Source of the DNA: Geothrix terrae
GTDB lineage: Bacteria; Acidobacteriota; Holophagae; Holophagales; Holophagaceae
NCBI RefSeq assembly: GCF_022808775.1
Contig: NZ_JAKZLA010000003.1
Location: forward strand, 434,001 to 498,000
DNA length: 64,000 nucleotides
Reading direction: 5' to 3'
This document shows positions 1 through 64,000 of this stretch, in pieces. The position numbers were made by a program, and so were the translations under genes. How positions within the stretch are numbered: position 1 is the stretch's first letter; the number at the start of each line of letters is the position of its first letter. The notes beneath the pieces are model-generated. The model made no database searches. It saw only the letters and a program-made list of their open reading frames with translations, and was not told the origin of the DNA.

Positions 1-60
1 TCGGCCATCTTCAAGCGCGCGCCGGAGCCCGTGCCCGAAGAGCCCGAGGAGTTCCAGTAG
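1..60 (+). CDS. C-terminal end of an unidentified protein (partial)
   Basis: An open frame enters from the left edge and ends at a TAG at 58-60. It gives only about 19 residues, ending in an acidic, proline-rich tail (PEPVPEEPEEF). Nothing here identifies the family. The gene points toward the next plus-strand gene, gmk, but the minus-strand DUF1579 gene lies between them. Confidence 0.45.
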   Translation, partial: SAIFKRAPEPVPEEPEEFQ

Positions 61-81
61 CAGCGCCGAGGGGCGGCGGGC

Positions 82-615
82 CTACTTCGCCCGGGTGTAT
101 TCCATCTCCATGAGCTTCACGAAGGCGCCGTCCTTGCCCTTCACGAACATCGCCGCGAAGCGGTGGTCGTGGTCCGGCTGGGTGTGGACCTCCTTGAAGG
201 TGAGGGGCTTCCCGGCCTCGTCGTAGCCATCGAAGAAGAGGGTCATCTCCCGGCAGTCCTTGGTACAGGTCCCCTTGGACACGGCCATCCAGGTGCCGCC
301 GTTGTCCACCCAGCTGCCCACATGGGCGTTCTGGTGGGTGTCGTAGCCGAAGAGGCCATGGCCCTCGAAAGTCTGGCCCATCATCTCGGCGCGCATCTCG
401 GACTTCAGCCACAATCCGCCCGACACGAGGGTGTTGATCTCCGTCCCCTTGGACACCACGGGCGGCTTGGACGGGTCCATGTACATCTTCGCCACGGCGA
501 TCCAGGTGCCGGCCTGCTCCTTCAGGGCCAGGTGATGGGCCGTGGGCTTGGGAAGGGGGCTTTCCTGGGCGGACAGAGACAGGACACAAGCGAGGGAGAG
601 GATCAGGGCGCGCAT
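82..615 (-). CDS. Secreted DUF1579 family protein
   Basis: This 177-residue protein starts with a short hydrophobic signal peptide (about residues 1-17, ending near SLSAQ), so it is probably exported. The body matches the DUF1579 pattern of small beta-rich proteins: an N-terminal HHLALKEQAGTW segment, a GLWLKSEM strand, FEGHGLFGYD, and a C-terminal MEMEYTRAK. Two cysteines four residues apart (Cys117 and Cys121) could form a disulfide after export. The biochemical role of DUF1579 is not established. The gene is transcribed away from gmk with about 80 bp between their starts, so the two probably have back-to-back promoters. Confidence 0.75.
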   Translation of the reverse strand: MRALILSLACVLSLSAQESPLPKPTAHHLALKEQAGTWIAVAKMYMDPSKPPVVSKGTEINTLVSGGLWLKSEMRAEMMGQTFEGHGLFGYDTHQNAHVGSWVDNGGTWMAVSKGTCTKDCREMTLFFDGYDEAGKPLTFKEVHTQPDHDHRFAAMFVKGKDGAFVKLMEMEYTRAK

Positions 616-697
616 GGGACCTCCAGGCGCCCATGCTACCCCCGCCGGAACCCGGCACCAGCCCGGCTTCCGCTAAAGTGGGGGGGAGGAGGGGCCC

Positions 698-1312
698 TTG
701 ATCCAGCATCCCGGCAACGTGTTCGTGGTCTCCGCGCCGTCGGGCGCGGGCAAGTCCACGCTGACCCAGCGGCTGGTGCAGAGCGTCCCGGACTTGATCT
801 TCTCCATCTCCTTCACCACCCGGAAGCCCCGCCCGGGCGAGGTGGACGGGCGGGACTACTTCTTCATCGACGACGCCCGGTTCGACGCCATGGTGCGGGA
901 GGGCGGCTTCGTGGAGTGGGTGCAGGTCTACGGCCACCGGTACGGCACAGGCCGCGCCTGGCTGAAGGACGTGCTGGGCACGGGGCGAGACGTGCTGCTC
1001 GACATCGAGACCACCGGCGCCCTGAACGTGCGCCAGGCCATGCCCGAAGCGCGGATGATCTTCATCCTGCCCCCCTCCGCCGCCTCCCTGGAGCAGCGGC
1101 TGCGCAGCCGGGGCAAGGACTCGGACGAGCAGATCCGCATCCGCCTGGAGCATGCCCGCCATGAGCTGGAGCTGTACCCCGCCTACGACTACCTGATCCT
1201 CAATGACGACCTTGAACTCGCCTACCGGCAGTTCGAGGGCATCGTCCACGCCACCCGGGCCAGCCGGGAGCGCATGGCCCCCACGGCCCGGCGGATCCTC
1301 GAGGGGTTCTGA
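698..1312 (+). CDS. gmk: Guanylate kinase
   Basis: Guanylate kinase phosphorylates GMP to GDP with ATP, a cytoplasmic step of purine nucleotide synthesis. The 204-residue protein has the P-loop APSGAGKST at residues 13-21, the GMP-binding segment FSISFTTRKPRPGEVDGRDY at about 37-56, and the lid and C-terminal helices expected for Gmk. The length is normal. The start is a TTG at 698 preceded by a purine-rich GGGGAGGAGGGG stretch; no better ATG lies in frame. It is followed after 65 bp by a CtpA-like protease gene and may be co-transcribed with it. Confidence 0.96.
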   Translation: MIQHPGNVFVVSAPSGAGKSTLTQRLVQSVPDLIFSISFTTRKPRPGEVDGRDYFFIDDARFDAMVREGGFVEWVQVYGHRYGTGRAWLKDVLGTGRDVLLDIETTGALNVRQAMPEARMIFILPPSAASLEQRLRSRGKDSDEQIRIRLEHARHELELYPAYDYLILNDDLELAYRQFEGIVHATRASRERMAPTARRILEGF

Positions 1313-1377
1313 TAAAACCGCGCTTCGCCCTCCCTGCGGGCGGGGCGTATCCTGGAGGGACACTCCCCGGGAGCCTC

Positions 1378-2958
1378 ATGGCCCGTTTCATCAAGCGCAA
1401 TTGGATGTGGATGGTGGTGGCCGCCACGGTCGCCGTGGCGGGGCCCCTGCTCGCCCGGTCCGGCGCCGAGGGCGCCCGCCAGCGAGGCCTGGACACCCTC
1501 ACCGAGGTCATGGACCTGGTGCAGAAGCAGAGCCCCGAGCCGCCCACCCCCCGCCAGATCACCCACGCCACCATCCAGGGCATGCTCCACACCCTGGACC
1601 CCCACTCGAACTACATGGACGAGAGCGAGTTCCGCCTGCTGCGCGAAGAGCAGAAGGGCTCCTTCTTCGGCATCGGCGCCATCATCCAGCAGCACGACCA
1701 GGGTATCGCCATCATCAGCCCCATGAAGGGCGGGCCGGCCGAGCGCCTGGGTGTCCGGTCCGGCGACATCATCAAGGAGATCGACGGCACGAGCACCGAG
1801 GGCATGACCTCCAATGCCGCCCTCCAGAAGCTGCGCGGCGAGAAGGGCACCCTGGTGGAGATCGCCGTCCAGCGGTCGGGCCTCGCCGACCTGCTCCGCT
1901 TCTCCATCCCCCGCGCCGAGGTCCCCACCAACAGCGTCTACTACAGCTTCATGCTGAATCCCACGACGGGCTTCATCCTCATCAAGGACTTCGGCGAAAC
2001 CACCTCCGACGAGTTCGAGAAGGCCGTGGCCACCCTCAAGAAGCAGGGCATGAAGCAGCTCATCCTCGACCTCCGCGGCAATGGCGGCGGCGTCCTGGAT
2101 TCGGCCATCGGCATCTGCCGTCAGCTCCTGGGCCCCGACCAGCTCATCGTGAGCCAGAAGGGCCGGGACGGCCGGGACGAGAACCAGACGCGCACCAGCA
2201 AGGGGGCGCAGCTCGATCCCTTCCCCCTGGTGGTCCTCATCAACCGCGGATCGGCCAGCGCCAGCGAGATCGTCACCGGGGCCGTCCAGGACCACGACCG
2301 CGGAGTGGTCGTCGGCCAGACCAGCTGGGGCAAGGGGCTCGTCCAGAGCGTGCTGCCCATCAACCGCTCCCGGGGCCTGGCCCTGACCACCGCCCGCTAC
2401 TACACCCCCTCGGGGCGGAGCATCCAGCGGGACTACACCCACGGCCTGGACGACTACTACAACCCCGAGGACGAGAAGGACCCCAAGCCCCAGGGCCCGG
2501 CCTTCAAGACCGACCTGGGCCGCACGGTCTACGGCGGAGGCGGCATCAATCCGGACTATCCCATGCCCCTCATCCGCCTCGATGAGTTCATGATCAACCT
2601 CCGCTTCCGGTACTCCGCCTTCTTCCGGTACGCCGTGCAGGAGAAGGAGCGCTTCGGCATCCGGCCCGGCGAGCGCGCGGACGACGCCGTGATGGCGCGG
2701 TTCCGCGCCTGGGCCCAGGAGCAGAAGCTCACCATCAGCGACAAGGACTGGGAGAGCCATCTGGAGGCCATGCGGGAGCAGCTCTCCATCGAGATGCAGA
2801 ACGTCGCCTTCGGTGTGGAGGCCGGCTTCAAGCTCCAGTGCGAGAAGGATCCGGTGATCCTCAAGGGCCTGGAGGTGATGCCGGAGGCCGAGACCCTGCT
2901 CCGCAAAAAGCAGCTCATCAATCGCGCCCCCGCCCCCAGCACAGCCACCCTCCGCTGA
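1378..2958 (+). CDS. S41 family C-terminal processing protease (CtpA-like) with PDZ domain
   Basis: This 526-residue periplasmic or membrane-anchored serine protease should clip proteins near their C-termini. Residues 9-24 form a hydrophobic signal anchor. A PDZ domain lies at about 95-168 and includes the carboxylate-binding FFGIGAII stretch. The S41 catalytic core follows at about 185-350. Ser294 (in GSASASEI) and Lys319 (in SWGKG) are spaced 25 residues apart, as in the Ser/Lys dyad of tail-specific proteases. A C-terminal extension of about 140 residues is helical and not assigned. The gene lies 12 bp upstream of an acyl-CoA dehydrogenase, so an operon is likely. Confidence 0.93.
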   Translation: MARFIKRNWMWMVVAATVAVAGPLLARSGAEGARQRGLDTLTEVMDLVQKQSPEPPTPRQITHATIQGMLHTLDPHSNYMDESEFRLLREEQKGSFFGIGAIIQQHDQGIAIISPMKGGPAERLGVRSGDIIKEIDGTSTEGMTSNAALQKLRGEKGTLVEIAVQRSGLADLLRFSIPRAEVPTNSVYYSFMLNPTTGFILIKDFGETTSDEFEKAVATLKKQGMKQLILDLRGNGGGVLDSAIGICRQLLGPDQLIVSQKGRDGRDENQTRTSKGAQLDPFPLVVLINRGSASASEIVTGAVQDHDRGVVVGQTSWGKGLVQSVLPINRSRGLALTTARYYTPSGRSIQRDYTHGLDDYYNPEDEKDPKPQGPAFKTDLGRTVYGGGGINPDYPMPLIRLDEFMINLRFRYSAFFRYAVQEKERFGIRPGERADDAVMARFRAWAQEQKLTISDKDWESHLEAMREQLSIEMQNVAFGVEAGFKLQCEKDPVILKGLEVMPEAETLLRKKQLINRAPAPSTATLR

Positions 2959-2970
2959 ATCGAGGCCCCC

Positions 2971-4128
2971 ATGGATGTCACGCTCCCCGAGCACGTTGAG
3001 GCCCTGCGCCAGGAAGTGCGCCGGTTCGCCGAAAAGGAGATCCGCCCGCACGTCATGGCCTGGGACGAGACCAAGACCTTCCCCATGGGCGTGGTGAAGC
3101 AGCTGGGCGAGATGGGCATGATGGGCGTCATCTTCCCCGAGGAATACGGCGGCGCCGGCATGGGCTACCAGGAATACGCGGTGGTGGTGGAGGAGCTTTC
3201 CCGGGTGGACGGCTCTGTGGGCATCACCGTGGCCGCCCACAACAGCCTCTGCAGCAACCACATTTTCACCATGGGCGACGAGCGCCAGAAGCAGGCCTAC
3301 CTGAAGCCACTCGCCAGTGGGAAGGCCATCGGCGCCTGGGGGCTCACGGAGCCGGGGTCGGGCAGCGATGCGGGCTCTCTGCGCACCTCCGCCAAGAAGG
3401 ATGGCTCGCACTACGTCCTGAACGGCACCAAGACCTTCATCACCCACGGCACCGTGGGCGACATCTTCGTGGTCATGGCCCGCACCCGTCCCGCCCTGCC
3501 CGGCCGCAGCAGCGCCGACGGCATCAGCGCCTTCGTGCTCGAGAAGGGCATGAACGGCTTCCGGGCCGGCAAGCAGGAGAACAAGCTGGGCCTCCGGGCC
3601 AGCGACACCTCCGAGCTGATCCTCGAGGACGTGAAGGTGCCCGAGGCCAACCTCCTGGGCGAGGAGGGCGTGGGCTTCAAGCAGGCCATGAAGACCCTCG
3701 ACGGCGGCCGCATCAGCATCGGGGCCCTGGGCCTCGGCATGGCCCAGGGCGCCTTCGAGGAGGCCCTCCGCTACAGCAAGATCCGCCACACCTTCGGCCG
3801 CCCCCTGGCGGACCACCAGGGGATCCAGTTCAAGCTGGCGGACATGGGCACCGAAATCGAGGCCGCCCGCCTGCTCATCTACCGCGCCGCGGGCCTGAAG
3901 GACCAGGGCCTGCCCTACGCCAAGGCCGCCAGCATGGCCAAGCTCTACAGCTCGGAAGTGGCCTGCCGCGTGGCGGACCAGGCCGTGCAGATCCTCGGCG
4001 GCTACGGCTACATCAAGGACTACCCGGTGGAGAAGTACTACCGGGACGTGAAGCTCTGCACCATCGGCGAAGGCACCAGCGAGATCCAGCGCACCGTCAT
4101 CGCCCGCCACCTCCTCTCTGAATACTGA
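2971..4128 (+). CDS. Acyl-CoA dehydrogenase (short-chain/butyryl type)
   Basis: A 385-residue FAD flavoenzyme of the acyl-CoA dehydrogenase family, which introduces the alpha-beta double bond in fatty-acid or branched-chain acyl-CoA oxidation and passes electrons to ETF. The N-terminal helical, middle beta ([16 protein letters not shown]) and C-terminal helical domains are all present. Glu367, just before GTSEIQR, occupies the position of the catalytic base of short-chain and butyryl-CoA dehydrogenases. Chain-length preference cannot be fixed from sequence. It follows the CtpA-like gene by 12 bp and precedes an S9 peptidase by 13 bp, so the three genes look like one transcription unit. Confidence 0.95.
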
Positions 4129-4141
4129 TCGCGGAGTCCCC

Positions 4142-6169
4142 ATGAAGGCCCAGATCCTCCTCCTCGCCGCAGGCCTGCCCCTGCTCGCCAGCCGCCCCCT
4201 CCAGGTGGACGACCTGTTCAAGGTCAAGCGCGTCACCGATCCCCAGCTCTCCGCCGCGGGAGCCCTGGCCTACCAGGTGGGCACTCCGGACATCGCCGCC
4301 AACAAGACCACCACCCACGTCTGGTACAAGCCCGCCGGCGGCGAGGCGAAGGCCCTGGACCTGGGCGCCGGCAGCCAGACCCGGCCCCGCTTCAGCCCGG
4401 ACGGGAAGAAGCTGGCCTACCAGTCCGGCGGCCAGATCTGGATCGTGGACCTCGGCACCCATGAGAAGCGCCAGCTCACGAAGCTGAGCGGCGGCGCCGA
4501 AGGCCAGGTGTGGAGCCCCGACGGCAAGTGGCTGGCCTTCCTCTCCACCACCGTGCCTTCGGGGAGCGAAGCCGAGAACGTGGCCTTCCTGAAGCGCCAG
4601 GAGGAGAGCAAGGTCAAGGCCCGGGTCATCACCCACCTCATGTACCGGCACTGGAACGAGTGGAAAGATGACCGCCAGGTGAGCCACCTCTTCGTGGTGC
4701 CCGCCGACGGCAGCGCCGCGCCGCGGGACCTCACGGCGGGCCTCGCCACGGACGTGCCCAACTTCGCCGACGTGGCGGCCGGGGACGGCTTCGACTGGGC
4801 CCCCGACAGCAAGGCCCTGGCCTTCGAGACCCACCCCGAGCAGACCCGGGCCATCAGCACCAACGGCGAGATCTACGAGGTGGCCCTCTCCGGCGGCCCC
4901 GCCAAGAAGCTCTCCGACAACCCGGCCATGGACACCACGCCCCGCTACTCGCCGGACGGCAAGGCCCTCGCCTGGCGCGCCCAGCGCCGTCCGGGCTTTG
5001 AATCCGACAAGTTCGAGCTGTGGGTGTTCGATCGCGCCGCCGGCAAGGTCGTGCGCACCACCCAGGCCTTCGACCAGAGCTTCGGCGACTTCCAGTGGCA
5101 GGGCCAGGACCTGGTGGGCGTCAGCGACCAGCAGGGCCACGCCGACCTCTTCCGCTGGAACGACCAGGGCCTCCAGCGCCTCAGCAGGGGCCTTCACATC
5201 GAGGGCTTCGCGCTGCCCCCGAGCGGCTCCGCCGTGGCGAAAGACCACGCCGTGCTGGTCTCCACCAGCCTCACCACCCCCCAGGACCTCTACACCCTGG
5301 ACCTGAAGACGGGGAAGGTCGCCCGCGCCTCCCACCACAATGAGGCCCTGGCCAGGGAGCTGGGCCTCAACCCCGGTGAGGACCTGTGGGTGGACACGGT
5401 GCCCGTGCAGGGCAAGCCCACCAGGGCCCACGCCTTCATCGTGAAGCCCGTGGGCTACGATCCAGCCAAGACCTATCCCGTCGCCTTCGTCATCCATGGT
5501 GGGCCCCAGGGCGCCTGGGCCGACAGCTGGCACCCCCGGTGGAACGCGCAGGCCTGGGCCGGCCGCGGCTTCATCACCGTGCTCCCCAATCCCCGTGGGT
5601 CGACGGGCTTCGGCCAGGCCTACACGGATGCCATCAGCGGCGACTGGAATGGCGCCGTCATGACCGACCTCATGAACACCCTGGACGCCGTCCTCAAGCA
5701 GTTCCCCAACGCCGATCCCAAGCGCGTGGTCGCCTGCGGCGGCAGCTACGGCGGCTACGCCACCAACTGGCTGGCCGGGCATGAGGCCGACCGCTTCGCG
5801 GCCTTCGTGACCCACGCGGGCATCTTCAACACCGAGAGCATGCAGGTGGGCAGCGAGGAGCTGTGGTTCCCCCGCTGGGAGTTCAAGGGCTGGCCCTGGG
5901 AGAGCGCCGAGACCAAGGCCCGCTGGCAGTCCCAGAGCCCCAGCAGCGCCGCCGCCGCCTTCAGGAAGCCCATGCTCGTCGTCCACGGCGAGCTGGACTA
6001 CCGCGTGCCCGTGGGCGAGGCCTTCCAGCTCTTCAACACCCTCCAGCTCCGCGGCATTCCCAGCGAGCTGCTCTACTTCCCCGACGAGTTCCACTTCGTC
6101 CTCAAGCCTCAGAACAGCAAGCTCTGGTACGACACCGTCCTCGGCTGGTGCGAGCGCTGGACGAAGTAG
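4142..6169 (+). CDS. S9 family peptidase (acylaminoacyl-peptidase/DPP-like)
   Basis: A 675-residue serine peptidase of the prolyl-oligopeptidase clan. It has a short hydrophobic signal sequence, an N-terminal beta-propeller built from TolB/WD40-like blades (repeated SPDGK motifs at about residues 80-330), and a C-terminal alpha/beta-hydrolase domain. The triad is visible: Ser535 in GGSYGGY, Asp619 in GELDYRVP and His651 in DEFHF. Such enzymes trim oligopeptides in the periplasm. It ends close to a hairpin-forming repeat and converges on folK. Confidence 0.94.
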   Translation: MKAQILLLAAGLPLLASRPLQVDDLFKVKRVTDPQLSAAGALAYQVGTPDIAANKTTTHVWYKPAGGEAKALDLGAGSQTRPRFSPDGKKLAYQSGGQIWIVDLGTHEKRQLTKLSGGAEGQVWSPDGKWLAFLSTTVPSGSEAENVAFLKRQEESKVKARVITHLMYRHWNEWKDDRQVSHLFVVPADGSAAPRDLTAGLATDVPNFADVAAGDGFDWAPDSKALAFETHPEQTRAISTNGEIYEVALSGGPAKKLSDNPAMDTTPRYSPDGKALAWRAQRRPGFESDKFELWVFDRAAGKVVRTTQAFDQSFGDFQWQGQDLVGVSDQQGHADLFRWNDQGLQRLSRGLHIEGFALPPSGSAVAKDHAVLVSTSLTTPQDLYTLDLKTGKVARASHHNEALARELGLNPGEDLWVDTVPVQGKPTRAHAFIVKPVGYDPAKTYPVAFVIHGGPQGAWADSWHPRWNAQAWAGRGFITVLPNPRGSTGFGQAYTDAISGDWNGAVMTDLMNTLDAVLKQFPNADPKRVVACGGSYGGYATNWLAGHEADRFAAFVTHAGIFNTESMQVGSEELWFPRWEFKGWPWESAETKARWQSQSPSSAAAAFRKPMLVVHGELDYRVPVGEAFQLFNTLQLRGIPSELLYFPDEFHFVLKPQNSKLWYDTVLGWCERWTK

Positions 6170-6178
6170 GGTCTCCCG

Positions 6179-6241
6179 CCGCAGAGAACGCGGGGAGCGC
6201 AGAGAGAATCTGTGTTCTCCGCGTTCTCTGCAGTCTTAGCG
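6179..6241. repeat. Inverted copy pair of the GCAGAGAACGCGG repeat
   Basis: Two near-complementary arms, 6179-6206 and 6211-6241, are separated by only a few bases. They carry the same CCGCAGAGAACGCGG / CTCCGCGTTCTCTGC core found again at 7162-7190 and 7583-7613. The hairpin sits between the convergent S9 peptidase and folK and could terminate transcription on both sides. Its right arm provides the last codons and the stop of folK. Confidence 0.8.
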
Positions 6242-6721
6242 GTGGGCGTTTCTCTCTTTCGGAATGACGCCCCCGCACACACCGGGATCGGACAGGGCGC
6301 GCCAGGGTTCCAGCACGAAGGGGCGGCTGAAGGCCCTGGGATGGGGCAGCTCCAGGGTGAGCTCCGGTCCCAGGGCGCGCAGGCCGTCGGGCGTCTCCCA
6401 GGTCCAGGAACCCGGCGGGCCATCCGTGGTGATGAGGTCCAGATCCAGGGTGCGCGGCGCGTTCCTCCCCGCATTGCGGTCACGGCCGTTCGCCAGCTCC
6501 AGCCGCAACAGCGACTCCAGCAGGCGCCGGGGATCGGCCTCGTCCGTCACCAGGATCGCCACGGTGTTGAGGTAGGCGGGCCCCCGACCGGACTCGTCCG
6601 GCGTCTCCATCACCAGCGGTGAGGGCAGCACGGTCCCCAGCGTCCGCAGCGCCGCCAGCCCCGCATCGAGATGCGCCCGGCGGTCGCCGAGATTCGAGCC
6701 GAGGGCGATGACGGCCTTCAT
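6236..6721 (-). CDS. folK: 2-amino-4-hydroxy-6-hydroxymethyldihydropteridine pyrophosphokinase
   Basis: FolK transfers pyrophosphate from ATP to 6-hydroxymethyl-7,8-dihydropterin in folate synthesis. The 161-residue protein starts with the typical AVIALGSNLGDR and contains the HPPK signature APRTLDLDLI with its metal-binding aspartates. The length is normal, but the last residues (about KERNAHR) and the TAA stop fall in the dispersed repeat at 6211-6241, so the original C-terminus was probably replaced. The start lies 4 bp from the queF stop, so the two are co-translated or co-transcribed. Confidence 0.93.
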   Translation of the reverse strand: MKAVIALGSNLGDRRAHLDAGLAALRTLGTVLPSPLVMETPDESGRGPAYLNTVAILVTDEADPRRLLESLLRLELANGRDRNAGRNAPRTLDLDLITTDGPPGSWTWETPDGLRALGPELTLELPHPRAFSRPFVLEPWRALSDPGVCGGVIPKERNAHR

Positions 6722-6725
6722 GGAA

Positions 6726-7139
6726 TCACTGCTTCTTGCCGTGTTCCGCGACCACCAGCGTCCGGATGCCGCCGCGGATGAGGAAGTCGCCCTCGACGCG
6801 CATCCACTGGGGCTGGGTGGCCTTCACCAGGTCGTCCAGGATCTGGTTGGTGACGGCCTCATGGAAGGCGCCCCGGTCGCGGAAGCTCCAGAGGTAGAGC
6901 TTGAGCGACTTCGACTCCACGCAGAGCTGGTCGGGCTGGTAGAGGATGCGCAGCTTGGCGAAGTCCGGCTGGCCCGTGAGCGGACAGAGGCAGGTGAACT
7001 CCTCGGTCTCGAAGGTGATGGTGAAGGGCCGCCCCGGCCGCGGGCTGGCGAAAGTGTCCAGCTCCCCCGTGGGGCGCGTCACCACGTACTTCGGCAGATT
7101 CGTCGGGAGCGTGGGCTTGGAGGTCTTCTTGGTGGCCAT
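6726..7139 (-). CDS. queF: NADPH-dependent 7-cyano-7-deazaguanine reductase (QueF type I)
   Basis: QueF reduces the nitrile preQ0 to preQ1 in queuosine tRNA modification. The protein shows the catalytic Cys in [15 protein letters not shown], the substrate-contacting segment [20 protein letters not shown] that defines QueF, and a C-terminal RGGI stretch. I chose the ATG at 7139 (137 residues). A GTG eight codons upstream at 7163 is in frame, but it lies at the edge of the dispersed repeat at 7162-7190 and would add residues MSQPIGFA not expected in the family. The pathway partner queC is the next real gene upstream, separated by the GxxExxY cassette. Confidence 0.93.
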
Positions 7140-7161
7140 GGCGAATCCAATCGGTTGGCTC

Positions 7162-7190
7162 ACCGCAGAGAACGCGGAGAGCGCAGAGTA
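7162..7190 (+). repeat. Left end repeat of the GxxExxY cassette
   Basis: The sequence ACCGCAGAGAACGCGGAGAG followed by CGCAGAG is the inverted partner of the copy at 7583-7613 and the same family as the pair at 6179-6241. It lies just outside queF, 3' of the GxxExxY gene. Confidence 0.8.
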
Positions 7191-7194
7191 AAGC

Positions 7195-7578
7195 TTAATC
7201 AGGATGATTGAGGACGATCCTCTGGATGCCTTCCGTCAGACGGTATGCGTGGAAGTTGATCAGATAGCCGAGTGTCAATCCCATCAGGCGGAGGTAGCTG
7301 ATGACCTGGGCCCGAGCCACCCGAGGAACCGTGTCACAGGCTTTCAGTTCCAGGATGATCCGGCTGTCCACGACGAGGTCGAGCCGGTAGCCGGCATCAA
7401 GCCGGACTGACTTGTAAGTCACCGGCAGGGGCACCTGCCGCTGGAAAGGAATACCTCGAAGCCTGGGCTCGTGGCAAAGGCATTCCTCGTAGGCCGATTC
7501 CAGGAGCCCAGGCCCCAGGTGCCGGTGGACCTCGATGCAGGCTCCGACGACTTGTTCCGCCAACAGATCGAGCTCCAT
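7195..7578 (-). CDS. GxxExxY family protein (PD-(D/E)XK nuclease-like)
   Basis: A 127-residue protein with the name-giving motif GLLESAY at about residues 23-29, preceded by [14 protein letters not shown]. It then has a nuclease-fold core: [15 protein letters not shown] gives the D...E-x-K arrangement of PD-(D/E)XK-like enzymes. The C-terminus [19 protein letters not shown] is also typical of the family. The function is unknown; nuclease activity is only inferred from the fold. It is flanked by inverted repeats, has lower GC than neighbouring genes and interrupts the queC-queF pair, all of which suggest a later insertion. Confidence 0.88.
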
Positions 7579-7582
7579 AATC

Positions 7583-7613
7583 TTTTCTCCGCGTTCTCAG
7601 CGTTCTCCGCGGT
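7583..7613 (-). repeat. Right end repeat of the GxxExxY cassette
   Basis: CTCCGCGTTCTCAGCGTTCTCCGCGGT, read on the other strand, begins ACCGCGGAGAACGC and mirrors the copy at 7162-7190. It lies upstream of the GxxExxY start and includes the final codons and stop of queC (TGA at 7597-7599). Confidence 0.8.
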
Positions 7614-8313
7614 TGGCGGTTTTCAGTTCTTCGGGAATGTACCCGTAGGGAATGGGGTCGGGATACCCGGCCTCCTTGAACCCGCGCAGGCGGAGGTGGC
7701 AGGAATCGCAGTGGCCGCAGGCCTCCGTCTCGCCCTGGTAGCAGGACCAGCTGAGGTGCAGCGGTGCCCCAAGCTCGCGGCCCCTCCGCACGATCTCCGA
7801 TTTGCGGAGGTGGATGAGTGGTGCGTGGAAGGTGAGTCGGGTCTCGGGCTTGGTGCCCAGGTTGGCGGTCTGCTCGAAGCTCTTCAGGAAGGCCTCGCGG
7901 CAGTCGGGGTAGCCGCTGCTGTCCTCTTCCACGAAGCCCACGAAGATGGCCGTGGCGCCCAGCACCTCGGCCCAGCTCACGCAGGTGGCCAGCAGGTGGG
8001 CGTTGCGGAAGGGCACGTAGCTGACGGGCACGCCGGGCCGGTCCAGGTCGCCCTCGGGCAGGTCGATGGAGGCATCCGTGAGCGCCGAGCCGCCGATGGC
8101 CTTCAGCGTATCGAAGCCGATGATGAGCCGCCGGGAGGCCGGCACGCCGTAGAAGTCCGCGATCTCGCGAAAGGCTCGCCTTTCGCGAGCTTGAGTACGC
8201 TGGCCGTAGTCCGCATGGAGCAGGGCCAGCTCGAAGCCTTGGGCCCTCGCGATGGCGGCGGTGACACAGGAATCCATGCCGCCGGAGAGGGAGACGACGG
8301 CCAGCTCAGCCAC
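7597..8313 (-). CDS. queC: 7-cyano-7-deazaguanine synthase
   Basis: QueC converts 7-carboxy-7-deazaguanine to preQ0 using ATP and ammonia, feeding QueF for tRNA queuosine. The PP-loop SGGMDS sits at residues 10-15 and the zinc-binding cysteines lie in SCYQGETEACGHCDSC near the C-terminus. The chosen GTG start at 8313 gives 238 residues and overlaps the stop of the upstream acyltransferase by a few bases, which suggests coupling; a longer in-frame extension is unlike the family. The last residues, about KTANRGER, and the stop are encoded by the dispersed repeat at 7583-7613. queD and queE are not in the window. Confidence 0.94.
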   Translation of the reverse strand: MAELAVVSLSGGMDSCVTAAIARAQGFELALLHADYGQRTQARERRAFREIADFYGVPASRRLIIGFDTLKAIGGSALTDASIDLPEGDLDRPGVPVSYVPFRNAHLLATCVSWAEVLGATAIFVGFVEEDSSGYPDCREAFLKSFEQTANLGTKPETRLTFHAPLIHLRKSEIVRRGRELGAPLHLSWSCYQGETEACGHCDSCHLRLRGFKEAGYPDPIPYGYIPEELKTANRGER

Positions 8314-9025
8314 GGGAGAAGCCCTCCGCCCACGTCTCCAGGTCGTCCATCCCGCGCTGAAGCTGCACGGCCTCAGCGCCATCGTCCGCCTTCGGCGGAA
8401 CCTGGTACGGGACTCCGTACTTGATCACGCAGGTGGCGAAGGGATAGGGGATCACCATCCGGTCCCAGGTCTTCAGCTCAAAGCTGTGGTCGTAGGTGAG
8501 GCTCACGGGGATGATCCAGGCGCCGGTCTTGCGGGCCAGGGCGATGGTGCCGGGCTTCAGCTGCATGAGGGGGCCGCGGGGACCGTCGGGCGTGATGCCG
8601 AAATCCCAGCCCTGCTTCACGGCCTGGATCATGCGCACCAGGGCCTTGGCGCCATCCTCGCTCGCCGTCCCTCGGACGGCGTGGATGCCGAACCAGCGCC
8701 AGGTGGCGGCGCTGCGCTCGCCATCCTTGCTGTCGCTGGAGAGGATGGCCACGCCACGCGTCTCGCCCCGCTCATTCCGCCGGTGGAAGGGGTACGAGAG
8801 GGGCATCATGAAGAGGCGGCGGTGCCAGAAGGCCAGGATGATGCGCTGATCCCGGTCCACGAGATCCTCGACGGGATCGAAGCCCTCGCGGCGCACCCGC
8901 AGGGTGTAGGACCAGAGCTTGGTGAGCCCCGCCACCAGGAAAGGCACCACGCGGAAATTCAGCCACACGGAGAGGGGCGAGCCCAGGGGACGGCCCCGCT
9001 CGGCGATGGCCACGCGGGTCTTCAT
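8306..9025 (-). CDS. Lysophospholipid acyltransferase family protein (DUF374)
   Basis: A 239-residue DUF374 protein, related to acyltransferases of the PlsC/LpxL superfamily. An N-terminal hydrophobic segment (VVPFLVAGLTKLWSYTL) should tether it to the inner membrane. The FWHRRLFMMP motif carries the candidate catalytic His, SSDSKDGE follows, and GITPDGPRGP matches the acceptor/phosphate-binding region. The acyl acceptor (lipid A precursor, lysophospholipid or lipoprotein) cannot be deduced. The ATG overlaps the hslO stop as ATGA, and its own stop overlaps the queC start. Confidence 0.88.
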   Translation of the reverse strand: MKTRVAIAERGRPLGSPLSVWLNFRVVPFLVAGLTKLWSYTLRVRREGFDPVEDLVDRDQRIILAFWHRRLFMMPLSYPFHRRNERGETRGVAILSSDSKDGERSAATWRWFGIHAVRGTASEDGAKALVRMIQAVKQGWDFGITPDGPRGPLMQLKPGTIALARKTGAWIIPVSLTYDHSFELKTWDRMVIPYPFATCVIKYGVPYQVPPKADDGAEAVQLQRGMDDLETWAEGFSRG

Positions 9026-9846
9026 GGCAGCAGATCCTCGCGGGTGATGGGGTACATCGTCCCGCAGTAGTCGCAGCGGACCTCCAGGGCGCCCGGCTCC
9101 CTGAAGAGGTCCGCCTTCTGGTCCTCGGGGAAGCGGCGCAGGGTCTCCAGCAGGGCCTCGCGGGTGCAGCGGCAGCGGTAGAAGAGGTCCGTGGCGGCCA
9201 GCTCGTCGGCCCCTTCGCCCTGGGACACCCAGGCGGCCAGGAAGTCCGGCGTGCGCTCCCAGAGGGGCACCACCTCCAGACCTTCGATGGCCTGGACGAG
9301 CCGTGCGAGGCGCTCCGGCGGGCAGTCCGGCAGGGGTTCCACCAGCAGGCCCCCGGCCTCGCCCGTGCCCGCGTCGCACCAGAGGGTGAGGCTGGCCTGG
9401 ATCTGCTCCGACTGCTGGAGGTAGTGCTCCACCTGCACCTGGATGCCGCCCTCCACCACGGGGAGGTGGCCCACGTAGGGCTGGCCCGTGAGGTTGGAGC
9501 GCATCACCTGGAAGACGCCGGGGCCCTGGATCCACGCCAGGACGTCCTCGGGTCCGGGGTCCAGCACGCCCCGGATGGTGCCATCGGGCCAACTGTCCGA
9601 GACCACGGCCTTGGCCCTGCCGGATCCCTTCACCAGCAGCTGCAGGCGCTCGGCGAAGAACGTGCGGCTCTGGAGCAGGGCGGTGGAGGTGAGCAGCTCC
9701 GTGAGGCAGGCGCAGGCCGCTGGCTCCAGGTGCGGATGCCCCCGCCGGACGCCGTCCCACAGGGGGCTGGCGTCCACCGAGGACAGGCGGATGTGGCGGT
9801 CCCTCGTGAGGGACTTGACCACCCGGGCCTTGGGGACCTCTGCCAT
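9022..9846 (-). CDS. hslO: Hsp33 redox-regulated chaperone
   Basis: Hsp33 is a cytoplasmic holdase that becomes active when its zinc-bound cysteines are oxidised. The 274-residue protein has the N-terminal VVKSLTRDRHIRLSSVDAS strand and, near the C-terminus, the redox switch as CRC followed after about 30 residues by CDYC. The start is an ATG at 9846, 3 bp from the stop of the M2 peptidase gene. The in-frame extension further upstream is antisense-like and out of family. Stop and downstream start overlap (ATGA), so it is translationally coupled to the DUF374 gene. Confidence 0.93.
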   Translation of the reverse strand: MAEVPKARVVKSLTRDRHIRLSSVDASPLWDGVRRGHPHLEPAACACLTELLTSTALLQSRTFFAERLQLLVKGSGRAKAVVSDSWPDGTIRGVLDPGPEDVLAWIQGPGVFQVMRSNLTGQPYVGHLPVVEGGIQVQVEHYLQQSEQIQASLTLWCDAGTGEAGGLLVEPLPDCPPERLARLVQAIEGLEVVPLWERTPDFLAAWVSQGEGADELAATDLFYRCRCTREALLETLRRFPEDQKADLFREPGALEVRCDYCGTMYPITREDLLP

Positions 9847-9848
9847 CG

Positions 9849-11648
9849 CTACTCCCAGCCGATCTGCCGGCCCTTGTTCTGCTGCTCCAGCCAGGCCATC
9901 AGGGGCTTGAAGTAGTCCATCATGGCGCGTGTGGAGAGGTCCTCGCCCGTGGCCTCCTTCAGAACCTTCCGCCAATCCTCGGTGGCGCCCTTCTCGAGGA
10001 TCTTCTTCAGGAAGGCGCCCACCTCCTTGTTCCCGGCGTAGTTGCAGCTGCGGGGATCCTGGTGGAGGATCTTCCGCGCGATGTGGTCGTGCATCTGGAA
10101 CTTGAAGACCGTGGCCCAGCCATAGCTGTAGTAGTAGGCGGGGTTGTCGTTGATGTGGGTCTTGGTGGCGGCGTCGCAGAACTGCTCGCCGCGAGGACTG
10201 GGCGGCTCCACGCCCTGCTCGTCGCGCACGAGCTTCCACCAGCGGGCGTTCATCTGGTCGGCGGGCATGCCCTTGCCGTAGAACTCCGCCTCCCACTCGG
10301 GCATGGTGCCGCAGGCCCAGTACATGAAGGGGATGGCCACCTCCAGCGCGTCGTTCAGCAGCACCTGCATCTGGTCGGCCTTGTAGTCCGCCGGAAGCAC
10401 GCCCGCGGTCTTGAGGTACGGGATCTGCCGGGTGGCCATGGCGATGAGCTCGCCCACGCCCTCATGGAAGCTGGGGTTGGCGCCGTCGCGGAGGAGGGGC
10501 GGCACGTCGGGGCGGGTGTAGCTCATGAAGTAGTAGCCGTGGCCCAGCTCGTGGTGCACCGTCTCGAACCACTCCGCGTTGGGTTCCACGCTCATGAGGG
10601 AGCGGATGTCGTGGTCCAGGTCCAGGTGCCAGCAGGAGGCGTGGGCGTTCTTCTTGCGGGGATCGCCGGCCTTCACGGGGTACAGGTCGGACTTGGCCCA
10701 GAAGCTGGCCGGCAGCGGCTCGAAGCCCAGGCCCACGTAGAAGGCCTCGGCGGTCTTCACGATGCGCTCGGGCTGCCAGCCCTTGAAGTAGGGATCGAAG
10801 TCCACGGCGCTGACGAACCCGGTCCAGTTCTGGCTCCAGCGGTTGTTGATCCAGTGGGCGGGGATGGCCTTGGGCACGGGCTGGCCGTACTTCTTGGCCA
10901 TCTCGTACTTCACCCAGGTGTGGAGCTGCAGGTAGAGGGGCTTCAGCTCCGCCAGGAACTTCCGGTTGAAGGCCATCATCTCGTCGGTGGTGAGGCCGTA
11001 GCGGGCCACCTGGAGGGCGAAGTAGTCGGGGTAGCCCAGCTCCTGGGCCACGCCGTTGCGCAGGTCCCGCAGGCGCACCAGGCCGTCCTTCAGGGGCACG
11101 CCGATCTCTTTGCTGGCCTCCCACCACATCCGGCGCTCGGCCAGGTCGCGGCTGGAGGCGAGCTTGTTGTCGATGTCGTTGGCGCTGACGGGCCGGCCGC
11201 CCACCTTGAACTGGTAGCCGTTCATGATCGAGACCTGCTTCGTCTCCGCCTCGATGCGCGCGGCCACGAGCTCCGGCTTGGTCATGGGCCCCTCGGCGCC
11301 GTAGGGCATGAGCAGCACCCGCTCCAGCTGGCGCACGGTCTTGTCGTCGAGCTGGGCGCGGTGCTTGAGCAGTTCCTTGGCCTCGGTGATCACGAGGGGG
11401 TTGCCGTTGAAGGCGGCGAAGGCCTTGCCCGCCCACTCGGCCGCGGCGTCGTGCTCGGGCTTCACGTCCGTGGAGGCGGCCCAGGTGGCCTGCTGGCTCA
11501 CGTAGTAGAGGGACTGGTAGCCGGCGTTCACCAGCTTGAGGAAGCGGTCGGCCCGTTCCTGGACGGGCGAGAGGGCCTGGGCCATGAGGGGGGCACCAAG
11601 AACAAGGGCGGGGATGAGGGCGGGGAGGCGGGACGGGAGGAGGCGCAT
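9849..11648 (-). CDS. M2 family metallopeptidase (angiotensin-converting-enzyme-like)
   Basis: A 599-residue secreted zinc peptidyl-dipeptidase of the ACE family. A signal peptide spans about residues 1-25. The zinc site is HELGH (His366-His370), with the third ligand expected in HEGVGELI downstream. Other ACE hallmarks are WNNR-like IPAHWINNRWSQNW, FDPYFKGW and the C-terminal YYYSYGWATVFKFQMH. Enzymes of this family remove dipeptides from peptide C-termini; here the likely role is peptide nutrition in the periplasm. It heads the minus-strand run through hslO. Confidence 0.94.
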   Translation of the reverse strand: MRLLPSRLPALIPALVLGAPLMAQALSPVQERADRFLKLVNAGYQSLYYVSQQATWAASTDVKPEHDAAAEWAGKAFAAFNGNPLVITEAKELLKHRAQLDDKTVRQLERVLLMPYGAEGPMTKPELVAARIEAETKQVSIMNGYQFKVGGRPVSANDIDNKLASSRDLAERRMWWEASKEIGVPLKDGLVRLRDLRNGVAQELGYPDYFALQVARYGLTTDEMMAFNRKFLAELKPLYLQLHTWVKYEMAKKYGQPVPKAIPAHWINNRWSQNWTGFVSAVDFDPYFKGWQPERIVKTAEAFYVGLGFEPLPASFWAKSDLYPVKAGDPRKKNAHASCWHLDLDHDIRSLMSVEPNAEWFETVHHELGHGYYFMSYTRPDVPPLLRDGANPSFHEGVGELIAMATRQIPYLKTAGVLPADYKADQMQVLLNDALEVAIPFMYWACGTMPEWEAEFYGKGMPADQMNARWWKLVRDEQGVEPPSPRGEQFCDAATKTHINDNPAYYYSYGWATVFKFQMHDHIARKILHQDPRSCNYAGNKEVGAFLKKILEKGATEDWRKVLKEATGEDLSTRAMMDYFKPLMAWLEQQNKGRQIGWE

Positions 11649-11696
11649 GCGGAGGCTCCGGGGAGCCCTCTATTGTGCCTTCGGGACGGACGGCCG

Positions 11697-12848
11697 TCAG
11701 CAGGGGAGGAGGATGCTGAAGCTGGAGCCGAAGCCCACCTGGCTCTGGGCGCGGATCTGGCCTTTGTGGGCCGCCACCAGGCGCTGGACGATGGCCAGGC
11801 CCAGCCCCACCCCCTGGCTGGCATCGCCGCGCTCGGTTTGCCGGAAGGGGTCGAAGATGTACGGGAGGTCTCCCGCCGGGATGCCTCGCCCCGTGTCGAT
11901 GACCGACAGGCGGAGGAAGCGCAGGCCGGCCTCCACGCCGGAGCCGAACTCGACCCCCGCCTCCATCCGCACGGCCCCGCCCCTGGGGGTGAACTTGAAT
12001 GCGTTGTCCACCAGGTTCACCAGGACACGGTCCAGCTTCGACACGTCCCCACGGATCATCGGCAGGCCCTCGGGGACCGCCACCTGGAATTCAAGGCCCG
12101 CCGAGGCGGCCCGCAGGGGGTACGGGGACATCAGGGCCCGCAGCCAGGGGCCAGGGTCGATCTCTCCGAACTCCATGGGGAGCTGCCCGCTCTCGCTGCG
12201 GTAGATCTCCAGCATCTCGTCGAGCAGGGTCTTGATCCGCCCGACGGAGGCCTCGGCCTTGTCCAGCGCCCCGTCTCTCGCCGGGCCGCCCTCCCGCAGC
12301 CGCTCCAGGACGAGCCCCAGCACGGTCAGCGGCGAACGGAGGTCGTGGACCAGCATGGTGGTGAAGTTGGTCTTGAGGGTGTTCACCTCTTTGAGCTTGA
12401 GGTTGGCGTCCATCAGGTTCTGGTTCTGGATCTCCAGCTCGCGCTGGAGCCGGCCCAGGTTGACCTGATGCTCCACCCGCACCAGCACCTCCTCCGCGCT
12501 GAAGGGCTTGGTCACGTAATCACGTCCGCCCACCCGGAAGGCCCTGACCTTGTCCAGCGGGTCGTCCAGGGCGCTGATGAAGATGATGGGGATGCGGGCC
12601 AGCACCGGATCCTGCTTGAAGGCCTCGCAGGTCTCGTAGCCGTCCATGCCGGGCATGTTCACGTCGAGCATCACCAGCTCGGGCGGATGGCGGCGGGCGG
12701 CCGCCAGCGCCATGGCGCCGGAGGGCACGGCTCGGACCCGGTACTGGCGCTCCCGCAGCACCGCGCCCAGCAGATCGAGGTTGGCCGCGTTGTCGTCCAC
12801 GATGAGGATGTCGCCCTGGGGAACCAGCATGTCGGCCTCCTGATTCAT
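11697..12848 (-). CDS. Response regulator-histidine kinase hybrid (receiver at N-terminus)
   Basis: A soluble 383-residue kinase with reversed hybrid order. A receiver domain (about residues 10-130) has VDD at 17-19 and the phospho-acceptor Asp62 in LDVNMPG; a coiled linker follows at about 130-160. HisKA has His168 in LVHDLRSP, and the HATPase domain has NLVDNAFKFTP, DTGRGIP and GVGLGLAIV. There is no transmembrane segment, so its input is probably phosphotransfer to the receiver. The ATG overlaps the TGA of the upstream membrane kinase (ATGA), arguing that both act in one pathway. Confidence 0.92.
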   Translation of the reverse strand: MNQEADMLVPQGDILIVDDNAANLDLLGAVLRERQYRVRAVPSGAMALAAARRHPPELVMLDVNMPGMDGYETCEAFKQDPVLARIPIIFISALDDPLDKVRAFRVGGRDYVTKPFSAEEVLVRVEHQVNLGRLQRELEIQNQNLMDANLKLKEVNTLKTNFTTMLVHDLRSPLTVLGLVLERLREGGPARDGALDKAEASVGRIKTLLDEMLEIYRSESGQLPMEFGEIDPGPWLRALMSPYPLRAASAGLEFQVAVPEGLPMIRGDVSKLDRVLVNLVDNAFKFTPRGGAVRMEAGVEFGSGVEAGLRFLRLSVIDTGRGIPAGDLPYIFDPFRQTERGDASQGVGLGLAIVQRLVAAHKGQIRAQSQVGFGSSFSILLPC

Positions 12849-15439
12849 CGGTTCAGCGCTTCGAGCAGTGCCTCGAGCTTGTAGGCCTTGAGCAGCCGCC
12901 GCAAGTCCTCCGCCAGCGCGCTGTGGCCGAGCCCGTCCACCAGGGCCAGGGCCGCCACGGTGTCGCCCGTGACGACCGCCTCCTTCAGCGAGGCCCGCCA
13001 CGATTCCGGCTGGAGCTGGAGGCCGGCCAAGTCGCCGGGCGCTGGCGGGACCTCGGGTTCCCGGGTGAGGAAGCGCAGGCCGAGCAGGCGGCCGGCCACC
13101 TCGAAGAGCTGCGCCTCGCGGAAGGGCTTGCCCAGGAAGTCGTCGAAGCCCGCCCTGCGGAGGGTCTCCCGGTCCAGGTCGATGACGCTCGCGGAGATGG
13201 CCACGACGAAGGTGTGCGCAAGCCCCTGCTCCAGCTCCTTCCCGCGCAGGACCTGCAGGGCCTCGAAGCCGCTCATGCGCGGCATCCGGAGGTCCATCCA
13301 GATCAGGTCCGGGCGGTGGCGCTCCCAGAGCTCCAGGGCCTCGACGCCATCGGCCGCCGTGCGCACCTGGAAGCCGACGGAGGCCAGAAGCTGGGCGAGC
13401 AGGTCGCGGTTCTCGGGCCGGTCGTCCACCACGAGCACCGCGGGGCGCCGCTGCCCGGGCGCCAAGCCCACCACCTGGCCGCCTCCCGCCAGTTCCAGGG
13501 GCGGTTCCGCCTCCTCCATGGGCAGCTCGAAGCTGAACCGGCTGCCTTCGCCCAGCCGGCTCTGGAGCCGCAGGTCTCCGCCCATGAGGTGGACCAGGGA
13601 GCGGCTGATGTGGAGGCCCAGGCCCGTGCCCTCGGCCGCCAGCGGCTGGGTCGAGGCCTGGAAGAAGGCCTGGAAAAGCTGCCGCTGGTCCTCTTCGGAG
13701 ATCCCCGGGCCCGTATCCTCCACGGCGAAGGTCGCCCGGCCCGCCACGTACCCCGCCCGGAGGGTCACCGACCCCTGCCGGGTGAACTTCACGGCGTTCC
13801 CCAGCAGGTTCACCAGCACCTGCCGGAGCTTGGGCGCATCCCCCTCCAGGTGGGGCGGCAGGGCCGGATCCACCTCCAGCCGCAGCTCCAGCCCCTTCGC
13901 CTCGGCCCGGATCCGCTGCATGTCCACCACCCCCTCCAGGAGGGCGGCGGTGCCGAAGGGCTCCGGACGCAGCTCCAGGCCGCCGGATTCGATCTTGCTG
14001 AGGGACAGCACGTCGTTGATGAGGGACAGCAGGTGCTCGCCGGCGGCCAGAATGCGGCCCAGCTGCTCGTGATCCTCCGGGCTGCGCCCGGACCGCCGCG
14101 CCATCAGCTGGGCGTAGCCGAGGATGGCGTTCAGCGGCGTGCGGAGCTCGTGGCTCATGTTGGAGAGGAAGGCGCTCTTCGCACGGTTGGCCGCCTGGGC
14201 GTTCGCCTCGCTGGCCCGCAGGCCGGCCTCCAGGGCCTTCCGCTCCGACAGGTCCGAGGCGACGCTCAGATAGCCCATCGGCTCCCCCTCGGCGCCCGTC
14301 ACCTGGGAGAGGGCCACCAGCATGGGGACGCGCCGCCCGTCCCTGGCCCGGAAGGTCCATTCCCTCTGGTCGGGCCCCGTCTCCGTGAGCAGGCGGATGA
14401 TCTCGAGGTCGGTGGCCACCGGCCGGCCCGCGCGCCGGGCCAGCTCCTCGGCCCGGGCCGCCACTTCCTCCGGATCGAGCCAGATCGCGGACGGCTGGCC
14501 CAGGACCTCGTCGGCGCGGTAGCCCAGCAGGGTCTCCGCATAGGGATTGAACCGGCGCACCAAGCCGTCCCGGTCGCGGACGATGACGGCCACCTGGGCG
14601 TTCTGCAGCACCGCGCGCTCGCCGGCCTCCTGTTCGGCCAGGGCCTGGATGGTCTCCCGCAGCCGCGCGACCATGCGGTTCAGCTCGTGTCCCAGGTCCG
14701 CGAGCTCGTCCCGCCCCCGGATCTCGACCCGGGCCGCCAGATCGCCCTCGGCGGCGCGGCGCACCTGCGTCACCATCCCCCGGATGCTGCCGGAGAGGTC
14801 GCGGGCGATCAGGTAGCCCAAGCCCAGGGCCGTGACCAGCCCGGCGAAGATCATGGCGTAGGACAGCACCCGGGTCCGGCGGGCCCGCGCCGCCATGGCC
14901 TCCAGGGTCTGCTGGGCCGCGTCCTCCTGGGCCTGCACCAGCCCCGCGAGCAGGTTGGTCAGCGGCAGGATCTCCGGCAGCAGGTCGTCGTCCACGAAGC
15001 GCCCGAGCTCCGGCAGCCGGCCTTCGGCCAGGAGCTCCTCCAGCCGGTCGAGGTCCGAGGCCAGGTAGAGCGAGAGGTGGTCCACGCGCACCAGCGCGTC
15101 CGCATACGTCTGGGCCGGCGCGGAGGCCTTGAACTCCGCCCAGTGGCGGCCCGCCTCCCGCCGGGCGGAGCGCACCTGCGCGAGCCCCTCGGCGGGCTCC
15201 AGGGTGCCTCCCCGCACCTGGCGGGCGGCAAACAGGATGCGGATGCCGTAGGCGTCCGACACCACCTTCAAGTGGCGCACCGGTACCATGCGGTTCTCGA
15301 AGACCCGGATGGCCTGCTGTTCCTCCTGGTGGAGCAGGCCGAGCTGGATCAGCGCCAGCCCCGCCAGGATCGCGGCCACGGCGCTGTACCCCAGCCAGAG
15401 TTTGGTGGCGATGCGAAACCGGCTGAGGAACACGGTCAT
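12845..15439 (-). CDS. Membrane hybrid sensor histidine kinase (4-helix sensor-HAMP-PAS-HisKA-HATPase-receiver)
   Basis: An 864-residue transmembrane kinase. TM1 is at about residues 13-34 and TM2 at 190-212; between them lies an all-helical periplasmic domain like those of chemoreceptors. HAMP (about 213-265), PAS (about 275-400, YAETLLGYRADEVLG), HisKA with His430 in SHELRTPLN, HATPase (NLLGNAVKF, DTGPGIS, GTGLGL) and a C-terminal receiver with Asp716 in MDLRMPRMSG follow. About 60 helical residues trail the receiver. I used the ATG at 15439 because the membrane segment starts there; the long upstream extension is antisense to modA. The ligand is unknown. It is co-translated with the downstream receiver-kinase. 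Confidence 0.93.
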   Translation of the reverse strand: MTVFLSRFRIATKLWLGYSAVAAILAGLALIQLGLLHQEEQQAIRVFENRMVPVRHLKVVSDAYGIRILFAARQVRGGTLEPAEGLAQVRSARREAGRHWAEFKASAPAQTYADALVRVDHLSLYLASDLDRLEELLAEGRLPELGRFVDDDLLPEILPLTNLLAGLVQAQEDAAQQTLEAMAARARRTRVLSYAMIFAGLVTALGLGYLIARDLSGSIRGMVTQVRRAAEGDLAARVEIRGRDELADLGHELNRMVARLRETIQALAEQEAGERAVLQNAQVAVIVRDRDGLVRRFNPYAETLLGYRADEVLGQPSAIWLDPEEVAARAEELARRAGRPVATDLEIIRLLTETGPDQREWTFRARDGRRVPMLVALSQVTGAEGEPMGYLSVASDLSERKALEAGLRASEANAQAANRAKSAFLSNMSHELRTPLNAILGYAQLMARRSGRSPEDHEQLGRILAAGEHLLSLINDVLSLSKIESGGLELRPEPFGTAALLEGVVDMQRIRAEAKGLELRLEVDPALPPHLEGDAPKLRQVLVNLLGNAVKFTRQGSVTLRAGYVAGRATFAVEDTGPGISEEDQRQLFQAFFQASTQPLAAEGTGLGLHISRSLVHLMGGDLRLQSRLGEGSRFSFELPMEEAEPPLELAGGGQVVGLAPGQRRPAVLVVDDRPENRDLLAQLLASVGFQVRTAADGVEALELWERHRPDLIWMDLRMPRMSGFEALQVLRGKELEQGLAHTFVVAISASVIDLDRETLRRAGFDDFLGKPFREAQLFEVAGRLLGLRFLTREPEVPPAPGDLAGLQLQPESWRASLKEAVVTGDTVAALALVDGLGHSALAEDLRRLLKAYKLEALLEALNR

Positions 15440-15628
15440 GCGGCCTTCCCTCGGGGTCCGATGGCCGGTTCGGCCCAGGATGGGAACCCCTGGGGGTCCG
15501 GCCAGTGGTGTGGCGGTGGTTCCGTGGAATGATGACGGGACGCCCCGCTGGCGGCAATGTTTCCAGTCCCGCCGGCTTAGAATCGAACCAGCGCCCTGGC
15601 GTCCGCCGCGCCCAGCCCGGAACCCACC

Positions 15629-16423
15629 ATGCCCACCCTCCGCCTCCGCCTGCGCTCCGCCTTCGTGGCCCTCGGCGTCCTGGGCTTCGGTGTGGCGCCC
15701 GCCGCGCCTCCGCCGGCCCCGCCCCTGGCCATCGCCGCCGCGGCGGACCTGCAGTTCGCCCTCACCGAGGTGAAGACGGCCTTCCTGACGGCCCATCCCG
15801 GCCAGGCGGTGACCCTCACCTACGGCTCCTCCGGCAACTTCTACACCCAGCTCACCAACAAGGCGCCCTTCGACCTCTTCCTGTCCGCGGACCTCGCCTA
15901 TCCGAAGAAGCTGGTGGAGGCGGGCCTGGCGGACGGCAGCACCGAATTCCGCTACAGCCGGGGCCGCCTGGTGCTGTGGGTGCCGAAGGGCTCGCCCATC
16001 CCGGTGGAGCAGGGCATGCCGGCGCTGCTGCATCCCGCCGCCCGCAAGGTGGCCATCGCCAACCCGCGCCACGCACCCTACGGCCGCGCCGCGGAGGCCG
16101 CCCTGGCGAAGCTCGGCCTTCTGGACGCCGTGCGGCCCCGCCTGGTCTTCGGGGAGAACATCGCCCAGACCGCCCAGTTTGTGCAGACCGGCGCCGCGGA
16201 CATCGGCATCCTCGCCCTCTCCCTGGCCAAGGCCCCGGCCATGACGGCCACGGGCCGCATGTGGGAGCTGCCCCCGGACGCCCATCCCCCCCTGGACCAG
16301 GGAGGGGTGATCCCCAGCCACGCCCGGAACCGCGCCGCCGCCCTGGCCTTCCGGGAGTTCATGATGTCCCCGGCGGGGAAGGCCATCCTGCGGAAGTACG
16401 GCTTCACCACGGACGCCCCCTGA
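15629..16423 (+). CDS. modA: Molybdate ABC transporter substrate-binding protein
   Basis: ModA is the periplasmic protein that captures molybdate or tungstate and delivers it to ModBC. A 264-residue precursor with a signal peptide (about 1-26) and the ModA core: AIAAAADLQFAL, TYGSSGNFYTQL, PFDLFLSAD, NPRHAPYGRAAE and GENIAQTAQFVQTGAADIG. It overlaps modB by one base (TGATG). The 190-bp region shared with the divergent kinase gene should hold its promoter; I see no convincing ModE site or molybdenum-cofactor riboswitch there. Confidence 0.96.
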   Translation: MPTLRLRLRSAFVALGVLGFGVAPAAPPPAPPLAIAAAADLQFALTEVKTAFLTAHPGQAVTLTYGSSGNFYTQLTNKAPFDLFLSADLAYPKKLVEAGLADGSTEFRYSRGRLVLWVPKGSPIPVEQGMPALLHPAARKVAIANPRHAPYGRAAEAALAKLGLLDAVRPRLVFGENIAQTAQFVQTGAADIGILALSLAKAPAMTATGRMWELPPDAHPPLDQGGVIPSHARNRAAALAFREFMMSPAGKAILRKYGFTTDAP

Positions 16424-17097
16424 TGGACTGGCAGGCCATCCGCCTGAGCCTCTGGCTCGCCTCGCTCACCACGGCGGCCCTGCTGGTCCTGGGCCTTCCC
16501 CTGGCCTACTGGCTGGCCTTCTCGCGGCGGCGCTGGAAGTTCCTGGTGGAGGCGGTGGTGGCCATGCCCCTGGTGCTGCCGCCCACGGTGCTGGGCTTCT
16601 ATCTGCTGCTGGCCATGGGTCCCCGCAGCCCCCTGGGCCGCGCCTGGGAGAGCCTCTTCGGCAGCACGCTGCCCTTCTCCTTCGAGGGCCTGCTCATCGC
16701 CTCCGTGCTCTACAGCCTGCCCTTCATGATCCAGCCGCTGGCGGCGGCCTTCGCCTCCGTGGACCGCAGCCTCATCGAGGCCTCCTGGTGCCTGGGCGAA
16801 TCCCGGGCCCGCACCTTCCTCCGCGTGATCACGCCCCTCTCCTGGGCGGGCATCCTCACGGGCCTGGTGCTCACCTTCGCCCACACCCTGGGCGAGTTCG
16901 GCGTCGTGCTCATGGTGGGCGGCAACCTGCCGGGCCGCACCCGCACCGTGAGCATCGCGATCTACGACCAGGTGCAGGCCATGGACTACGCACCGGCGGG
17001 GCGCACGGCCGCCCTGCTGCTGGGCGTGTCCTTCCTCGTCCTGGCCTTCACCTACGCCCTGCAACGCCGCCAGAGGAAGCCGTGGACACTCACCTGA
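16423..17097 (+). CDS. modB: Molybdate ABC transporter permease
   Basis: A 224-residue inner-membrane permease with about five transmembrane segments. The EAA loop that docks to the ATPase is visible as EASWCLGESRARTFLRVITPL, and HTLGEFGVVLMVGGNLPGRTRT is characteristic of ModB. The ATG overlaps the modA stop, and modC begins inside the modB 3' end, so the three proteins are made together. The frame is open further upstream, but that extension is antisense-like sequence inside modA and is not a start. Confidence 0.96.
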   Translation: MDWQAIRLSLWLASLTTAALLVLGLPLAYWLAFSRRRWKFLVEAVVAMPLVLPPTVLGFYLLLAMGPRSPLGRAWESLFGSTLPFSFEGLLIASVLYSLPFMIQPLAAAFASVDRSLIEASWCLGESRARTFLRVITPLSWAGILTGLVLTFAHTLGEFGVVLMVGGNLPGRTRTVSIAIYDQVQAMDYAPAGRTAALLLGVSFLVLAFTYALQRRQRKPWTLT

Positions 17098-18188
17098 GCT
17101 CCGGCGGCCCCTACCTGCAGGCGGAGGCCGAGCGACGCTTCCCGGGCGGGCCCACCATCGAGGCGCGCTTCGAGATCCCCGAGCCTGGCTTCTCCATCAC
17201 CGTGCTCTTCGGGCCGTCAGGATCGGGCAAGACCACCGCCCTGCGTCTCCTCGCGGGGCTGGAACCCGTGGATCGCGGATGCATCCGCGTGGACGGCGAG
17301 ACGTGGTCCGACGCCCGGGCCCGGGTCCACCGCCCACCCCAGGCCCGCCACCTGGGCTTCCTCTCCCAGGCCTACGACCTGTTCCCCCACCTCACGGTGG
17401 CCGCGAACCTCGGCTACGGGCTGACGGCGCCAGAGCGGCCCGCCCGCGTGGCGGAACTCATCCCGCTGCTCGGTCTGGAGGGGCTCGGCGGCCGCCTCCC
17501 CGGGGAGCTCTCCGGAGGCCAGCAGCAGCGCGTGGCCCTGGGCCGGGCCCTGGCCCGGAAGCCCCGCCTGCTGCTGCTGGACGAGCCCCTCTCCGCCCTG
17601 GACCGGCCCTCCCAGCAGCGTCTCCGCAAGGAGCTGCGCGAGCTGCTGCGGACGCTCGACATCCCCACGGTCCTCGTCACCCACGACCGTGCCGAGGCCC
17701 TCCAGCTGGGCGACCGGCTGGTGGTGATGGACCAGGGCCGCGTCTGCCAGAGCGGGGACATCGGCCAGGTCTTCGACCGGCCCACGGACCCCGCCGTGGC
17801 GCGCATCCTGGGCGTCGAGACCGTGGTGCTGGGCCGCATCGAATCCATCGCCGACGGCATGGCCACCATCACCGTGGGCTCGGCGCAGATCCACGCGGCC
17901 GATCCGGGGAGCCTCGGCTGGCAGGTCTTCGTCTGCATCCGCGGAGAGGATGTGGCCGTGGAGCGCGGCTGCGGCCCCGGACCCGGATCCACCGTCCGCA
18001 ACCGCCTGCCCGCCCGCATCACGGCCCTGCAGCCGGAAGGCTCCCTGGTGCGGGTCGCCCTGGATGCGGGCTTCCCGCTGGAGGGCCTCGTCACGCGCCA
18101 GGCCTGCGCGGACCTGCGCCTGGCCGAAGGCGACCAGGTCTGTGCCATCCTCAAGGCCGCGGCCGTGCACCTGATTCCGCACGATTGA
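17082..18188 (+). CDS. modC: Molybdate ABC transporter ATP-binding protein
   Basis: The 368-residue ATPase of the molybdate importer. Walker A is GPSGSGKT (residues 44-51), the Q-loop is LSQAYDLFP, the ABC signature LSGGQQQR lies at about 143-150, and Walker B is LLLLDEP followed by the H-loop THD. A C-terminal TOBE/MOP-like region (about 240-368) may bind oxyanion and regulate transport. The GTG at 17082 overlaps modB by 16 bp; no ATG fits better. The gene ends directly against the convergent S41 protease gene with no spacer. Confidence 0.94.
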   Translation: MDTHLSSGGPYLQAEAERRFPGGPTIEARFEIPEPGFSITVLFGPSGSGKTTALRLLAGLEPVDRGCIRVDGETWSDARARVHRPPQARHLGFLSQAYDLFPHLTVAANLGYGLTAPERPARVAELIPLLGLEGLGGRLPGELSGGQQQRVALGRALARKPRLLLLDEPLSALDRPSQQRLRKELRELLRTLDIPTVLVTHDRAEALQLGDRLVVMDQGRVCQSGDIGQVFDRPTDPAVARILGVETVVLGRIESIADGMATITVGSAQIHAADPGSLGWQVFVCIRGEDVAVERGCGPGPGSTVRNRLPARITALQPEGSLVRVALDAGFPLEGLVTRQACADLRLAEGDQVCAILKAAAVHLIPHD

Positions 18189-19244
18189 TCAAGGCCTGGC
18201 CGCGCCCCGCTCGAGGTCGGCGAGGGCCCGCTCCAGGTCGCGCCGCCCGGCGGGATCCGGCGCCTGGGCCAGCAGCGACCGGAGGATGGCGGTGTGGGCG
18301 GTCCGCAGCGCCTCGGCCGCCGGGACGGCCACGTCCGGCTTCACGCCCACGCGCTCCCAGTTGGTGTTCGTCACGGGGTTGATGGCCCGGCCGGTGGGGA
18401 TGAAGGCGTGGAAGCCGTGGCCCAGGAGCACGGCACCGCCGGGGTTGGCGCCGCCGCCCGTCGTCTCGCCCACCAGCGTGGCCCGCTTCTGGGTCTGGAG
18501 ATCGTAGGCGCACTCCTCGCCGCCGGAGAAGGTCCGCTTCGAGGTGAGGACGTAGACGGGCTTCAGGTAGCGGGGGGAGGCGGTGGCCGTGGTCCAGTAC
18601 TGGCGCGTGGCGTTCCGGGGCCGGTTGTAGATGGAGTTGAGGTGGCGCGCGTCGCCCTCCTCGAAGAAGTGGCTGACTAGGTAGGCCACGCTCTCGGGGT
18701 CGCCCCCCCCGTTCTGGCGCAGGTCGAGGATGAGGGCCTCGGTGCCCGACAGGAGGGAGAGGGCCGCGGAGAACGCCGGGCCCACGAGCTCCGTGAGCCC
18801 GAAGCCCCGGATGTCCAGGTAGCCCACGTTCCCCGGCAGCTGCTCCACCCGGGCGACACCGAACGCGACGCGCTGGGCGAAGCGCTTCATCTCGGCCAGC
18901 TCCTCCCGCGTCGGCGGCTTGTCCTCGTCATCGCTCATGGGCTTGAAGGCCGGGTTGTAGCGCACGCGGAAGTGGCCGTCCTGGCCCAGCTCCCGGAGGT
19001 CCCGGGTGAGCGCCTCGGCGAAGGCCCCGGCCGTGGCCGCGCCGTCATAAGCCCCTCCGGCGGCCCTGGCCTTCAGGGCGGCGCCAACCTTCTCGGCCAC
19101 CTCGGGGAAGACATAGCGGGCCTTCAGCTCCTGGGCGAGGGTCTCCACCACGGCCTTGCGCTGGTCGGGCCGGACGGGGGTAGGTTCCTGGGCGGGGAGG
19201 GCCAGGATCAGGCCGGGCAGCAGGACGGGAAGGAACGGATGCAT
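18189..19244 (-). CDS. S41 family peptidase (IRBP/interphotoreceptor-retinoid-binding-like)
   Basis: A 351-residue secreted S41 protease, different in layout from the CtpA-like protein at 1378. It has a signal peptide (about 1-18), then an N-terminal helical domain (RKAVVETLAQELKARYVFPE) typical of the IRBP-type branch, and no PDZ domain. The S41 core contains ILDLRQNGGGDPESVAYL and SKRTFSGGEECAYDLQ, whose Ser before GGE is the expected nucleophile. GETTGGGANPGG follows. The ATG at 19244 was chosen because the signal peptide begins there; a longer frame lacks one. The substrate is unknown. Confidence 0.9.
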   Translation of the reverse strand: MHPFLPVLLPGLILALPAQEPTPVRPDQRKAVVETLAQELKARYVFPEVAEKVGAALKARAAGGAYDGAATAGAFAEALTRDLRELGQDGHFRVRYNPAFKPMSDDEDKPPTREELAEMKRFAQRVAFGVARVEQLPGNVGYLDIRGFGLTELVGPAFSAALSLLSGTEALILDLRQNGGGDPESVAYLVSHFFEEGDARHLNSIYNRPRNATRQYWTTATASPRYLKPVYVLTSKRTFSGGEECAYDLQTQKRATLVGETTGGGANPGGAVLLGHGFHAFIPTGRAINPVTNTNWERVGVKPDVAVPAAEALRTAHTAILRSLLAQAPDPAGRRDLERALADLERGAARP

Positions 19245-19336
19245 GGGGCCTCCGGAATGACTCAGGTTTCGCGCGGACCGGTGTCCCGGTCTAGCCGGCA
19301 GGATGCCGAAAGACCGGCAGGGTGCCATCATGCGGC

Positions 19337-19777
19337 ATGCCCAAGCCCGACCTGGACGACCTGGACCGCCGCCTCCTCGCGGAACTGGGCGCTGACGCGC
19401 GGCTGACGCAGGTGGCCCTGGCGGCGCGGGTGGGCCTGTCCCGCTCCGCCGTGCAGGAGCGGCTCAAGCGGCTGGAGCGGGACGGCGTCATCCTCGGCTA
19501 TACCCTGCGCCTGGGCCACGACTCCCGGCCCGGCGTCCGGGCCTACCTGCTGGTGCGCGGAAGCGGCCCCAGCCACGAGCGGGCCCTGAAGAGGCTGGAG
19601 GCCTTTCCCGAGGTGCGGGTGGCCGACAGCGTGAGCGGCGACATCGACCTGGTGCTGCAGCTGGAGGCCGAGCGGCTGGAGGACCTCAACCGCATCCGCG
19701 ACGAGGTGGCGAAGCTCCCCGGCATCGCCTCCACCCAGACCCTGCTGGTGATGGCGGCGCGCTTCGACCGGCGCTGA
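19337..19777 (+). CDS. Lrp/AsnC family transcriptional regulator
   Basis: A 146-residue Lrp-type DNA-binding protein. It has an N-terminal winged helix-turn-helix (about residues 8-50, LTQVALAARVGLSRSAVQERLKRLERDGVI) and a C-terminal RAM/AsnC ligand-binding domain (VRAYLLVRG ... VADSVSGDIDLVLQL). These regulators sense amino acids. It converges on gcvPB-gcvPA, so control of glycine cleavage or amino-acid metabolism is possible but unproven. The ATG at 19337 is preferred; a GTG five codons upstream is also in frame. Confidence 0.92.
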   Translation: MPKPDLDDLDRRLLAELGADARLTQVALAARVGLSRSAVQERLKRLERDGVILGYTLRLGHDSRPGVRAYLLVRGSGPSHERALKRLEAFPEVRVADSVSGDIDLVLQLEAERLEDLNRIRDEVAKLPGIASTQTLLVMAARFDRR

Positions 19778-19780
19778 CAC

Positions 19781-19808
19781 AGAACGGGCCCCGATCGGGG
19801 CCCGTTCT
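19781..19808. terminator. Perfect palindrome between convergent lrp-type gene and gcvPB
   Basis: AGAACGGGCCCCGA followed immediately by its exact reverse complement makes a 28-bp perfect palindrome only 3 bp past the regulator stop and 15 bp past the gcvPB stop. It would fold into a very GC-rich hairpin from either strand. There is no T-run, so it may act as a bidirectional terminator or RNA-end stabiliser rather than a classical intrinsic terminator. Confidence 0.7.
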
Positions 19809-19823
19809 CCGTGGACACTCAGG

Positions 19824-21353
19824 TCAGCCCTTGGTCCACCGAAGCACAGGCTTGCGGGCGGCCGTGGTCTCGTCCATCCGGCGCATGGGGGCCAGGGTCG
19901 GCGCCTGGTGCAGGGCCTCGGGATCCGCCTCGACCTCCTTCGCGATGGCGAGGAGGGTGTCGCAGAAGGCGTCCAGCTCGCCCTTGTCCTCGCTCTCCGT
20001 GGGCTCGATCATCAGCGCGCCGGGCACGATGAGGGGGAAGTAGATCGTGGGCGGGTGGTAACCGTGGTCGATGAGGCGCTTGGCGATGTCCAGGGTGTGG
20101 ACATCGTGCTTGGCCTGGAGCGTGTCGCTGAAGACCACCTCGTGCAGGCTGGGCGAGTCGATGTGCAGGGCGTAGGCGCCCTTCAGCCGGGCGCGGATGT
20201 AGTTGGCGTTCACGATGGCCCGCAGCGTGGCCTCCCGCAGCCCGTCGGAGCCGTGGCTCAGGCAGTAGGCGAGCGCCCGCACCAGGATCCCGAAGTTGCC
20301 GAAGAAGGTGTGCACCTTCCCGATGCTCTGGGGCCGGTTCCAGTCCCAGTGGTAGGTGTGCTTCGGCACCTCGCCCTCGCCCACCTTCACCGTGTCGCGC
20401 ACGACGACAGGCACGGGCAGGAAGGGCAGCAGCTTCTCGCCCACGCAAACGGGACCCGCGCCGGGGCCGCCGCCGCCGTGGGGCGTGGAGAAGGTCTTGT
20501 GCAGGTTCAGGTGCATGACGTCCACGCCGAAGTCGCCGGGACGGGCCACACCCACGAGGGCGTTCATGTTGGCGCCGTCCATGTAGACCAGGGCCCCCAC
20601 GCTGTGCAGCAGGTCGCTGATCTCCTTGAAGCGGTGTTCGAAGACGCCCACGGTGTTGGGGTTGGTGATCATGGCACCGGCGATCTCGGCGCCCAGCTCG
20701 TTCACCAGGGTCTTCAGGCCCTTGCGGACCTTGCCGTTCACGGGATCGGTCACATCCTCGAAGCTGATGGTGCCGTCGGGGCGGGAAGGCAGCTCCACCA
20801 CCTCGTAGCCCGCCATGGCGGCGGTGGCGGGGTTGGTGCCGTGGCCGCTGTCGGGGATGAGGATCACGCGGCGCTTGGCGCCGTGAGCCACGTGGTAGGC
20901 CCGGATCAGCATGACGCCCGTGAGCTCGCCGGCGGCGCCGGCGCTGGGCTGGAGGGTGACGCCGGGCAGGCCGGTGATCTCCTTCAGCCACTCCTGCAGG
21001 GTGTAGAGCAGCTCCAGGTTGCCCTGCACGAGGGCGTCCGGCGCCATGGGGTGGCTGTCCGTGAAGCCGGGCAGTCCGGCGACCTTCTCGTTCAGCCGCG
21101 GGTTGTGCTTCATGGTGCAGGAGCCGAGGGGGTAGATGCCGTCGTCCACGCCGTAGTTCCACTTGGAGAGGCGCGTGAAGTGGCGGATGACCTCCACCTC
21201 GCTCAGCTCGGGCAGGGCCTCGAAGCCGCTGCGCTTGAGGTGGGCGGGGCGGGTGTCCTTGGCGGCGGGCACGTCGAGTTTCGGGAGGTCCATGCCCCGC
21301 TTGCCGGGGACGGAGCGTTCGAAGGAGAGGGGTTCGCGCTGACGAAGAAACAT
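19824..21353 (-). CDS. gcvPB: Glycine dehydrogenase (decarboxylating) subunit 2
   Basis: The PLP-binding subunit of the two-part glycine cleavage P-protein, which decarboxylates glycine and passes aminomethyl to the H-protein lipoyl group. At 509 residues it has the conserved YPLGSCTMKHNPR, QPSAGAAGE and DSGHGTNPA segments and the PLP lysine at about Lys286 in HLNLHKTFSTPHGGGGPG. The gene lies 10 bp downstream of gcvPA. gcvH, gcvT and a lipoamide dehydrogenase are not in the window, so the rest of the system must be elsewhere. Confidence 0.96.
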   Translation of the reverse strand: MFLRQREPLSFERSVPGKRGMDLPKLDVPAAKDTRPAHLKRSGFEALPELSEVEVIRHFTRLSKWNYGVDDGIYPLGSCTMKHNPRLNEKVAGLPGFTDSHPMAPDALVQGNLELLYTLQEWLKEITGLPGVTLQPSAGAAGELTGVMLIRAYHVAHGAKRRVILIPDSGHGTNPATAAMAGYEVVELPSRPDGTISFEDVTDPVNGKVRKGLKTLVNELGAEIAGAMITNPNTVGVFEHRFKEISDLLHSVGALVYMDGANMNALVGVARPGDFGVDVMHLNLHKTFSTPHGGGGPGAGPVCVGEKLLPFLPVPVVVRDTVKVGEGEVPKHTYHWDWNRPQSIGKVHTFFGNFGILVRALAYCLSHGSDGLREATLRAIVNANYIRARLKGAYALHIDSPSLHEVVFSDTLQAKHDVHTLDIAKRLIDHGYHPPTIYFPLIVPGALMIEPTESEDKGELDAFCDTLLAIAKEVEADPEALHQAPTLAPMRRMDETTAARKPVLRWTKG

Positions 21354-21363
21354 GGCTCTCTCC

Positions 21364-22716
21364 TTAAACCGTAGCCGGGACGCGGGCCAGGATCTCGACG
21401 AGGCTCTCGATCATCCGGCGGGTATGGAGCTCCGTGGCGCACCAGAGGAGGCAGCCCTGGTACTCGGGGTAGAAGCGGCCCAGGTCCAGGCCCGGCAGCA
21501 GGCTTTCCGCGAAGCAGGCCTCCTGCAGCGCGGCCATGTCGCCCTTGTAGCGCAGCACGAACTCGTTGAAGAAGGGCGCTTCGAAGACCGGCTCCATGTC
21601 AGGCAGATCCAGCAGGCGCTGGCGCAGGTGCTGGGCCTTGGCCACGTTCTGCTCCGCCAGGCCCTTCAGCCCCTCGGGGCCGGCGAGCTGCAGGAAGAGG
21701 TTGGCCCGCAGGGTCACGAGACCCTGGTTCGAGCAGATGTTGCTGGTGGCCTTGTCGCGGCGGATGTGCTGCTCGCGGGCGGTGAGCGTCAGCACGTAGC
21801 CCGTCTTGCCGTCCAGGTCCCTGGTCTGGCCCACCACGCGGCCGGGGATCTCGCGCTTGTGCGCGTCCTTCACCGCCAGGAAGCCCAGGTAGGGCCCGCC
21901 GAAGGTGGGCCGGTTGCCGAAGGACATGGCCTCGCCGCAGGCCATGTCGGCGCCCACCTTGCCAGGCGCCTCCAGCCACCCGAAGGCCAGGGCCTCCTGG
22001 GTGACGCTCACCAGCAGGGCGCCGGCGGCATGGACGGGGCCGGCCAGGGCCGTGAGGTCCTCCACGGCCCCCAGGAAGTTGGGGTAGCCCACCAGCACGG
22101 CGGCCACATCCTCGTTCAGCTTGGCCTGCAGGTCAGCCGCATCCGTCACGCCATCCTTGAGGCCCACTTCGACGAGGTGCAGATCCTGGTGGGGCGCGAA
22201 GGCCGTCTTGAGCACCTCGCGGTAGAGGGGGTGGAGGCCCCGGCTCACCAGCACGGTGTGGCGCTTCTTCTGGACGCGCACGGCCATGAGGGCGGTTTCC
22301 ACGCAGGCGGTGCCGCCGTCGTAGAGGCTGGCGTTGGTCACGTCCAGGCCCGTCAGGTCGCAGATGAGCGTCTGGTACTCGAAGATGTGCTGCAGCGTGC
22401 CCTGGCTGATCTCGGGCTGGTAGGGCGTGTAGGCCGTGAACCACTCCTGGCGGCTCACCATGGCGTCGATGGCCGCGGGCACGAAGTGGTCGTAGGCGCC
22501 GGCCCCCAGGAACTGCGCGCAGAAGCGGCGGTTCTTGTTGGCCAGATCCAGCATCTGCCAGGCCACTTCCTGCTCGGAGCCCTGGGTGGGCAGGTCCAGG
22601 TCCCGGTTCAGGCGCAACCCCTCCGGAATGCCCGAGAGGAGATCCTCGGCGCGGGCGACGCCGATCGTGTCCAGCAGGGCTCGATCTTCGGCAGGAGAAG
22701 AGGGCAGGTAGCGCAT
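21364..22716 (-). CDS. gcvPA: Glycine dehydrogenase (decarboxylating) subunit 1
   Basis: The partner subunit of GcvPB; together they replace the single-chain P-protein. At 450 residues it shows the typical MRYLPSSP start, FTAYTPYQPEISQGTLQ, TNASLYDGGTACVE and the C-terminal FNEFVLRY segment. It forms a tight operon with gcvPB. I looked upstream (22717-22827) for a glycine riboswitch and did not recognise one; the region is short and GC-rich. Confidence 0.96.
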   Translation of the reverse strand: MRYLPSSPAEDRALLDTIGVARAEDLLSGIPEGLRLNRDLDLPTQGSEQEVAWQMLDLANKNRRFCAQFLGAGAYDHFVPAAIDAMVSRQEWFTAYTPYQPEISQGTLQHIFEYQTLICDLTGLDVTNASLYDGGTACVETALMAVRVQKKRHTVLVSRGLHPLYREVLKTAFAPHQDLHLVEVGLKDGVTDAADLQAKLNEDVAAVLVGYPNFLGAVEDLTALAGPVHAAGALLVSVTQEALAFGWLEAPGKVGADMACGEAMSFGNRPTFGGPYLGFLAVKDAHKREIPGRVVGQTRDLDGKTGYVLTLTAREQHIRRDKATSNICSNQGLVTLRANLFLQLAGPEGLKGLAEQNVAKAQHLRQRLLDLPDMEPVFEAPFFNEFVLRYKGDMAALQEACFAESLLPGLDLGRFYPEYQGCLLWCATELHTRRMIESLVEILARVPATV

Positions 22717-22827
22717 GACGGCCTCGGGTGAGAGCGGAGGAAATCCCAGCTCTTCAGGGTATCAGCCCAGGGCCGGAGCCCCATCTGTGCAGGCGATCAC
22801 AGACCACCCCGGCACAGACCACTACCC

Positions 22828-25629
22828 TTACCTTCGCTTCCAGAAGTCGAAGGGCTGGGTCCCGATGACCACGTCGAAGCTGCCCGTGGCCGGGTGGGTT
22901 CCCTGGGGCGTCCTCAGCTTGAGGAACCCATAGGACAGCTCCACATAGAACTTGGACAGCAGGGTGGTGCGCACCAGGAGCCCCTTGCCTTCGGCCCGGT
23001 AGTCGGTGTCCACGTGGAAGAGGGTGTCCGCCTCCCGGGACAGCCAGGCCAGGTCGAAGCGCGGCACCACTTCCAGGGTGAGGCCCAGGCCGCTGTAAAT
23101 GCGGAAGGGCACGCCGAACCTCGCCACCCCGAAGTTGGGCGCCACGAGGCCCGAGGCCCGGGAGCCGAGGACGAAGGAGGGCCCTCCCAGGACCCACCAG
23201 CGGTCCAGGGGCAGCCGGCGGCCCTGGCCCCACTCCAGATCCAGGTCGGCCCCCACGAACTCGGTGAACGCATGCAGGCCCCGGGCCCGGAAGTAGGCCT
23301 GCTGGAAGTCACCGCCGGGGAGGGCGCCGGCCTTCGTCCGGCCCGCGCCGCCCCGGAGCCTCAGGAGCAGCCCCTCCCGGGGCAGGGTGTGCCGGTCGAA
23401 GTTGTCCCATTCCGCGAAGAGGAAGGCCGCGTCCTGGGCCTGGGTCTGGCGTAGCCCCTCCTCCAGGAAGGCCACGTTCCGCCGCTCCAGGTCGAAGCTC
23501 ACCTTCCCCGTCCCCAGGTTGCTGAACCGGAAGTAGGTCCGCAGCACCAGATCCGAGGCGCTGATGCGCCCCTCCACACCGCCGATGGGCAGCTGGGGGA
23601 CGGGCCACAGCGGGGGCACCTCCAGGCGCTGCTGCCAGTAGTTCCCGCTGAGCTCCATCCCAGCTCCCGGCGAGAAGCTGAAGGGGGCCCGCAGGGCGAG
23701 GGTGGCCTGCTGCTGCAGCCGGTTGCGGGCCGCGCTCAGTTCCAGTTCCGAGCCCGTGAAGCCCAGGTTGAGGGCCTGGTAGGTCAGGCCCAGCTGCCCG
23801 CCCAGCGTGCTTTCGTAGCCGAGGGACAGGTCGAGCCGATCCTGCCGCTGGGGCACGGGGATCAGGGTCAGGATGGTTCCCCCCCGGCCGTCGGGGCGGG
23901 TGAGGTAGTGCAGCTCGGCCAGATGGAGTCGATGCTCGGCCAGGGCGATGCGCTGCTGGAGGCTGACCGGCCGGAAGGGCCAGCCCTCCAGGCGGCCCAG
24001 GATCCGCAGCAGGTGGGCCTCGTCCACCGCCGGGCCGGACGCGGGCCACACATTGACCTGGGTGATCAGGGGTTCCCGGAGGACCACGCTGAGGCGGCCG
24101 GACTCGGGGTCGAAGCCGGATCCGCGCGCATCCACGAGGGGGCTGCCGTCCATCAGGAGGCTGTAGACCACCTGGGACACCACGTCCCCGAAGGTCTTGG
24201 GATTGAAGGGGGTACCGACCTTGATCCGGCTGGCCACGGCCCGCTCGACGCGGGGGATCCAGGCCGGCGGCGCGTTCACGGCCAGCTCGGTCACCCGCGG
24301 ATAGGGCCGCAGGTGGACGGTCAGGGTCCGGTCGGGCTCCACCGTGGCCCAGGCCTCCCGCGCGAGCCCGTGGACCAGGACCTGCTGGAGGAGGATCCGC
24401 ACATCCAGCAGGGAGAAACCGCCCGCACCGGGGGCGGCGCCGGGGACGGTTTTCAGGGTCGCGGACAGGATTCCCTCCAGGGTCTCTCCGACCGGAAGGG
24501 GGCTCTCGAAGACCACCCGATCCGCCGGCAGGACCTCCTGCCCCGCAGTCTTCCCGCGCAGGAAGGTCGCGAGTGCCTCCAGGCGGGCATCGAAGGCCTC
24601 GCGGCCCTGGAGCACCAGCTTCGGCGCCAGGCTCCCGTATTCCAGGAAGGGGGCGTCGCGGATGTCGGGCCGGATGAGGAAGTCCGCCGCGGCGCGGCTC
24701 TCCCACTGGCGGCGCTCCACCACCAGGTCCAGGCTGCGGGAGGCCACGGAGAAGATGCTGGTGGCCTGGCGGTGCTCAAGGGGGTTGCTGATGTCCACCG
24801 CGATGACCACGTCGGGATGGAAGGCCTCCTTCGCCGTGGACACGGGCAGGTTCTCCACCAGGGCGCCGTCGACGTACTGCTGCCCTTCGATCATCACGGG
24901 CCGGAAGCCCCCGGGCACCGCCATGGAGGCGCGCACAGCCTCCACCAGGTCCCCGTTGCCGAAGACCCGCCCCTGGCCCGTCTCCAGGTTCGTGGCCAGG
25001 ATCCGGAGGGGCCGCCGGAGCCGGTCGAAGTCCCCTTCAGAGAAGTAGGCGCCCCGGGCCAGCAGGCCCTGGAGGGTGCGCTGCACCTCCACGCCGCTCC
25101 GCAGCCCCTGCGCGAAGGTCGTCTGCTTGTTCTTGCGTTCGATGGACATGAGGGTGGACTCGCGGTCCTCCTGCTCGTCCAGGGTCTCGCCGGGGTTGCG
25201 GAGCAGCGGCTCCAGGAAGGCGCGGGTCAGGTCCAGGCGGCGGAAGAGATCCTCGATCTCGCCGCCCGTGAAGCCGCTGGCGTAGAGGGCCCCCACCAGG
25301 GCCCCGGCGCTGGTGCCCGTGACGCTGTCCAGGGGGAAACCCACCTCCTCGAAGCGCTGCAGCACCCCGATGTGCGCCAGGCCGCGGGCCCCGCCCCCGC
25401 TGAGGGCCAGGGCCACCCGCGGCATGCCGGGGATCTCCACCCGGGGCACGAAGCGGAACACCATGTCCGGCGGCTGGACCTGGACCTCGATGCGACGGGG
25501 AAGGGCGGGCGACTGGGCGGGGGGGACGGCCTGGGCCGCCAGCATGGCCGGCACCGCCAGGGCCACCAGGGCTGGTACGGCCTGGGTCAGCAGGGCCGGC
25601 ACGGCCGGGGCCAGCAGCCCCCGCCTCAT
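22828..25629 (-). CDS. Patatin-like phospholipase with POTRA and Omp85 beta-barrel
   Basis: A 933-residue outer-membrane protein joining a lipase to an Omp85-type barrel. After a hydrophobic signal (about 10-35) comes a patatin domain: SGGGARG oxyanion loop at 77-83, nucleophile Ser107 in GTSAG, and catalytic Asp254 in [15 protein letters not shown]-like region lies at roughly 430-560, and the C-terminal third has alternating strands ending in an aromatic position (PFDFWKRR). This resembles the type Vd/PlpD-FplA architecture but is longer. The ATG overlaps the rph stop (ATGA); the product is presumably inserted by BAM. Confidence 0.92.
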
Positions 25630-26345
25630 GCGAGCGCCGCCCGCTGTGCCTCCATCAGCGCCGCACATCCCGCAAGGCCCAGGTCCACCAGCCCGTCGGC
25701 CTCGGCGCGGCTGAAGGGGCGGCCTTCGCCCGTGCCCTGGAGCTCCACCAGCATCAGCTCGCCTCCCCCGGTGGCCGCGCGAGCCGCCACCAGGTTGCAG
25801 TCCACCGCGGCCAGATGGTCCTCCTCGTACTCGAGGTCCAGCACCAGGCCCCGGCGTCCGTCGCCCGCTTCCACGATGCCCGCGCTCACCGCAGCCACCT
25901 GGCGGACCAGGGCCGCCTCTAGCCCCCGGGCCCGCAGGGCCAGCGCCGCGGCCACCCAGGCTCCGGTGATCGAGGCGCAGCGGGTGCCTCCGTCGGCATT
26001 CAGCACGTCGCAGTCCACCGTGAGGGTGCGCTCGCCCAGCGCGCCCAGGTCCACCGCCTGGCGGAGGCTGCGGCCGATGAGCCGCTGGATCTCCACCGTG
26101 CGGCCCTGTTGCTTCCCCCGGGCGGCTTCGCGGTCAGACCGCGTGTTCGTGGCCGCGGGCAGCATGCCGTATTCCGCGGTGAGCCAGCCCGTGCCCCGGC
26201 CCTTCATCCAGCCGGGCACCTTCTCCTCCAGGCTGGCGGCGCAGAGCACATGGGTGCGGCCCATCCGGATCAGGCAGGATCCGGCCGCGTGGAGCTGGAC
26301 GCCGGTTTCAAATTCCAGGCTTCGAAGGTCGTCGCCGCGACGCAT
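25626..26345 (-). CDS. rph: Ribonuclease PH
   Basis: RNase PH is a phosphorolytic 3' exoribonuclease that trims tRNA precursors. The 239-residue protein shows [22 protein letters not shown]-like [28 protein letters not shown], the [11 protein letters not shown] phosphate-binding helix and [14 protein letters not shown], which are the family core. The start ATG at 26345 overlaps the rpiB stop by one base (TGATG). The downstream patatin gene overlaps its stop, so rpiB-rph-patatin are translationally linked. Confidence 0.95.
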
Positions 26346-26776
26346 CAGCACCCCTTCCACTCGATCTTGTCCACACGCCGCTGGTGGCGCCCGCCTTCAA
26401 AAGGTGTTTCCAGGAACAATTTCAGGTAGTATTCCGCCTTGAGCGGATCCGTCAGCCGCTGGCCGAAAGCGATGGCGTTCGCGTCATTGTGCTGCCGTGC
26501 CAGTGCCGCGTGCTCAGGGGAGGTCACCAGCGCGCAGCGGATGCCGGCATGGCGGTTGGCCGAGATGCTGATGCCGATGCCGGAGCCGCAGACCAGCACC
26601 AGGCGCTCCCATTGATCCATGCCCTGCGCCGCCCGGTGCGCGAAATCCGGGTAGTCCACCGAGACCGTCCCGTCCGTGCCGAAATCCACCACCTCATGTC
26701 CCTGACCCAGGGCCCACGCCTTCAGCCGTTCCTTCAGGTCGAACCCCGCATGATCGCTTGCAAAGCCGAGTCTCAT
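26345..26776 (-). CDS. rpiB: Ribose-5-phosphate isomerase B (RpiB/LacA family)
   Basis: RpiB interconverts ribose 5-phosphate and ribulose 5-phosphate in the pentose phosphate pathway. The 143-residue protein begins [11 protein letters not shown], with Asp8/His9 in the sugar-binding position. It has Cys63 in [14 protein letters not shown] and [13 protein letters not shown] later. The Thr that usually follows the catalytic Cys-Gly is Ser here. I set the start at ATG 26776 because the strand MRLGFASD must be N-terminal; upstream residues in frame are not family-like. Confidence 0.93.
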
Positions 26777-26862
26777 CGTCCTGCTCCCTGGGCCGCGCCC
26801 CATAGCCCCAAGCCTACATCGGCCGGCGCGCGCGCCACCCGATATCTAGGGTCCGCCTCTTC

Positions 26863-29800
26863 ATGCTGAACCCCTTCCTCCAGTACCGCCCCCAGGATCG
26901 GGGCTTCCTGCTCTGCATGCCCGAGGCGGTGGAACCCGCCGAGTGGGCACGCGCCCTCCGGACCCTCCCGGGCGAGCTGCAGGGCCGCGAGCGCCTCACC
27001 CCCGCCAAGGCCCAGATCTTCCTGCCGGACGCCGCCCTGGTGGAGATGCACGCGGTGCCCCTCCGCTGGCAGCGGGCCTACCCCTGGCTCTCCTCCCTAG
27101 CCCTCCGCCCGGCCCACGCCGGGCCCACCCTCCGCTACTGGGCCACGGCCCTGCGCCTGCTCCAGTCGCTCGTGGTCCGCGGCGCCCTGCTGCCCCAGCT
27201 GGACACCCGCGGAAACCCCTGGAAGGCCCGCTGGGGCGTGAGCCTCACCAGCCCCTCGGACCGCACCGCCCTCCGCCAGCTGGCGGAGGCCATGCCTCCG
27301 GCGGCCCTGGCCTTCCCCGAGAACGACACCTGGGCCTTCACCAAGACCGTGGCCCTGGGGGAGCTGGACGCCTTCGACATCGAGGACGACCTGGCCATGC
27401 CGCCCTCCGTGGACGCCGTGCTGTCGGCCTTCCTGGAGGACGGGGCGGACTTCATCATGCGCTTCGTGGCCGGCGGCCTGCGGGCCGGCGATGATCCCCG
27501 CCTGGGCCTCATCCACCGGCTGCGGGGGCACAAGCGGGACCGCCTGCCCTGGGACGAGCGCCTCATGGTGGCCCTGTCCCACCAGCTCCCGGAGTTTCCC
27601 ACCATCGGCATCACCGAGCGCACCCTGGGCGAGCAGCTGGCGCAATGGAGCGAGGGCGCCCGGCCCCAGTGGGTGCGGCCCCGCCTGGCCCTGGAGGCCC
27701 CGCCCGTGCCCACCCACAGCCAGGCCGTGCAGGAGGCCGACCGGCTCGTGGAGGAGGGGTGGATCCTGAAGGTGGGCCTGGAGACCGAAGCGGGCGTGGA
27801 CATCGGCGTCGCCAAGCTCTGGGAGCCCAGCACCGAGCCCGAGGTGCTCCAGGCGCGCCAGATCCTCCTGCGGGGCCTGGCCCGCGCCGTGCCTTTCTTC
27901 CCCGCACTCGAGCGGGCCCTGGCGGGACAGCGCCCCGAGGACCTGCTGCTGCGCCCCACCGAGGCCTGGAGCTTCCTGACCCGGGGCGCGGCCCAGCTGA
28001 AGGAGGCCGGCTTCCTCGTCCACATCCCCGAGGCCCTGGCGGATTTCGGCGGTGCCAAGCGGCTGCGCGCCAAGGTGCGCCTGGGCGCCCGCAGCGTCAT
28101 CGAATCGGCCCCCGCCACCCAGGTGGGCCTGGAGGGCAGCGTCAGCGCCGACTGGTCGCTCATGTTGGGCGACGACGCCCTGAGCGTGGAGGACTTCGCC
28201 CAGATGGCGAGCCTCAAGCACCCGCTGGTGGCCTGGAAGGGCAAGTGGGTGGCCCTGGATCCCGAGACCCTCAAGCAGATCTCCACGGTCCTCCAGGCCA
28301 GCCGGGGCGCCGGCTTCGAGAGCATGACCAAGGGCGAGGCCCTGGCCGCCGCCCTCACGGGCACCGCCCGCATCCCCGGCGTGAGCGAGGCCATCGAAGT
28401 GGAGGTGGCCGGCGACTTCGGCGCCGCCCTGGAGGACCTCAAGATCCTGCCCGACAAGCCCATCACCCAGCCCGTCACCTTCCATGGCCAGCTGCGCCCC
28501 TACCAGCTGCGCGGCCTGGCTTGGCTGGAGGGCCTGTCGCGCCTGGGCCTGGGCGGCATCCTGGCCGACGACATGGGCCTGGGCAAGACCATCCAGGTGC
28601 TGGCCCTGCTGCTGCACCGCCAGGAGCAGAGCCCCGAGCACGGACCCGCCACCCTGCTGGTCTGCCCCACCTCGCTGCTGGGCAACTGGGAGCGCGAGCT
28701 GGCCAAGTTCGCGCCCAGCCTGCCGGTCTTCGTGCACCACGGCAACAACCGCGATCCCCTGCCCGGCACCTTCAAGCCGCACACCCTCGTGCTCACCACG
28801 TACGGCGTGGTGCGCCGCGAGGAGGACACGTTCTCCGCCCGCGCCTGGGGCATGGTGGTGGTGGACGAGGCCCAGGCCATCAAGAACGCGGGCTCGGCCC
28901 AGGCCAAGGCGGTCCGGCGCCTCCGGGGGAGCTTCCGGCTGGCCCTCACGGGCACCCCCATCGAGAACCGGCTCACGGAGCTCTGGTCCATCCTCAGCGC
29001 CGCCCTTCCCGGCTACCTGGGCAGCGAGTCGCACTTCAAGGAGGGCTTCGCCACGCCCATCGAGAAGTACCGGGATCCCGATGCCGCCCAGGAACTCCGC
29101 CAACGCATCGGCCCCTTCATCCTGCGCCGCCTCAAGAGCGACCGGGCCATCATCCAGGACCTGCCGGACAAGCAGGAGATGAAGGTCTTCACGACGCTGA
29201 CCCGGGAGCAGGCGGAGCTCTACCAGTACCGCGTCGAGAAGATGGACGAGGAGCTGACCGCCGCCAGCGGCATCGAGCGCCGGGGACGCATCCTGGCCCT
29301 CCTCACCCACCTCAAGCAGATCTGCAACCACCCCAGCCAGTTCCTGAAGGCCCAGGGCCCCTACCGCGGCCGCAGCGGCAAGCTGGACCGCCTCACGGAG
29401 ATGCTCGAGGAGGTCGTCGAGGCTGGCGAGCGCGCCCTGGTCTTCACCCAGTTCAAGGAGATGGGCGACCGCCTGCAAGTGCACCTCCAGGATGCCCTCG
29501 GCTTCGAGCCGCCCTTCCTCCACGGCGGCACCACCCGCGAAGGCCGCGACGAGCTGGTGCGCAGCTTCCAGGAGGATCCCGACTCCTCGCCGGTGCTGCT
29601 GCTGAGCCTCAAGGCCGGCGGCGTGGGCCTCAACCTCACGGCCGCCACCCATGTCTTCCACTTCGACCGCTGGTGGAACCCGGCCGTGGAGGACCAGGCC
29701 ACGGACCGCACCTACCGCATCGGCCAGACCAAGAACGTGCAGGTCCACAAGCTGGTCACCATCGGCACCCTGGAGGAGAAGATCGACGCCCTGCTGGAGT

Positions 29801-29988
29801 CCAAGCGCGACCTCGCGGACCGCGTGGTGGGCACAGGCGAAGGCTGGCTCACGGAGCTGGACGACGAGGCCCTGCGCCGCCTGGTGGCGCTGGATCCGGA
29901 CGCCGAGCTGATGGATGCCGATGAAGGCGGTGGGGAGGACCAGGCCCCCAGGCCGGTCCGCCGCAAGGCGAAGGAGGTGGCGCCATGA
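26863..29988 (+). CDS. SNF2 family DEAD/DEAH-like helicase
   Basis: A 1041-residue Swi2/Snf2 ATPase. The first half (to about residue 540) resembles the SNF2-associated domain common in bacterial HepA-like proteins. The motor starts at about 540: motif I DDMGLGKT with Lys575, motif II DEAQ at 668-671, motif III TGTPIENR. The second lobe has VFTQFKEMGDRL, LKAGGVGLNLTAA and DRTYRIGQ (motifs IV-VI). These proteins translocate on duplex DNA and remodel protein-DNA complexes. Its stop overlaps the start of a SWIM zinc-finger gene (ATGA), a pairing often seen with this helicase class. Confidence 0.94.
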   Translation: MLNPFLQYRPQDRGFLLCMPEAVEPAEWARALRTLPGELQGRERLTPAKAQIFLPDAALVEMHAVPLRWQRAYPWLSSLALRPAHAGPTLRYWATALRLLQSLVVRGALLPQLDTRGNPWKARWGVSLTSPSDRTALRQLAEAMPPAALAFPENDTWAFTKTVALGELDAFDIEDDLAMPPSVDAVLSAFLEDGADFIMRFVAGGLRAGDDPRLGLIHRLRGHKRDRLPWDERLMVALSHQLPEFPTIGITERTLGEQLAQWSEGARPQWVRPRLALEAPPVPTHSQAVQEADRLVEEGWILKVGLETEAGVDIGVAKLWEPSTEPEVLQARQILLRGLARAVPFFPALERALAGQRPEDLLLRPTEAWSFLTRGAAQLKEAGFLVHIPEALADFGGAKRLRAKVRLGARSVIESAPATQVGLEGSVSADWSLMLGDDALSVEDFAQMASLKHPLVAWKGKWVALDPETLKQISTVLQASRGAGFESMTKGEALAAALTGTARIPGVSEAIEVEVAGDFGAALEDLKILPDKPITQPVTFHGQLRPYQLRGLAWLEGLSRLGLGGILADDMGLGKTIQVLALLLHRQEQSPEHGPATLLVCPTSLLGNWERELAKFAPSLPVFVHHGNNRDPLPGTFKPHTLVLTTYGVVRREEDTFSARAWGMVVVDEAQAIKNAGSAQAKAVRRLRGSFRLALTGTPIENRLTELWSILSAALPGYLGSESHFKEGFATPIEKYRDPDAAQELRQRIGPFILRRLKSDRAIIQDLPDKQEMKVFTTLTREQAELYQYRVEKMDEELTAASGIERRGRILALLTHLKQICNHPSQFLKAQGPYRGRSGKLDRLTEMLEEVVEAGERALVFTQFKEMGDRLQVHLQDALGFEPPFLHGGTTREGRDELVRSFQEDPDSSPVLLLSLKAGGVGLNLTAATHVFHFDRWWNPAVEDQATDRTYRIGQTKNVQVHKLVTIGTLEEKIDALLESKRDLADRVVGTGEGWLTELDDEALRRLVALDPDAELMDADEGGGEDQAPRPVRRKAKEVAP

Positions 29989-30959
29989 TAAGCCACGCCG
30001 ACCGCTTCGGCACCACCTGGTGGGGCCGCCTCTGGATCCAGGGCCTCGAGAAGCTCGGGGACGACTACGAGAACCGCCTGCCCCGCGGGAAGAAGTACGC
30101 GGAGGACGGCCACGTCTCGCACTTCGGCGTCCAGCCCGGCGAGATCCAGGCCCGCGTCCACGGCCGCAAGACCTACAACGTGACCCTGGGCCTGCCCGCC
30201 CTCACCGCCGCCCAGTGGGAGAAGGCCCTGGCCCGCATCGCGCAGGAGAGCCGCTTCGTGGCCTCGCTGCTGGCGGGCGAGATGCCCCAGGGCCTGGACG
30301 AGACCTTCCGGGAGGCGGGCGCCAGCCTCTACCCCCGCGTGCCCAAGGAGCTGCAGACCCACTGCGACTGCCCCGACTGGGCCAACCCCTGCAAGCACGT
30401 GGCCGCCGTCTGCTACGTGATGGCTGAGGCCCTGGACCGCGATCCCTGGCTGCTCTTCGATCTGCGCGGCAAGAGCCGCGACGAGGTGATGCAGGCCCTC
30501 CAGACCGCCCTGGGGGCCGCCGCCGTGGCCGCTCCCAAGAAGCGGGGCCGTCCTCCCAAGAAGCAGACGACGGTGGCGGATCTCCTCAAGCGGGAGCAGG
30601 CCCAGCCCGAGCCTTGGCGGCACCTTCCCGAGGAGGCCTACGACGCCCTGCCCATGCCCCTCCCCGAGATCGCCATCCCCCGTATGATCCCGCCCGATCC
30701 GTCCGTGTTCACCCAGCTGGGCCCCCTGCCCCACGCCCGCATCGAGACCAGCCTCTGCCTGGCGGCCCTCATGCATCGCACCGCCCAGTGGGTGCTGCAG
30801 CAGATCGAAGAAGGCCCGCGCCGCCTCGACGACGGCGAAGGCGACGGCGAGCCTGAGCAGCCCGCCTCGCCCTTCGACACGCCCCTGCCGCCCCCGGCCA
30901 AGGCGGGCCGGAACTGGCGCCACAAGAAGCGGCGCTGGGGCAAAAAACAAGGACAATAG
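29985..30959 (+). CDS. SWIM zinc finger family protein
   Basis: A 324-residue protein with a SWIM zinc finger of CxCx6CxH form: Cys127, Cys129, Cys136 and His138 in CDCPDWANPCKH. The first 20 residues (FGTTWWGRLWIQGLE) match the N-terminus of helicase-associated SWIM proteins. At about residues 184-195 a basic KKRGRPPKK stretch resembles an AT-hook and may bind DNA; the C-terminal end is Arg/Lys-rich. It is co-translated with the upstream SNF2 ATPase and probably acts as its nucleic-acid or protein adaptor. The process served is unknown. Confidence 0.92.
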   Translation: MISHADRFGTTWWGRLWIQGLEKLGDDYENRLPRGKKYAEDGHVSHFGVQPGEIQARVHGRKTYNVTLGLPALTAAQWEKALARIAQESRFVASLLAGEMPQGLDETFREAGASLYPRVPKELQTHCDCPDWANPCKHVAAVCYVMAEALDRDPWLLFDLRGKSRDEVMQALQTALGAAAVAAPKKRGRPPKKQTTVADLLKREQAQPEPWRHLPEEAYDALPMPLPEIAIPRMIPPDPSVFTQLGPLPHARIETSLCLAALMHRTAQWVLQQIEEGPRRLDDGEGDGEPEQPASPFDTPLPPPAKAGRNWRHKKRRWGKKQGQ

Positions 30960-30977
30960 TCTGTTCCAGGAGTTCCC

Positions 30978-31352
30978 ATGCGCGCCATCTCCACGCCGAC
31001 CGCCCCCGCCGCCATCGGCCCCTACAGCCAGGCCCAGATCTCCGGCGGCCACCTGTTCACCTCCGGCCAGATCCCCCTCGTCCCGGAAACCATGGAGATG
31101 GTCACCGGCCCCATCGAGGCCCAGGCCGAACAGGTGCTGAAGAACCTCAGCGCCGTGCTCGCCGCCGCCAGCACCGGCTGGGACCGGGTGGTGAAGACCA
31201 CGGTCTTCCTCACGGACATGGGCGACTTCGCGGCCTTCAACGCCGCCTACGAGAAGGCCCTGGGCGCCGCCAAGCCCGCCCGCAGCACCGTGGCTGTGGC
31301 CGCGTTGCCCCGCGGCGCGAAGGTCGAGATCGAACTCATCGCCGAAGTGTAG
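30978..31352 (+). CDS. ridA: RidA family enamine/imine deaminase
   Basis: RidA hydrolyses reactive 2-aminoacrylate-type enamines released by PLP enzymes. The 124-residue protein has the full family pattern: APAAIGPYSQAQ, FTSGQIPL, NLSAVLAAAS, VVKTTVFLTDMGDF and RSTVAVAALPRGAKVEIE, where Arg102 matches the substrate-binding arginine. The start is supported by CCAGGAG five bases before ATG. The last ten codons and stop (31323-31352) are the first copy of a motif repeated three more times downstream at exact 158-bp steps. Confidence 0.95.
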   Translation: MRAISTPTAPAAIGPYSQAQISGGHLFTSGQIPLVPETMEMVTGPIEAQAEQVLKNLSAVLAAASTGWDRVVKTTVFLTDMGDFAAFNAAYEKALGAAKPARSTVAVAALPRGAKVEIELIAEV

Positions 31353-31826
31353 GCACGGTCTCTCCCTTGGCCGCTGGGCGCTCGGCTGCGCCTCGGCGCA
31401 CGCGGCCCTGGCAGCCCACGAACGCACAGGGCACCGCCCTGTGCTCCCACTCGCCTTCGGCTCGCGGAGTGGGGCCCCCGGTCGAGATCGAACTCATCGC
31501 CGAAGTGTAGGCACGGTCTCTCCCTTGGCCGCTGGGCGCTCGGCTGCGCCTCGGCGCACGCGGCCCTGGCAGCCCACGAACGCACAGGGCACCGCCCTCT
31601 GCCCCCACTCGCCTTCGGCTCGCGGAGTGGGGCCCCCGGTCGAGATCGAACTCATCGCCGAAGTGTAGGCACGGTCTCCCCCTTGGCCGCTGGGCGCTCG
31701 GCTGCGCCTCGGCGCACGCGGCCCTGGCAGCCCACGAACGCACAGGGCACCGCCCTCTGCTCCCACTCGCCTTCGGTTCGCGGAGTGGGACCCCCGGTCG
31801 AGGTCGAGCTGATCGCCGAAGTCTAG
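31323..31826 (+). repeat. 158-bp tandem array repeating the 3' end of ridA
   Basis: Starting points 31323, 31481, 31639 and 31797 are exactly 158 bp apart. Each unit is about 30 bp of ridA C-terminal codons (VEIELIAEV plus TAG) followed by about 128 bp of non-coding sequence; the fourth copy has only the 30-bp part and is the most diverged (GTCGAGGTCGAGCTGATC). The non-coding part holds hairpins, for example CCACTCGCC-TTC-GGC...GAGTGG. I see no gene in the 484 bp between ridA and the convergent LytTR gene, so the array fills it. Confidence 0.92.
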
Positions 31827-31836
31827 GGGCGTCTCA

Positions 31837-32547
31837 TCAGCCGAGCCCCAGCCTCACCTTGAGAACCGGGGCGGCGCCGCGGCTCACTTCCACCTCGATG
31901 CCCCCCGTCAACCGTACGAGGAGACGCCCGGAGTCGCCGACGCGGACGCCCACCACGGCCTCGGGCCGGATCAGCAGGTGGCGATGGCCGCGCACCACGC
32001 GGGTGCCCAGGGCCGCCTCCGCCTCGGCCAGGGTCTTCCAGGTGGTGCGCAGACGGTCCCCGGCAAAGGCCCACACGGCCTCGTCCTCGAACGTGAAGTG
32101 GGTGGTGCGGGCCAGGTCCACGAGCACCACGCCCCCGCTGGCCCGGACGGGCACGCGGAAGGGGCCCGGCGTCCGCGCGCCCTCCCGCTCGATCCGCGTC
32201 CGCAGCCGCTGGAGGGTCGCCGTCAGGCGCTCGGCGGTGACGGGCTTCAGCAGGTAGTCCGCGGCGGCCTGCTCGAAGGCCTTCACGGCGTGCTCCGCAT
32301 AGGCGGTCACGAACACCACGGGGATCTCCCGGGGCAGGTCCGCGGACACGTCCAGGCCCGTGAGACCGGGCATCTGGATGTCCAGGAAGAGGGCGTCCAC
32401 CGGCTCGCCCCGCCCCAGCCAGGCCAGTGCGGAGGGGCCGTCCTCCAGCGCGGCGACCACCTCGCAGCCCGCCTCCCGTAGCAGCCGGGTGAGGCGCCGC
32501 AGGTTGAAGGGCTCGTCCTCGGCCACGAGCACGCGCAGGGGCCTCAC
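31837..32547 (-). CDS. LytTR-family response regulator
   Basis: A 236-residue regulator with an N-terminal receiver (about 1-120): acidic pocket EDE at 10-12, phospho-acceptor Asp56 in LDIQMPG, and the switch Lys in LLKPV. The C-terminal LytTR DNA-binding domain (about 130-236) includes FTFEDEAVWAFAGDRLRTTWKTLAEAEAAL and FRVHRSHL-like VVRGHRHLLIRPEAV. The GTG start overlaps the TGA of the partner kinase (GTGA). It is the output of the CpxP-like/LytS operon; LytTR proteins usually bind paired direct repeats upstream of their targets. Confidence 0.93.
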   Translation of the reverse strand: MRPLRVLVAEDEPFNLRRLTRLLREAGCEVVAALEDGPSALAWLGRGEPVDALFLDIQMPGLTGLDVSADLPREIPVVFVTAYAEHAVKAFEQAAADYLLKPVTAERLTATLQRLRTRIEREGARTPGPFRVPVRASGGVVLVDLARTTHFTFEDEAVWAFAGDRLRTTWKTLAEAEAALGTRVVRGHRHLLIRPEAVVGVRVGDSGRLLVRLTGGIEVEVSRGAAPVLKVRLGLG

Positions 32548-33713
32548 GGCGCCACCTCCAGATCCAGCTCCGCCACCGTCCAGTCCCCCTCCCGCCGGAG
32601 CCGCAGGGCGTCGGCCCCGGCCCCCAGCAGGTCCAGGCGCTCCCGCAGGTTCGCGAGGCCGAGGCCCTTGCCGTTCCCCTCCGGGGCCGGTCCGGTGTTG
32701 GCCACGCGGATGTGGAGGCGGGTTCCCTCGCCGCGCACCACGACCTCCAGCTCGCCGCCCCCGACGGTCTTGGACACGCCGTGCTTGAGGGCGTTCTCCA
32801 CCAGGGGCTGGACCATCAGCGGCGGCACCTCCAGGTGATCCAGAGCCGAAGGCCAGTCCCAGCGTTCACGCAGGCGGCGGCCCAGGCGGATCCGCTCCAG
32901 GGCCAGGTGCCGCTCCACCAGACGGCGCTCGTCGCCCAGGGGCACGCGCAGGCGGGAGCCCTGGTCCAGCAGGGCGCGCAGCAGGTCCGACAGGTTGACC
33001 AGGGCGGCCTCGGCGGCCTCCGGATCCTCGCGCACCAGCTCGGTGAGGCCGCTGATGGCGTTGAAGAGCACGTGGGGGTTCATCTGGCCCTGGAGGGCCC
33101 GGGCCTGCGCCTCCTTCGCAGCGCGGCGGGCCGCCGCCTCCTGGAGCTCGGCCCGCTCGCGGTCCGCCAGCACCCAGCCCAGGAGCAGGCCGAAGCAGAG
33201 ATGGGCGACGCCGAGGGCCCAGAAGCGTGGCGGAACGGGCAGCCAGCGCGGCTCCGCCCCACGCCCCATCATGGGGCCGTTCATGCCCCCATGCCGGGGC
33301 CCGCCCCGCTCCATCATGCCCGTGCCGGGGCCCATGCCGGGATTTGGGCCAGGACCTAGGCCAGGGCCCGGTCCGGGGCCTCGTCCCATGGACCTGGGCC
33401 CCGCGCCGATGGCGCCCAGGGCCAGCAGGACCGCCAGCGTGAGCGCGGCCATCCAGGGCAGGGCCTGGACCCCTCCCCGGAACGTCCCCGCCATGGGCGC
33501 CTCGTCCCCGCTCCACTGCCAGGGCACCGGCGCCAGCACCAGGAACAGGACCACCCACAGGGAGGGCGCGAGCGCTTCCGCCAGATCCGGACCACCCCAG
33601 CCCATGGCCGCCCGCGTGCCGTTCCAGACGAGGCCGAACAGCAGCGCGGCGCCCCAGGTCCGGGGGCGCCGCGTCCGCTGCCAGGTGGCCTGGAAGACCG
33701 CAGAAGCGCGCAT
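32544..33713 (-). CDS. LytS-type sensor histidine kinase with Met/Gly/Pro-rich loop
   Basis: A 389-residue membrane kinase of the His_kinase (PF06580) type. Four hydrophobic segments lie at about 21-37, 51-66, 84-103 and 164-183. Between the third and fourth is a loop (about 105-160) made almost only of Gly, Pro, Met, Arg and His. The catalytic part has His214 in QMNPHVLFNAI, then LVENALKHG and KGLGLANLRERL. The loop resembles the C-terminal tail of the CpxP-like protein encoded 24 bp upstream, so both may sense the same thing, perhaps a metal. The partner regulator overlaps its stop. Confidence 0.92.
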   Translation of the reverse strand: MRASAVFQATWQRTRRPRTWGAALLFGLVWNGTRAAMGWGGPDLAEALAPSLWVVLFLVLAPVPWQWSGDEAPMAGTFRGGVQALPWMAALTLAVLLALGAIGAGPRSMGRGPGPGPGLGPGPNPGMGPGTGMMERGGPRHGGMNGPMMGRGAEPRWLPVPPRFWALGVAHLCFGLLLGWVLADRERAELQEAAARRAAKEAQARALQGQMNPHVLFNAISGLTELVREDPEAAEAALVNLSDLLRALLDQGSRLRVPLGDERRLVERHLALERIRLGRRLRERWDWPSALDHLEVPPLMVQPLVENALKHGVSKTVGGGELEVVVRGEGTRLHIRVANTGPAPEGNGKGLGLANLRERLDLLGAGADALRLRREGDWTVAELDLEVAP

Positions 33714-33737
33714 GGAGCTTCAGGATAATCGGTGGCG

Positions 33738-34265
33738 CTACTGGGCCATCGGGCAATCGGGGTTCATGCCGGGGCCGAAGCCGGGGCCCATGCCAGGACC
33801 AGCGCCGGGACCGCGGCCGTGGCGGGGCCCCATGCCCGCGCCGTGTCCCATGCCGGGACCCAGGGGCATCTTCTCGAACTGGGACTTCTGCTCGGGCGTC
33901 AGGAGCGGGACGATCTCCTGCCGGACGGCGCGATGCTCCAGCATCACGGCGAACTGGGCGGCGGAGGCCTTCTCATGCAGGGCCTGGAGGGTCTTGGCAT
34001 CGGTGGACGCGCTGGCCATGGCCTCCCGCAGGGCCCGGTGGGCCGTCTGGGCGGCTTCCACCTTGGCCTGGATGGCCACCTGGTGGCGCTCATGGATGGC
34101 CTTCACCTGGGTCTGCTGGGCCTCGGTGAGGTGGAGGCCCCTGAGGCCCCGGCCAGACGCGAAGCCGGGTCCGAAGCCAGGGCCCCGGTCCTGGGCGGCG
34201 AGGGAGACGCCGAGGACCAGCACGGCGGCGGCGAGCGCGGTGAATCGGAAGGGATGGGAGATCAT
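33738..34265 (-). CDS. Spy/CpxP-like periplasmic protein with Met/His/Gly-rich tail
   Basis: A 175-residue secreted helical protein. The signal peptide is about residues 1-24. Two LTxxQ motifs, LTEAQQ at 46-51 and LTPEQK at 122-127, bracket a helical region as in Spy and CpxP, which are periplasmic chaperones or repressors of envelope kinases. The tail from about residue 134 (GPGMGHGAGMGPRHGRGPG and onward to PDCPMAQ) is Met/His rich with a single Cys and could bind copper or another soft metal. I used ATG 34265 because the signal peptide begins there. It is the first gene of the operon with the LytS-type kinase and LytTR regulator. Confidence 0.85.
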   Translation of the reverse strand: MISHPFRFTALAAAVLVLGVSLAAQDRGPGFGPGFASGRGLRGLHLTEAQQTQVKAIHERHQVAIQAKVEAAQTAHRALREAMASASTDAKTLQALHEKASAAQFAVMLEHRAVRQEIVPLLTPEQKSQFEKMPLGPGMGHGAGMGPRHGRGPGAGPGMGPGFGPGMNPDCPMAQ

Positions 34266-34400
34266 GGGAAGCTCCTGGAGGGTCGGGGACGGATCATCCG
34301 TCCACACCAGGAGATGCCCCCCGCAGGGGAAAGGTGGAGCCCGGGTTGCGAACGGCAGAAGAAGGGGGCCGAATCGCAGCCGTGGGGGGTCGAACGGCGC

Positions 34401-35381
34401 TCAGTTGCTCCGCAGCCGCTTCCGGTAGAGCTGGGCGATCTCCGCGGGCAGCGGGTAGAGAGAGGCCTGCGTCACCGCCGTCTGGCCCTGGCGGGACAGG
34501 ATGAACTGCAGGAACTCCGAGAGGGCCGGCGCGAGGGCCTTGCCCGGAGCCCGGTTCAGGTAGAAGTAGTAGGTCCGGGACAGGGGGTACTTGCCCGACA
34601 CCACGTTCTCCTGGGTGGGCGGCACCGGGTCCTTGGCCTGCAGGGGCGTCACCGCCAGCGTCTTGTTCCGCGATAGCCAGTTGGAGAGCGTGGCGATCCC
34701 GAGGCCGTTGCCGTCGGTCATCACGGCCTCCGCGATGCTCGGCCAGTCCACCTCGTCATGCACGGTGGTCTTGTACTTGCCCTTCAGGAGCACCAGATCG
34801 CGGATGGCGGAACGCGAGGCCGTGCCTTCCGCCCGCATGTAGGGGTGGATGGGGCGCTTGGCGTAGTCGCCCCGGACGCCCAGGTCGCCCCAGGTGTCCA
34901 CGGCCGAGTCCTTGTGGTAGCCGGCGTTGCGGGTGGTGGAGAAGGCCGCGTCGAGCTGGTCCATCCCGATGTCCTTGATGGGATTGCCGGCGTTCACGAA
35001 GACGATGAAGGCGTCGTAGCAGACCACCAGCTTGGTGGGCGCGTAGCCGAACTTCTTCTCGAAGGCCTGGTGCTCCTCGAGGGTCAGCTCCCGGGCCATG
35101 TGGATCATGGGGACCGTGCCGTCCATCAGCGCCTTCACGGCGGCGGTGGACAGGCCGTTGACGACCCGGAACTGCGCCTGGGGCTGCACCGCCCGGAACC
35201 CGGTCTTCCACTCCTCCCAGACATCCGTCAGGGAGTCGGCCCCGATGCTTTCGATGGTCGCATTCACGTTCTGGGTCGCGACATAGGAGGGCAGGCCGGG
35301 ATCCAGCTTGGAGGCATGCTGGACCACGCCCTGGCCGAGAAGCAGGGTGCTGGTGGCGATGGCGAACAAGAATGGACGCAC
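34401..35381 (-). CDS. PstS-like substrate-binding protein (orphan)
   Basis: A 326-residue exported periplasmic binding protein of the phosphate-binding PstS/SphX type (PBP_like_2). It has a signal peptide at about 1-17, then ATIESIGADSLTDVWEEW, a NAGNPIKDIGMDQLDAAFS hinge segment and MRAEGTASRSAIRDLVLL, which matches the anion-binding turn region. The GTG start has a good AGGAG six bases upstream. No pstC, pstA, pstB or phoU gene is adjacent, so it may serve a remote transporter or act as an oxyanion scavenger. Two overlapping palindromes lie just upstream. Confidence 0.85.
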   Translation of the reverse strand: MRPFLFAIATSTLLLGQGVVQHASKLDPGLPSYVATQNVNATIESIGADSLTDVWEEWKTGFRAVQPQAQFRVVNGLSTAAVKALMDGTVPMIHMARELTLEEHQAFEKKFGYAPTKLVVCYDAFIVFVNAGNPIKDIGMDQLDAAFSTTRNAGYHKDSAVDTWGDLGVRGDYAKRPIHPYMRAEGTASRSAIRDLVLLKGKYKTTVHDEVDWPSIAEAVMTDGNGLGIATLSNWLSRNKTLAVTPLQAKDPVPPTQENVVSGKYPLSRTYYFYLNRAPGKALAPALSEFLQFILSRQGQTAVTQASLYPLPAEIAQLYRKRLRSN

Positions 35382-35426
35382 GGAAACTCCTGCCTAGGCA
35401 AACGCGAAAATCATGACGCAAGTCGA

Positions 35427-35448
35427 CTTGTAGGATCTTTACAAGATC
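35427..35448. promoter_or_regulatory. Overlapping palindromes upstream of the PstS-like gene
   Basis: CTTGTAGGATCTTTACAAG (35427-35445; 6-bp arms) overlaps GATCTTTACAAGATC (35434-35448; 6-bp arms). They lie about 45-65 bp upstream of the PstS-like start in an unusually AT-rich stretch, a good position for an operator. The bases do not match the classical Pho box, so the regulator is unknown. Confidence 0.4.
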
Positions 35449-35528
35449 CCGGAAAGTTCCAGCTTACTGTATTTCGCGATTATTTTTTTGGCTTTTTACC
35501 AGGCCGGGTCGGAACCGCAGACCAGAGA

Positions 35529-36002
35529 TCACCCTTCCTCGGTTTCCCCGATGTCCTCCTCGATGCCCTCCCATCGCCGGCGCGCCTGGAAGGCTGGATC
35601 TTCCAGGCGGGTCATGAAATCCGCCATGCGGGGACCCCAGGTCGAGCCGGACACGCAGCCTTCGGGCGCGTGGGGCAGCAGGTCCGCCGGGGCCTCCTCC
35701 AGGCAGAGCTGGGTGAGGATCAGGCTCTGGCGGTAGCTTTCCCCCACGGGGGTGAGGTTGGCGGCCAGGGTCTCCAGGATCTCCGCCAGCGGCGCGTCCT
35801 CGGCGAGCCCTTCGAGCTCCGCCTCCAGGAGCGCCACGGTCTTCAACCGCGCCGCGAGGAGCTTGAGATGCAGACGCTCCAGGTCCCGGCGGGCGGCCCC
35901 CCGGGCCAGGGCGTGGGCCGCGTCCTCCAGGTGTGGATGGAGCTTGCGGAACAGCAGGGACAGGGCGGTTTCCGCCGCGGACATGGGGACGGCTTCGGTC
36001 AT
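35529..36002 (-). CDS. Hypothetical helical protein
   Basis: A 157-residue protein I do not recognise. It is rich in Leu, Ala, Glu and Arg and predicted almost wholly helical (LERLHLKLLAARLKTVALLEAELEGLAED), without a signal peptide or membrane segment. One Cys pair is widely spaced. The start could be at 36002 or six codons later at the second Met (MSAAETALS). It lies upstream of the PstS-like gene on the same strand, separated by 147 bp, and diverges from an Hpt-domain gene; neither neighbour gives a clear role. Confidence 0.65.
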   Translation of the reverse strand: MTEAVPMSAAETALSLLFRKLHPHLEDAAHALARGAARRDLERLHLKLLAARLKTVALLEAELEGLAEDAPLAEILETLAANLTPVGESYRQSLILTQLCLEEAPADLLPHAPEGCVSGSTWGPRMADFMTRLEDPAFQARRRWEGIEEDIGETEEG

Positions 36003-36087
36003 GATCCCAGCCTACTACCGCCGCTTCCGGACGCATCTCATTGGACGGAAGGGCCTCCCCTGGTTCAGCATGAGGGCAGGAGTTCCC

Positions 36088-36462
36088 GTGGCCCTATCGG
36101 ACCTGCTCGATCTGACGACGCTCCAGAACCTGGTGGAGCTGGACGATGGCCAGCATGGGCTGGTGGTCGAGATGATCGGCATCTTCCGGGACGATACCCA
36201 GGGGCGCATCGAGGACATCCTCGCGGCCGCAGGCCAGGACGATGCCGAGGCCTTTTCCCGGGCCTCCCACGCCCTCAAGGGCGGGGCCGGCGCCCTGGGG
36301 GCCAAGGCGCTCCGGGCCCTGGCGGCGGACCTGGAGGCGCTGGGCCGCAAGGGCTCCGTGGAGGCCGGCCCCGATCTGCGCCCCCGCCTGGAAGCCCTGT
36401 TCCAGGAGAGCCTCGCGGCCCTGGAGGCCTATGTGCGCGAGGGCCAGGCCCCGCGGGCCTGA
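36088..36462 (+). CDS. Hpt (histidine phosphotransfer) domain protein
   Basis: A stand-alone Hpt protein of about 124 residues, a four-helix phospho-relay carrier between hybrid kinases and response regulators. The phospho-accepting His61 lies in ASHALKGGAGALGA, the Hpt signature. The GTG at 36088 is preferred because GCAGGAG lies five bases upstream; an ATG six codons earlier (36070) lacks such a site. No kinase is adjacent, but the two hybrid kinases with receivers at 11.7-15.4 kb are possible partners. Confidence 0.88.
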   Translation: MALSDLLDLTTLQNLVELDDGQHGLVVEMIGIFRDDTQGRIEDILAAAGQDDAEAFSRASHALKGGAGALGAKALRALAADLEALGRKGSVEAGPDLRPRLEALFQESLAALEAYVREGQAPRA

Positions 36463-36466
36463 TTTC

Positions 36467-37168
36467 CTAGAGCCCGCGGAGCAGACCGCCGTCCACCCGC
36501 AGGTTCTCTCCCGTGATGTAGCTCGCATCCTCCGACAGAAGGAAGGCGGCGACCCGGGCCACCTCGGCCGGTTGGGCCGCCCGGCCCATCGGGATCTGCG
36601 CGAGATCGGCCGGGGCCACCGGGTAGGTCTCCACCCAACCCGGCAGCAGGGCGTTCATGCGGATGCGGCTGCCCGCGTAGCGGTCCGAATAGAGCCGGGT
36701 GAAGCTCGCCAGGGCCGCGCGGAACACGGACGAGACGGGACGCGGCAGGCTCGGTTCCTGCGCCGCGAAGGAGGAGATGTTGACGATGGCCCCGCCCCCC
36801 TGCGCCTCGAAGATCGGCGTCACCCGCCGCGCCAGGCGGATCACGGACATGAGGATGAGATCCAGCCCCTCCTCCCAGTCCTCATCGGAGAGGGCGAGCA
36901 GATCCCCCTTGGCGGGATGGCCGGTGTTGTTCACGAGGGCGTCGAGGCGTCCATAACGGTCGAGGGTTCCGGTCACGAGCCGTTCCAGATCTGCGGGCTC
37001 CGCCACCGATCCCACCGTGGCGATCCCGCCCAGGTCGCGCGCCAGATCGGCCACAGAGGGCGACCGGGCCAGGAGGGACACTTGGTAGCCCCGCCCGGCC
37101 AGCTCCCTGGCGCAGGCGGCGCCGATCCCCGAGCCGGCGGCGGTGACGATGGCGACCTTGGATTCCAT
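36467..37168 (-). CDS. SDR family protein lacking the YxxxK motif
   Basis: A 233-residue Rossmann-fold protein of the classical short-chain dehydrogenase type. The nucleotide-binding TAAGSGIG (about 9-16) and VNNTG are intact, so NAD(P) binding is likely. NISS supplies the usual Ser, but where YxxxK is expected the sequence reads SSVFR followed by AALASFTRL, so both Tyr and Lys are replaced. It may be a non-catalytic nucleotide-binding protein or use a different chemistry. It converges tightly (4 bp) on the Hpt gene. Confidence 0.85.
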   Translation of the reverse strand: MESKVAIVTAAGSGIGAACARELAGRGYQVSLLARSPSVADLARDLGGIATVGSVAEPADLERLVTGTLDRYGRLDALVNNTGHPAKGDLLALSDEDWEEGLDLILMSVIRLARRVTPIFEAQGGGAIVNISSFAAQEPSLPRPVSSVFRAALASFTRLYSDRYAGSRIRMNALLPGWVETYPVAPADLAQIPMGRAAQPAEVARVAAFLLSEDASYITGENLRVDGGLLRGL

Positions 37169-37249
37169 GGCTGGCTTCCTCCTGGACAGGGCCCCTCGGA
37201 CAGGCCCGGCCTGCCCGGCATCCCGAGGAAGCAGTCTACCGGCGGGGGT

Positions 37250-38107
37250 TCAGGGCTCCCCGAAGGACTTCACACCGACCGTACCCTTGGGCGGCGGCTG
37301 ATCGCTGATCTGCACCCGGCCCGTGGCGTCGGTCCACTGGTAGATGCGCGTGGCGGCCCGCTGCTGGACCGTGGGTTCGGGCACGGTCTTCTCTTCATCC
37401 ACCTTGAACCCGCCGCGTCCCTTCTTCAGCAGGGCCATGCTGCCCGCCAGCTTCGGATCGGGCTGGACGGCCTTGCGCTGGTAGAGATCCAGCACCTTAG
37501 GCACGTAGGCCCGGGTCTCGCGGAAGGGGGGGATGCCCTTGTAGCGGTTCACCGCGCCCTCGCCGGCGTTGTAGGCCGCCACCACCTTGTTCAGGTCCCC
37601 CTCGTAGTAGCCGTGGAGCCACTTCAGGTACTTCACGCCGCCGCTGATGTTCTGGCGGGGATCGAAGGGATCGAGCACGCCGAAGCGCTCGGCCGTGGAG
37701 GGCATGAGCTGCATGAGGCCCAGGGCTCCGGCCTTGGAGCGGGCCTTGTAGTTGAAGGCGCTCTCCGCCTGGATGATGGCCCGGGCCAGGTGGATGTCCA
37801 CACCCTCGGCCTGGGCGATCTCGTCCACCAGCGCGATGAGCTCGGGGCTCTTCAGGGCCCGGGCCATCTCCGCGGAGGTCACCGCGAGGCGCACCTTGCC
37901 CACGCCCACATGCTTGAGCACCAGGCCCTGGCTCTTGACGTAGCTGGGCGGCAGGTTGTTGATCACCAGCCGGCCCTGCCTGTCGTAGTAGGTGTAGAGG
38001 TAGGTGACGCCGGGCTTCGCCGCCCTGGATGCCTTCGGCATCCCAGCGCCGAGCATCAGAGCTGGCACCAGGGCGGCGAAGGGGAGGATGAGGACCGGAC
38101 GGACCAT
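37250..38107 (-). CDS. Lytic transglycosylase with two DUF4124 domains
   Basis: A 285-residue exported murein-cleaving enzyme. After a signal peptide (about 1-22) a DUF4124-like beta domain (TYLYTYYDRQGRLVINNLPP) precedes the SLT core at about 90-215. Glu115 in IIQAESAFN is the catalytic acid, with GLMQLMPSTAERFGV and AYNAGEGAV typical of the Slt70/MltC clan. A second DUF4124-like segment (RIYQWTDATGRVQISDQPP) closes the protein. The ATG at 38107 has GGAG four bases upstream and starts the signal peptide; an upstream in-frame Met does not. Confidence 0.92.
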   Translation of the reverse strand: MVRPVLILPFAALVPALMLGAGMPKASRAAKPGVTYLYTYYDRQGRLVINNLPPSYVKSQGLVLKHVGVGKVRLAVTSAEMARALKSPELIALVDEIAQAEGVDIHLARAIIQAESAFNYKARSKAGALGLMQLMPSTAERFGVLDPFDPRQNISGGVKYLKWLHGYYEGDLNKVVAAYNAGEGAVNRYKGIPPFRETRAYVPKVLDLYQRKAVQPDPKLAGSMALLKKGRGGFKVDEEKTVPEPTVQQRAATRIYQWTDATGRVQISDQPPPKGTVGVKSFGEP

Positions 38108-38205
38108 CGAACTCCATGATACGTGCACGGAGATTTCCATGCCTGTCCGGGCGCTCGTGGCATAGCCTCTGCGTGGGATCCCGACTTCGCAGGCTGCCCC
38201 GCGTG

Positions 38206-38645
38206 GTGGCCAACCCGGTTGCTTATGCTCAACCCGACGGGTCCCGGCTCGGAACAGCTCCGGTCGACTGAGTGGCCAACCTGGTTGTGATGCTCAACCC
38301 GACGGGTCCCGGCTCGGAACAGCTCCGGTCGGCTGAGTGGCCGACCTGGTTGTGATGCTCAGCCCGACGGGTCCCGGCTCGGAACAGCTCCGGTCGGCTG
38401 AGTGGCCAACCTGGTTGTGATGCTCAGCCCGACGGGTCCCGGCTCGGAACAGCTCCGGTCGACTGAGTGGCCAACCTGGTTGTGATGCTCAGCCCGACGG
38501 GTCCCGGCTCGGAACAGCTCCGGTCGGCTGAGTGGCCAACCTGGTTGTGATGCTCAGCCCGACGGGTCCCGGCTCGGAACAGCTCCGGTCGGCTGAGTGG
38601 CCAACCTGGTTGTGATGCTCAGCCCGACGGGTCCCGGCTCGGAAC
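38206..38645. repeat. 65-bp tandem array, seven units
   Basis: Units start at 38206, 38272, 38337, 38402, 38467, 38532 and 38597; all steps are 65 bp except the first (66). Each begins GTGGCCAACCTGGTTGTGAT and continues through GCCCGACGGGTCCCGGCTCGG; the last is cut short at 38645. Copies differ at only a few positions (AACCCG/AGCCCG, GACTG/GGCTG). CAACC-T-GGTTG can form a small stem. The array fills most of the 579-bp gap between icmF and the transglycosylase gene. It has no unique spacers, so it is not CRISPR. Confidence 0.93.
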
Positions 38646-38660
38646 GCTGCACTGCAGCGT
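38644..38660. terminator. Hairpin downstream of icmF
   Basis: ACGCTGCA-C-TGCAGCGT is a perfect 8-bp stem 27 bp past the icmF stop on the minus strand, at the point where the 65-bp array breaks off. There is no T-run. It may terminate or protect the icmF transcript. Confidence 0.4.
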
Positions 38661-38686
38661 CCCTCGCCACCCGTCTGGGCTTCGCC

Positions 38687-41600
38687 TTACATGTTTCTGC
38701 GGTACTGCCCGCCCACCTCGTAGAGGGCGCTGCTGATCTGGCCGAGGCTGCAGACCTTGGCGGCGTCGAGCAGGGCCTCGAAGAGGTTCCCCCGGGCGCG
38801 GGCGATGTCTTTCAGGCGGGCCAGGGCCGCGGGCGCGCGGTCGGCGTTGCGGGCGTGGAAGGCCTCGAGGTTTCGGATCTGCTGCTGCTTCTCGGCCTCG
38901 GTGCTGCGGATCAGCTCGGGGGCGCCCAGCTCGGCGGGCTTCGGGTTCAGGAAGGTGTTCACGCCCACGATGGGCAGCTCCCCGCTGTGCTTGAGGTGCT
39001 CGTAGTGCATGGACTCTTCCTGGATCTTGCCGCGCTGGTACATGGTCTCCATGGCCCCCAGCACGCCGCCGCGGTCCGCGATGCGGCGGAACTCCGCCAG
39101 CACGGCCTCCTCCACCAGCTCCGTGAGCTGCTCGATGAGGAAGGAGCCCTGGAGCGGGTTCTCGTTCTTCGCCTCGCCCAGCTCCCGGTTGATGATGAGC
39201 TGGATGGCGATGGCCCGCCGCACGCTCTCCTCGGTGGGCGTGGTGATGGCCTCATCGTAGGCGTTGGTGTGCAGGCTGTTGCAGTTGTCGTAGATGGCGT
39301 AGAGCGCCTGCAGCGTGGTGCGGATGTCGTTGAAGTCGATCTCCTGGGCGTGGAGGGAGCGGCCCGAGGTCTGGATGTGGTACTTCAGCTTCTGGGAGCG
39401 GTCGTTGGCGCCATACTTCTCCTTCATGGCCACGGCCCAGATGCGGCGGGCCACGCGGCCGATGACGCTGTACTCGGGATCCAGGCCATTGCTGAAGAAG
39501 AAGCTGAGGTTCGGCGCGAAGTCGTCGATGTGCATCCCGCGGGACAGGTAGTACTCGACGAAGGTGAAGCCGTTGGCCAGGGTGAAGGCCAGCTGGCTGA
39601 TGGGGTTCGCCCCGGCCTCGGCGATGTGGTACCCGCTGATGCTCACGGAGTAGAAGTTGCGGATCTTCTCCTCGATGAAGGTCTGCTGGATGTCGCCCAT
39701 GACCTTGAGGCTGAATTCCGTGCTGAAGATGCAGGTGTTCTGGGCCTGGTCCTCCTTGAGGATGTCGGCCTGCACCGTGCCGCGCACGGTCTGGAGGGCT
39801 TCGGTCCGCAGCTTGGCGTAGACCTCGGGAGGCAGCACCTCGTCGGCGGTGGCGCCCAGGAGCGCCAGGCCCAGGCCATCGTTGCCCTCGGGCAGGGTCT
39901 CGCCGTAGCGCGGACGGGTCATGCCCTTGGCCGCGTACATCGCGTCGATCTTCTTCTGGGCCGCCTCCAGCTGCCCGTGTTCCTTCAGCCAGGCCTCGGC
40001 CCGCTGGTCGATGGCGGCGTTGAGGAAGAAGGCCAGCATGGTGGGCGCGGGCCCGTTGATGGTCATGCTCACACTGGTGGTGGGGCAGAGCAGGTCGAAG
40101 CCCGAATAGAGCTTCTTGGCGTCGTCCACCGTGCAGACGGAGACGCCGCTGTTGCCGACCTTGCCGTAGATGTCGGGGCGGACGTGGGGGTCCTCGCCGT
40201 AGAGGGTGACGCTGTCGAAGGCGGTGCTCAGGCGCACGGCCGGCTGGCCCTTGCTCACGTAGTGGAAGCGCTTGTTGGTGCGCTCGGGCGTGCCTTCGCC
40301 GGCGAACATGCGGGTGGGATCCTCCCCCACGCGCTTGTACTCGAACACGCCCGCCGTGTACGGGAAGCGGCCCGGCAGGTTCTCCAGCAGCTGCCAGCGC
40401 AGCAGCTCGCCCCAGCCCGTGAAGGGCGGCAGGGCCACCTTGGGCACCAGGGAGCCGCTGAGAGACGCGGTGTAGTTCTGGGTCCGGATCTCCCGGCCGC
40501 GCACCACGTAGACGTTCTCGGGCTCGGTGTAGCTGCGCTTCAGCTCGGCCCAGTCGTGGATGAGGCGGCGGCTCTCGGCGTGCAGCTCGCCCAGGTGCTC
40601 CTGGTAGCGCTGGCGCAGCACCAGGATGGCCGTGCCCTGGTCCCCTTCCCCGGATTCAGTGAGACGGGCCGCATCGTAGAACGCTCCGGCGGGCGGCACC
40701 TTGTCGCCCAGGGCCAGGAGGCTGGTCCAGAGCGCGTGGGCCAGCTCGGCGGTCTCCGCCTGCCGCCGGGCCCAGGCCTTGAAGCCCTGGACGGCGTCGG
40801 CGATCTCCGCCAGGTAGCGCACCCGCTCGGGGGGGATGATGGCGGCCCGGCGGGGGCTCCCGGGCTCGGCCTCCAGCATCGGGGCCCAGTCCACGCCCGT
40901 CTTCGCCGCCAGGGCCTTCACCAGGTTCACGAAGAGCCAGTTGGTGGCGGGGTCGTTGAACTGGCTGGCGCAGGTGGCGTAGACCGGCATGTCCTCCGTG
41001 GGCTCGCTGAAGCGCTTGTGGGCCCGCTGATACTGCTTCCGCACGTCGCGGAGGGCGTCCTCGGCCCCGCGCTTGTCGGCCTTGTTCAGCACGACGAGGT
41101 CCGCGAAGTCCAGCATGTCGATCTTCTCGAGCTGGCTGGCAGCCCCGTATTCCGGCGTCATCACATACATGGACAGATCCACCAGGTCCGCGATCTCGCT
41201 GTCGCTCTGGCCGATGCCCGCGGTCTCCACGATCACCAGGTCGTAGCCTCCCGCCTTGGCGGCGGCGATGCTGGCCACCAGGGCCTCGCTGGTGGCCCGA
41301 TGGGCCGCGCCGCGGGTGGCCAGGCTGCGCATGAAGACCCGGTCCCGAAGCTGCGGGTGGTAGAGCGAGTTCATGCGGATGCGGTCGCCCAACAAGGCAC
41401 CACCGGTCTTCCGCTTGGTGGGATCCACGCTGAGAACCGCGACGCGGTTCTCAGGGAAATCAACCAGGAAGCGGCGGAGAAGCTCGTCGATGAGGGACGA
41501 TTTGCCAGCGCCGCCCGTGCCGGTGATGCCGAGGACGGGCACCTTCTTCGCCGGCACCTTGGCGGTACCGGCCTCGCCCATCTCGATCTCGGTGATCTTC

Positions 41601-42100
41601 CTGGCCAACGGCAGCGCCGCGGGCTGGGTGCGCGGGTCGAAGTCGCAGCGCGCCACCATGTCGTCGATCATGCCCTGGAGGCCCATGTGGCGACCGTCCT
41701 CGGGGCTGTAGATGCGGGCGACGCCGTAGGCCTCCAGCTCGCGGATCTCCTCGGGGACGATGACGCCGCCGCCGCCGCCGAAGACCTGGATGTGGCCGGC
41801 GCCCCGCTCCCGCAGCAGGTCCACCATGTACTTGAAGAACTCCACGTGGCCGCCCTGGTAGCTGGAGAGGGCGATGCCCTGGGCGTCCTCCTGGATGGCC
41901 GTCTCGACGATGTCCTGCACCGAGCGGTTGTGGCCCAGGTGGATCACCTCGCAGCCCGTGGCCTGGATGATGCGCCGCATGATGTTGATGGCCGCGTCGT
42001 GGCCGTCGAAGAGGCTGGCGGCCGTGACGAACCGGATCTTGTGCTTGGGCGTATAGCCGTCCGTCGCGTGGGCGGCTTCGGGCATGGCGAGTGTGGACAT
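38687..42100 (-). CDS. icmF: Fused isobutyryl-CoA mutase IcmF (B12-binding, GTPase and mutase domains)
   Basis: A 1137-residue adenosylcobalamin enzyme that interconverts isobutyryl-CoA and n-butyryl-CoA (and often pivalyl/isovaleryl-CoA). The order is diagnostic: an N-terminal B12-binding domain (about 20-150) with FDGHDAAIN and axial His34; a MeaB-like G-protein chaperone with Walker A GTGGAGKS at 194-201 and VLNKAD; then a long mutase (TIM-barrel) domain with [20 protein letters not shown] and [13 protein letters not shown]. The ATG at 42100 follows a GGGGGGATCC region and begins MSTLAMPE; the upstream frame is not used. Butyryl-CoA could feed the acyl-CoA dehydrogenase at 2971. Confidence 0.95.
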
Positions 42101-42173
42101 GGATCCCCCCATCGGGCGAACCCTCAGTCTACCCGGGGCCTGCGCCCCTCCCGAAGGGCTGTTCACCCGGAGG

Positions 42174-43691
42174 TCAGTTGTCCTCGAGCAGACCGACGGG
42201 GAAGCGGTCCTCCATGAGGCTCTGCCGCTCCTTCAGGTGCTGCAGGAGGGCTTTCCACTTGGGCAGGCCCCGGAGGGGCTCCAGCATGGGGCTGCGCTCG
42301 TACCACGCCGTGCAGCCGAACCCGCGGGCGAAGGCCCGCCCTGCCATGTCCATGGCGCTGGCCCGATCGCCGATCAGGGCATAGGCCTCCGCCAGCCGGA
42401 GGGTGAACTCCCCGTCGGGCTCGCGCATGCCGATGCGCTCCTGGTCGTACTCCCGCAGCCGCTTCCAGGCCTCGTCCTTCCGGCCCTCCAGGATCAGGTC
42501 GTAGATCTGGCTCAGGCGGCGGATGTTCGGGTAGCCGTTGGCCAGGGTGCCTGCCGTCTTGAACTCCCGCTGGGCCCGCGCCTGGTCTCCCAGCACCAGG
42601 GCCAGGTAGCCCCGGTAGAAGGGCAGCACGCCGGAGGTGCTGCGAAGGTGGCCCGGCTGTTCCTGGAGGCTGGCCTCAAAGCGTTGGATCTCCCCGGTGT
42701 ACAGGCAGGTGATGTCCACGGCCTGGGGCTGGAGATGGGCGAAGGCCAGCCGGTCCCGGAGGTCCATGGCGCGCCGCGCCAGGGGCAGGAGCCCGGCCCC
42801 CCGGGCCGCATAGGCGATGCCGGTGAGCAGCGTGGGGTTGTAGGGCTGCCGGCGTCGCGCCTGCATCAGCAGGTCCAGGGCCTCGCCCTGGTCGCCGCCG
42901 TCCGTCTTCAGCAGCGACAGCAGGAAGAGCCCCCTGGGATGGTAGGGGGCCAGGTCCAACCCCCGCTGGAGGAGGTTTTCCGTCTCCGCCTGCTCCTGGC
43001 GGAAGGCGGCCGGATTGTTCAACATGCGCCGGTAGCGGAGGTTGCCGATGAGGATCCAGGTGCTGGCGCAGGACGGCTCCGCCGTGGCGGAGCGCTCCGC
43101 GAGCGCCAGGGCTTCGTCCAGGTGCTCGTTCTTGAGCCGCCAGGCGCCAGCCTGGATCAGGTCCCAGAAACCGGCGGGCTGCCGGGGGACCAACGGGGAG
43201 GCCGAAGGCACACGGATGCGCCTCGGGAAGCCGCCCAGGAAGGCCCCGAAGGCCTCCACGGGCTTCAACGGCGACGCCTGGACGCGCTTCCAGGGAGGGG
43301 GCGCCCCTTTCGCCAGGCTGTCCCCCCAGGCATAGCGATAGGAGAGCTCCAGCGACTCTCCCTGTCGGGACGGCTGCAGCTCCACCACTAGGGTCTGGGC
43401 CTGGGTGCGGAGGTCCTCCAGGTCCACCGGCAGCTCCGTGACGCTGGTGACGGCTGCTTGGCCGAAGGCCTCCAGGTGGTCCTGCACCAGGGCCCCGATG
43501 GCCCGGCAGGAGGCTGTGTCGAGCCCGGCGCTCGATCCCTGGGAGGGCGTGATCAGAAGCACGCGGAGGGGACTGCGAAGGCCCCGGGCGGCCAGCCACC
43601 AGGCTAGGCCGCCCCCCACGCCGAGGGCGGCGAGGAACATCAGGCCCAGGATCATGGCCGGGCGGCGAGGACGAGAGGTGGATTCACGCAT
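42174..43691 (-). CDS. Membrane-anchored TPR-repeat protein
   Basis: A 505-residue protein with one transmembrane segment near the N-terminus (about 13-34, [21 protein letters not shown]). A domain of about 110 residues ([11 protein letters not shown] ... LSYRYAWG) and a C-terminal solenoid of about seven TPR-like helix pairs from residue 170 on ([28 protein letters not shown] and similar) follow. Such layouts are seen in proteins that assemble or regulate envelope complexes; the target is not visible. I used ATG 43691; an ATG 13 codons upstream has no better ribosome site. It lies 73 bp upstream of icmF on the same strand. Confidence 0.75.
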
Positions 43692-43812
43692 CGGGTCATT
43701 CCAGATTACGGGTTTTTCATGATGCTCCATAGGAGGAAGGTGGCTCGGTAAACCTCGGGTCCCCGGTTGGCCCCACGTCACCGCAAGGCCGCATAATCTC
43801 CGAGGAGCCGCC

Positions 43813-44994
43813 ATGAACCCCAGCCCTCGCCGCCTCCTATCGGTCCTGGCCACCCTCGCGGCCTGGCCACTCATGGCCCAGTCGCCGGCTCAGCCGCCCA
43901 GCGAGGAGGCCACCATCCAGCGCTTCCGCGCGCACGCGGCCCCCCGCGCCGTCGCCAAGCGCCCCCCCCTCAGCGCCGAGGAGCGGAACACCATTCAGCG
44001 ATTCAAGGAGACCAAGCCCAGCGTGGTCTATGTCTCCGCCATCGCCCCCGTCCAGGATCTGCGGACCCGGGACATCACCAAGATCCCCACGGGCACGGGC
44101 ACCGGCTTCGTGTGGGACGAGTGGGGCCATGTGGTCACCAACCACCACGTCATCACCGTGGAGGACCAGGGCAAGCGCATCGGCGACGTGAACGAGGTGG
44201 AGGTCACCCTCGCGGATGGCAAGACCTACAAGGGCCGGGTCATCGGCACCAGCTTCGCCTATGACATCTCCGTGCTGCAGGTCTTCGCACCCCTCAGCGC
44301 CATGCGGCCCATTCCCATCGGGCGCAGCTCTGACCTCCAGGTGGGTCAGTCCGTATCGGCCATCGGCAACCCCTTCGGCCTCGACCATACCCTCACCCGG
44401 GGCGTCATCTCCGCCCTGGGCCGGGAGATCGGCACGGGCTACAACACCCATATCCTGAACGTCATCCAGACGGACGCCGCCGTGAACCCCGGCAACTCCG
44501 GCGGGCCGCTCCTGGACAGCGCCGGGCGCCTGGTGGGCATGAACACCGCCATCGCCGCCGCCACGGGCGCCTCCGTGGGCATCGGCTTCGCCATTCCCGT
44601 GGACACCCTGAACCGGGTGGTGCCCCTGCTGATCGCGAAGGGCCGGCTGGAGCCCCCCCGCATGGGCTTCGAGACCATGGGCAGCTACGAGGCCCAGCAG
44701 ATCTTCGGCATCACGCACGGACTGGTCGTGAAGGTGGTGGATCCGGATTCGCCCGCCGGCCGGGCTGGCCTCCGCGCCCTCGAAGTGGATGCGTCGGGCC
44801 GCGTCAAGACCATGGGCGACATCCTCCTGGGCTACCAGGGGAGGCAGATCGAGAACGAAGGCCAGTTCATGGCGATGCTGGAGCTCGAGTCCCCGGCCGA
44901 CGAGGTGATCTTCGATGTCCTCCGGGATGGGCGGGTCATCAAGGTGAAGCTGAACCTCAAGGCTCCGAAGAAGAAGGAGCCCACGAGCATCTGA
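43813..44994 (+). CDS. HtrA/DegP-like serine protease with one PDZ domain
   Basis: A 393-residue exported trypsin-like protease. A signal peptide at about 1-22 is followed by a linker rich in Pro and Ala. The catalytic triad is His112 (TNHHVI), Asp151 (YDISVL) and Ser229 (NPGNSGGPL). One PDZ domain (about 290-385) includes GDILLGYQGR. HtrA proteins degrade or refold damaged envelope proteins. Only one PDZ is present, as in DegS-type members, but the N-terminus is a cleavable-looking signal rather than an obvious anchor. It diverges from the TPR gene. Confidence 0.93.
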   Translation: MNPSPRRLLSVLATLAAWPLMAQSPAQPPSEEATIQRFRAHAAPRAVAKRPPLSAEERNTIQRFKETKPSVVYVSAIAPVQDLRTRDITKIPTGTGTGFVWDEWGHVVTNHHVITVEDQGKRIGDVNEVEVTLADGKTYKGRVIGTSFAYDISVLQVFAPLSAMRPIPIGRSSDLQVGQSVSAIGNPFGLDHTLTRGVISALGREIGTGYNTHILNVIQTDAAVNPGNSGGPLLDSAGRLVGMNTAIAAATGASVGIGFAIPVDTLNRVVPLLIAKGRLEPPRMGFETMGSYEAQQIFGITHGLVVKVVDPDSPAGRAGLRALEVDASGRVKTMGDILLGYQGRQIENEGQFMAMLELESPADEVIFDVLRDGRVIKVKLNLKAPKKKEPTSI

Positions 44995-45025
44995 GCGCCC
45001 TCATAGCGCCCGCCGGCGCCAAGCC

Positions 45026-46099
45026 TCAGTGGTGGTGGTGCGGCTCCGGCGCGGCCGAGGGCGGCACCGCGCCCTTGGCTGGACGGGCCCTGGGATCGAG
45101 GTAGTGCAGGGGCACCCGGAGGGGCTCGTCCAGGTTGGAGCAGTGGACCAGCAGCAGGGCCTCCGGCGCGATCCCCGTGCGTCGGATCCGCAGAACCTGG
45201 CGCGCGGCCTCGGATCCGGGCGCGTCTAGCACCTGGAACCCGCGCCCCTGGACCTCCGTCTTCAGGATGCGGAAGGGTTTGCCGTCCCGGGCGCGGAGCT
45301 CCAGGGCCAGCAGGGTGGTCTTCGGCTCCGTGAACACCACGCGCGAAGGCTCGGGCACCACGGGCAGGGCGATGCGCCAGTCCAGGTAGAGGGTGAACAG
45401 GGGCTGCTTCGGCGCGTTGGTGGCCACCTTCAGCACCTCCAGGCCCGCCGTGACACCCGGCTTCAGGCGCCGGGGCCGCAGGGTCAGCCGCAGGTTCCCC
45501 CCGCCATCCCCGAGCACCAGCTCCGCCTCGAGGTAGCCCGGGATCTCCGAGGCCAACACCAGCTTCAACGGGTCGCCCCCTTCCCGCCGGAAGTGGAAGT
45601 CCAGCTCGGGGCTCTCGTGGGGGGCCACCTCGCCGAAGCTCTTGCGCTCCGCATCCACCGTCACCTCGGGCCGCACCATCATGTCGTAGCGCAGGATGTA
45701 GTTGGGCTGGCCCGGATCGTCGGTGCCCAGGCGCACGGCCCCCTTGATGGGTCCCACCAGGCCCGTGGAATCCACCTTCACCTTCACCAGGCGGACCTCG
45801 CCCGGTTGCAGGGGCGCCGCCAGCTGCGCCTCGTCCAGGTTGAGCCCCAGGGACAGGTCCAGCACGCGCAGGCGGAAGGGCCGGTCATGGAGGCTCTTGA
45901 TGCCGTAGGCCGCCTCGCGGATCTCGCGCGGACCCACACTGCCCAGGTGGACCGGGAAGGGGGTGGTGAGCTCGATGCGGGCGGGTGGGACCAGATCCTG
46001 TTTGGCTGGCGCAGGGTCCTGTTTGGCTGGCGCAAGGTCCGGCTTGGCCGGCGCCGGAGGCGTCTGCATCAGAAGGAGGAGGGCGGGGAGGAGCAGCAT
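45026..46099 (-). CDS. Secreted beta-sandwich protein, DUF1573-like (tentative)
   Basis: A 357-residue exported protein. Signal peptide at about 1-18, then a short low-complexity stretch with PAKxD repeats (PAKPDLAPAKQDPAPAKQD), then about three Ig-like beta domains resembling DUF1573/ASH folds (FPVHLGSVGPREIREAAYGIKS; VKVDSTGLVGPIKGAVRLGTDDP; FGEVAPHESPELDFHF). The usual cysteines of DUF1573 are absent, so the assignment is weak. The C-terminus ends in a natural His4. The gene converges on the HtrA-like gene and diverges from the PKD protein. Confidence 0.65.
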   Translation of the reverse strand: MLLLPALLLLMQTPPAPAKPDLAPAKQDPAPAKQDLVPPARIELTTPFPVHLGSVGPREIREAAYGIKSLHDRPFRLRVLDLSLGLNLDEAQLAAPLQPGEVRLVKVKVDSTGLVGPIKGAVRLGTDDPGQPNYILRYDMMVRPEVTVDAERKSFGEVAPHESPELDFHFRREGGDPLKLVLASEIPGYLEAELVLGDGGGNLRLTLRPRRLKPGVTAGLEVLKVATNAPKQPLFTLYLDWRIALPVVPEPSRVVFTEPKTTLLALELRARDGKPFRILKTEVQGRGFQVLDAPGSEAARQVLRIRRTGIAPEALLLVHCSNLDEPLRVPLHYLDPRARPAKGAVPPSAAPEPHHHH

Positions 46100-46245
46100 G
46101 TGGGGTCCGGGAAGGGTTCCTCCAGTGTGCCGCGAGGCCGGTGGAGCGCCTGAATGTTAATTGTTGTTAAGTGCATCAAATTCACCCCGCGGTCACAGGC
46201 GGTCTGGGTGGAATGGGAGGGAACCCATCCCTTCCCGAGGTGACC

Positions 46246-48099
46246 ATGCGTGTCTTCCACGTCCTCTTGAGCCTGGCCCTGGCCGTGGCGCTCGGGGCCC
46301 AGACCCCCAAGAAGATCCTGTTCGACCACACCCGCCACGAAGAGGCCGGCACCTCCGCCGAGTGGGTGATCTGCTCCGCCAGCGAGCCCGATCCCAGCCC
46401 CGCGGCCCCCGCCTCCGAAACCGACTGGAACGGCGGCATCAGCGCCTGGGCCTTCGACCTCTACAAGGCCGGGTACAAGGTCCAGTCCCTGCCCCCGGCG
46501 GGCCGCGTGACCTACGGGGACGCCACCAATGCCCAGGACCTCTCCGCCTACGCGGTCTACGTCATCCCCGAGCCCTACCTGCTGTTCACGGCGGCGGAGA
46601 AGCAGGCCATCCTCAGCTTCGTCCAGAACGGCGGCGGCCTCTTCATCGTCTGCAACCACCCGGGTGCCATCCGCTACAGCGGCACCGGCGGCACGGACGC
46701 CTACACCGTGTTCAACGACCTGGTGGCCGTGAACGGCGGCAACCCCTACGGCTTCACCTTCGTGCCCGGCCACGGCCCCGGCGACACCCTGGCCAACACC
46801 ACCAGCACCGCCTTCGCCACCGGCACCAGCCCGGCAGAGCAGGCCATCATCCACGGCGCCTACGGCGGTCTGGGCCTGATGGACTTCCACTCCTACTCGT
46901 ACCTCAACTTCAACACGGCCCAGAATCCGAACGTGAAGGAGATCCTCCACACCCAGATCAGCGGGGACACGGGCTCCTTCATCGTGACCTGCACCGTGGG
47001 CTCGGGCCGCGTGGTGGCCATCAGCGACAGCTCCCCCTCGGACGACGGCACCACCACCACCGCCGGCAAGTCCCTCCACACCAGCTACTCGATCAACAGC
47101 AACCGGGCTTTCTACCTCAACGCTACCACCTACCTCGCCGGTGATGCGGGCCCCGTGGCCCCCACACCCGTGGTGGGCATCACCTCTCCCGCCAGCAACG
47201 TGACGATCACGGCCGGCGGCTCCGTCAGCTTCCAGGGCAGCGCCACCATCTCGGATGGCAGCGCCATGACCTACAGCTGGTCCTTCGGTGACGGGGGCAC
47301 CGCCGCCGTGCTGGGCCCCATCAGCCACACCTACGCGGCTGCGGGCACCTACACCGCCACCTTCACCGCCACCAGCAACCAGGGCAAGTCGGCTTCCGCC
47401 AGCCGCACCATCACGGTGACCCCGGCCACCTACACGATTACGGCCAGTGCCGGGACCGGCGGCACCATCAGCCCCTCCGGCGCCGTCACGGTGGCCTCCG
47501 GCGGCAGCCAGACCTTCACCATCAGCCCGGCCACCGGCTACGTCATCAGCAGCGTCACCGTGGACGGCGTGAGCCAGGGCGCCCTCAGCTCCTACACCTT
47601 CAGCAACGTCACCGCCGCCCACACCATCGCCGCCGCCTTCGCCGCCAGCGCCGGCAGCAGCCTGAAGGAGACCTTCGACACGGGCACCAAGACCGCCTAC
47701 GCCGTGGGCACCGTCACCCTCTCCACCGGCTCCTGGACCCTGGACGACGCCCTCCTGGGCAACACCACCTCGGACCCGAAGGTGGGCGCCCAGAGCGTGC
47801 GCACCCGCAACAGCGGCAAAGTAACGATGGCCTTCAACTTCGCCACGGGCGCCAAGACTGCCTCCGTGAAGCACGCCAAGTACGGCACCGACGCCAGCTC
47901 GACGTGGGGCCTCTGGTACTCCACCAACAGCGGCTCCACCTGGATCCAGGCCGGAAGCAGCGTGACCACCACCTCCACCACCCTGGCCACGGCCACCTTT
48001 ACCGTGAACGTGACCGGCGCCATCCGCTTCCAGATCCGCAAGACGGACGGCACCGCCAACCGGGTGAACTTCGACGACTTCCAGATCTCCGGCTACTGA
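46246..48099 (+). CDS. Secreted multidomain PKD/repeat protein with GATase-like N-terminus
   Basis: A 617-residue exported protein. After a signal peptide (about 1-18) residues 20-310 form a GATase-like domain that begins [18 protein letters not shown] and contains [19 protein letters not shown] and [12 protein letters not shown]. Next come a PKD domain (about 325-400, YSWSFGDGG), a Listeria-type beta-repeat (about 405-470, [20 protein letters not shown]), and a C-terminal jelly-roll-like carbohydrate- or surface-binding module (about 475-617). The exact activity is unknown. The start is preceded by a weak GAGG, and a minor AT-rich block (46156-46180) is the likely promoter area. Confidence 0.8.
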
Positions 48100-48116
48100 T
48101 CCACCCGCGTTCCAGG

Positions 48117-48143
48117 AACCCCGGGCCCCGGCCCGGGGTTTTT
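48117..48143 (+). terminator. Intrinsic terminator after the PKD protein gene
   Basis: AACCCCGGGCC-CC-GGCCCGGGGTT forms an 11-bp stem followed by TTT, giving GGGGTTTTT at the 3' side, 17 bp past the stop. This is the clearest Rho-independent terminator in the window. Confidence 0.85.
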
Positions 48144-48158
48144 CGTTATGCTTCGCCC

Positions 48159-48593
48159 ATGAAGAGCCATCGGAAGGTCCTCACCCTCCACCTGCCGGGT
48201 CGAACCGGCTTCGTGAACATCACGGCCGAGGTGGCCGCCGCGGTCCGGGAGAGCAGCGTCCGGGAGGGCCTCTGTCTGGTGAACTCCATGCACATCACCT
48301 CCAGCGTCTTCATCAACGACGAGGAGTCCGGCCTCAAGCAGGACTACCTCCGCTGGCTGGAGAAGCTGGCACCCTACAACGCCGGCAGTGATCCCGCCAC
48401 CGGAGGCTACCTCCACAACCGCACGGGCGAGGACAACGGTGACGCCCACCACAAGCGCCAGGTCATGGGCCGCGAGGTGGTGGTGGCCATCACCGGCGGG
48501 CAGCTCGACTTCGGCACCTGGGAACAGATCTTCTACGGCGAGTTCGACGGCCGCCGGGACAAGCGCGTCCTCATCAAGATCCTCGGGGAGTGA
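48159..48593 (+). CDS. YjbQ family protein (UPF0047)
   Basis: A 144-residue member of the YjbQ family, some members of which have secondary thiamine-phosphate-synthase activity. Conserved segments are [45 protein letters not shown] with clustered histidines likely to bind metal, and [26 protein letters not shown]. The first codon follows the upstream terminator by 15 bp, so the gene has its own promoter there. Its TGA overlaps or nearly touches the flavin reductase gene, suggesting coupled translation. The true substrate in this organism is unknown. Confidence 0.92.
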
Positions 48594-48595
48594 CC

Positions 48596-49213
48596 ATGAT
48601 CAGCCGCGACCTCGCCTCCCTCCCCAGGCGCGACGCCTACCGCATCCTCTCCAGCCTGGTGATCCCCCGCCCCATCGCCTGGATCACGACGGTGGATGAG
48701 GCGGGCCGGGTGAACCTGGCTCCCTTCAGCAGCTTCATGGGCATCTTCGGGCCACCCATGCTGGCCTTCACCGTGAGCCGCCGCCGGGACGGCTCCCTGA
48801 AGGACACCCAGCGCAACCTGAAGGCGAACGGCCAGGCGGTGGTCCACCTGGCGGACCTGCCCCTGCTGGGGCCCCTCCACGCCAGCGGGGCCGAGGTGGA
48901 ACCGGACATCAGCGAGGTCGCGCGCCTGGGGCTGGCCACGGAATCCTCCCTCCAGGTAGCCCCGCCCCGCCTGAGGGATGCCCCGGTCGCCCTGGAGTGC
49001 CGGCTGAACCGGGAGCTGGACCTGGGACCCACCACCACCCTGGTCTTGCTGGACGTGGTGATGGCCCACGCCGCGGAGCGCATCTGGAATGCCGAGCATG
49101 ACTGCGCGGACGCCAGCCAGTGGACGCCCGTCGTCCGGCTGGCCTCCGTGGTGGGGCCCAACTATGGCGCCCTGGGCGAGACCTTCAGCCTCGGTCCTTC
49201 CGAGCTGCCCTGA
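48596..49213 (+). CDS. Flavin reductase family protein (FMN-binding split barrel)
   Basis: A 205-residue flavin-reductase-like protein. Typical features are DAYRILSSLVIPRPIAWITTVDEAGRVNLAPFSSFMGI near the N-terminus and DTQRNLKANGQAVVHL, which line the FMN site in this fold. I chose ATG 48596, with GGGGAG six bases upstream; a GTG two codons earlier overlaps the YjbQ stop. Family members reduce flavin with NAD(P)H or act on other flavin-dependent reactions; the partner monooxygenase, if any, is not nearby. Confidence 0.88.
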   Translation: MISRDLASLPRRDAYRILSSLVIPRPIAWITTVDEAGRVNLAPFSSFMGIFGPPMLAFTVSRRRDGSLKDTQRNLKANGQAVVHLADLPLLGPLHASGAEVEPDISEVARLGLATESSLQVAPPRLRDAPVALECRLNRELDLGPTTTLVLLDVVMAHAAERIWNAEHDCADASQWTPVVRLASVVGPNYGALGETFSLGPSELP

Positions 49214-50116
49214 TCAAGCCTCGTCGGGCTCCACGAACAGGTGCTGGATCTGGGGGAAGCGCTGGTGGAGATCCCGCTCCAGGGCATTGATGGCCACCAC
49301 CAGGGCCGCCCCGCTGGGCTGGTCGCGGAACTTCACCTTCAGGGCCACCATGAGCCGGTCGCTGCCCACGACGACGGCCACGAGGCCCAGCACCTGGTCC
49401 ACGGCGGGCGCTTCCTCCACGGCGCTACGGAGGGCGGCGCGCAGGGCCAGGGGCGGCGCCTCGTTCATGAGCAGGCTCGCCACCTCGACGCCCACGAAGA
49501 GGGCCACGGCGATGAGGAGGAGCCCGATGGCCACGCTGCCAACCCCATCCCAAACGGGGTTGCCCGTGGCCAGGGTGAGCAGCACGGCCGCCAGGGCGAA
49601 CACCAGACCCAGTAGGGCGGCGATATCCTCCGCCAGCACCACCACCAGCTCCGTGCGGCTGGACTGGCGCAGGTAGCGCACCAGGGACCGGCCGTGGCGT
49701 TCGGGTTCGGCCGCGCGGAGGGCCCCGCGAAGGGAGGCGCCTTCCAGGAGGATGGCGAAGACCAGAAGGGCCACGGCCCAACCCAGGTGGTGAGGCTGCT
49801 CGGGATGGCGGATCTTGTGGATCCCCTCCACCAGGGAATAGAGGCCGCCCACGCTGAAGAGCAGCAGGGCCACCAGGAAGCTGGCCACGAAGGCCGCCTG
49901 GCCGTGACCCAGCGGATGCTTCGGCCCCGCGGGGCGGGTCCCCTGTCGCATGCCCAGGAAGAGCAGCACCTGGTTCGCACAGTCGGCGGTCGAGTGGATG
50001 GCTTCGGTGAGGAGACTGGAGCTGCCGGTCAACAGGAACACGCCGAACTTGGAGACGGCGATGCCCCCGTTGGCGGCGAGGGCCAGGGCGATGGCGCGAG
50101 TGGATCCGGTGGACAT
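49214..50116 (-). CDS. Cation diffusion facilitator family transporter
   Basis: A 300-residue inner-membrane transporter with about six transmembrane segments. The metal-site motif HSTADCANQ in TM2 supplies His and Asp; the equivalent position in TM5 reads EDIAALLG, a variant seen in the ZnT9-like branch of CDF proteins. A C-terminal cytoplasmic domain (about 210-300) follows. The substrate is probably Zn2+, Fe2+ or Mn2+, but the branch is poorly defined. The start ATG at 50116 lies just after the folC stop. The gene abuts the flavin reductase gene with no spacer. Confidence 0.88.
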   Translation of the reverse strand: MSTGSTRAIALALAANGGIAVSKFGVFLLTGSSSLLTEAIHSTADCANQVLLFLGMRQGTRPAGPKHPLGHGQAAFVASFLVALLLFSVGGLYSLVEGIHKIRHPEQPHHLGWAVALLVFAILLEGASLRGALRAAEPERHGRSLVRYLRQSSRTELVVVLAEDIAALLGLVFALAAVLLTLATGNPVWDGVGSVAIGLLLIAVALFVGVEVASLLMNEAPPLALRAALRSAVEEAPAVDQVLGLVAVVVGSDRLMVALKVKFRDQPSGAALVVAINALERDLHQRFPQIQHLFVEPDEA

Positions 50117-50136
50117 GGATCCAGCATAGAGCCGGA

Positions 50137-51366
50137 TCAGAAGGCCCGGATGTCCAGCTCCCGCAGGAGGTCGCCCAGGAGGTAGAGGGAGCCCGTCACC
50201 AGGCGGGGGGCCTCCGCGGGCGTGTGCAGCAGCGCCGCCGCCTCGCGGAGGTCGAGCATCGGAACCTCGAGGCCCCAGGCCTCCCGCAGGGCCTCCGCCG
50301 TGGCATAGCGGGGAGCCTCCCCCCGGATGAAGGTGACGGACAGGGGGCGCATGCGCTTCATTTCCCGGGCGACACCGGCCAGATCCTTGTCGCCCATGGC
50401 GCCGAAGAACAGGTGGGGGCGCACCCCGCAGGCCAGGGCATGATCCGCCAGGACCCGGGCGCCATCCGGATTGTGGGCGCCGTCCATCCACACGCCCTGG
50501 AGCCCCGGCGGGGCCCAGAGCCGACCGGGCCAGCGCGTGGCCGCCACGCCTTCCCAGAGCCGGTCCTCGGGCACGGGGAAACCCAGCCCCCGCAGCTGGT
50601 GGATCGTCTCGAAGGCCGTGGCGAGGTTGTCCAGCTGGTGCAACCCCGCGAGACCCACGCGCCGGCCCGTCACGCGGGAGTGGTCCCAGCGGATATCCGC
50701 GGGACCCAGGCGCGCAGCCGGGCAGAGCACCGGCTCGCAGGGCAGCAGGGGACGGATCCACGCCGGGTCCAAGGTCGGCCCCAGCACCAGGGGCCGGCCA
50801 TCCCGGGCCGTGCAGAGCTTCTCCCGGGCGATGGCCTCCCGCGTATCCCCCAGGTACTGCTGGTGATCCAGGCTCACGCTGGTGAGGACCGTGAGGATGG
50901 GGTCCGTGGCATTGGTGGCGTCCCAGCGCCCGCCCATGCCCACCTCCAGGATCGCCACCTCCACGCCGGTCATGCGGAAGGCGGAGAGGGCCGCCGTGAT
51001 CATCAGTTCAAAGTAGGTGGCGTTCACGCCGGTGCGGGCCTCGGAGTCGAAGGCCTCCCCCAGCAGCAGCTCCAGGGCCCCTTCGCCGATGGGCTCCCCG
51101 TCCACCCAGATCCGCTCGGTGACGTCCACCAGGTGCGGCGAGGTGGTCCATCCCACCACGAAGCCCGCGGCCTTCAGCATGTGGGCGAGGAAGGCCCCGG
51201 TGCTGCCCTTGCCGTTGGTGCCGGCGATGAGGATGACGGGGAAGTTCGCGTCGGGGCGGCCCAGCCCGTCGAGCAGGGCATGGATGTTCTCCAGGCCGCA
51301 CTTGATCCCCATGTGGCCGCGCGCCTGGAGGCGCGGGATGAAGACGAGCTCGAGCCCCTCGCGCAT
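50137..51366 (-). CDS. folC: Bifunctional folylpolyglutamate synthase/dihydrofolate synthase
   Basis: FolC adds glutamate to dihydropteroate and then extends the gamma-glutamyl tail of folates, using ATP. The 409-residue protein has the P-loop GTNGKGS at about 49-55, the TSPHLVDVTERI loop, EVGMGGRWDATN and the C-terminal DGAHNPDGARVL segment. The ATG at 51366 overlaps the accD stop by one base (TGATG); an ATG 12 codons upstream is possible but would run inside accD. The other folate gene, folK, is at the far end of the window. Confidence 0.93.
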   Translation of the reverse strand: MREGLELVFIPRLQARGHMGIKCGLENIHALLDGLGRPDANFPVILIAGTNGKGSTGAFLAHMLKAAGFVVGWTTSPHLVDVTERIWVDGEPIGEGALELLLGEAFDSEARTGVNATYFELMITAALSAFRMTGVEVAILEVGMGGRWDATNATDPILTVLTSVSLDHQQYLGDTREAIAREKLCTARDGRPLVLGPTLDPAWIRPLLPCEPVLCPAARLGPADIRWDHSRVTGRRVGLAGLHQLDNLATAFETIHQLRGLGFPVPEDRLWEGVAATRWPGRLWAPPGLQGVWMDGAHNPDGARVLADHALACGVRPHLFFGAMGDKDLAGVAREMKRMRPLSVTFIRGEAPRYATAEALREAWGLEVPMLDLREAAALLHTPAEAPRLVTGSLYLLGDLLRELDIRAF

Positions 51367-52220
51367 CAGTCCCTGGGCGAGGGCGTCATCCAGGCCAGGC
51401 ATGCGGCGATGAAGTCCTTGAGGTGGTCGCGCGTGACGACCTTGTCCACCATGCCGTGGGTCTGGAGGAACTCGGAGCGCTGGAAGCCTTCCGGCAGGCT
51501 CTGCTTGATGGTCTGCTCGATGACGCGGGGCCCGGCGAAGCCGATGAGCGCCTTGGGCTCGGCGATGTTCAGGTCGCCCAGCATGGCGTAGCTGGCGCTC
51601 ACGCCGCCGGTGGTGGGATCCGTCAGGATGCTCAGGTAGGGCAGGCCCGCCTTGTCCAGCTTGGCCAGGGCGGCGCTGACCTTGGCCATCTGCATGAGGG
51701 AGAGGGTGCCCTCCTGCATGCGGGCCCCGCCGCTGCAGCTGACGATGAGGTAGGGGCACTGCTTCGCCAGGGCCCGCTCGGCGCCCAGACGCAGCTTCTC
51801 GCCCACCACGCTGCCCATGCTGGCGGCCAGGAAATCGAAGTTCATGATGGCCGTCACCACCGGCAGGCCCGACAGGGTGCCCTCCACGATCACCACCGCG
51901 TCTTCGGTCTCCCCGGCCTGCTCCAGCTTCTTCAGCTGGTCTTTGTAGCTCTTGGTGGAGACGAACCCAAGGGGATCGCCGCTCCGCAGGTCGCTGAAGA
52001 GCGTGGTCCAGCCCTCGTCCATGAGGTTCTCAAGCCGTTCCGCCACGCCGATGCGGAAGTGGTAACCGCACTTGGGGCAGACATTGTGGGTGTTGACCAG
52101 CTCCTTGCGGTAGATCAGCTCCTTGCAGGCCTCGCACTTGATCCAGAGGCCCTCGGGCACCCGGACGGTCTTTTCTTCGACGGCGGTCTTCTGCTGACGC
52201 TTCTTCACGAACCAGGACAT
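51366..52220 (-). CDS. accD: Acetyl-CoA carboxylase carboxyltransferase subunit beta
   Basis: AccD, with AccA, transfers the carboxyl group from carboxybiotin to acetyl-CoA, making malonyl-CoA for fatty acids. The 284-residue protein has an N-terminal zinc ribbon (Cys29, Cys32, Cys48, Cys51: CEAC ... CPKC) and the CT core SCSGGARMQEGTLSLMQMAK, TTGGVSASYAMLGD and GFAGPRVIEQT. It lies 8 bp after parB and is joined to folC by a one-base overlap. accA is not in the window. Confidence 0.96.
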   Translation of the reverse strand: MSWFVKKRQQKTAVEEKTVRVPEGLWIKCEACKELIYRKELVNTHNVCPKCGYHFRIGVAERLENLMDEGWTTLFSDLRSGDPLGFVSTKSYKDQLKKLEQAGETEDAVVIVEGTLSGLPVVTAIMNFDFLAASMGSVVGEKLRLGAERALAKQCPYLIVSCSGGARMQEGTLSLMQMAKVSAALAKLDKAGLPYLSILTDPTTGGVSASYAMLGDLNIAEPKALIGFAGPRVIEQTIKQSLPEGFQRSEFLQTHGMVDKVVTRDHLKDFIAACLAWMTPSPRD

Positions 52221-52228
52221 GACGACTC

Positions 52229-53098
52229 CTACCGGCCCTTGACCGGACCTTGCTTGAGGGCCTCGAAGAGCCGATCCAGCTCCGCTTCGCTGCCGTAGTG
52301 CATGACCAGGGTGCCCGTCTTGCCCTTGGCCTTGATCTCGATGCGGGTGCCCCAGGACTGGGTCAGTTCCTCCGCGGCGGCCTTGATGAACAGCTCCTGG
52401 GGGTGCTTCTTCTTCCCCCCCTTGGCCTTGGCCTGCTTCTGGAGCTGCTGGATGCGGGCCTCGAGGGCGCGGACGCTGAGCTGCTGCGCCACCACCTCGT
52501 GGGCGAGCTGCTCCTGCATCCGGGGGTCGGGCACGCCCAGCAGCACCTTGGCGTGCCCGGTGCTGAGGCGGCCATGGGCCACGTCCGCCTTCAGCTCGGC
52601 GGGCAGCCGCAGCAGGCGGAGGGTGTTGGCCACCTGCGGGCGGGACTTGCCCACGCGGTCGGCCACCTGCTCCTGGGTGAGGCGCAGGTGCTCGCCCAGC
52701 TGCCAGTAGGCCGTGGCCTCCTCGATGGGGTTCAGCTCCTGGCGCTGGATGTTCTCCACCAGGGCGAATTCCAGGAGGCGGTCGTCCGGGACCTCCTTGA
52801 TGACCACGGGAGCCATGGCGAGTCCGGCCAGGCGCGCGGCCCGCCACCGGCGCTCGCCAGCGATGATCTCGAACTGTTCGCCCACCTTGCGCACGACGAT
52901 GGGCTGGACCATGCCGTGCTGCTTGAGGCTCTCGGCCAGCTCGGCCAGGGCCGTTTCATCGAAGTGGGTGCGCGGCTGAGCGCGGTTGGGCACCAGCTTC
53001 CCCAGCGGGAGCTCCCGCTGATTGGCATCCTCGGGGGCCATCTGGCTCATGAGCGAGGTGAGTCCCCGGCCCAGGGCCGGACGCTTCAGCTGGGTCAT
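52229..53098 (-). CDS. parB: Chromosome partitioning protein ParB
   Basis: ParB binds parS sites near the origin and loads ParA-dependent segregation complexes. The 289-residue protein has the N-terminal ParB/Srx CTPase domain (QPRTHFDE, GERRWRAARLA, VENIQRQELNPIEEA), a helix-turn-helix at about 140-165 (LTQEQVADRVGKSRPQVANTLRLL), and a basic C-terminal dimerisation region. The ATG at 53098 overlaps the parA stop (TGATG). I looked for the TGTTTCACGTGAAACA-type parS in the vicinity and did not find one. Confidence 0.94.
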   Translation of the reverse strand: MTQLKRPALGRGLTSLMSQMAPEDANQRELPLGKLVPNRAQPRTHFDETALAELAESLKQHGMVQPIVVRKVGEQFEIIAGERRWRAARLAGLAMAPVVIKEVPDDRLLEFALVENIQRQELNPIEEATAYWQLGEHLRLTQEQVADRVGKSRPQVANTLRLLRLPAELKADVAHGRLSTGHAKVLLGVPDPRMQEQLAHEVVAQQLSVRALEARIQQLQKQAKAKGGKKKHPQELFIKAAAEELTQSWGTRIEIKAKGKTGTLVMHYGSEAELDRLFEALKQGPVKGR

Positions 53099-53877
53099 CA
53101 GGCTTCCCTCCTCGCGGGCAGCTCCAGTCCCAACCACTCCTTGGCAAGGTTGAGGTAGGCCTGGGCACCTTTGGAGCGCAGGTCATAGAAGGCCACAGGC
53201 TTGCCGTGGCTGGGCGCCTCGGCGAGCCGGATGTTGCGGGGGATCACGGTCTCGAACACCTTGCCCGGGAAGGCGTGGCGCACTTCACTGGCCACGGCGG
53301 CGCCCAGGTTGGTGCGCTCCTCGGCCATGGTGAGCAGGATGCCGCCCAGCTGCAGGTTGGGGTTGGGGCCCGCCTGGATGCGGCGCAGGGTCTCGGTCAG
53401 CTCCGCCAGGCCGTCCAGGGCGAAGAACTCGCAGGGCATGGGCACGATGACCTCGTTCGCCGCGGTCAGCGCATTCAGGGTGATCATGCCGAGGCTCGGG
53501 GGCGGATCGATGAGGATGTAGTCGAAGCGGTCCATGAGCGGAGCCAGCCCCTGCTTCAGCACCTGGAGCTGGGGCAGCTCGAAGAGCTCGAACTCCAGCT
53601 GCGCGAGATCCTTGCCCGCGGGGATGACCTGCATCATCGGGACTTCGGTGCTCAGCACCAGGGCCTCGGCGGGCGCGCCCTTCATCAACGCATAGGCGCC
53701 GGCCCGATGGTCGGGTTTCGGGAAGCCGAGCCCCGTGGTGCTGTGGCCCTGGGGATCGAAATCCACCAGCAGCACCATCTTCTCCATCATGGCGAGGGAC
53801 GCGGCGAGGTTGATGGCCGTGGTGGTCTTGCCCACCCCGCCCTTCTGGTTCGCGAGAGCCACCACCCGGGCGCGCAT
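53098..53877 (-). CDS. parA: Chromosome partitioning ATPase ParA/Soj
   Basis: A 259-residue deviant-Walker ATPase that drives chromosome segregation with ParB. The P-loop is NQKGGVGKTT (residues 10-19), with the signature lysine of the ParA/MinD class; VDFDPQGHST and ILIDPPPSLG are the switch and Walker B segments. The start at ATG 53877 begins MRARVVALANQKGG as expected. parA and parB are coupled, upstream of accD and folC. This arrangement differs from the usual rsmG-mnmG-parAB origin cluster. Confidence 0.95.
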   Translation of the reverse strand: MRARVVALANQKGGVGKTTTAINLAASLAMMEKMVLLVDFDPQGHSTTGLGFPKPDHRAGAYALMKGAPAEALVLSTEVPMMQVIPAGKDLAQLEFELFELPQLQVLKQGLAPLMDRFDYILIDPPPSLGMITLNALTAANEVIVPMPCEFFALDGLAELTETLRRIQAGPNPNLQLGGILLTMAEERTNLGAAVASEVRHAFPGKVFETVIPRNIRLAEAPSHGKPVAFYDLRSKGAQAYLNLAKEWLGLELPARREA

Positions 53878-54004
53878 CAGGCGGCCCTCATCGTCGCGCA
53901 GGCGCTGGTCAAACCACGCATCTCGGCATCCCCTCGGGTGTGGAACACGCCAGTCTAGCAGGTCGGGTTCCACGGCCAAGAGAGCCCAGGAGAACCTTGG
54001 GGGG

Positions 54005-54799
54005 TCAAGGGTGAAGCGAGGGATCCGGCTGCACGTGCCCCAGCCGCCGCACCGGGCCGGAAAGCCACAAGTCGTGCCAGCCACCACCTGCCTCGGGAAG
54101 GAAGGTCACGGTGACGTCCTCTCCGCTGGCCGTGCGCAAACGCCACGTGCAGGGTCCACCGCCACGGGCCAGCCAGACCGCGGCGACGGCGCACCCGGTC
54201 CCGCAGCAGAGGGTCTCCCCTTCGACGCCACGCTCCCAGGAACGGATCCTCGCTTCGCCGGGGGCGGTCACCTCGACCACGTTCACGTTCGTGCCGCCGG
54301 CCAGCGCGGCATGGTGACGCAGGGGCGGGGCGTAATCGCGGAGGTCCACGGCCGCGACCGAGGGCACCTCGAGCACCAGCTGGGGATTGCCGATCCAGCC
54401 GAAGCCCGCGGGATGGGGCGTCGGCATGGGGACTTCACGAAGCGCGAAGCCCTTACCCTCGGGCATGCGGATGCCGACACCGCCTTCGCGATCCTGCCGG
54501 AGGAGGATGCGCTCGCCGCTGGAGATGGCTTCGATCAGGGGCCCTCCCGGAGCCCCCGGGACGGCCATGGCCGCCCTGCTACCATTGGAACAAAATGACT
54601 TGGCTCCGTCAGTATCCCAGTGCTCCAGAACCCAGGGGCCCGTTTCGGGCCTTTGCATCAAAAAAAGGCCATCTAAACCGAACCCCGTCCCCCTTGGACA
54701 AAGGGTTTTGGCCCAATCCGAACCGCTGCAACATTTAGCCTCCTCCTCCCAGAGGTAGCCAAAGACGTTGCCGGCCGCGGAGGCGAGGAAGAGGTCCAA
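54005..54799 (-). CDS. dapF: Diaminopimelate epimerase (divergent)
   Basis: DapF interconverts LL- and meso-diaminopimelate for lysine and peptidoglycan synthesis with two cysteines. In this 264-residue protein Cys70 (FCSNGSRA) and Cys199 (ETLCCGTGCA) match the catalytic pair and the ERGVEGET loop is intact. Several normally conserved positions differ: CSNG instead of CGNG, GNPQ instead of GNPH, and SAAGNVF in place of the usual N-terminal GLGNDF. The start is TTG at 54799, two bases after the ftsB-like stop. A T7 run occurs in the coding strand near residue 46. Confidence 0.85.
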   Translation of the reverse strand: MDLFLASAAGNVFGYLWEEEAKCCSGSDWAKTLCPRGTGFGLDGLFLMQRPETGPWVLEHWDTDGAKSFCSNGSRAAMAVPGAPGGPLIEAISSGERILLRQDREGGVGIRMPEGKGFALREVPMPTPHPAGFGWIGNPQLVLEVPSVAAVDLRDYAPPLRHHAALAGGTNVNVVEVTAPGEARIRSWERGVEGETLCCGTGCAVAAVWLARGGGPCTWRLRTASGEDVTVTFLPEAGGGWHDLWLSGPVRRLGHVQPDPSLHP

Positions 54800-54800
54800 C

Positions 54801-55103
54801 CTACTTCCCGCGGTTTCCGAAGGTGTAGACGGTCTCGCCGGGACGCGCGTAGCCCTGGCGCCGCGCCAAGGCCTCCATCAGCTCGGGATCCTTCGCGGCG
54901 AGGCGCTGGACCTCCTCGAGCAGCTCGCGGTTGCGCTTGTTGAGCTGCAGCAGCCGGGCGCGGGTCGCAGCCAGCTCGGCCTCCTGCTTCCGCAGTTCGG
55001 GCAGCCCCCCCTGGGAGAAGAGCAGCGCCATGAGGGACAAGAAGGCCGAGGCCCCGAACACGCCCCACAGGGTGGAGGACTTCAGGAGCCAGTTGGCGTT
55101 CAT
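54801..55103 (-). CDS. ftsB: FtsB/DivIC-like septum formation initiator
   Basis: A 100-residue bitopic membrane protein: a short cytoplasmic start, one transmembrane helix at about 9-29, and a coiled coil at about 34-75 (LRKQEAELAATRARLLQLNKRNRELLEEV) followed by a PGE motif (ARPGETVY). This is the usual layout of FtsB/DivIC, which links FtsL and FtsQ in the divisome. The position directly after eno is the common genomic context and supports the call. It is 2 bp from dapF. Confidence 0.88.
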   Translation of the reverse strand: MNANWLLKSSTLWGVFGASAFLSLMALLFSQGGLPELRKQEAELAATRARLLQLNKRNRELLEEVQRLAAKDPELMEALARRQGYARPGETVYTFGNRGK

Positions 55104-55111
55104 GGAGCCTC

Positions 55112-56434
<1,323 letters not shown>

Positions 56435-56471
56435 TTAGCCAGGTTGCGCAGATGGATTCGGTGGAATCCGT

Positions 56472-56951
56472 CTACTTCTTCGCGGCCTTCTTCGGCGCGG
56501 CCTTCTTCACGACCTTCTTGGCGGCCGGCTTCTTGGCAGCGGCCTTCTTCGGCGCGGCCTTCTTCACGGCCTTCTTCACGACCTTCTTGGCAGCGGCCTT
56601 CTTCGGCGCGGCCTTCTTGGCGGCGGCCTTCTTCGGCGCGGCCTTCTTGGCGGCGGCCTTCTTCGGCGCGGCCTTCTTGGCGACGGCCTTCTTCGGCGCG
56701 GCCTTCTTGGCGGCAGCCTTCTTCGGCGCGGCCTTCTTGGCGGCGGCCTTCTTCGGCGCGGCCTTCTTCACGGCCTTCTTGGCGGCCGGCTTCTTGGCGG
56801 CGGCCTTCTTCGGCGCGGCCTTCTTGGCAGCCGGCTTCTTGGCGGCGGCCTTCTTCTTCGGCGCGGCCTTCTTCGCGGCCGGCTTCTTGGCGGCGGGCTT
56901 CGCGGCCGCGGGGGCGGCGGGGGTGGCGACCATGTTGGTCAGTTCGGCCAT
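56472..56951 (-). CDS. Histone-H1-like Lys/Ala/Pro-rich protein (internal start)
   Basis: A 159-residue very basic protein starting [14 protein letters not shown] and then built from near-perfect ten-residue [10 protein letters not shown] units. It resembles bacterial H1-like and SPKK-type DNA-binding tails that compact the nucleoid. An independent start is supported by AAAGGAG six bases before the ATG, one of the best ribosome sites in the window. It is in the same frame as the TrpC-like domain, so the product may be made both alone and as the C-terminus of the fusion. Confidence 0.75.
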
Positions 56952-57920
56952 GGGTGGCTCCTTTACGCCCTTTTGGGCGAGGTTGGAAGGGGTCGTGCGG
57001 GAAGATGGCTTGTCAGTGGCACCTTTCGTGCCAGTTGGGGTCGCGTCTTTCCGCTGGGAGGATATGCGTTCCTTGGCTGCGGCAGCAGCCGCGGGGGGAT
57101 GCGCCGCATCGGCGGCAGAGCCGGTCTTGCCTTTGGGCTTCGCGGCTTTTTTCGGGGGCTCGACGCCTGCCAGGATCTGCGCCAGGCGCTTGCCGGGATA
57201 GTAGTCATCAAGGAGGGCGTCGCCGATCAGCAGCCCATGGACGCCCAGGGCCTCCATCTGCTTGATCTGATCCAGCCGGTGGATGCCCCCCTCGACCAGC
57301 TTCAGGCAGCTTTTGGGGATCTTCTTGACCAGGGCGACGGCCTGGTCCCAGGAGGGCTCCCAGGTGTCGAGGTTGCGGCCCACGGCGCAGATGATGTCAG
57401 CCCCGGCCTCCACGGCCCGCTGAAGCTCGGCCTCCGAAGTCACCTCGACCACCACGTCGAGCCCTTTGCTGGTGGCGAACTTCAGCAGGGTCTCGAGCCG
57501 CTCCTGGCCCAGGAGGGCGGGCATGAGGAAGATCGCGTCCGCGCCGAGGATCTTGCTCTCCTCGACCTGGTACTCCTCGAAGATGAAGTCCCGGCGGATC
57601 AGGGGCAGCTTCACCTGGGCCCGCACCTCGGATAGGTGCTTGTCGTCGCCGTGATAGAGGAACTTGTCCGTGGCGACGGAGAGGACCCTGGCGCCGTTTT
57701 CGGCAAGACTCTTGGCGTGGGTGGAGGCCTTGTAAGAATCCCGGACCTGACCTCGGCCGGGGTCCCCCCCGGCAACTTCACCCAAGATCGTGATTCCAGG
57801 CTGGCTGAGTTCTTCCTTCAGGGAGTGGTGACCCTTGTAGGCATCTTTCACCGCCACGGGGCCCCTCTGCTTTTTGATTTCCACGTCGAGGGCCTTGAAG
57901 ATGGCGACTTTCTTTAGCAT
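56472..57920 (-). CDS. TrpC-like barrel fused in frame to a histone-H1-like Lys/Ala tail
   Basis: One unbroken 482-residue frame. Residues 1-256 have the indole-3-glycerol-phosphate synthase fold ([55 protein letters not shown]). Of the key residues of this enzyme, the Glu positions (Glu48, Glu159, Glu210) are kept, but the two Lys are Ala50 and Arg110, the Asn is Val180 and a Ser is Gly211, so normal catalysis is doubtful. Residues 257-323 are a disordered basic linker. From 324 to the end ([10 protein letters not shown] repeats) it is a histone-H1-like tail. A strong internal start at Met324 (ATG 56951) may also make the tail alone. No other trp gene is nearby. Confidence 0.8.
56958..56964 (-). 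promoter_or_regulatory. Shine-Dalgarno site inside the TrpC-H1 frame
   Basis: TAAAGGAG precedes CCACCC and ATG (56951) on the minus strand. It lies within the disordered linker of the longer frame (codons for about KGVKEPP). Its strength and spacing argue that translation really starts here as well. Confidence 0.7.
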
Positions 57921-58401
57921 TTCCCACGCTCCAAATCTCAGATACCTCGCTGCTGGCCCTATGGGGAAGATGATCGGTCGTTTTTCCTCTGATTCAACAT
58001 CAAACCAGTGATTCGGATGAGGTCAACAGAGAAATCAAAAAAATCTTCATTTTTTTTGACGCTACCTCTCCGCCCACCCCCCATTCGTTTCCGACCTCCC
58101 GGACCCCCTCTCGGACGATCTCCGAGTCCGCTACGGGAGCCGCCGTGCGCGCATCACACGCACCGACGGCTGCGGTTCGCACCTTCTGAAACCCGCACCA
58201 TCAGCCGCGATCCGCGTGCCGTCGCATCGTCGGCTCCACCAGCTGGCGACCCCAACAGGACCCTCTCCGGGGAGCTCCAGGAGCCCGGGGGTTCGTGTCC
58301 CTCATCCGAGTCCGCGCCTGCTACGCTTCAACTCGCGCCTTCCGCCCCGGGCCCTGTGCAAGCGGCATTCGCGGTCCCGCCGGAAGCGACGAGAGGCCCC
58401 C
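57921..58401. promoter_or_regulatory. Divergent intergenic region with AT-rich inverted repeat
   Basis: 481 bp between the TrpC-H1 gene (minus) and upp (plus). It is AT-rich at 57960-58060, unlike the rest of the window. An inverted repeat TCAAAAAAA...TTTTTTTGA lies at 58035-58059. On the minus strand TTGACC (58026-58021) and TTGATG (58003-57998) are 17 bp apart, a possible promoter for the fusion gene. The part nearer upp is GC-rich and holds no feature I recognise. Confidence 0.4.
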
Positions 58402-59028
58402 ATGACGATCCATGTGCTCGACCATCCGCTGGTGCATCACAAGCTCTCCCTCATCCGCGACCGGAAGACCTCCGGCATCCTCTTCCGTTCGCTCATCGAG
58501 GAAGTGGGGCTGATCCTCGCGACCGAATCGACCCGCAGCCTCCCCGTGGAATCGATGGTGGTGGAGACCCCGCTCGAGCGCACGAGCACGCTGCGGCTGA
58601 AGTCCCTGGATCCCGTGCTGGTGCCCGTCCTGCGCGCAGGCCTCGGCCTCCTCCCCTCCTTCCTCAAGCTGCTGCCGACGGCGAAGGTGGGGCACCTGGG
58701 GCTCTACCGGGACCACGATTCCCTCGTGCCCGTTCCGTACTACCGGAACTTCCCCCCCCTGCTTGAGGATCGCCCCGTCTTCGTGCTGGACCCCATGCTC
58801 GCCACCGGGGGCAGCGCCTCAGAAGCCGTGCGTCAGCTCAAGGGCGCGGGCGCGGTGAACCTCACCCTTGTCGCGCTGCTCGCGGCACCCGAAGGCCTGG
58901 AGCGATTGATCGCGGACCACCCGGATCTCACCATCGTCGTCGCCGCCGTGGATCGCCAGCTCAACGAGAAGGGCTACATCCTCCCCGGCCTCGGCGACGC
59001 GGGGGATCGGCTGTTCGGAACCGCCTAG
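58402..59028 (+). CDS. upp: Uracil phosphoribosyltransferase
   Basis: Upp salvages uracil by joining it to PRPP to form UMP. The 208-residue protein has HPLVHHKLSLIRDRKTSG at the N-terminus, VPVLRAGLGL, the PRPP-binding VFVLDPMLATGGSASEAV, and the C-terminal uracil-binding YILPGLGDAGDRLFGT. The ATG at 58402 gives the usual length; the long in-frame extension upstream is low-complexity and not family-like. It ends 25 bp from the convergent DUF4388 gene. Confidence 0.96.
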   Translation: MTIHVLDHPLVHHKLSLIRDRKTSGILFRSLIEEVGLILATESTRSLPVESMVVETPLERTSTLRLKSLDPVLVPVLRAGLGLLPSFLKLLPTAKVGHLGLYRDHDSLVPVPYYRNFPPLLEDRPVFVLDPMLATGGSASEAVRQLKGAGAVNLTLVALLAAPEGLERLIADHPDLTIVVAAVDRQLNEKGYILPGLGDAGDRLFGTA

Positions 59029-59053
59029 GCCCTTCGAGCACGCACGGGGCCCA

Positions 59054-60505
59054 TCAGCCCTTTTCGCGTCCGAGCATGGAGCGCAGGCGCCCCATGAGGC
59101 CCTCGCCCCGGCTCACGTCAGGGGCGTCCTGGCCGCCGTAATCGGAAGGCACCGCCACCGAGGGATCGAGTTCGAGAGCCCGGCGGAAACAGCCCTGCGC
59201 GTTGGCGCGGAATCCCTTCCGGTGGTAGAGCTCTCCCATGAGGGCCCAGGGTTCGGCCGCCCTGGGCCGGATGCGGGAAGCCACCTGGAGCGCCTCGACC
59301 GCCCGGGTGGACCAGGCGGGATTGGTCAGCCTCAACCGGCCAAGAAGCAGCCAGGCCTCATAGGCTGCCGGGGAATCGCCGTCCAGCTTGATGGACTGCT
59401 CGAGGGCCCGGATGGCCTCGCTGGTGCGGTTCTGCATCACGTATGACTTGGCCTTCACCACGAGGTGGTGGGCCCGATCCGCCGAGGGGAGGGACTCCTC
59501 ATCCATCCTGGAAGGAAGCAGGGGAAGCACCGAAGGCGTGGGTTCATTGAAGGCCCGCTCCACCGTCTCCGGCGCCGGCGGCGGCAGGGAGCGCGGCGTG
59601 TGGGCCCGGGGCGGCGGGAAGTCCTCCTCCTCGAGCAGCAGGATCGGCTCCGGCGGCGCTTCGGGTTCGAGGACCGGGATGGATTCGAACACGGGCTCGG
59701 GAGGTTCCAGGGGTTCGGGTGCCGGGGTGGGCGGGGCGGATTCGCGGGGAAGCAGCGGCAGGTCCCCCCGCACCAGGTTCAGGCCGCCCAAGGCCCAGAG
59801 GGTGGCCACCAGCCGGGCCGACTCCCCGGGCGAGAGCCCCGAGAGAGAATTGATGGTCTCGTAGCCGAGCGGCTCAGAACCCAGCAGCGACAGGGCATAG
59901 GCCAAGGTCGGCGTGAGGGACAGGTCGCTGAGGGACTCCAGGAGATCCGCCCTCGCTTCCCACCGCCAATCCGGCTCGCTCTGGAACATCTCCACCAGCT
60001 CGAGGTCCACCTTGGCGCTCTGGAAGGTGTCCCACACAAGCCGCCGATGATCCAGCCAGAACTGGAGATCCCCGCTCAGGTTGTCCTCGAGCACGCCGGG
60101 CATCCAGGACATCTTCAGGATGGGGTGCTCCATGGCGTGGAGCAGGACCGATCCCAGCAGCTCGTGCAGGCGCTTGTCCCGCTCGGCGACCGTCATGAGC
60201 CCGCTCTGCACCACGCGATCGCCCATGCGGGAGCCTTCCCCGTCGGCCAGCAGCTCCTTGAGCGAGGCCATGTCCAGCACGCCGCGGCGGATGAGGAAGT
60301 TCCCGAACTGCTCTCCGACGGCATCGCTCCGCAGGTAGACGAGGTCCCCTCCCCGCCAGTACAGCCGGCGCGTGCCGTCGTTCTGCTCGAGCACAAGCTC
60401 CCCTTCGGCCCGCTGCTGGTGCAGCGAGCCCATGAGGGCTGGCAGGAAATAGCGAAGACGGACTTCGGGCACCGGAGGCTCCGGAGGGTGGATTCTAGTT
60501 TGCAT
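59054..60505 (-). CDS. DUF4388 and TPR protein
   Basis: A 483-residue cytoplasmic protein. An N-terminal DUF4388 (PatA-like) domain at about 15-110 (ALMGSLHQQRAEGELVLEQNDGTRRLYWRGGDLVYLRS) is followed by a helical region, a long Pro/Glu-rich linker (about 255-340), and C-terminal TPR units (about 345-450, AIRALEQSIKLDGDSPAAYEAWLLLG). DUF4388 proteins are often linked to signalling. It diverges from a Ser/Thr kinase across 125 bp, so it could be a substrate or partner of that kinase; this is inference from position only. Confidence 0.85.
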   Translation of the reverse strand: MQTRIHPPEPPVPEVRLRYFLPALMGSLHQQRAEGELVLEQNDGTRRLYWRGGDLVYLRSDAVGEQFGNFLIRRGVLDMASLKELLADGEGSRMGDRVVQSGLMTVAERDKRLHELLGSVLLHAMEHPILKMSWMPGVLEDNLSGDLQFWLDHRRLVWDTFQSAKVDLELVEMFQSEPDWRWEARADLLESLSDLSLTPTLAYALSLLGSEPLGYETINSLSGLSPGESARLVATLWALGGLNLVRGDLPLLPRESAPPTPAPEPLEPPEPVFESIPVLEPEAPPEPILLLEEEDFPPPRAHTPRSLPPPAPETVERAFNEPTPSVLPLLPSRMDEESLPSADRAHHLVVKAKSYVMQNRTSEAIRALEQSIKLDGDSPAAYEAWLLLGRLRLTNPAWSTRAVEALQVASRIRPRAAEPWALMGELYHRKGFRANAQGCFRRALELDPSVAVPSDYGGQDAPDVSRGEGLMGRLRSMLGREKG

Positions 60506-60630
60506 GTTCCCTGCCCGGATGCCAGCCCAAACGGGGCTTCTGGATGCCGAATTATCCCAAGTCCTTGGACCTGCGCAGGACAGGACCTATGCTGTCCCTC
60601 CATCCTCATCCCATCCGGGGGGACCTTCCC

Positions 60631-62307
60631 ATGTTCGAGAAGCTCGGAAAATTCGAGATCAAGCGCGTTCTCGGCAACGGCGCCATGGGCGAGGTCTACC
60701 TCGGCGAGGATCCCTCCATCGGCCGCGAAGTGGCCATCAAGACCATCCTCCCCTCCGCGGCCCAGGGCGACGAGGCCAAGGAGCGCTTCGCCCGCGAGGC
60801 CCGCGCCGCCGGCGTGCTGAACCATCCGAATCTCGTCACCATCTATGAGTTCGGCGAGGACCAGGGCGTGCTCTACATCGCCATGGAGTTCGTCAAGGGC
60901 CACGATCTGGACGAGCTGCTGCGGGACCAGTCGCTCACCCGTTCCGAGACCCTGGAGGTGCTGGCCCAGGTCTGCGACGGCCTCGGCTTCGCCCATCGCC
61001 AGCACATCGTCCACCGCGACATCAAGCCCACCAACGTCCGCGTCCAGCGCGACGGGCGGCGCCTCCACGCCAAGGTCATGGACTTCGGCGTGGCCAAGAT
61101 CAGCAACTCGGACATGACGGCCACGGGCATGGTCATGGGCACGGTGAGCTACATGGCGCCGGAGTACATCCGCACCGGGAAGCCCGATCCCCGCAGCGAC
61201 CTCTTCGCCGTGGGCGTCATGCTCTACGAGTGCCTGAGCGGACGGAAGCCCTTCGCCGGAGACACCACGCCCACGGTCCTCTATAAGATCGTCAACGAGG
61301 CGCCCGAGCCCCTCGAGGTGGGGATGCTGCAAGGCATCAGCCCCGCCATCCGCTCGGTGCTGGACCGATCCCTGGCGAAGGATCCGGACGCGCGGTTCCA
61401 GACGGCCGAGGACCTCGCCAAGGCCCTGCGCGCTGCGAAGGATCCCTCCTGGACAGGCCAGCTGGAGGAGGCGACCGCCCTTCTCCAGGCCGCCACGCCC
61501 ACCGCGCCGGTGGCGCCGCCGGCACCCGCCCCCGCGGCCGCCTCTTCGGCACCCACGATGCAGGCCCCGGTCGCGCCGCGTCCGCCGGTGACGACTCCGC
61601 TCCCGGCCCGCCCGGCGGGAGGCAAGCCGGTCCTCTGGATCGGCCTCGCGGCCCTCGTTCTGGCGGGCGCCGGCGGTGCGGGCTGGTGGGCTCTCCATCG
61701 AAGCGCCGCTCCCGCGCCCACGCTCCCTGCGGAAACCCGGGAAACCGCGACGCCTCCATCCGCCGGAGCGCCCGCCTCGGCGGGTGGCGGTATCCCCGCT
61801 CCCGCAGGGGCCAAGCCCGAGGCTGCGTCTTCTCGCGCCTCCCAGGTTGCGGAGCCCGCGCCGGGGCAACCGCGCGCACAGGACCCCGGACCCGCCGAGC
61901 CGAATGCGGGCAAAGCCAGGACCGGCGAACCCCGGGCCGAATCCCGGGCGATCGATCAGCCCGAGCTCTACCAGCCTGAAAAGCTCGACAAGCTGCAGAC
62001 CCACGAGCGCCTGAACCTCGGCAACGTCTCCATGAGCGAGGCCATCCAGCTGGCGGACAGCCAGCCCGACAAGGCCATCCACGGGTTCCGGCAGGCCATC
62101 AAGGCTGATCCGACCAACGTGAACGCCCATGCCTGGCTGGCCACCGTGCTCTATGATCAGGGCCGCCATGCCGAATTCGTCCAGGAGTTGCGCGAGGCGC
62201 GGCGCCAGGGCATCCTCGGCCAGATGGCCGCGCGCAACATCCGCTTCCGGGCCGTCCTCAACCAGGCCCGTTTCAACCGGAAGCTCCCTGCGGATCTGGC
62301 GGACTGA
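60631..62307 (+). CDS. Membrane Ser/Thr protein kinase with helical repeat C-terminus
   Basis: A 558-residue Hanks-type kinase. The kinase domain (about 8-265) has the glycine loop GNGAMGEVYLG, Lys37 in VAIK, catalytic HRDIKPTN with Asp130, and DFGVAK, so it should be active. A Pro/Ala-rich juxtamembrane linker (about 285-330), one transmembrane helix at about 333-355, a second Pro/Ala-rich external linker, and a TPR-like C-terminus (DKAIHGFRQAIKADPTNVNAHAWLATVLYDQGRH) follow. ATG 60631 sits after GGGGGGACC; the frame continues upstream but lacks a start signal. rnc follows 2 bp later. Confidence 0.94.
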   Translation: MFEKLGKFEIKRVLGNGAMGEVYLGEDPSIGREVAIKTILPSAAQGDEAKERFAREARAAGVLNHPNLVTIYEFGEDQGVLYIAMEFVKGHDLDELLRDQSLTRSETLEVLAQVCDGLGFAHRQHIVHRDIKPTNVRVQRDGRRLHAKVMDFGVAKISNSDMTATGMVMGTVSYMAPEYIRTGKPDPRSDLFAVGVMLYECLSGRKPFAGDTTPTVLYKIVNEAPEPLEVGMLQGISPAIRSVLDRSLAKDPDARFQTAEDLAKALRAAKDPSWTGQLEEATALLQAATPTAPVAPPAPAPAAASSAPTMQAPVAPRPPVTTPLPARPAGGKPVLWIGLAALVLAGAGGAGWWALHRSAAPAPTLPAETRETATPPSAGAPASAGGGIPAPAGAKPEAASSRASQVAEPAPGQPRAQDPGPAEPNAGKARTGEPRAESRAIDQPELYQPEKLDKLQTHERLNLGNVSMSEAIQLADSQPDKAIHGFRQAIKADPTNVNAHAWLATVLYDQGRHAEFVQELREARRQGILGQMAARNIRFRAVLNQARFNRKLPADLAD

Positions 62308-62309
62308 CC

Positions 62310-63017
62310 ATGGCGAAACACGCCGAAGAACGGGCCGCCCTGGAGGCCGCACTGGGCTACCGGTTCGCGAATCCCGCGCTGCTCCAGGAGGCGCTGACCC
62401 ACACCTCCGCCGCCAGGGGCCGGGACAACCAGCGGCTGGAGTTCCTGGGGGATGCCCTCCTGAATTTCTCCGTGGCGCTGCTGCTCCACCGGGAGCGGCC
62501 GGACTGGCAGGAAGGCCCCATGAGCAAGTTCCGGGGCGTGCTGGTGTGCACGGATTCGCTGCACCGGTGGGCGCTGGATCTGGGCCTGGATCGCGCCCTG
62601 AGCGCCGCGCATCCCAGGAAGGCCCCCCCCATGGGACCCAAACCCCTGGCCGATGCCCTGGAGGCCCTGCTGGCGGCGGTCTACCTGGACGCCCAGGCTT
62701 CGGGAAGGGATGGACACGCCGCCGCCATGGCCCTGGCGGAAGGCCGGTTCCTGGAGCCCATCCGCCAGGCCCATCCGGATGCGTGGTCCCGCCTGGATCC
62801 CAAGACCTCCCTCCAGGAGGCCGCCGCCCGGCTAGGATTGCCCACTCCCGCGTACACCCTGATCTCCCAATCCGGTCCCGGTCACGCCCCCCTCTTCACT
62901 GTGCGGGTGGCCGTGGGCGATCGCAGCGTCGACGCCCGGGGGTCCTCCCGCAAGCGGGCCGAAAGCGACGCCGCCCGGCACCTCCTGGATCTGCTGACGG
63001 GATCCTCACAGGCGTAA
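62310..63017 (+). CDS. rnc: Ribonuclease III
   Basis: RNase III cuts double-stranded RNA in rRNA and mRNA maturation. The 235-residue protein has the catalytic signature QRLEFLGDALLNF (Glu44 and Asp48 bind Mg2+), a second acidic cluster in ADALEALLAAVYLDA, and a C-terminal dsRNA-binding domain (about 160-232, DPKTSLQEAAARLGLPTPAYTLI ... SRKRAESDAARHLLDLL). It starts 2 bp after the kinase stop, so the two are co-transcribed. Confidence 0.95.
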   Translation: MAKHAEERAALEAALGYRFANPALLQEALTHTSAARGRDNQRLEFLGDALLNFSVALLLHRERPDWQEGPMSKFRGVLVCTDSLHRWALDLGLDRALSAAHPRKAPPMGPKPLADALEALLAAVYLDAQASGRDGHAAAMALAEGRFLEPIRQAHPDAWSRLDPKTSLQEAAARLGLPTPAYTLISQSGPGHAPLFTVRVAVGDRSVDARGSSRKRAESDAARHLLDLLTGSSQA

Positions 63018-63061
63018 CCCTTGCGTTACACTCCCATCTACCGGTCTACCGGGGTGTCCGC

Positions 63062-63778
63062 TTGAAGATCTACCCAACCTTGAACCTCCAGCATGGCCGC
63101 GTCATCCCCACCACGGGACAGGGCGAGCCCTCGGCGGAGGCCCCGCTGGATCTCGCCGCCCGGCTGCTGGACGAGGGCGCCACGCGCATGGCGCTGGTGG
63201 ACGTGGATGCCGCCATGGGCAAGGGCAACAACCGCGAGCTCATCGCCCAGATCCTCCAGCGCTGCCATGCCCGGGGCCGGAAGGTCTGCATCCAGGTGGC
63301 CGGCGGCATCCGCAGCTCGGACCAGGCCCAGTTCTTCATCGACCACGGCGCGGTCTGGCTGGTGGCGGGCACGATCCTCCACAAGTCGTCCCTCGTGTCG
63401 GAACAGCTCATGGCCCGCTTCCAGCCCTTCCTCACCGCGGCCATCGACGCCCGGGGCGGGAGGGTGCATCGCTCGGGCTGGGTGGACACGGCCAACCTCA
63501 GCGCCCTCGACCTCGCCCTGCGCGCCAAGGCCTATGGCTTCAAGCGGCTGCTCTTCGTGGACATCCCCGAAGTGCCCGGCGCCGATCCCGACTTCGAGAC
63601 CGCGATCGCGCTGGCCACCGCCACCGGCCTGCCGCTGGTCATGGGCGGCAGCATCACGTCCCTCCGGCATCTGGACGCCGCGCCCACCCACCTCGGCCTC
63701 AAGGGCGCCCTGGTCGACGCCCTCCTCTTCCGCGAAGATCCCGGACTCCTGGCCCTCCTCCAAGCCGCCTGCGCCTGA
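63062..63778 (+). CDS. HisA/HisF-like TIM-barrel protein with Asn at the catalytic Asp position
   Basis: A 238-residue HisA-type barrel. Phosphate loops AGGIRSSDQAQ and MGGSITSLRHL, VDVDAAMGKGNN and AIDARGGRVHRSGW match ProFAR isomerase. The first catalytic Asp (position 8 of HisA) is Asn8 here, while the second (Asp129 in AIDARGG) is kept. It may therefore be a paralogue of altered function rather than the histidine enzyme; no other his gene is present. The TTG start at 63062 has GGGG upstream, but that GGGG can pair with CCC at 63033-63035 in a bulged 7-bp stem (63028-63057), so translation may be controlled. Confidence 0.8.
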   Translation: MKIYPTLNLQHGRVIPTTGQGEPSAEAPLDLAARLLDEGATRMALVDVDAAMGKGNNRELIAQILQRCHARGRKVCIQVAGGIRSSDQAQFFIDHGAVWLVAGTILHKSSLVSEQLMARFQPFLTAAIDARGGRVHRSGWVDTANLSALDLALRAKAYGFKRLLFVDIPEVPGADPDFETAIALATATGLPLVMGGSITSLRHLDAAPTHLGLKGALVDALLFREDPGLLALLQAACA

Positions 63779-63789
63779 CTGGAGGACCC

Positions 63790-64000
63790 GTGACGGAACC
63801 GAAAGGCGCGTTCCTCGCCAGCCTAACGGAACCGGAACGGATCCACTTCCGCCACCTGGCCCTGGTGCGCCCGCAGCTGCCGTCGGAAAGCCAGATCCTC
63901 ATGCTGGAGGGCCTGGCCCGGTCCCTGGACTCGCCGCGCCTGCTGACCCTCATGGCCCGCACGCCCCACTGGCTGGCCCACTGGCCCATCCTCCTGGGGC
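63790..64000 (+). CDS. N-terminal part of an unidentified protein
   Basis: An open frame from a GTG at 63790 (GGAGG four bases upstream) runs off the right edge. The first 70 residues (VTEPKGAFLASLTEPERIHFRHLALVRP) include LMARTPHWLAHW; they suggest no family I can name. It starts 11 bp after the HisA-like stop and is probably in the same operon. Confidence 0.55.
   Translation, partial: MTEPKGAFLASLTEPERIHFRHLALVRPQLPSESQILMLEGLARSLDSPRLLTLMARTPHWLAHWPILLG

Follow-up and report, generated by a model that had tools for sequence, protein, structure and literature searches.

Three adjacent genes lie on the minus strand of the 64,000-nucleotide stretch of Geothrix terrae DNA analysed here (the window), forming an operon that runs from position 34265 to 31837 in the order spy, kinase, regulator. 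The first gene (33738..34265) encodes a secreted protein of 175 amino acids with a signal peptide and a Spy/CpxP fold, the second (32544..33713) a 389-residue membrane histidine kinase of the PF06580 family with four predicted transmembrane helices, and the third (31837..32547) a LytTR-type response regulator. A gap of 24 bp separates spy from the kinase gene, and the kinase stop codon overlaps the GTG start codon of the regulator by 4 bp. A preliminary description of this DNA had placed a Spy/CpxP-like protein, a membrane kinase and a LytTR regulator here, and all three were confirmed. In a comparison of loci, the kinase gene was directly downstream of spy in 27 of 29, one of the two exceptions being a contig that starts within the kinase and the other a paralogue lacking Spy; this is the genetic linkage of a CpxP-type kinase partner. 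The chromosomal position of the operon, next to ridA, was shared by 19 of the 24 loci examined. Geothrix fermentans DSM 14018 also carries the operon (locus L029). A promoter scan found nothing.

The Spy-like protein matched the Pfam families LTXXQ (PF07813, 5.2e-11) and Metal_resist (1.5e-9), both above the curated cut-offs. It is secreted, carries two LTXXQ-type motifs (LTEAQ and LTPEQ) and was modeled with high pLDDT as an all-helical hairpin (residues 48-84 and 90-121), as members of the Spy/CpxP family are. The family profile matched the solved structures of Spy (1.3e-11) and CpxP (1.3e-8), and a Foldseek search with the model returned the Spy/CpxP/CnrX/ZraP fold (best E 6.6e-3 with probability 1.00, none below 1e-3). 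At the NCBIfam equivalog level the best model, Spy, reached 49.1 bits against a cut-off of 174, with the CpxP models lower; the protein is therefore a family member and not an orthologue of true Spy or CpxP. Its C-terminal tail (residues 134-175; 33741..33866, minus strand) is rich in Gly, Met and Pro, with the sequence PLGPGMGHGAGMGPRHGRGPGAGPGMGPGFGPGMNPDCPMAQ, and residues 137-175 were modeled at pLDDT below 50. A second, Gly/Pro-rich segment, absent from the preliminary description, follows the signal peptide (residues 26-42; 34140..34190, minus strand) and includes the similar stretch DRGPGFGPGF; residues 24-36 had pLDDT below 50. In the genome from which the window is taken, the Spy protein adjacent to the kinase has the tail and a second Spy protein lacks it.

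The kinase matched His_kinase (PF06580) at 6.1e-17 and HATPase_c at just 1.1e-4, under the cut-off of that family, and His214 of the H-box and Asn307 of the N-box were invariant across 26 aligned kinases. Its PF06580 part and the LytTR domain of its regulator are those of a LytS/LytTR system. LytS-type kinases bear a 5TMR-LYT membrane domain, as described in PMC10653868. Pfam returned no 5TMR-LYT match in our kinase at E values up to 1, and therefore the label "LytS-type" given earlier is correct for the catalytic family only and does not extend to the membrane domain. A search for solved relatives of the membrane domain yielded none (best E 0.95). The loop between the third and fourth transmembrane helices (residues 102-160 from model and alignment; 33234..33410, minus strand) is rich in Gly, Pro and Met and reads GPRSMGRGPGPGPGLGPGPNPGMGPGTGMMERGGPRHGGMNGPMMGRG. 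Residues 102-159 of the model had pLDDT below 50 and are flanked by helices 77-101 and 162-229, in a membrane part whose own pLDDT was only about 60-70. By predicted topology this loop is periplasmic, as the number of helices and the cytoplasmic position of the catalytic domain imply. Both the Spy tail and the kinase loop are thus segments of predicted disorder.

The regulator matched Response_reg (4.1e-23) and LytTR (1.3e-6), and its best NCBIfam match was the BtsR model (1.2e-35, below the cut-off). Between 83 and 133 bp upstream of the spy ATG lies an array of direct repeats (34348..34398, minus strand) with CTG(C/T)CATTCGA-like units and a 22-bp period. LytTR sites have a similar spacing, and the unit is like that of YpdB, GGCATTTCAT (PMC4847170). 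The same source describes LytTR sites as having no common consensus, so that the likeness to the YpdB unit is by itself weak evidence. A match to the element below 1e-3 was found in at least 32 of 47 Geothrix genomes and, among the matches listed, 31 of these 32 genomes had a strong one immediately upstream of a spy gene, which points to probable autoregulation. The repeats are therefore likely to be an autoregulatory binding site for the LytTR regulator, and from the gene spacing and the element upstream of spy we infer that the kinase and the Spy-like protein are co-regulated. We also looked for a regulon beyond the operon. Six of seven weak operator matches examined lay inside long reading frames with unannotated products and one (L223) outside the frames listed; since most were within reading frames, they were treated as probable chance, in a search whose stricter filters and capped list of matches may miss weak true targets.

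The Gly/Met/Pro-rich stretches in spy and the kinase exceed local chance. Among the 49 longest non-overlapping open reading frames of the window (19,169 amino acids) there was one 30-residue stretch with at least 60% Gly, Met and Pro and 3 Met, and the sole frame containing it was an antisense reading of the spy/kinase DNA that had displaced both genes from the set. Scanned apart, spy and the kinase each have such a stretch and the regulator has none. A crude search of the genome for GMGPG-like coding DNA gave 4 matches, one of them in spy, and was uninformative. The preliminary description had held that tail and loop share a Met/His/Gly/Pro composition, and gave the absence of both from most orthologues with intact operons as a result that would refute its reading; this result did not occur. 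Both segments were present, with a Gly+Met+Pro fraction of at least 0.4 in each, in all 26 cleaned pairs of the main clade, and at least 2 Met occurred in both segments in 24 of these. The His part of the claim did not hold equally well, as only 14 of the 26 pairs had His in both segments. Outside the main clade, tail and loop both reached the 0.4 fraction in 13 of 22 pairs. In several paired systems the segments are Pro-rich and contain few Met residues.

Metal sensing, which had been suggested on the grounds of this composition, appears improbable. In such a module the Met/His-rich tail and loop would bind the same Cu(I)/Ag(I) or Zn and the kinase would report metal load, consistent with the presence of Met and His in the segments of both proteins, the Metal_resist match, the similarity to the CnrX/ZraP fold and an MxxM motif in 15 of 26 loops. 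However, MxxM was present in just 2 of 26 tails, the incidence of His in both segments was as given above, and Pro-rich paralogous pairs have little Met. His58, His61 and His97 of the Spy-like core, almost invariant in the main clade, are not conserved in distant homologues. Shared ligand motifs, conserved core ligands and metal-resistance genes among seven neighbours scanned in the window were all sought, and none was found. The low Met content of the Pro-type pairs also argues against an even less probable explanation, in which reactive chlorine or oxygen species oxidize the Met-rich segments and thereby switch the kinase on; moreover, Geothrix lives anoxically. In favor of a Met-oxidation sensor are the Met counts of the main clade and reports that chlorite induces E. 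coli spy about 30-fold and that Met oxidation disrupts the chaperone activity of Spy (PMC12503329).

We compared the composition of loop and Spy segments across 48 pairs with correction for phylogeny. Three loci had been left out beforehand, L016 (Spy truncated at a contig end), L021 (in which the motif was not located) and L109 (a duplicate of L030), whereas L110 was retained although its Spy protein lacks the N-terminus at a contig start; L109, L151, L152, L155, L157, L158 and any sequence with a short catalytic part were left out of the tree. Pro co-varied between loop and Spy segments (r=0.46, p=0.001) and Met between loop and tail only (r=0.51, p=0.0006), these and the following p values being permutation values uncorrected for 11 residue classes and several comparisons. 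The Met content of the loop also co-varied with that of the folded core of Spy (r=0.45). For Pro, His and Arg, which co-varied between loop and Spy segments beyond phylogeny, the Spy-core control was null. Pro co-variation within the main clade alone was not significant (p=0.07), and the lengths of loop and tail did not co-vary after correction (r=0.04). Five genomes have two cleaned pairs each, and in all five the matched partners were closer in composition than swapped ones. The co-variation anticipated in the preliminary description therefore exists as a moderate compositional signal across systems but not as a residue-by-residue match in the main clade, where a loop was no likelier to resemble its own tail than another (median rank 12.5 of 26). 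Copying of sequence from one segment to the other was considered and rejected, with no own-partner excess at the protein level in the main clade; the DNA gave a small excess (p=0.03), and the window pair has one 28-bp imperfect repeat.

These comparisons bear on a further alternative, which we regard as rather unlikely: that the kinase senses some other signal through its membrane helices, with Spy as an output only and the loop and tail as unrelated linkers drifting toward GC-rich, low-complexity sequence. The co-variation of Pro, His and Arg with its null core control, and the five two-system genomes, argue against it. It is favored by the missing residue-level match within the main clade, by the weak co-variation of Met and of Pro (r=0.23, p=0.05) with the kinase catalytic domain as well, and by the lack of a nearby Spy gene for 26 of the 76 kinases that share this membrane domain. 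Some Spy-less paralogues have long Pro-rich loops. Gly/Met/Pro-rich tails also occurred in 7 of 20 Spy proteins sampled as lacking a nearby kinase of this type, and BtsS is described as binding pyruvate through residues of its transmembrane helices (PMC10653868). Across the 76 kinases, from which nine Spy-less ones near contig ends had been left out, pairing with Spy was weakly associated with loop composition once phylogeny had been accounted for (Met p=0.13, Gly p=0.03, Gly+Met+Pro p=0.047). The kinases and orphan Spy genes analysed are a selection of the search matches.

The locus is probably an envelope-stress module like those of CpxP and ZraP, rewired to LytTR signaling, in which the chaperone probably reports to the kinase loop. 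What was computed here comprises the genes and their order, the fold, the predicted disorder, the repeat element and the co-variation in composition. Specifically, we favor, with a probability of about 55%, an autoregulated three-component module in which the Spy-like protein restrains the kinase through predicted docking. The secreted Spy-like protein would meet a kinase with four membrane passes and a disordered, periplasm-facing loop of about 30-60 residues. By analogy with CpxP-CpxA, the model for the docking, for its inhibitory effect and for the stimulus, free Spy-like protein would quiet the kinase by docking on the loop via its disordered tail, its cradle or both; the similar floppy segments may be the route of reporting. 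Unfolded envelope proteins or a similar load would then pull the Spy-like protein away and leave the kinase active, the LytTR regulator would presumably bind the repeats and turn the operon on, and more Spy would be made until the load is met. More tentatively, the system might be a lineage-specific sensor in which chaperone and loop are co-evolving disordered partners, the kinase reading chaperone occupancy through like-with-like low-complexity segments without a folded sensor domain and the regulator acting mainly on its own operon.

In the E. coli CpxP-CpxA-CpxR system, too, a Spy-fold periplasmic protein is tied to a membrane kinase. However, CpxA has a periplasmic sensing domain where our kinase has a disordered loop, CpxR is OmpR-type rather than LytTR-type, and cpxP is divergently transcribed whereas here spy leads the operon. 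The cpxP gene is described as among the most strongly induced of the Cpx genes, and CpxP as restraining CpxA and thought to be titrated off by misfolded proteins (PMC6737893). ZraP-ZraS-ZraR of E. coli likewise has a Spy-superfamily chaperone, but ZraR is sigma-54-dependent and zinc-responsive, whereas here the regulator is LytTR-type and a metal role is improbable. Few direct targets are reported for ZraR, namely its own zraP, zraS and zraR plus mgtA (PMC7657598). BtsS/BtsR and YpdA/YpdB share with our system a PF06580-type kinase and a LytTR regulator. Our kinase differs in its four transmembrane helices, its Spy partner and the missing 5TMR-LYT match; to our knowledge, neither of those two systems has a periplasmic partner protein. 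Both are described as pyruvate-responsive (PMC5552118). By fold match, CnrX and NccX also present a helical hairpin in the periplasmic partner of a membrane signaling protein. CnrX partners an ECF sigma/anti-sigma pair and has defined ligands for Ni/Co, whereas no conserved ligand set was seen in the Spy-like homologues compared.

OmpR-type, NtrC-type and sigma-factor signaling systems are already known to use accessory proteins of the Spy fold. If such proteins are LytTR-linked as well, the chaperone, rather than the kinase class, would be the constant part of such sensors. New here are the LytTR-like repeat element upstream of spy, the nearly family-restricted membrane domain of the kinase in the phylum sample, the OmpR-type regulators beside Spy elsewhere and the moderate co-variation of the segments. 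The LytTR-linked version would be a minimal system, with three genes, one main operator and a disordered loop replacing the sensor domain, suited to testing how chaperone load is read across the membrane, and its natural variants (Gly/Met-rich, Pro-rich or without low-complexity segments) make the role of the disordered segments testable by swaps.

In the genomes sampled from the phylum, nearly all occurrences of the kinase membrane domain fell in the Holophagaceae, the family of Geothrix, with a count that is a lower bound because the first look scored at most 12 candidates per genome. The regulators beside Spy in other families of the phylum were OmpR-type in 8 of 8 tested, six of these from one family, and the pairing of a Spy/CpxP protein with a LytTR system, earlier thought unusual, is indeed real, conserved and unusual within the phylum. 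When systems were grouped into classes, the Pro class was closest in composition to its own partners and the main and Gly/Met classes were not strictly so. Upstream of Spy-less kinases with RGG-type loops, all 6 readable loci had a gene for a small secreted protein rich in Arg, Gly and Gln. A matching-segment rule for such non-Spy partners was not supported by the composition test (mean distance 0.49 to the own partner against 0.43 to Spy segments) and is retained as a lead only. In two of the six loci, an operator-like match lay upstream of the gene for the small secreted protein.

We examined an operon of a Holophagaceae genome whose closest named relatives are Geothrix species. As a preliminary description had it, three genes on the minus strand of the window, from 34265 to 31837, encode a Spy/CpxP-like protein (33738-34265), a membrane histidine kinase (32544-33713) and a LytTR-type regulator (31837-32547), and the matching Met/Gly/Pro-rich segments of the first two proved to be conserved. 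The spy and kinase genes are 24 bp apart, and kinase and regulator overlap by 4 bp. The first protein belongs to the Spy/CpxP family, below the NCBIfam cut-offs for a Spy or CpxP orthologue; its profile and fold matches are Spy, CpxP, CnrX and ZraP, with weak Foldseek E-values (6.6e-3 at best, with probability 1.00). The kinase was placed among PF06580 kinases and its H-box histidine, His214, is invariant in 26 aligned kinases, while by sequence reading the regulator has the typical receiver residues Asp11, Asp56, Thr81 and Lys101. A Pfam search of the kinase did not find the 5TMR-LYT domain, described as characteristic of LytS-type kinases (PMC10653868). The pair therefore works like LytS/LytTR, but strictly speaking LytS would be the wrong name for the kinase. 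A 477-aa antisense ORF open across kinase and spy (32995-34428, plus strand) is probably an effect of high GC.

In the Spy-like protein, the Gly/Met/Pro-rich segment is a C-terminal tail (residues 134-175), and a short stretch resembling it (the N-segment) follows the signal peptide; in the kinase it is a loop between helices 3 and 4. The AlphaFold2 model built from an alignment gives the Spy core as a confident helical hairpin, and residues 24-36 and 137-175 have pLDDT under 50. The kinase is modelled with helices at 17-36, 44-60 and 77-101 and a fourth that starts at 162 and runs on into the catalytic part; pLDDT is only ~60-70 for the membrane helices and under 50 for residues 102-159. Since the catalytic domain has to lie in the cytoplasm and is preceded by four helices, the predicted topology implies that the loop must face the periplasm, the compartment of the exported Spy-like protein. 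The matching segments are not a chance feature: among the 49 longest non-overlapping ORFs in the window (19,169 aa), a single one contains such a segment, being antisense to the operon DNA; scanned separately, spy and kinase each contain one and the regulator none. Gly, Met and Pro together make up at least 0.4 of both segments in all 26 cleaned pairs of the main clade and in 13 of 22 pairs outside it; two or more Met are present in each segment in 24 of the 26. Segment length and exact sequence vary strongly between loci.

Whether loop and Spy segments change together was assessed with independent contrasts on a kinase-domain tree. Loci yielded 91 kinases with this membrane domain, 51 of them no more than 4.5 kb from a Spy gene, and 48 cleaned pairs were used. 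Loop composition followed that of both Spy segments for Pro (r=0.46, p=0.001), His (r=0.40, p=0.002), Arg (r=0.40, p=0.004) and Gly (r=0.30, p=0.02), these being permutation values uncorrected for 11 residue classes and several comparisons. Loop Met followed the tail (r=0.51, p=0.0006) and showed no co-variation with the N-segment in the same 48 pairs. As a control, the Spy core gave no signal for Pro, His, Arg or Gly across these pairs but did so for Met (r=0.45), Cys (r=0.63) and Arg+Lys (r=0.24, p=0.04); the catalytic domain of the kinase was weakly positive for Met (r=0.25, p=0.04) and for Pro (r=0.23, p=0.05). When the main clade is taken by itself, co-variation of Met (tail) and His holds and that of Pro fails (p=0.07). 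Matched partners were closer in composition than swapped ones in all five genomes with two cleaned pairs, three of which come from one genus with shared duplications. Two loci (L099, with its Spy ~2 kb away, and L110) have neither a low-complexity tail nor such a loop. Three results speak against a link between the segments. G/M/P-rich tails occur not only in 35 of 48 paired Spy proteins but also in 7 of 20 fetched as lacking this kinase nearby; the corrected association of Spy pairing with loop composition in 76 kinases is weak (Met p=0.13, Gly p=0.03, G+M+P p=0.047); and loops in the main clade are no more similar to their own tails than to those of others. A fair reading is that loop and Spy segments match in general chemistry, not as lock and key.

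The pairing had also been called unusual, and its distribution within the phylum agrees. In a collection with one genome per species, spy lies immediately upstream of the kinase at 27 of 29 loci, the exceptions being a contig that starts inside the kinase and a Spy-less paralogue. The kinase membrane-domain profile matches 69 of 77 family genomes at 1e-6 and at least 39 of 396 phylum genomes, a lower bound because this first-look step scored at most 12 candidates per genome; two of the 39, both from outside the family, are marginal (8e-4). No solved relative of the domain was found. Spy-type proteins occur widely in the phylum (223 of 297 genomes), and among its best 30 Spy loci, surveyed for ~1.5 kb on each side and including two from the window's genus, this kinase type adjoins Spy in one, from that genus. 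A receiver-domain gene is present in 12 of the 30, and of the eight regulators tested from these, six from a single family, every one is OmpR-type (Response_reg plus Trans_reg_C). With the kinase domain nearly confined to the family and these eight regulators all OmpR-type, Holophagaceae seem to have rewired a Spy gene to give this pairing. No Spy/CpxP pairing with LytTR or LytS was named in the titles and abstract openings of the literature searched, a set with few subscription papers. A pattern search over all species genomes, which reaches close relatives only, returned titles of Geothrix, Holophagaceae or Acidobacteria, save one metagenome bin labelled Methylococcales (L025) with a full operon copy; since this copy closely matches those of Holophagaceae, it suggests a misplaced contig rather than transfer. 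Of 24 loci examined, 19 have the operon next to a ridA-like gene; it is therefore an old chromosomal resident, not a recent import. In the window, a tandem array (31322-31827; 3.2 copies of a 158-bp unit, 97% match) carries copies of the 3' end of the ridA-like gene (30978-31352) on into the space that separates this gene from the convergent regulator gene.

CpxP holds CpxA in check, and misfolded proteins are thought to titrate CpxP away (PMC6737893). Gene order, fold, disorder, the conserved upstream element and compositional co-variation, all obtained by computation, fit a circuit of this type, in which contact, inhibition and stimulus are proposed by analogy and regulator binding is predicted: the Spy-like chaperone would occupy the kinase loop, leave it under load and be resupplied through its own operator. 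This mechanism would be moderately surprising, and it is testable. The preliminary interpretation stands in part, for the unusual pairing and, moderately, for co-variation in composition. Its suggestion of metal sensing found no support. MxxM occurs in 15 of 26 main-clade loops versus 2 of 26 tails, His is in both segments of 14 of 26 pairs, and Pro-type pairs have little Met. Pfam matches in six of seven window neighbours scanned were to solute-binding, Hpt, dehydrogenase, SWIM, RidA-type and transglycosylase domains, with no metal-resistance family among the seven. Oxidation of Met as the signal is a live alternative, because chlorite targets the Spy of E. coli (PMC12503329).

An array of direct repeats, CTG(C/T)CATTCGA-type units with a 22-bp period, recurs upstream of spy at a near-constant distance from the start codon, including in several distant genera within the family; in the window it occupies 34348-34398. 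A sequence-only model built from 22 arrays was run over 47 genomes of the genus and matched 32 under 1e-3, about a dozen of which, by coordinate matching, lie outside the model, the others matching by construction. The match lies just upstream of spy in 31 of the 32 and on a different contig from spy in the remaining one (G028); six of seven weak matches inspected fall inside long reading frames. Sites of LytTR regulators are mostly pairs of repeats, 9-11 nt long with spacers of 11-13 nt, that lack a common consensus, and the YpdB site is GGCATTTCAT twice (PMC4847170). The spacing of our array fits such sites, and its core likeness to the YpdB site is suggestive only. Since operator matches sit upstream of spy and the spacing fits, autoregulation with few other strong targets is probable, much as for ZraR (PMC7657598), with the regulator as the putative ligand of the array. 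Between operator and spy start, a near-palindrome, GGACGGATGATCCGTCC (minus strand, 34287-34303), is largely kept in Geothrix and may belong to the promoter or the 5' leader.

Related systems were also seen. Spy-less kinase paralogues with RGG-type loops (L119, L120, L123, L127, L129, L130) have a small secreted Arg/Gly/Gln-rich protein upstream in six of six readable loci, with operator-like matches before the small gene in L119 (E 0.017) and L120 (E 2.5e-4). A DUF4405 protein lies near the kinase in L130 (Pfam) and in L119, L120 and L126 (by sequence). Other Spy-less kinases of the family (L121, L122, L128) have very long Pro-rich TM3-TM4 loops (~150-170 residues), and a crude scan found no Spy-like low-complexity secreted neighbour. 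The window's genome has a second Spy paralogue on another contig (L159, 4983-5438), with similar ones in L160-L168; most lack a Gly/Met tail, and they often adjoin a gene for ~587 aa, whose one tested product (L160) has a transglutaminase-core domain.
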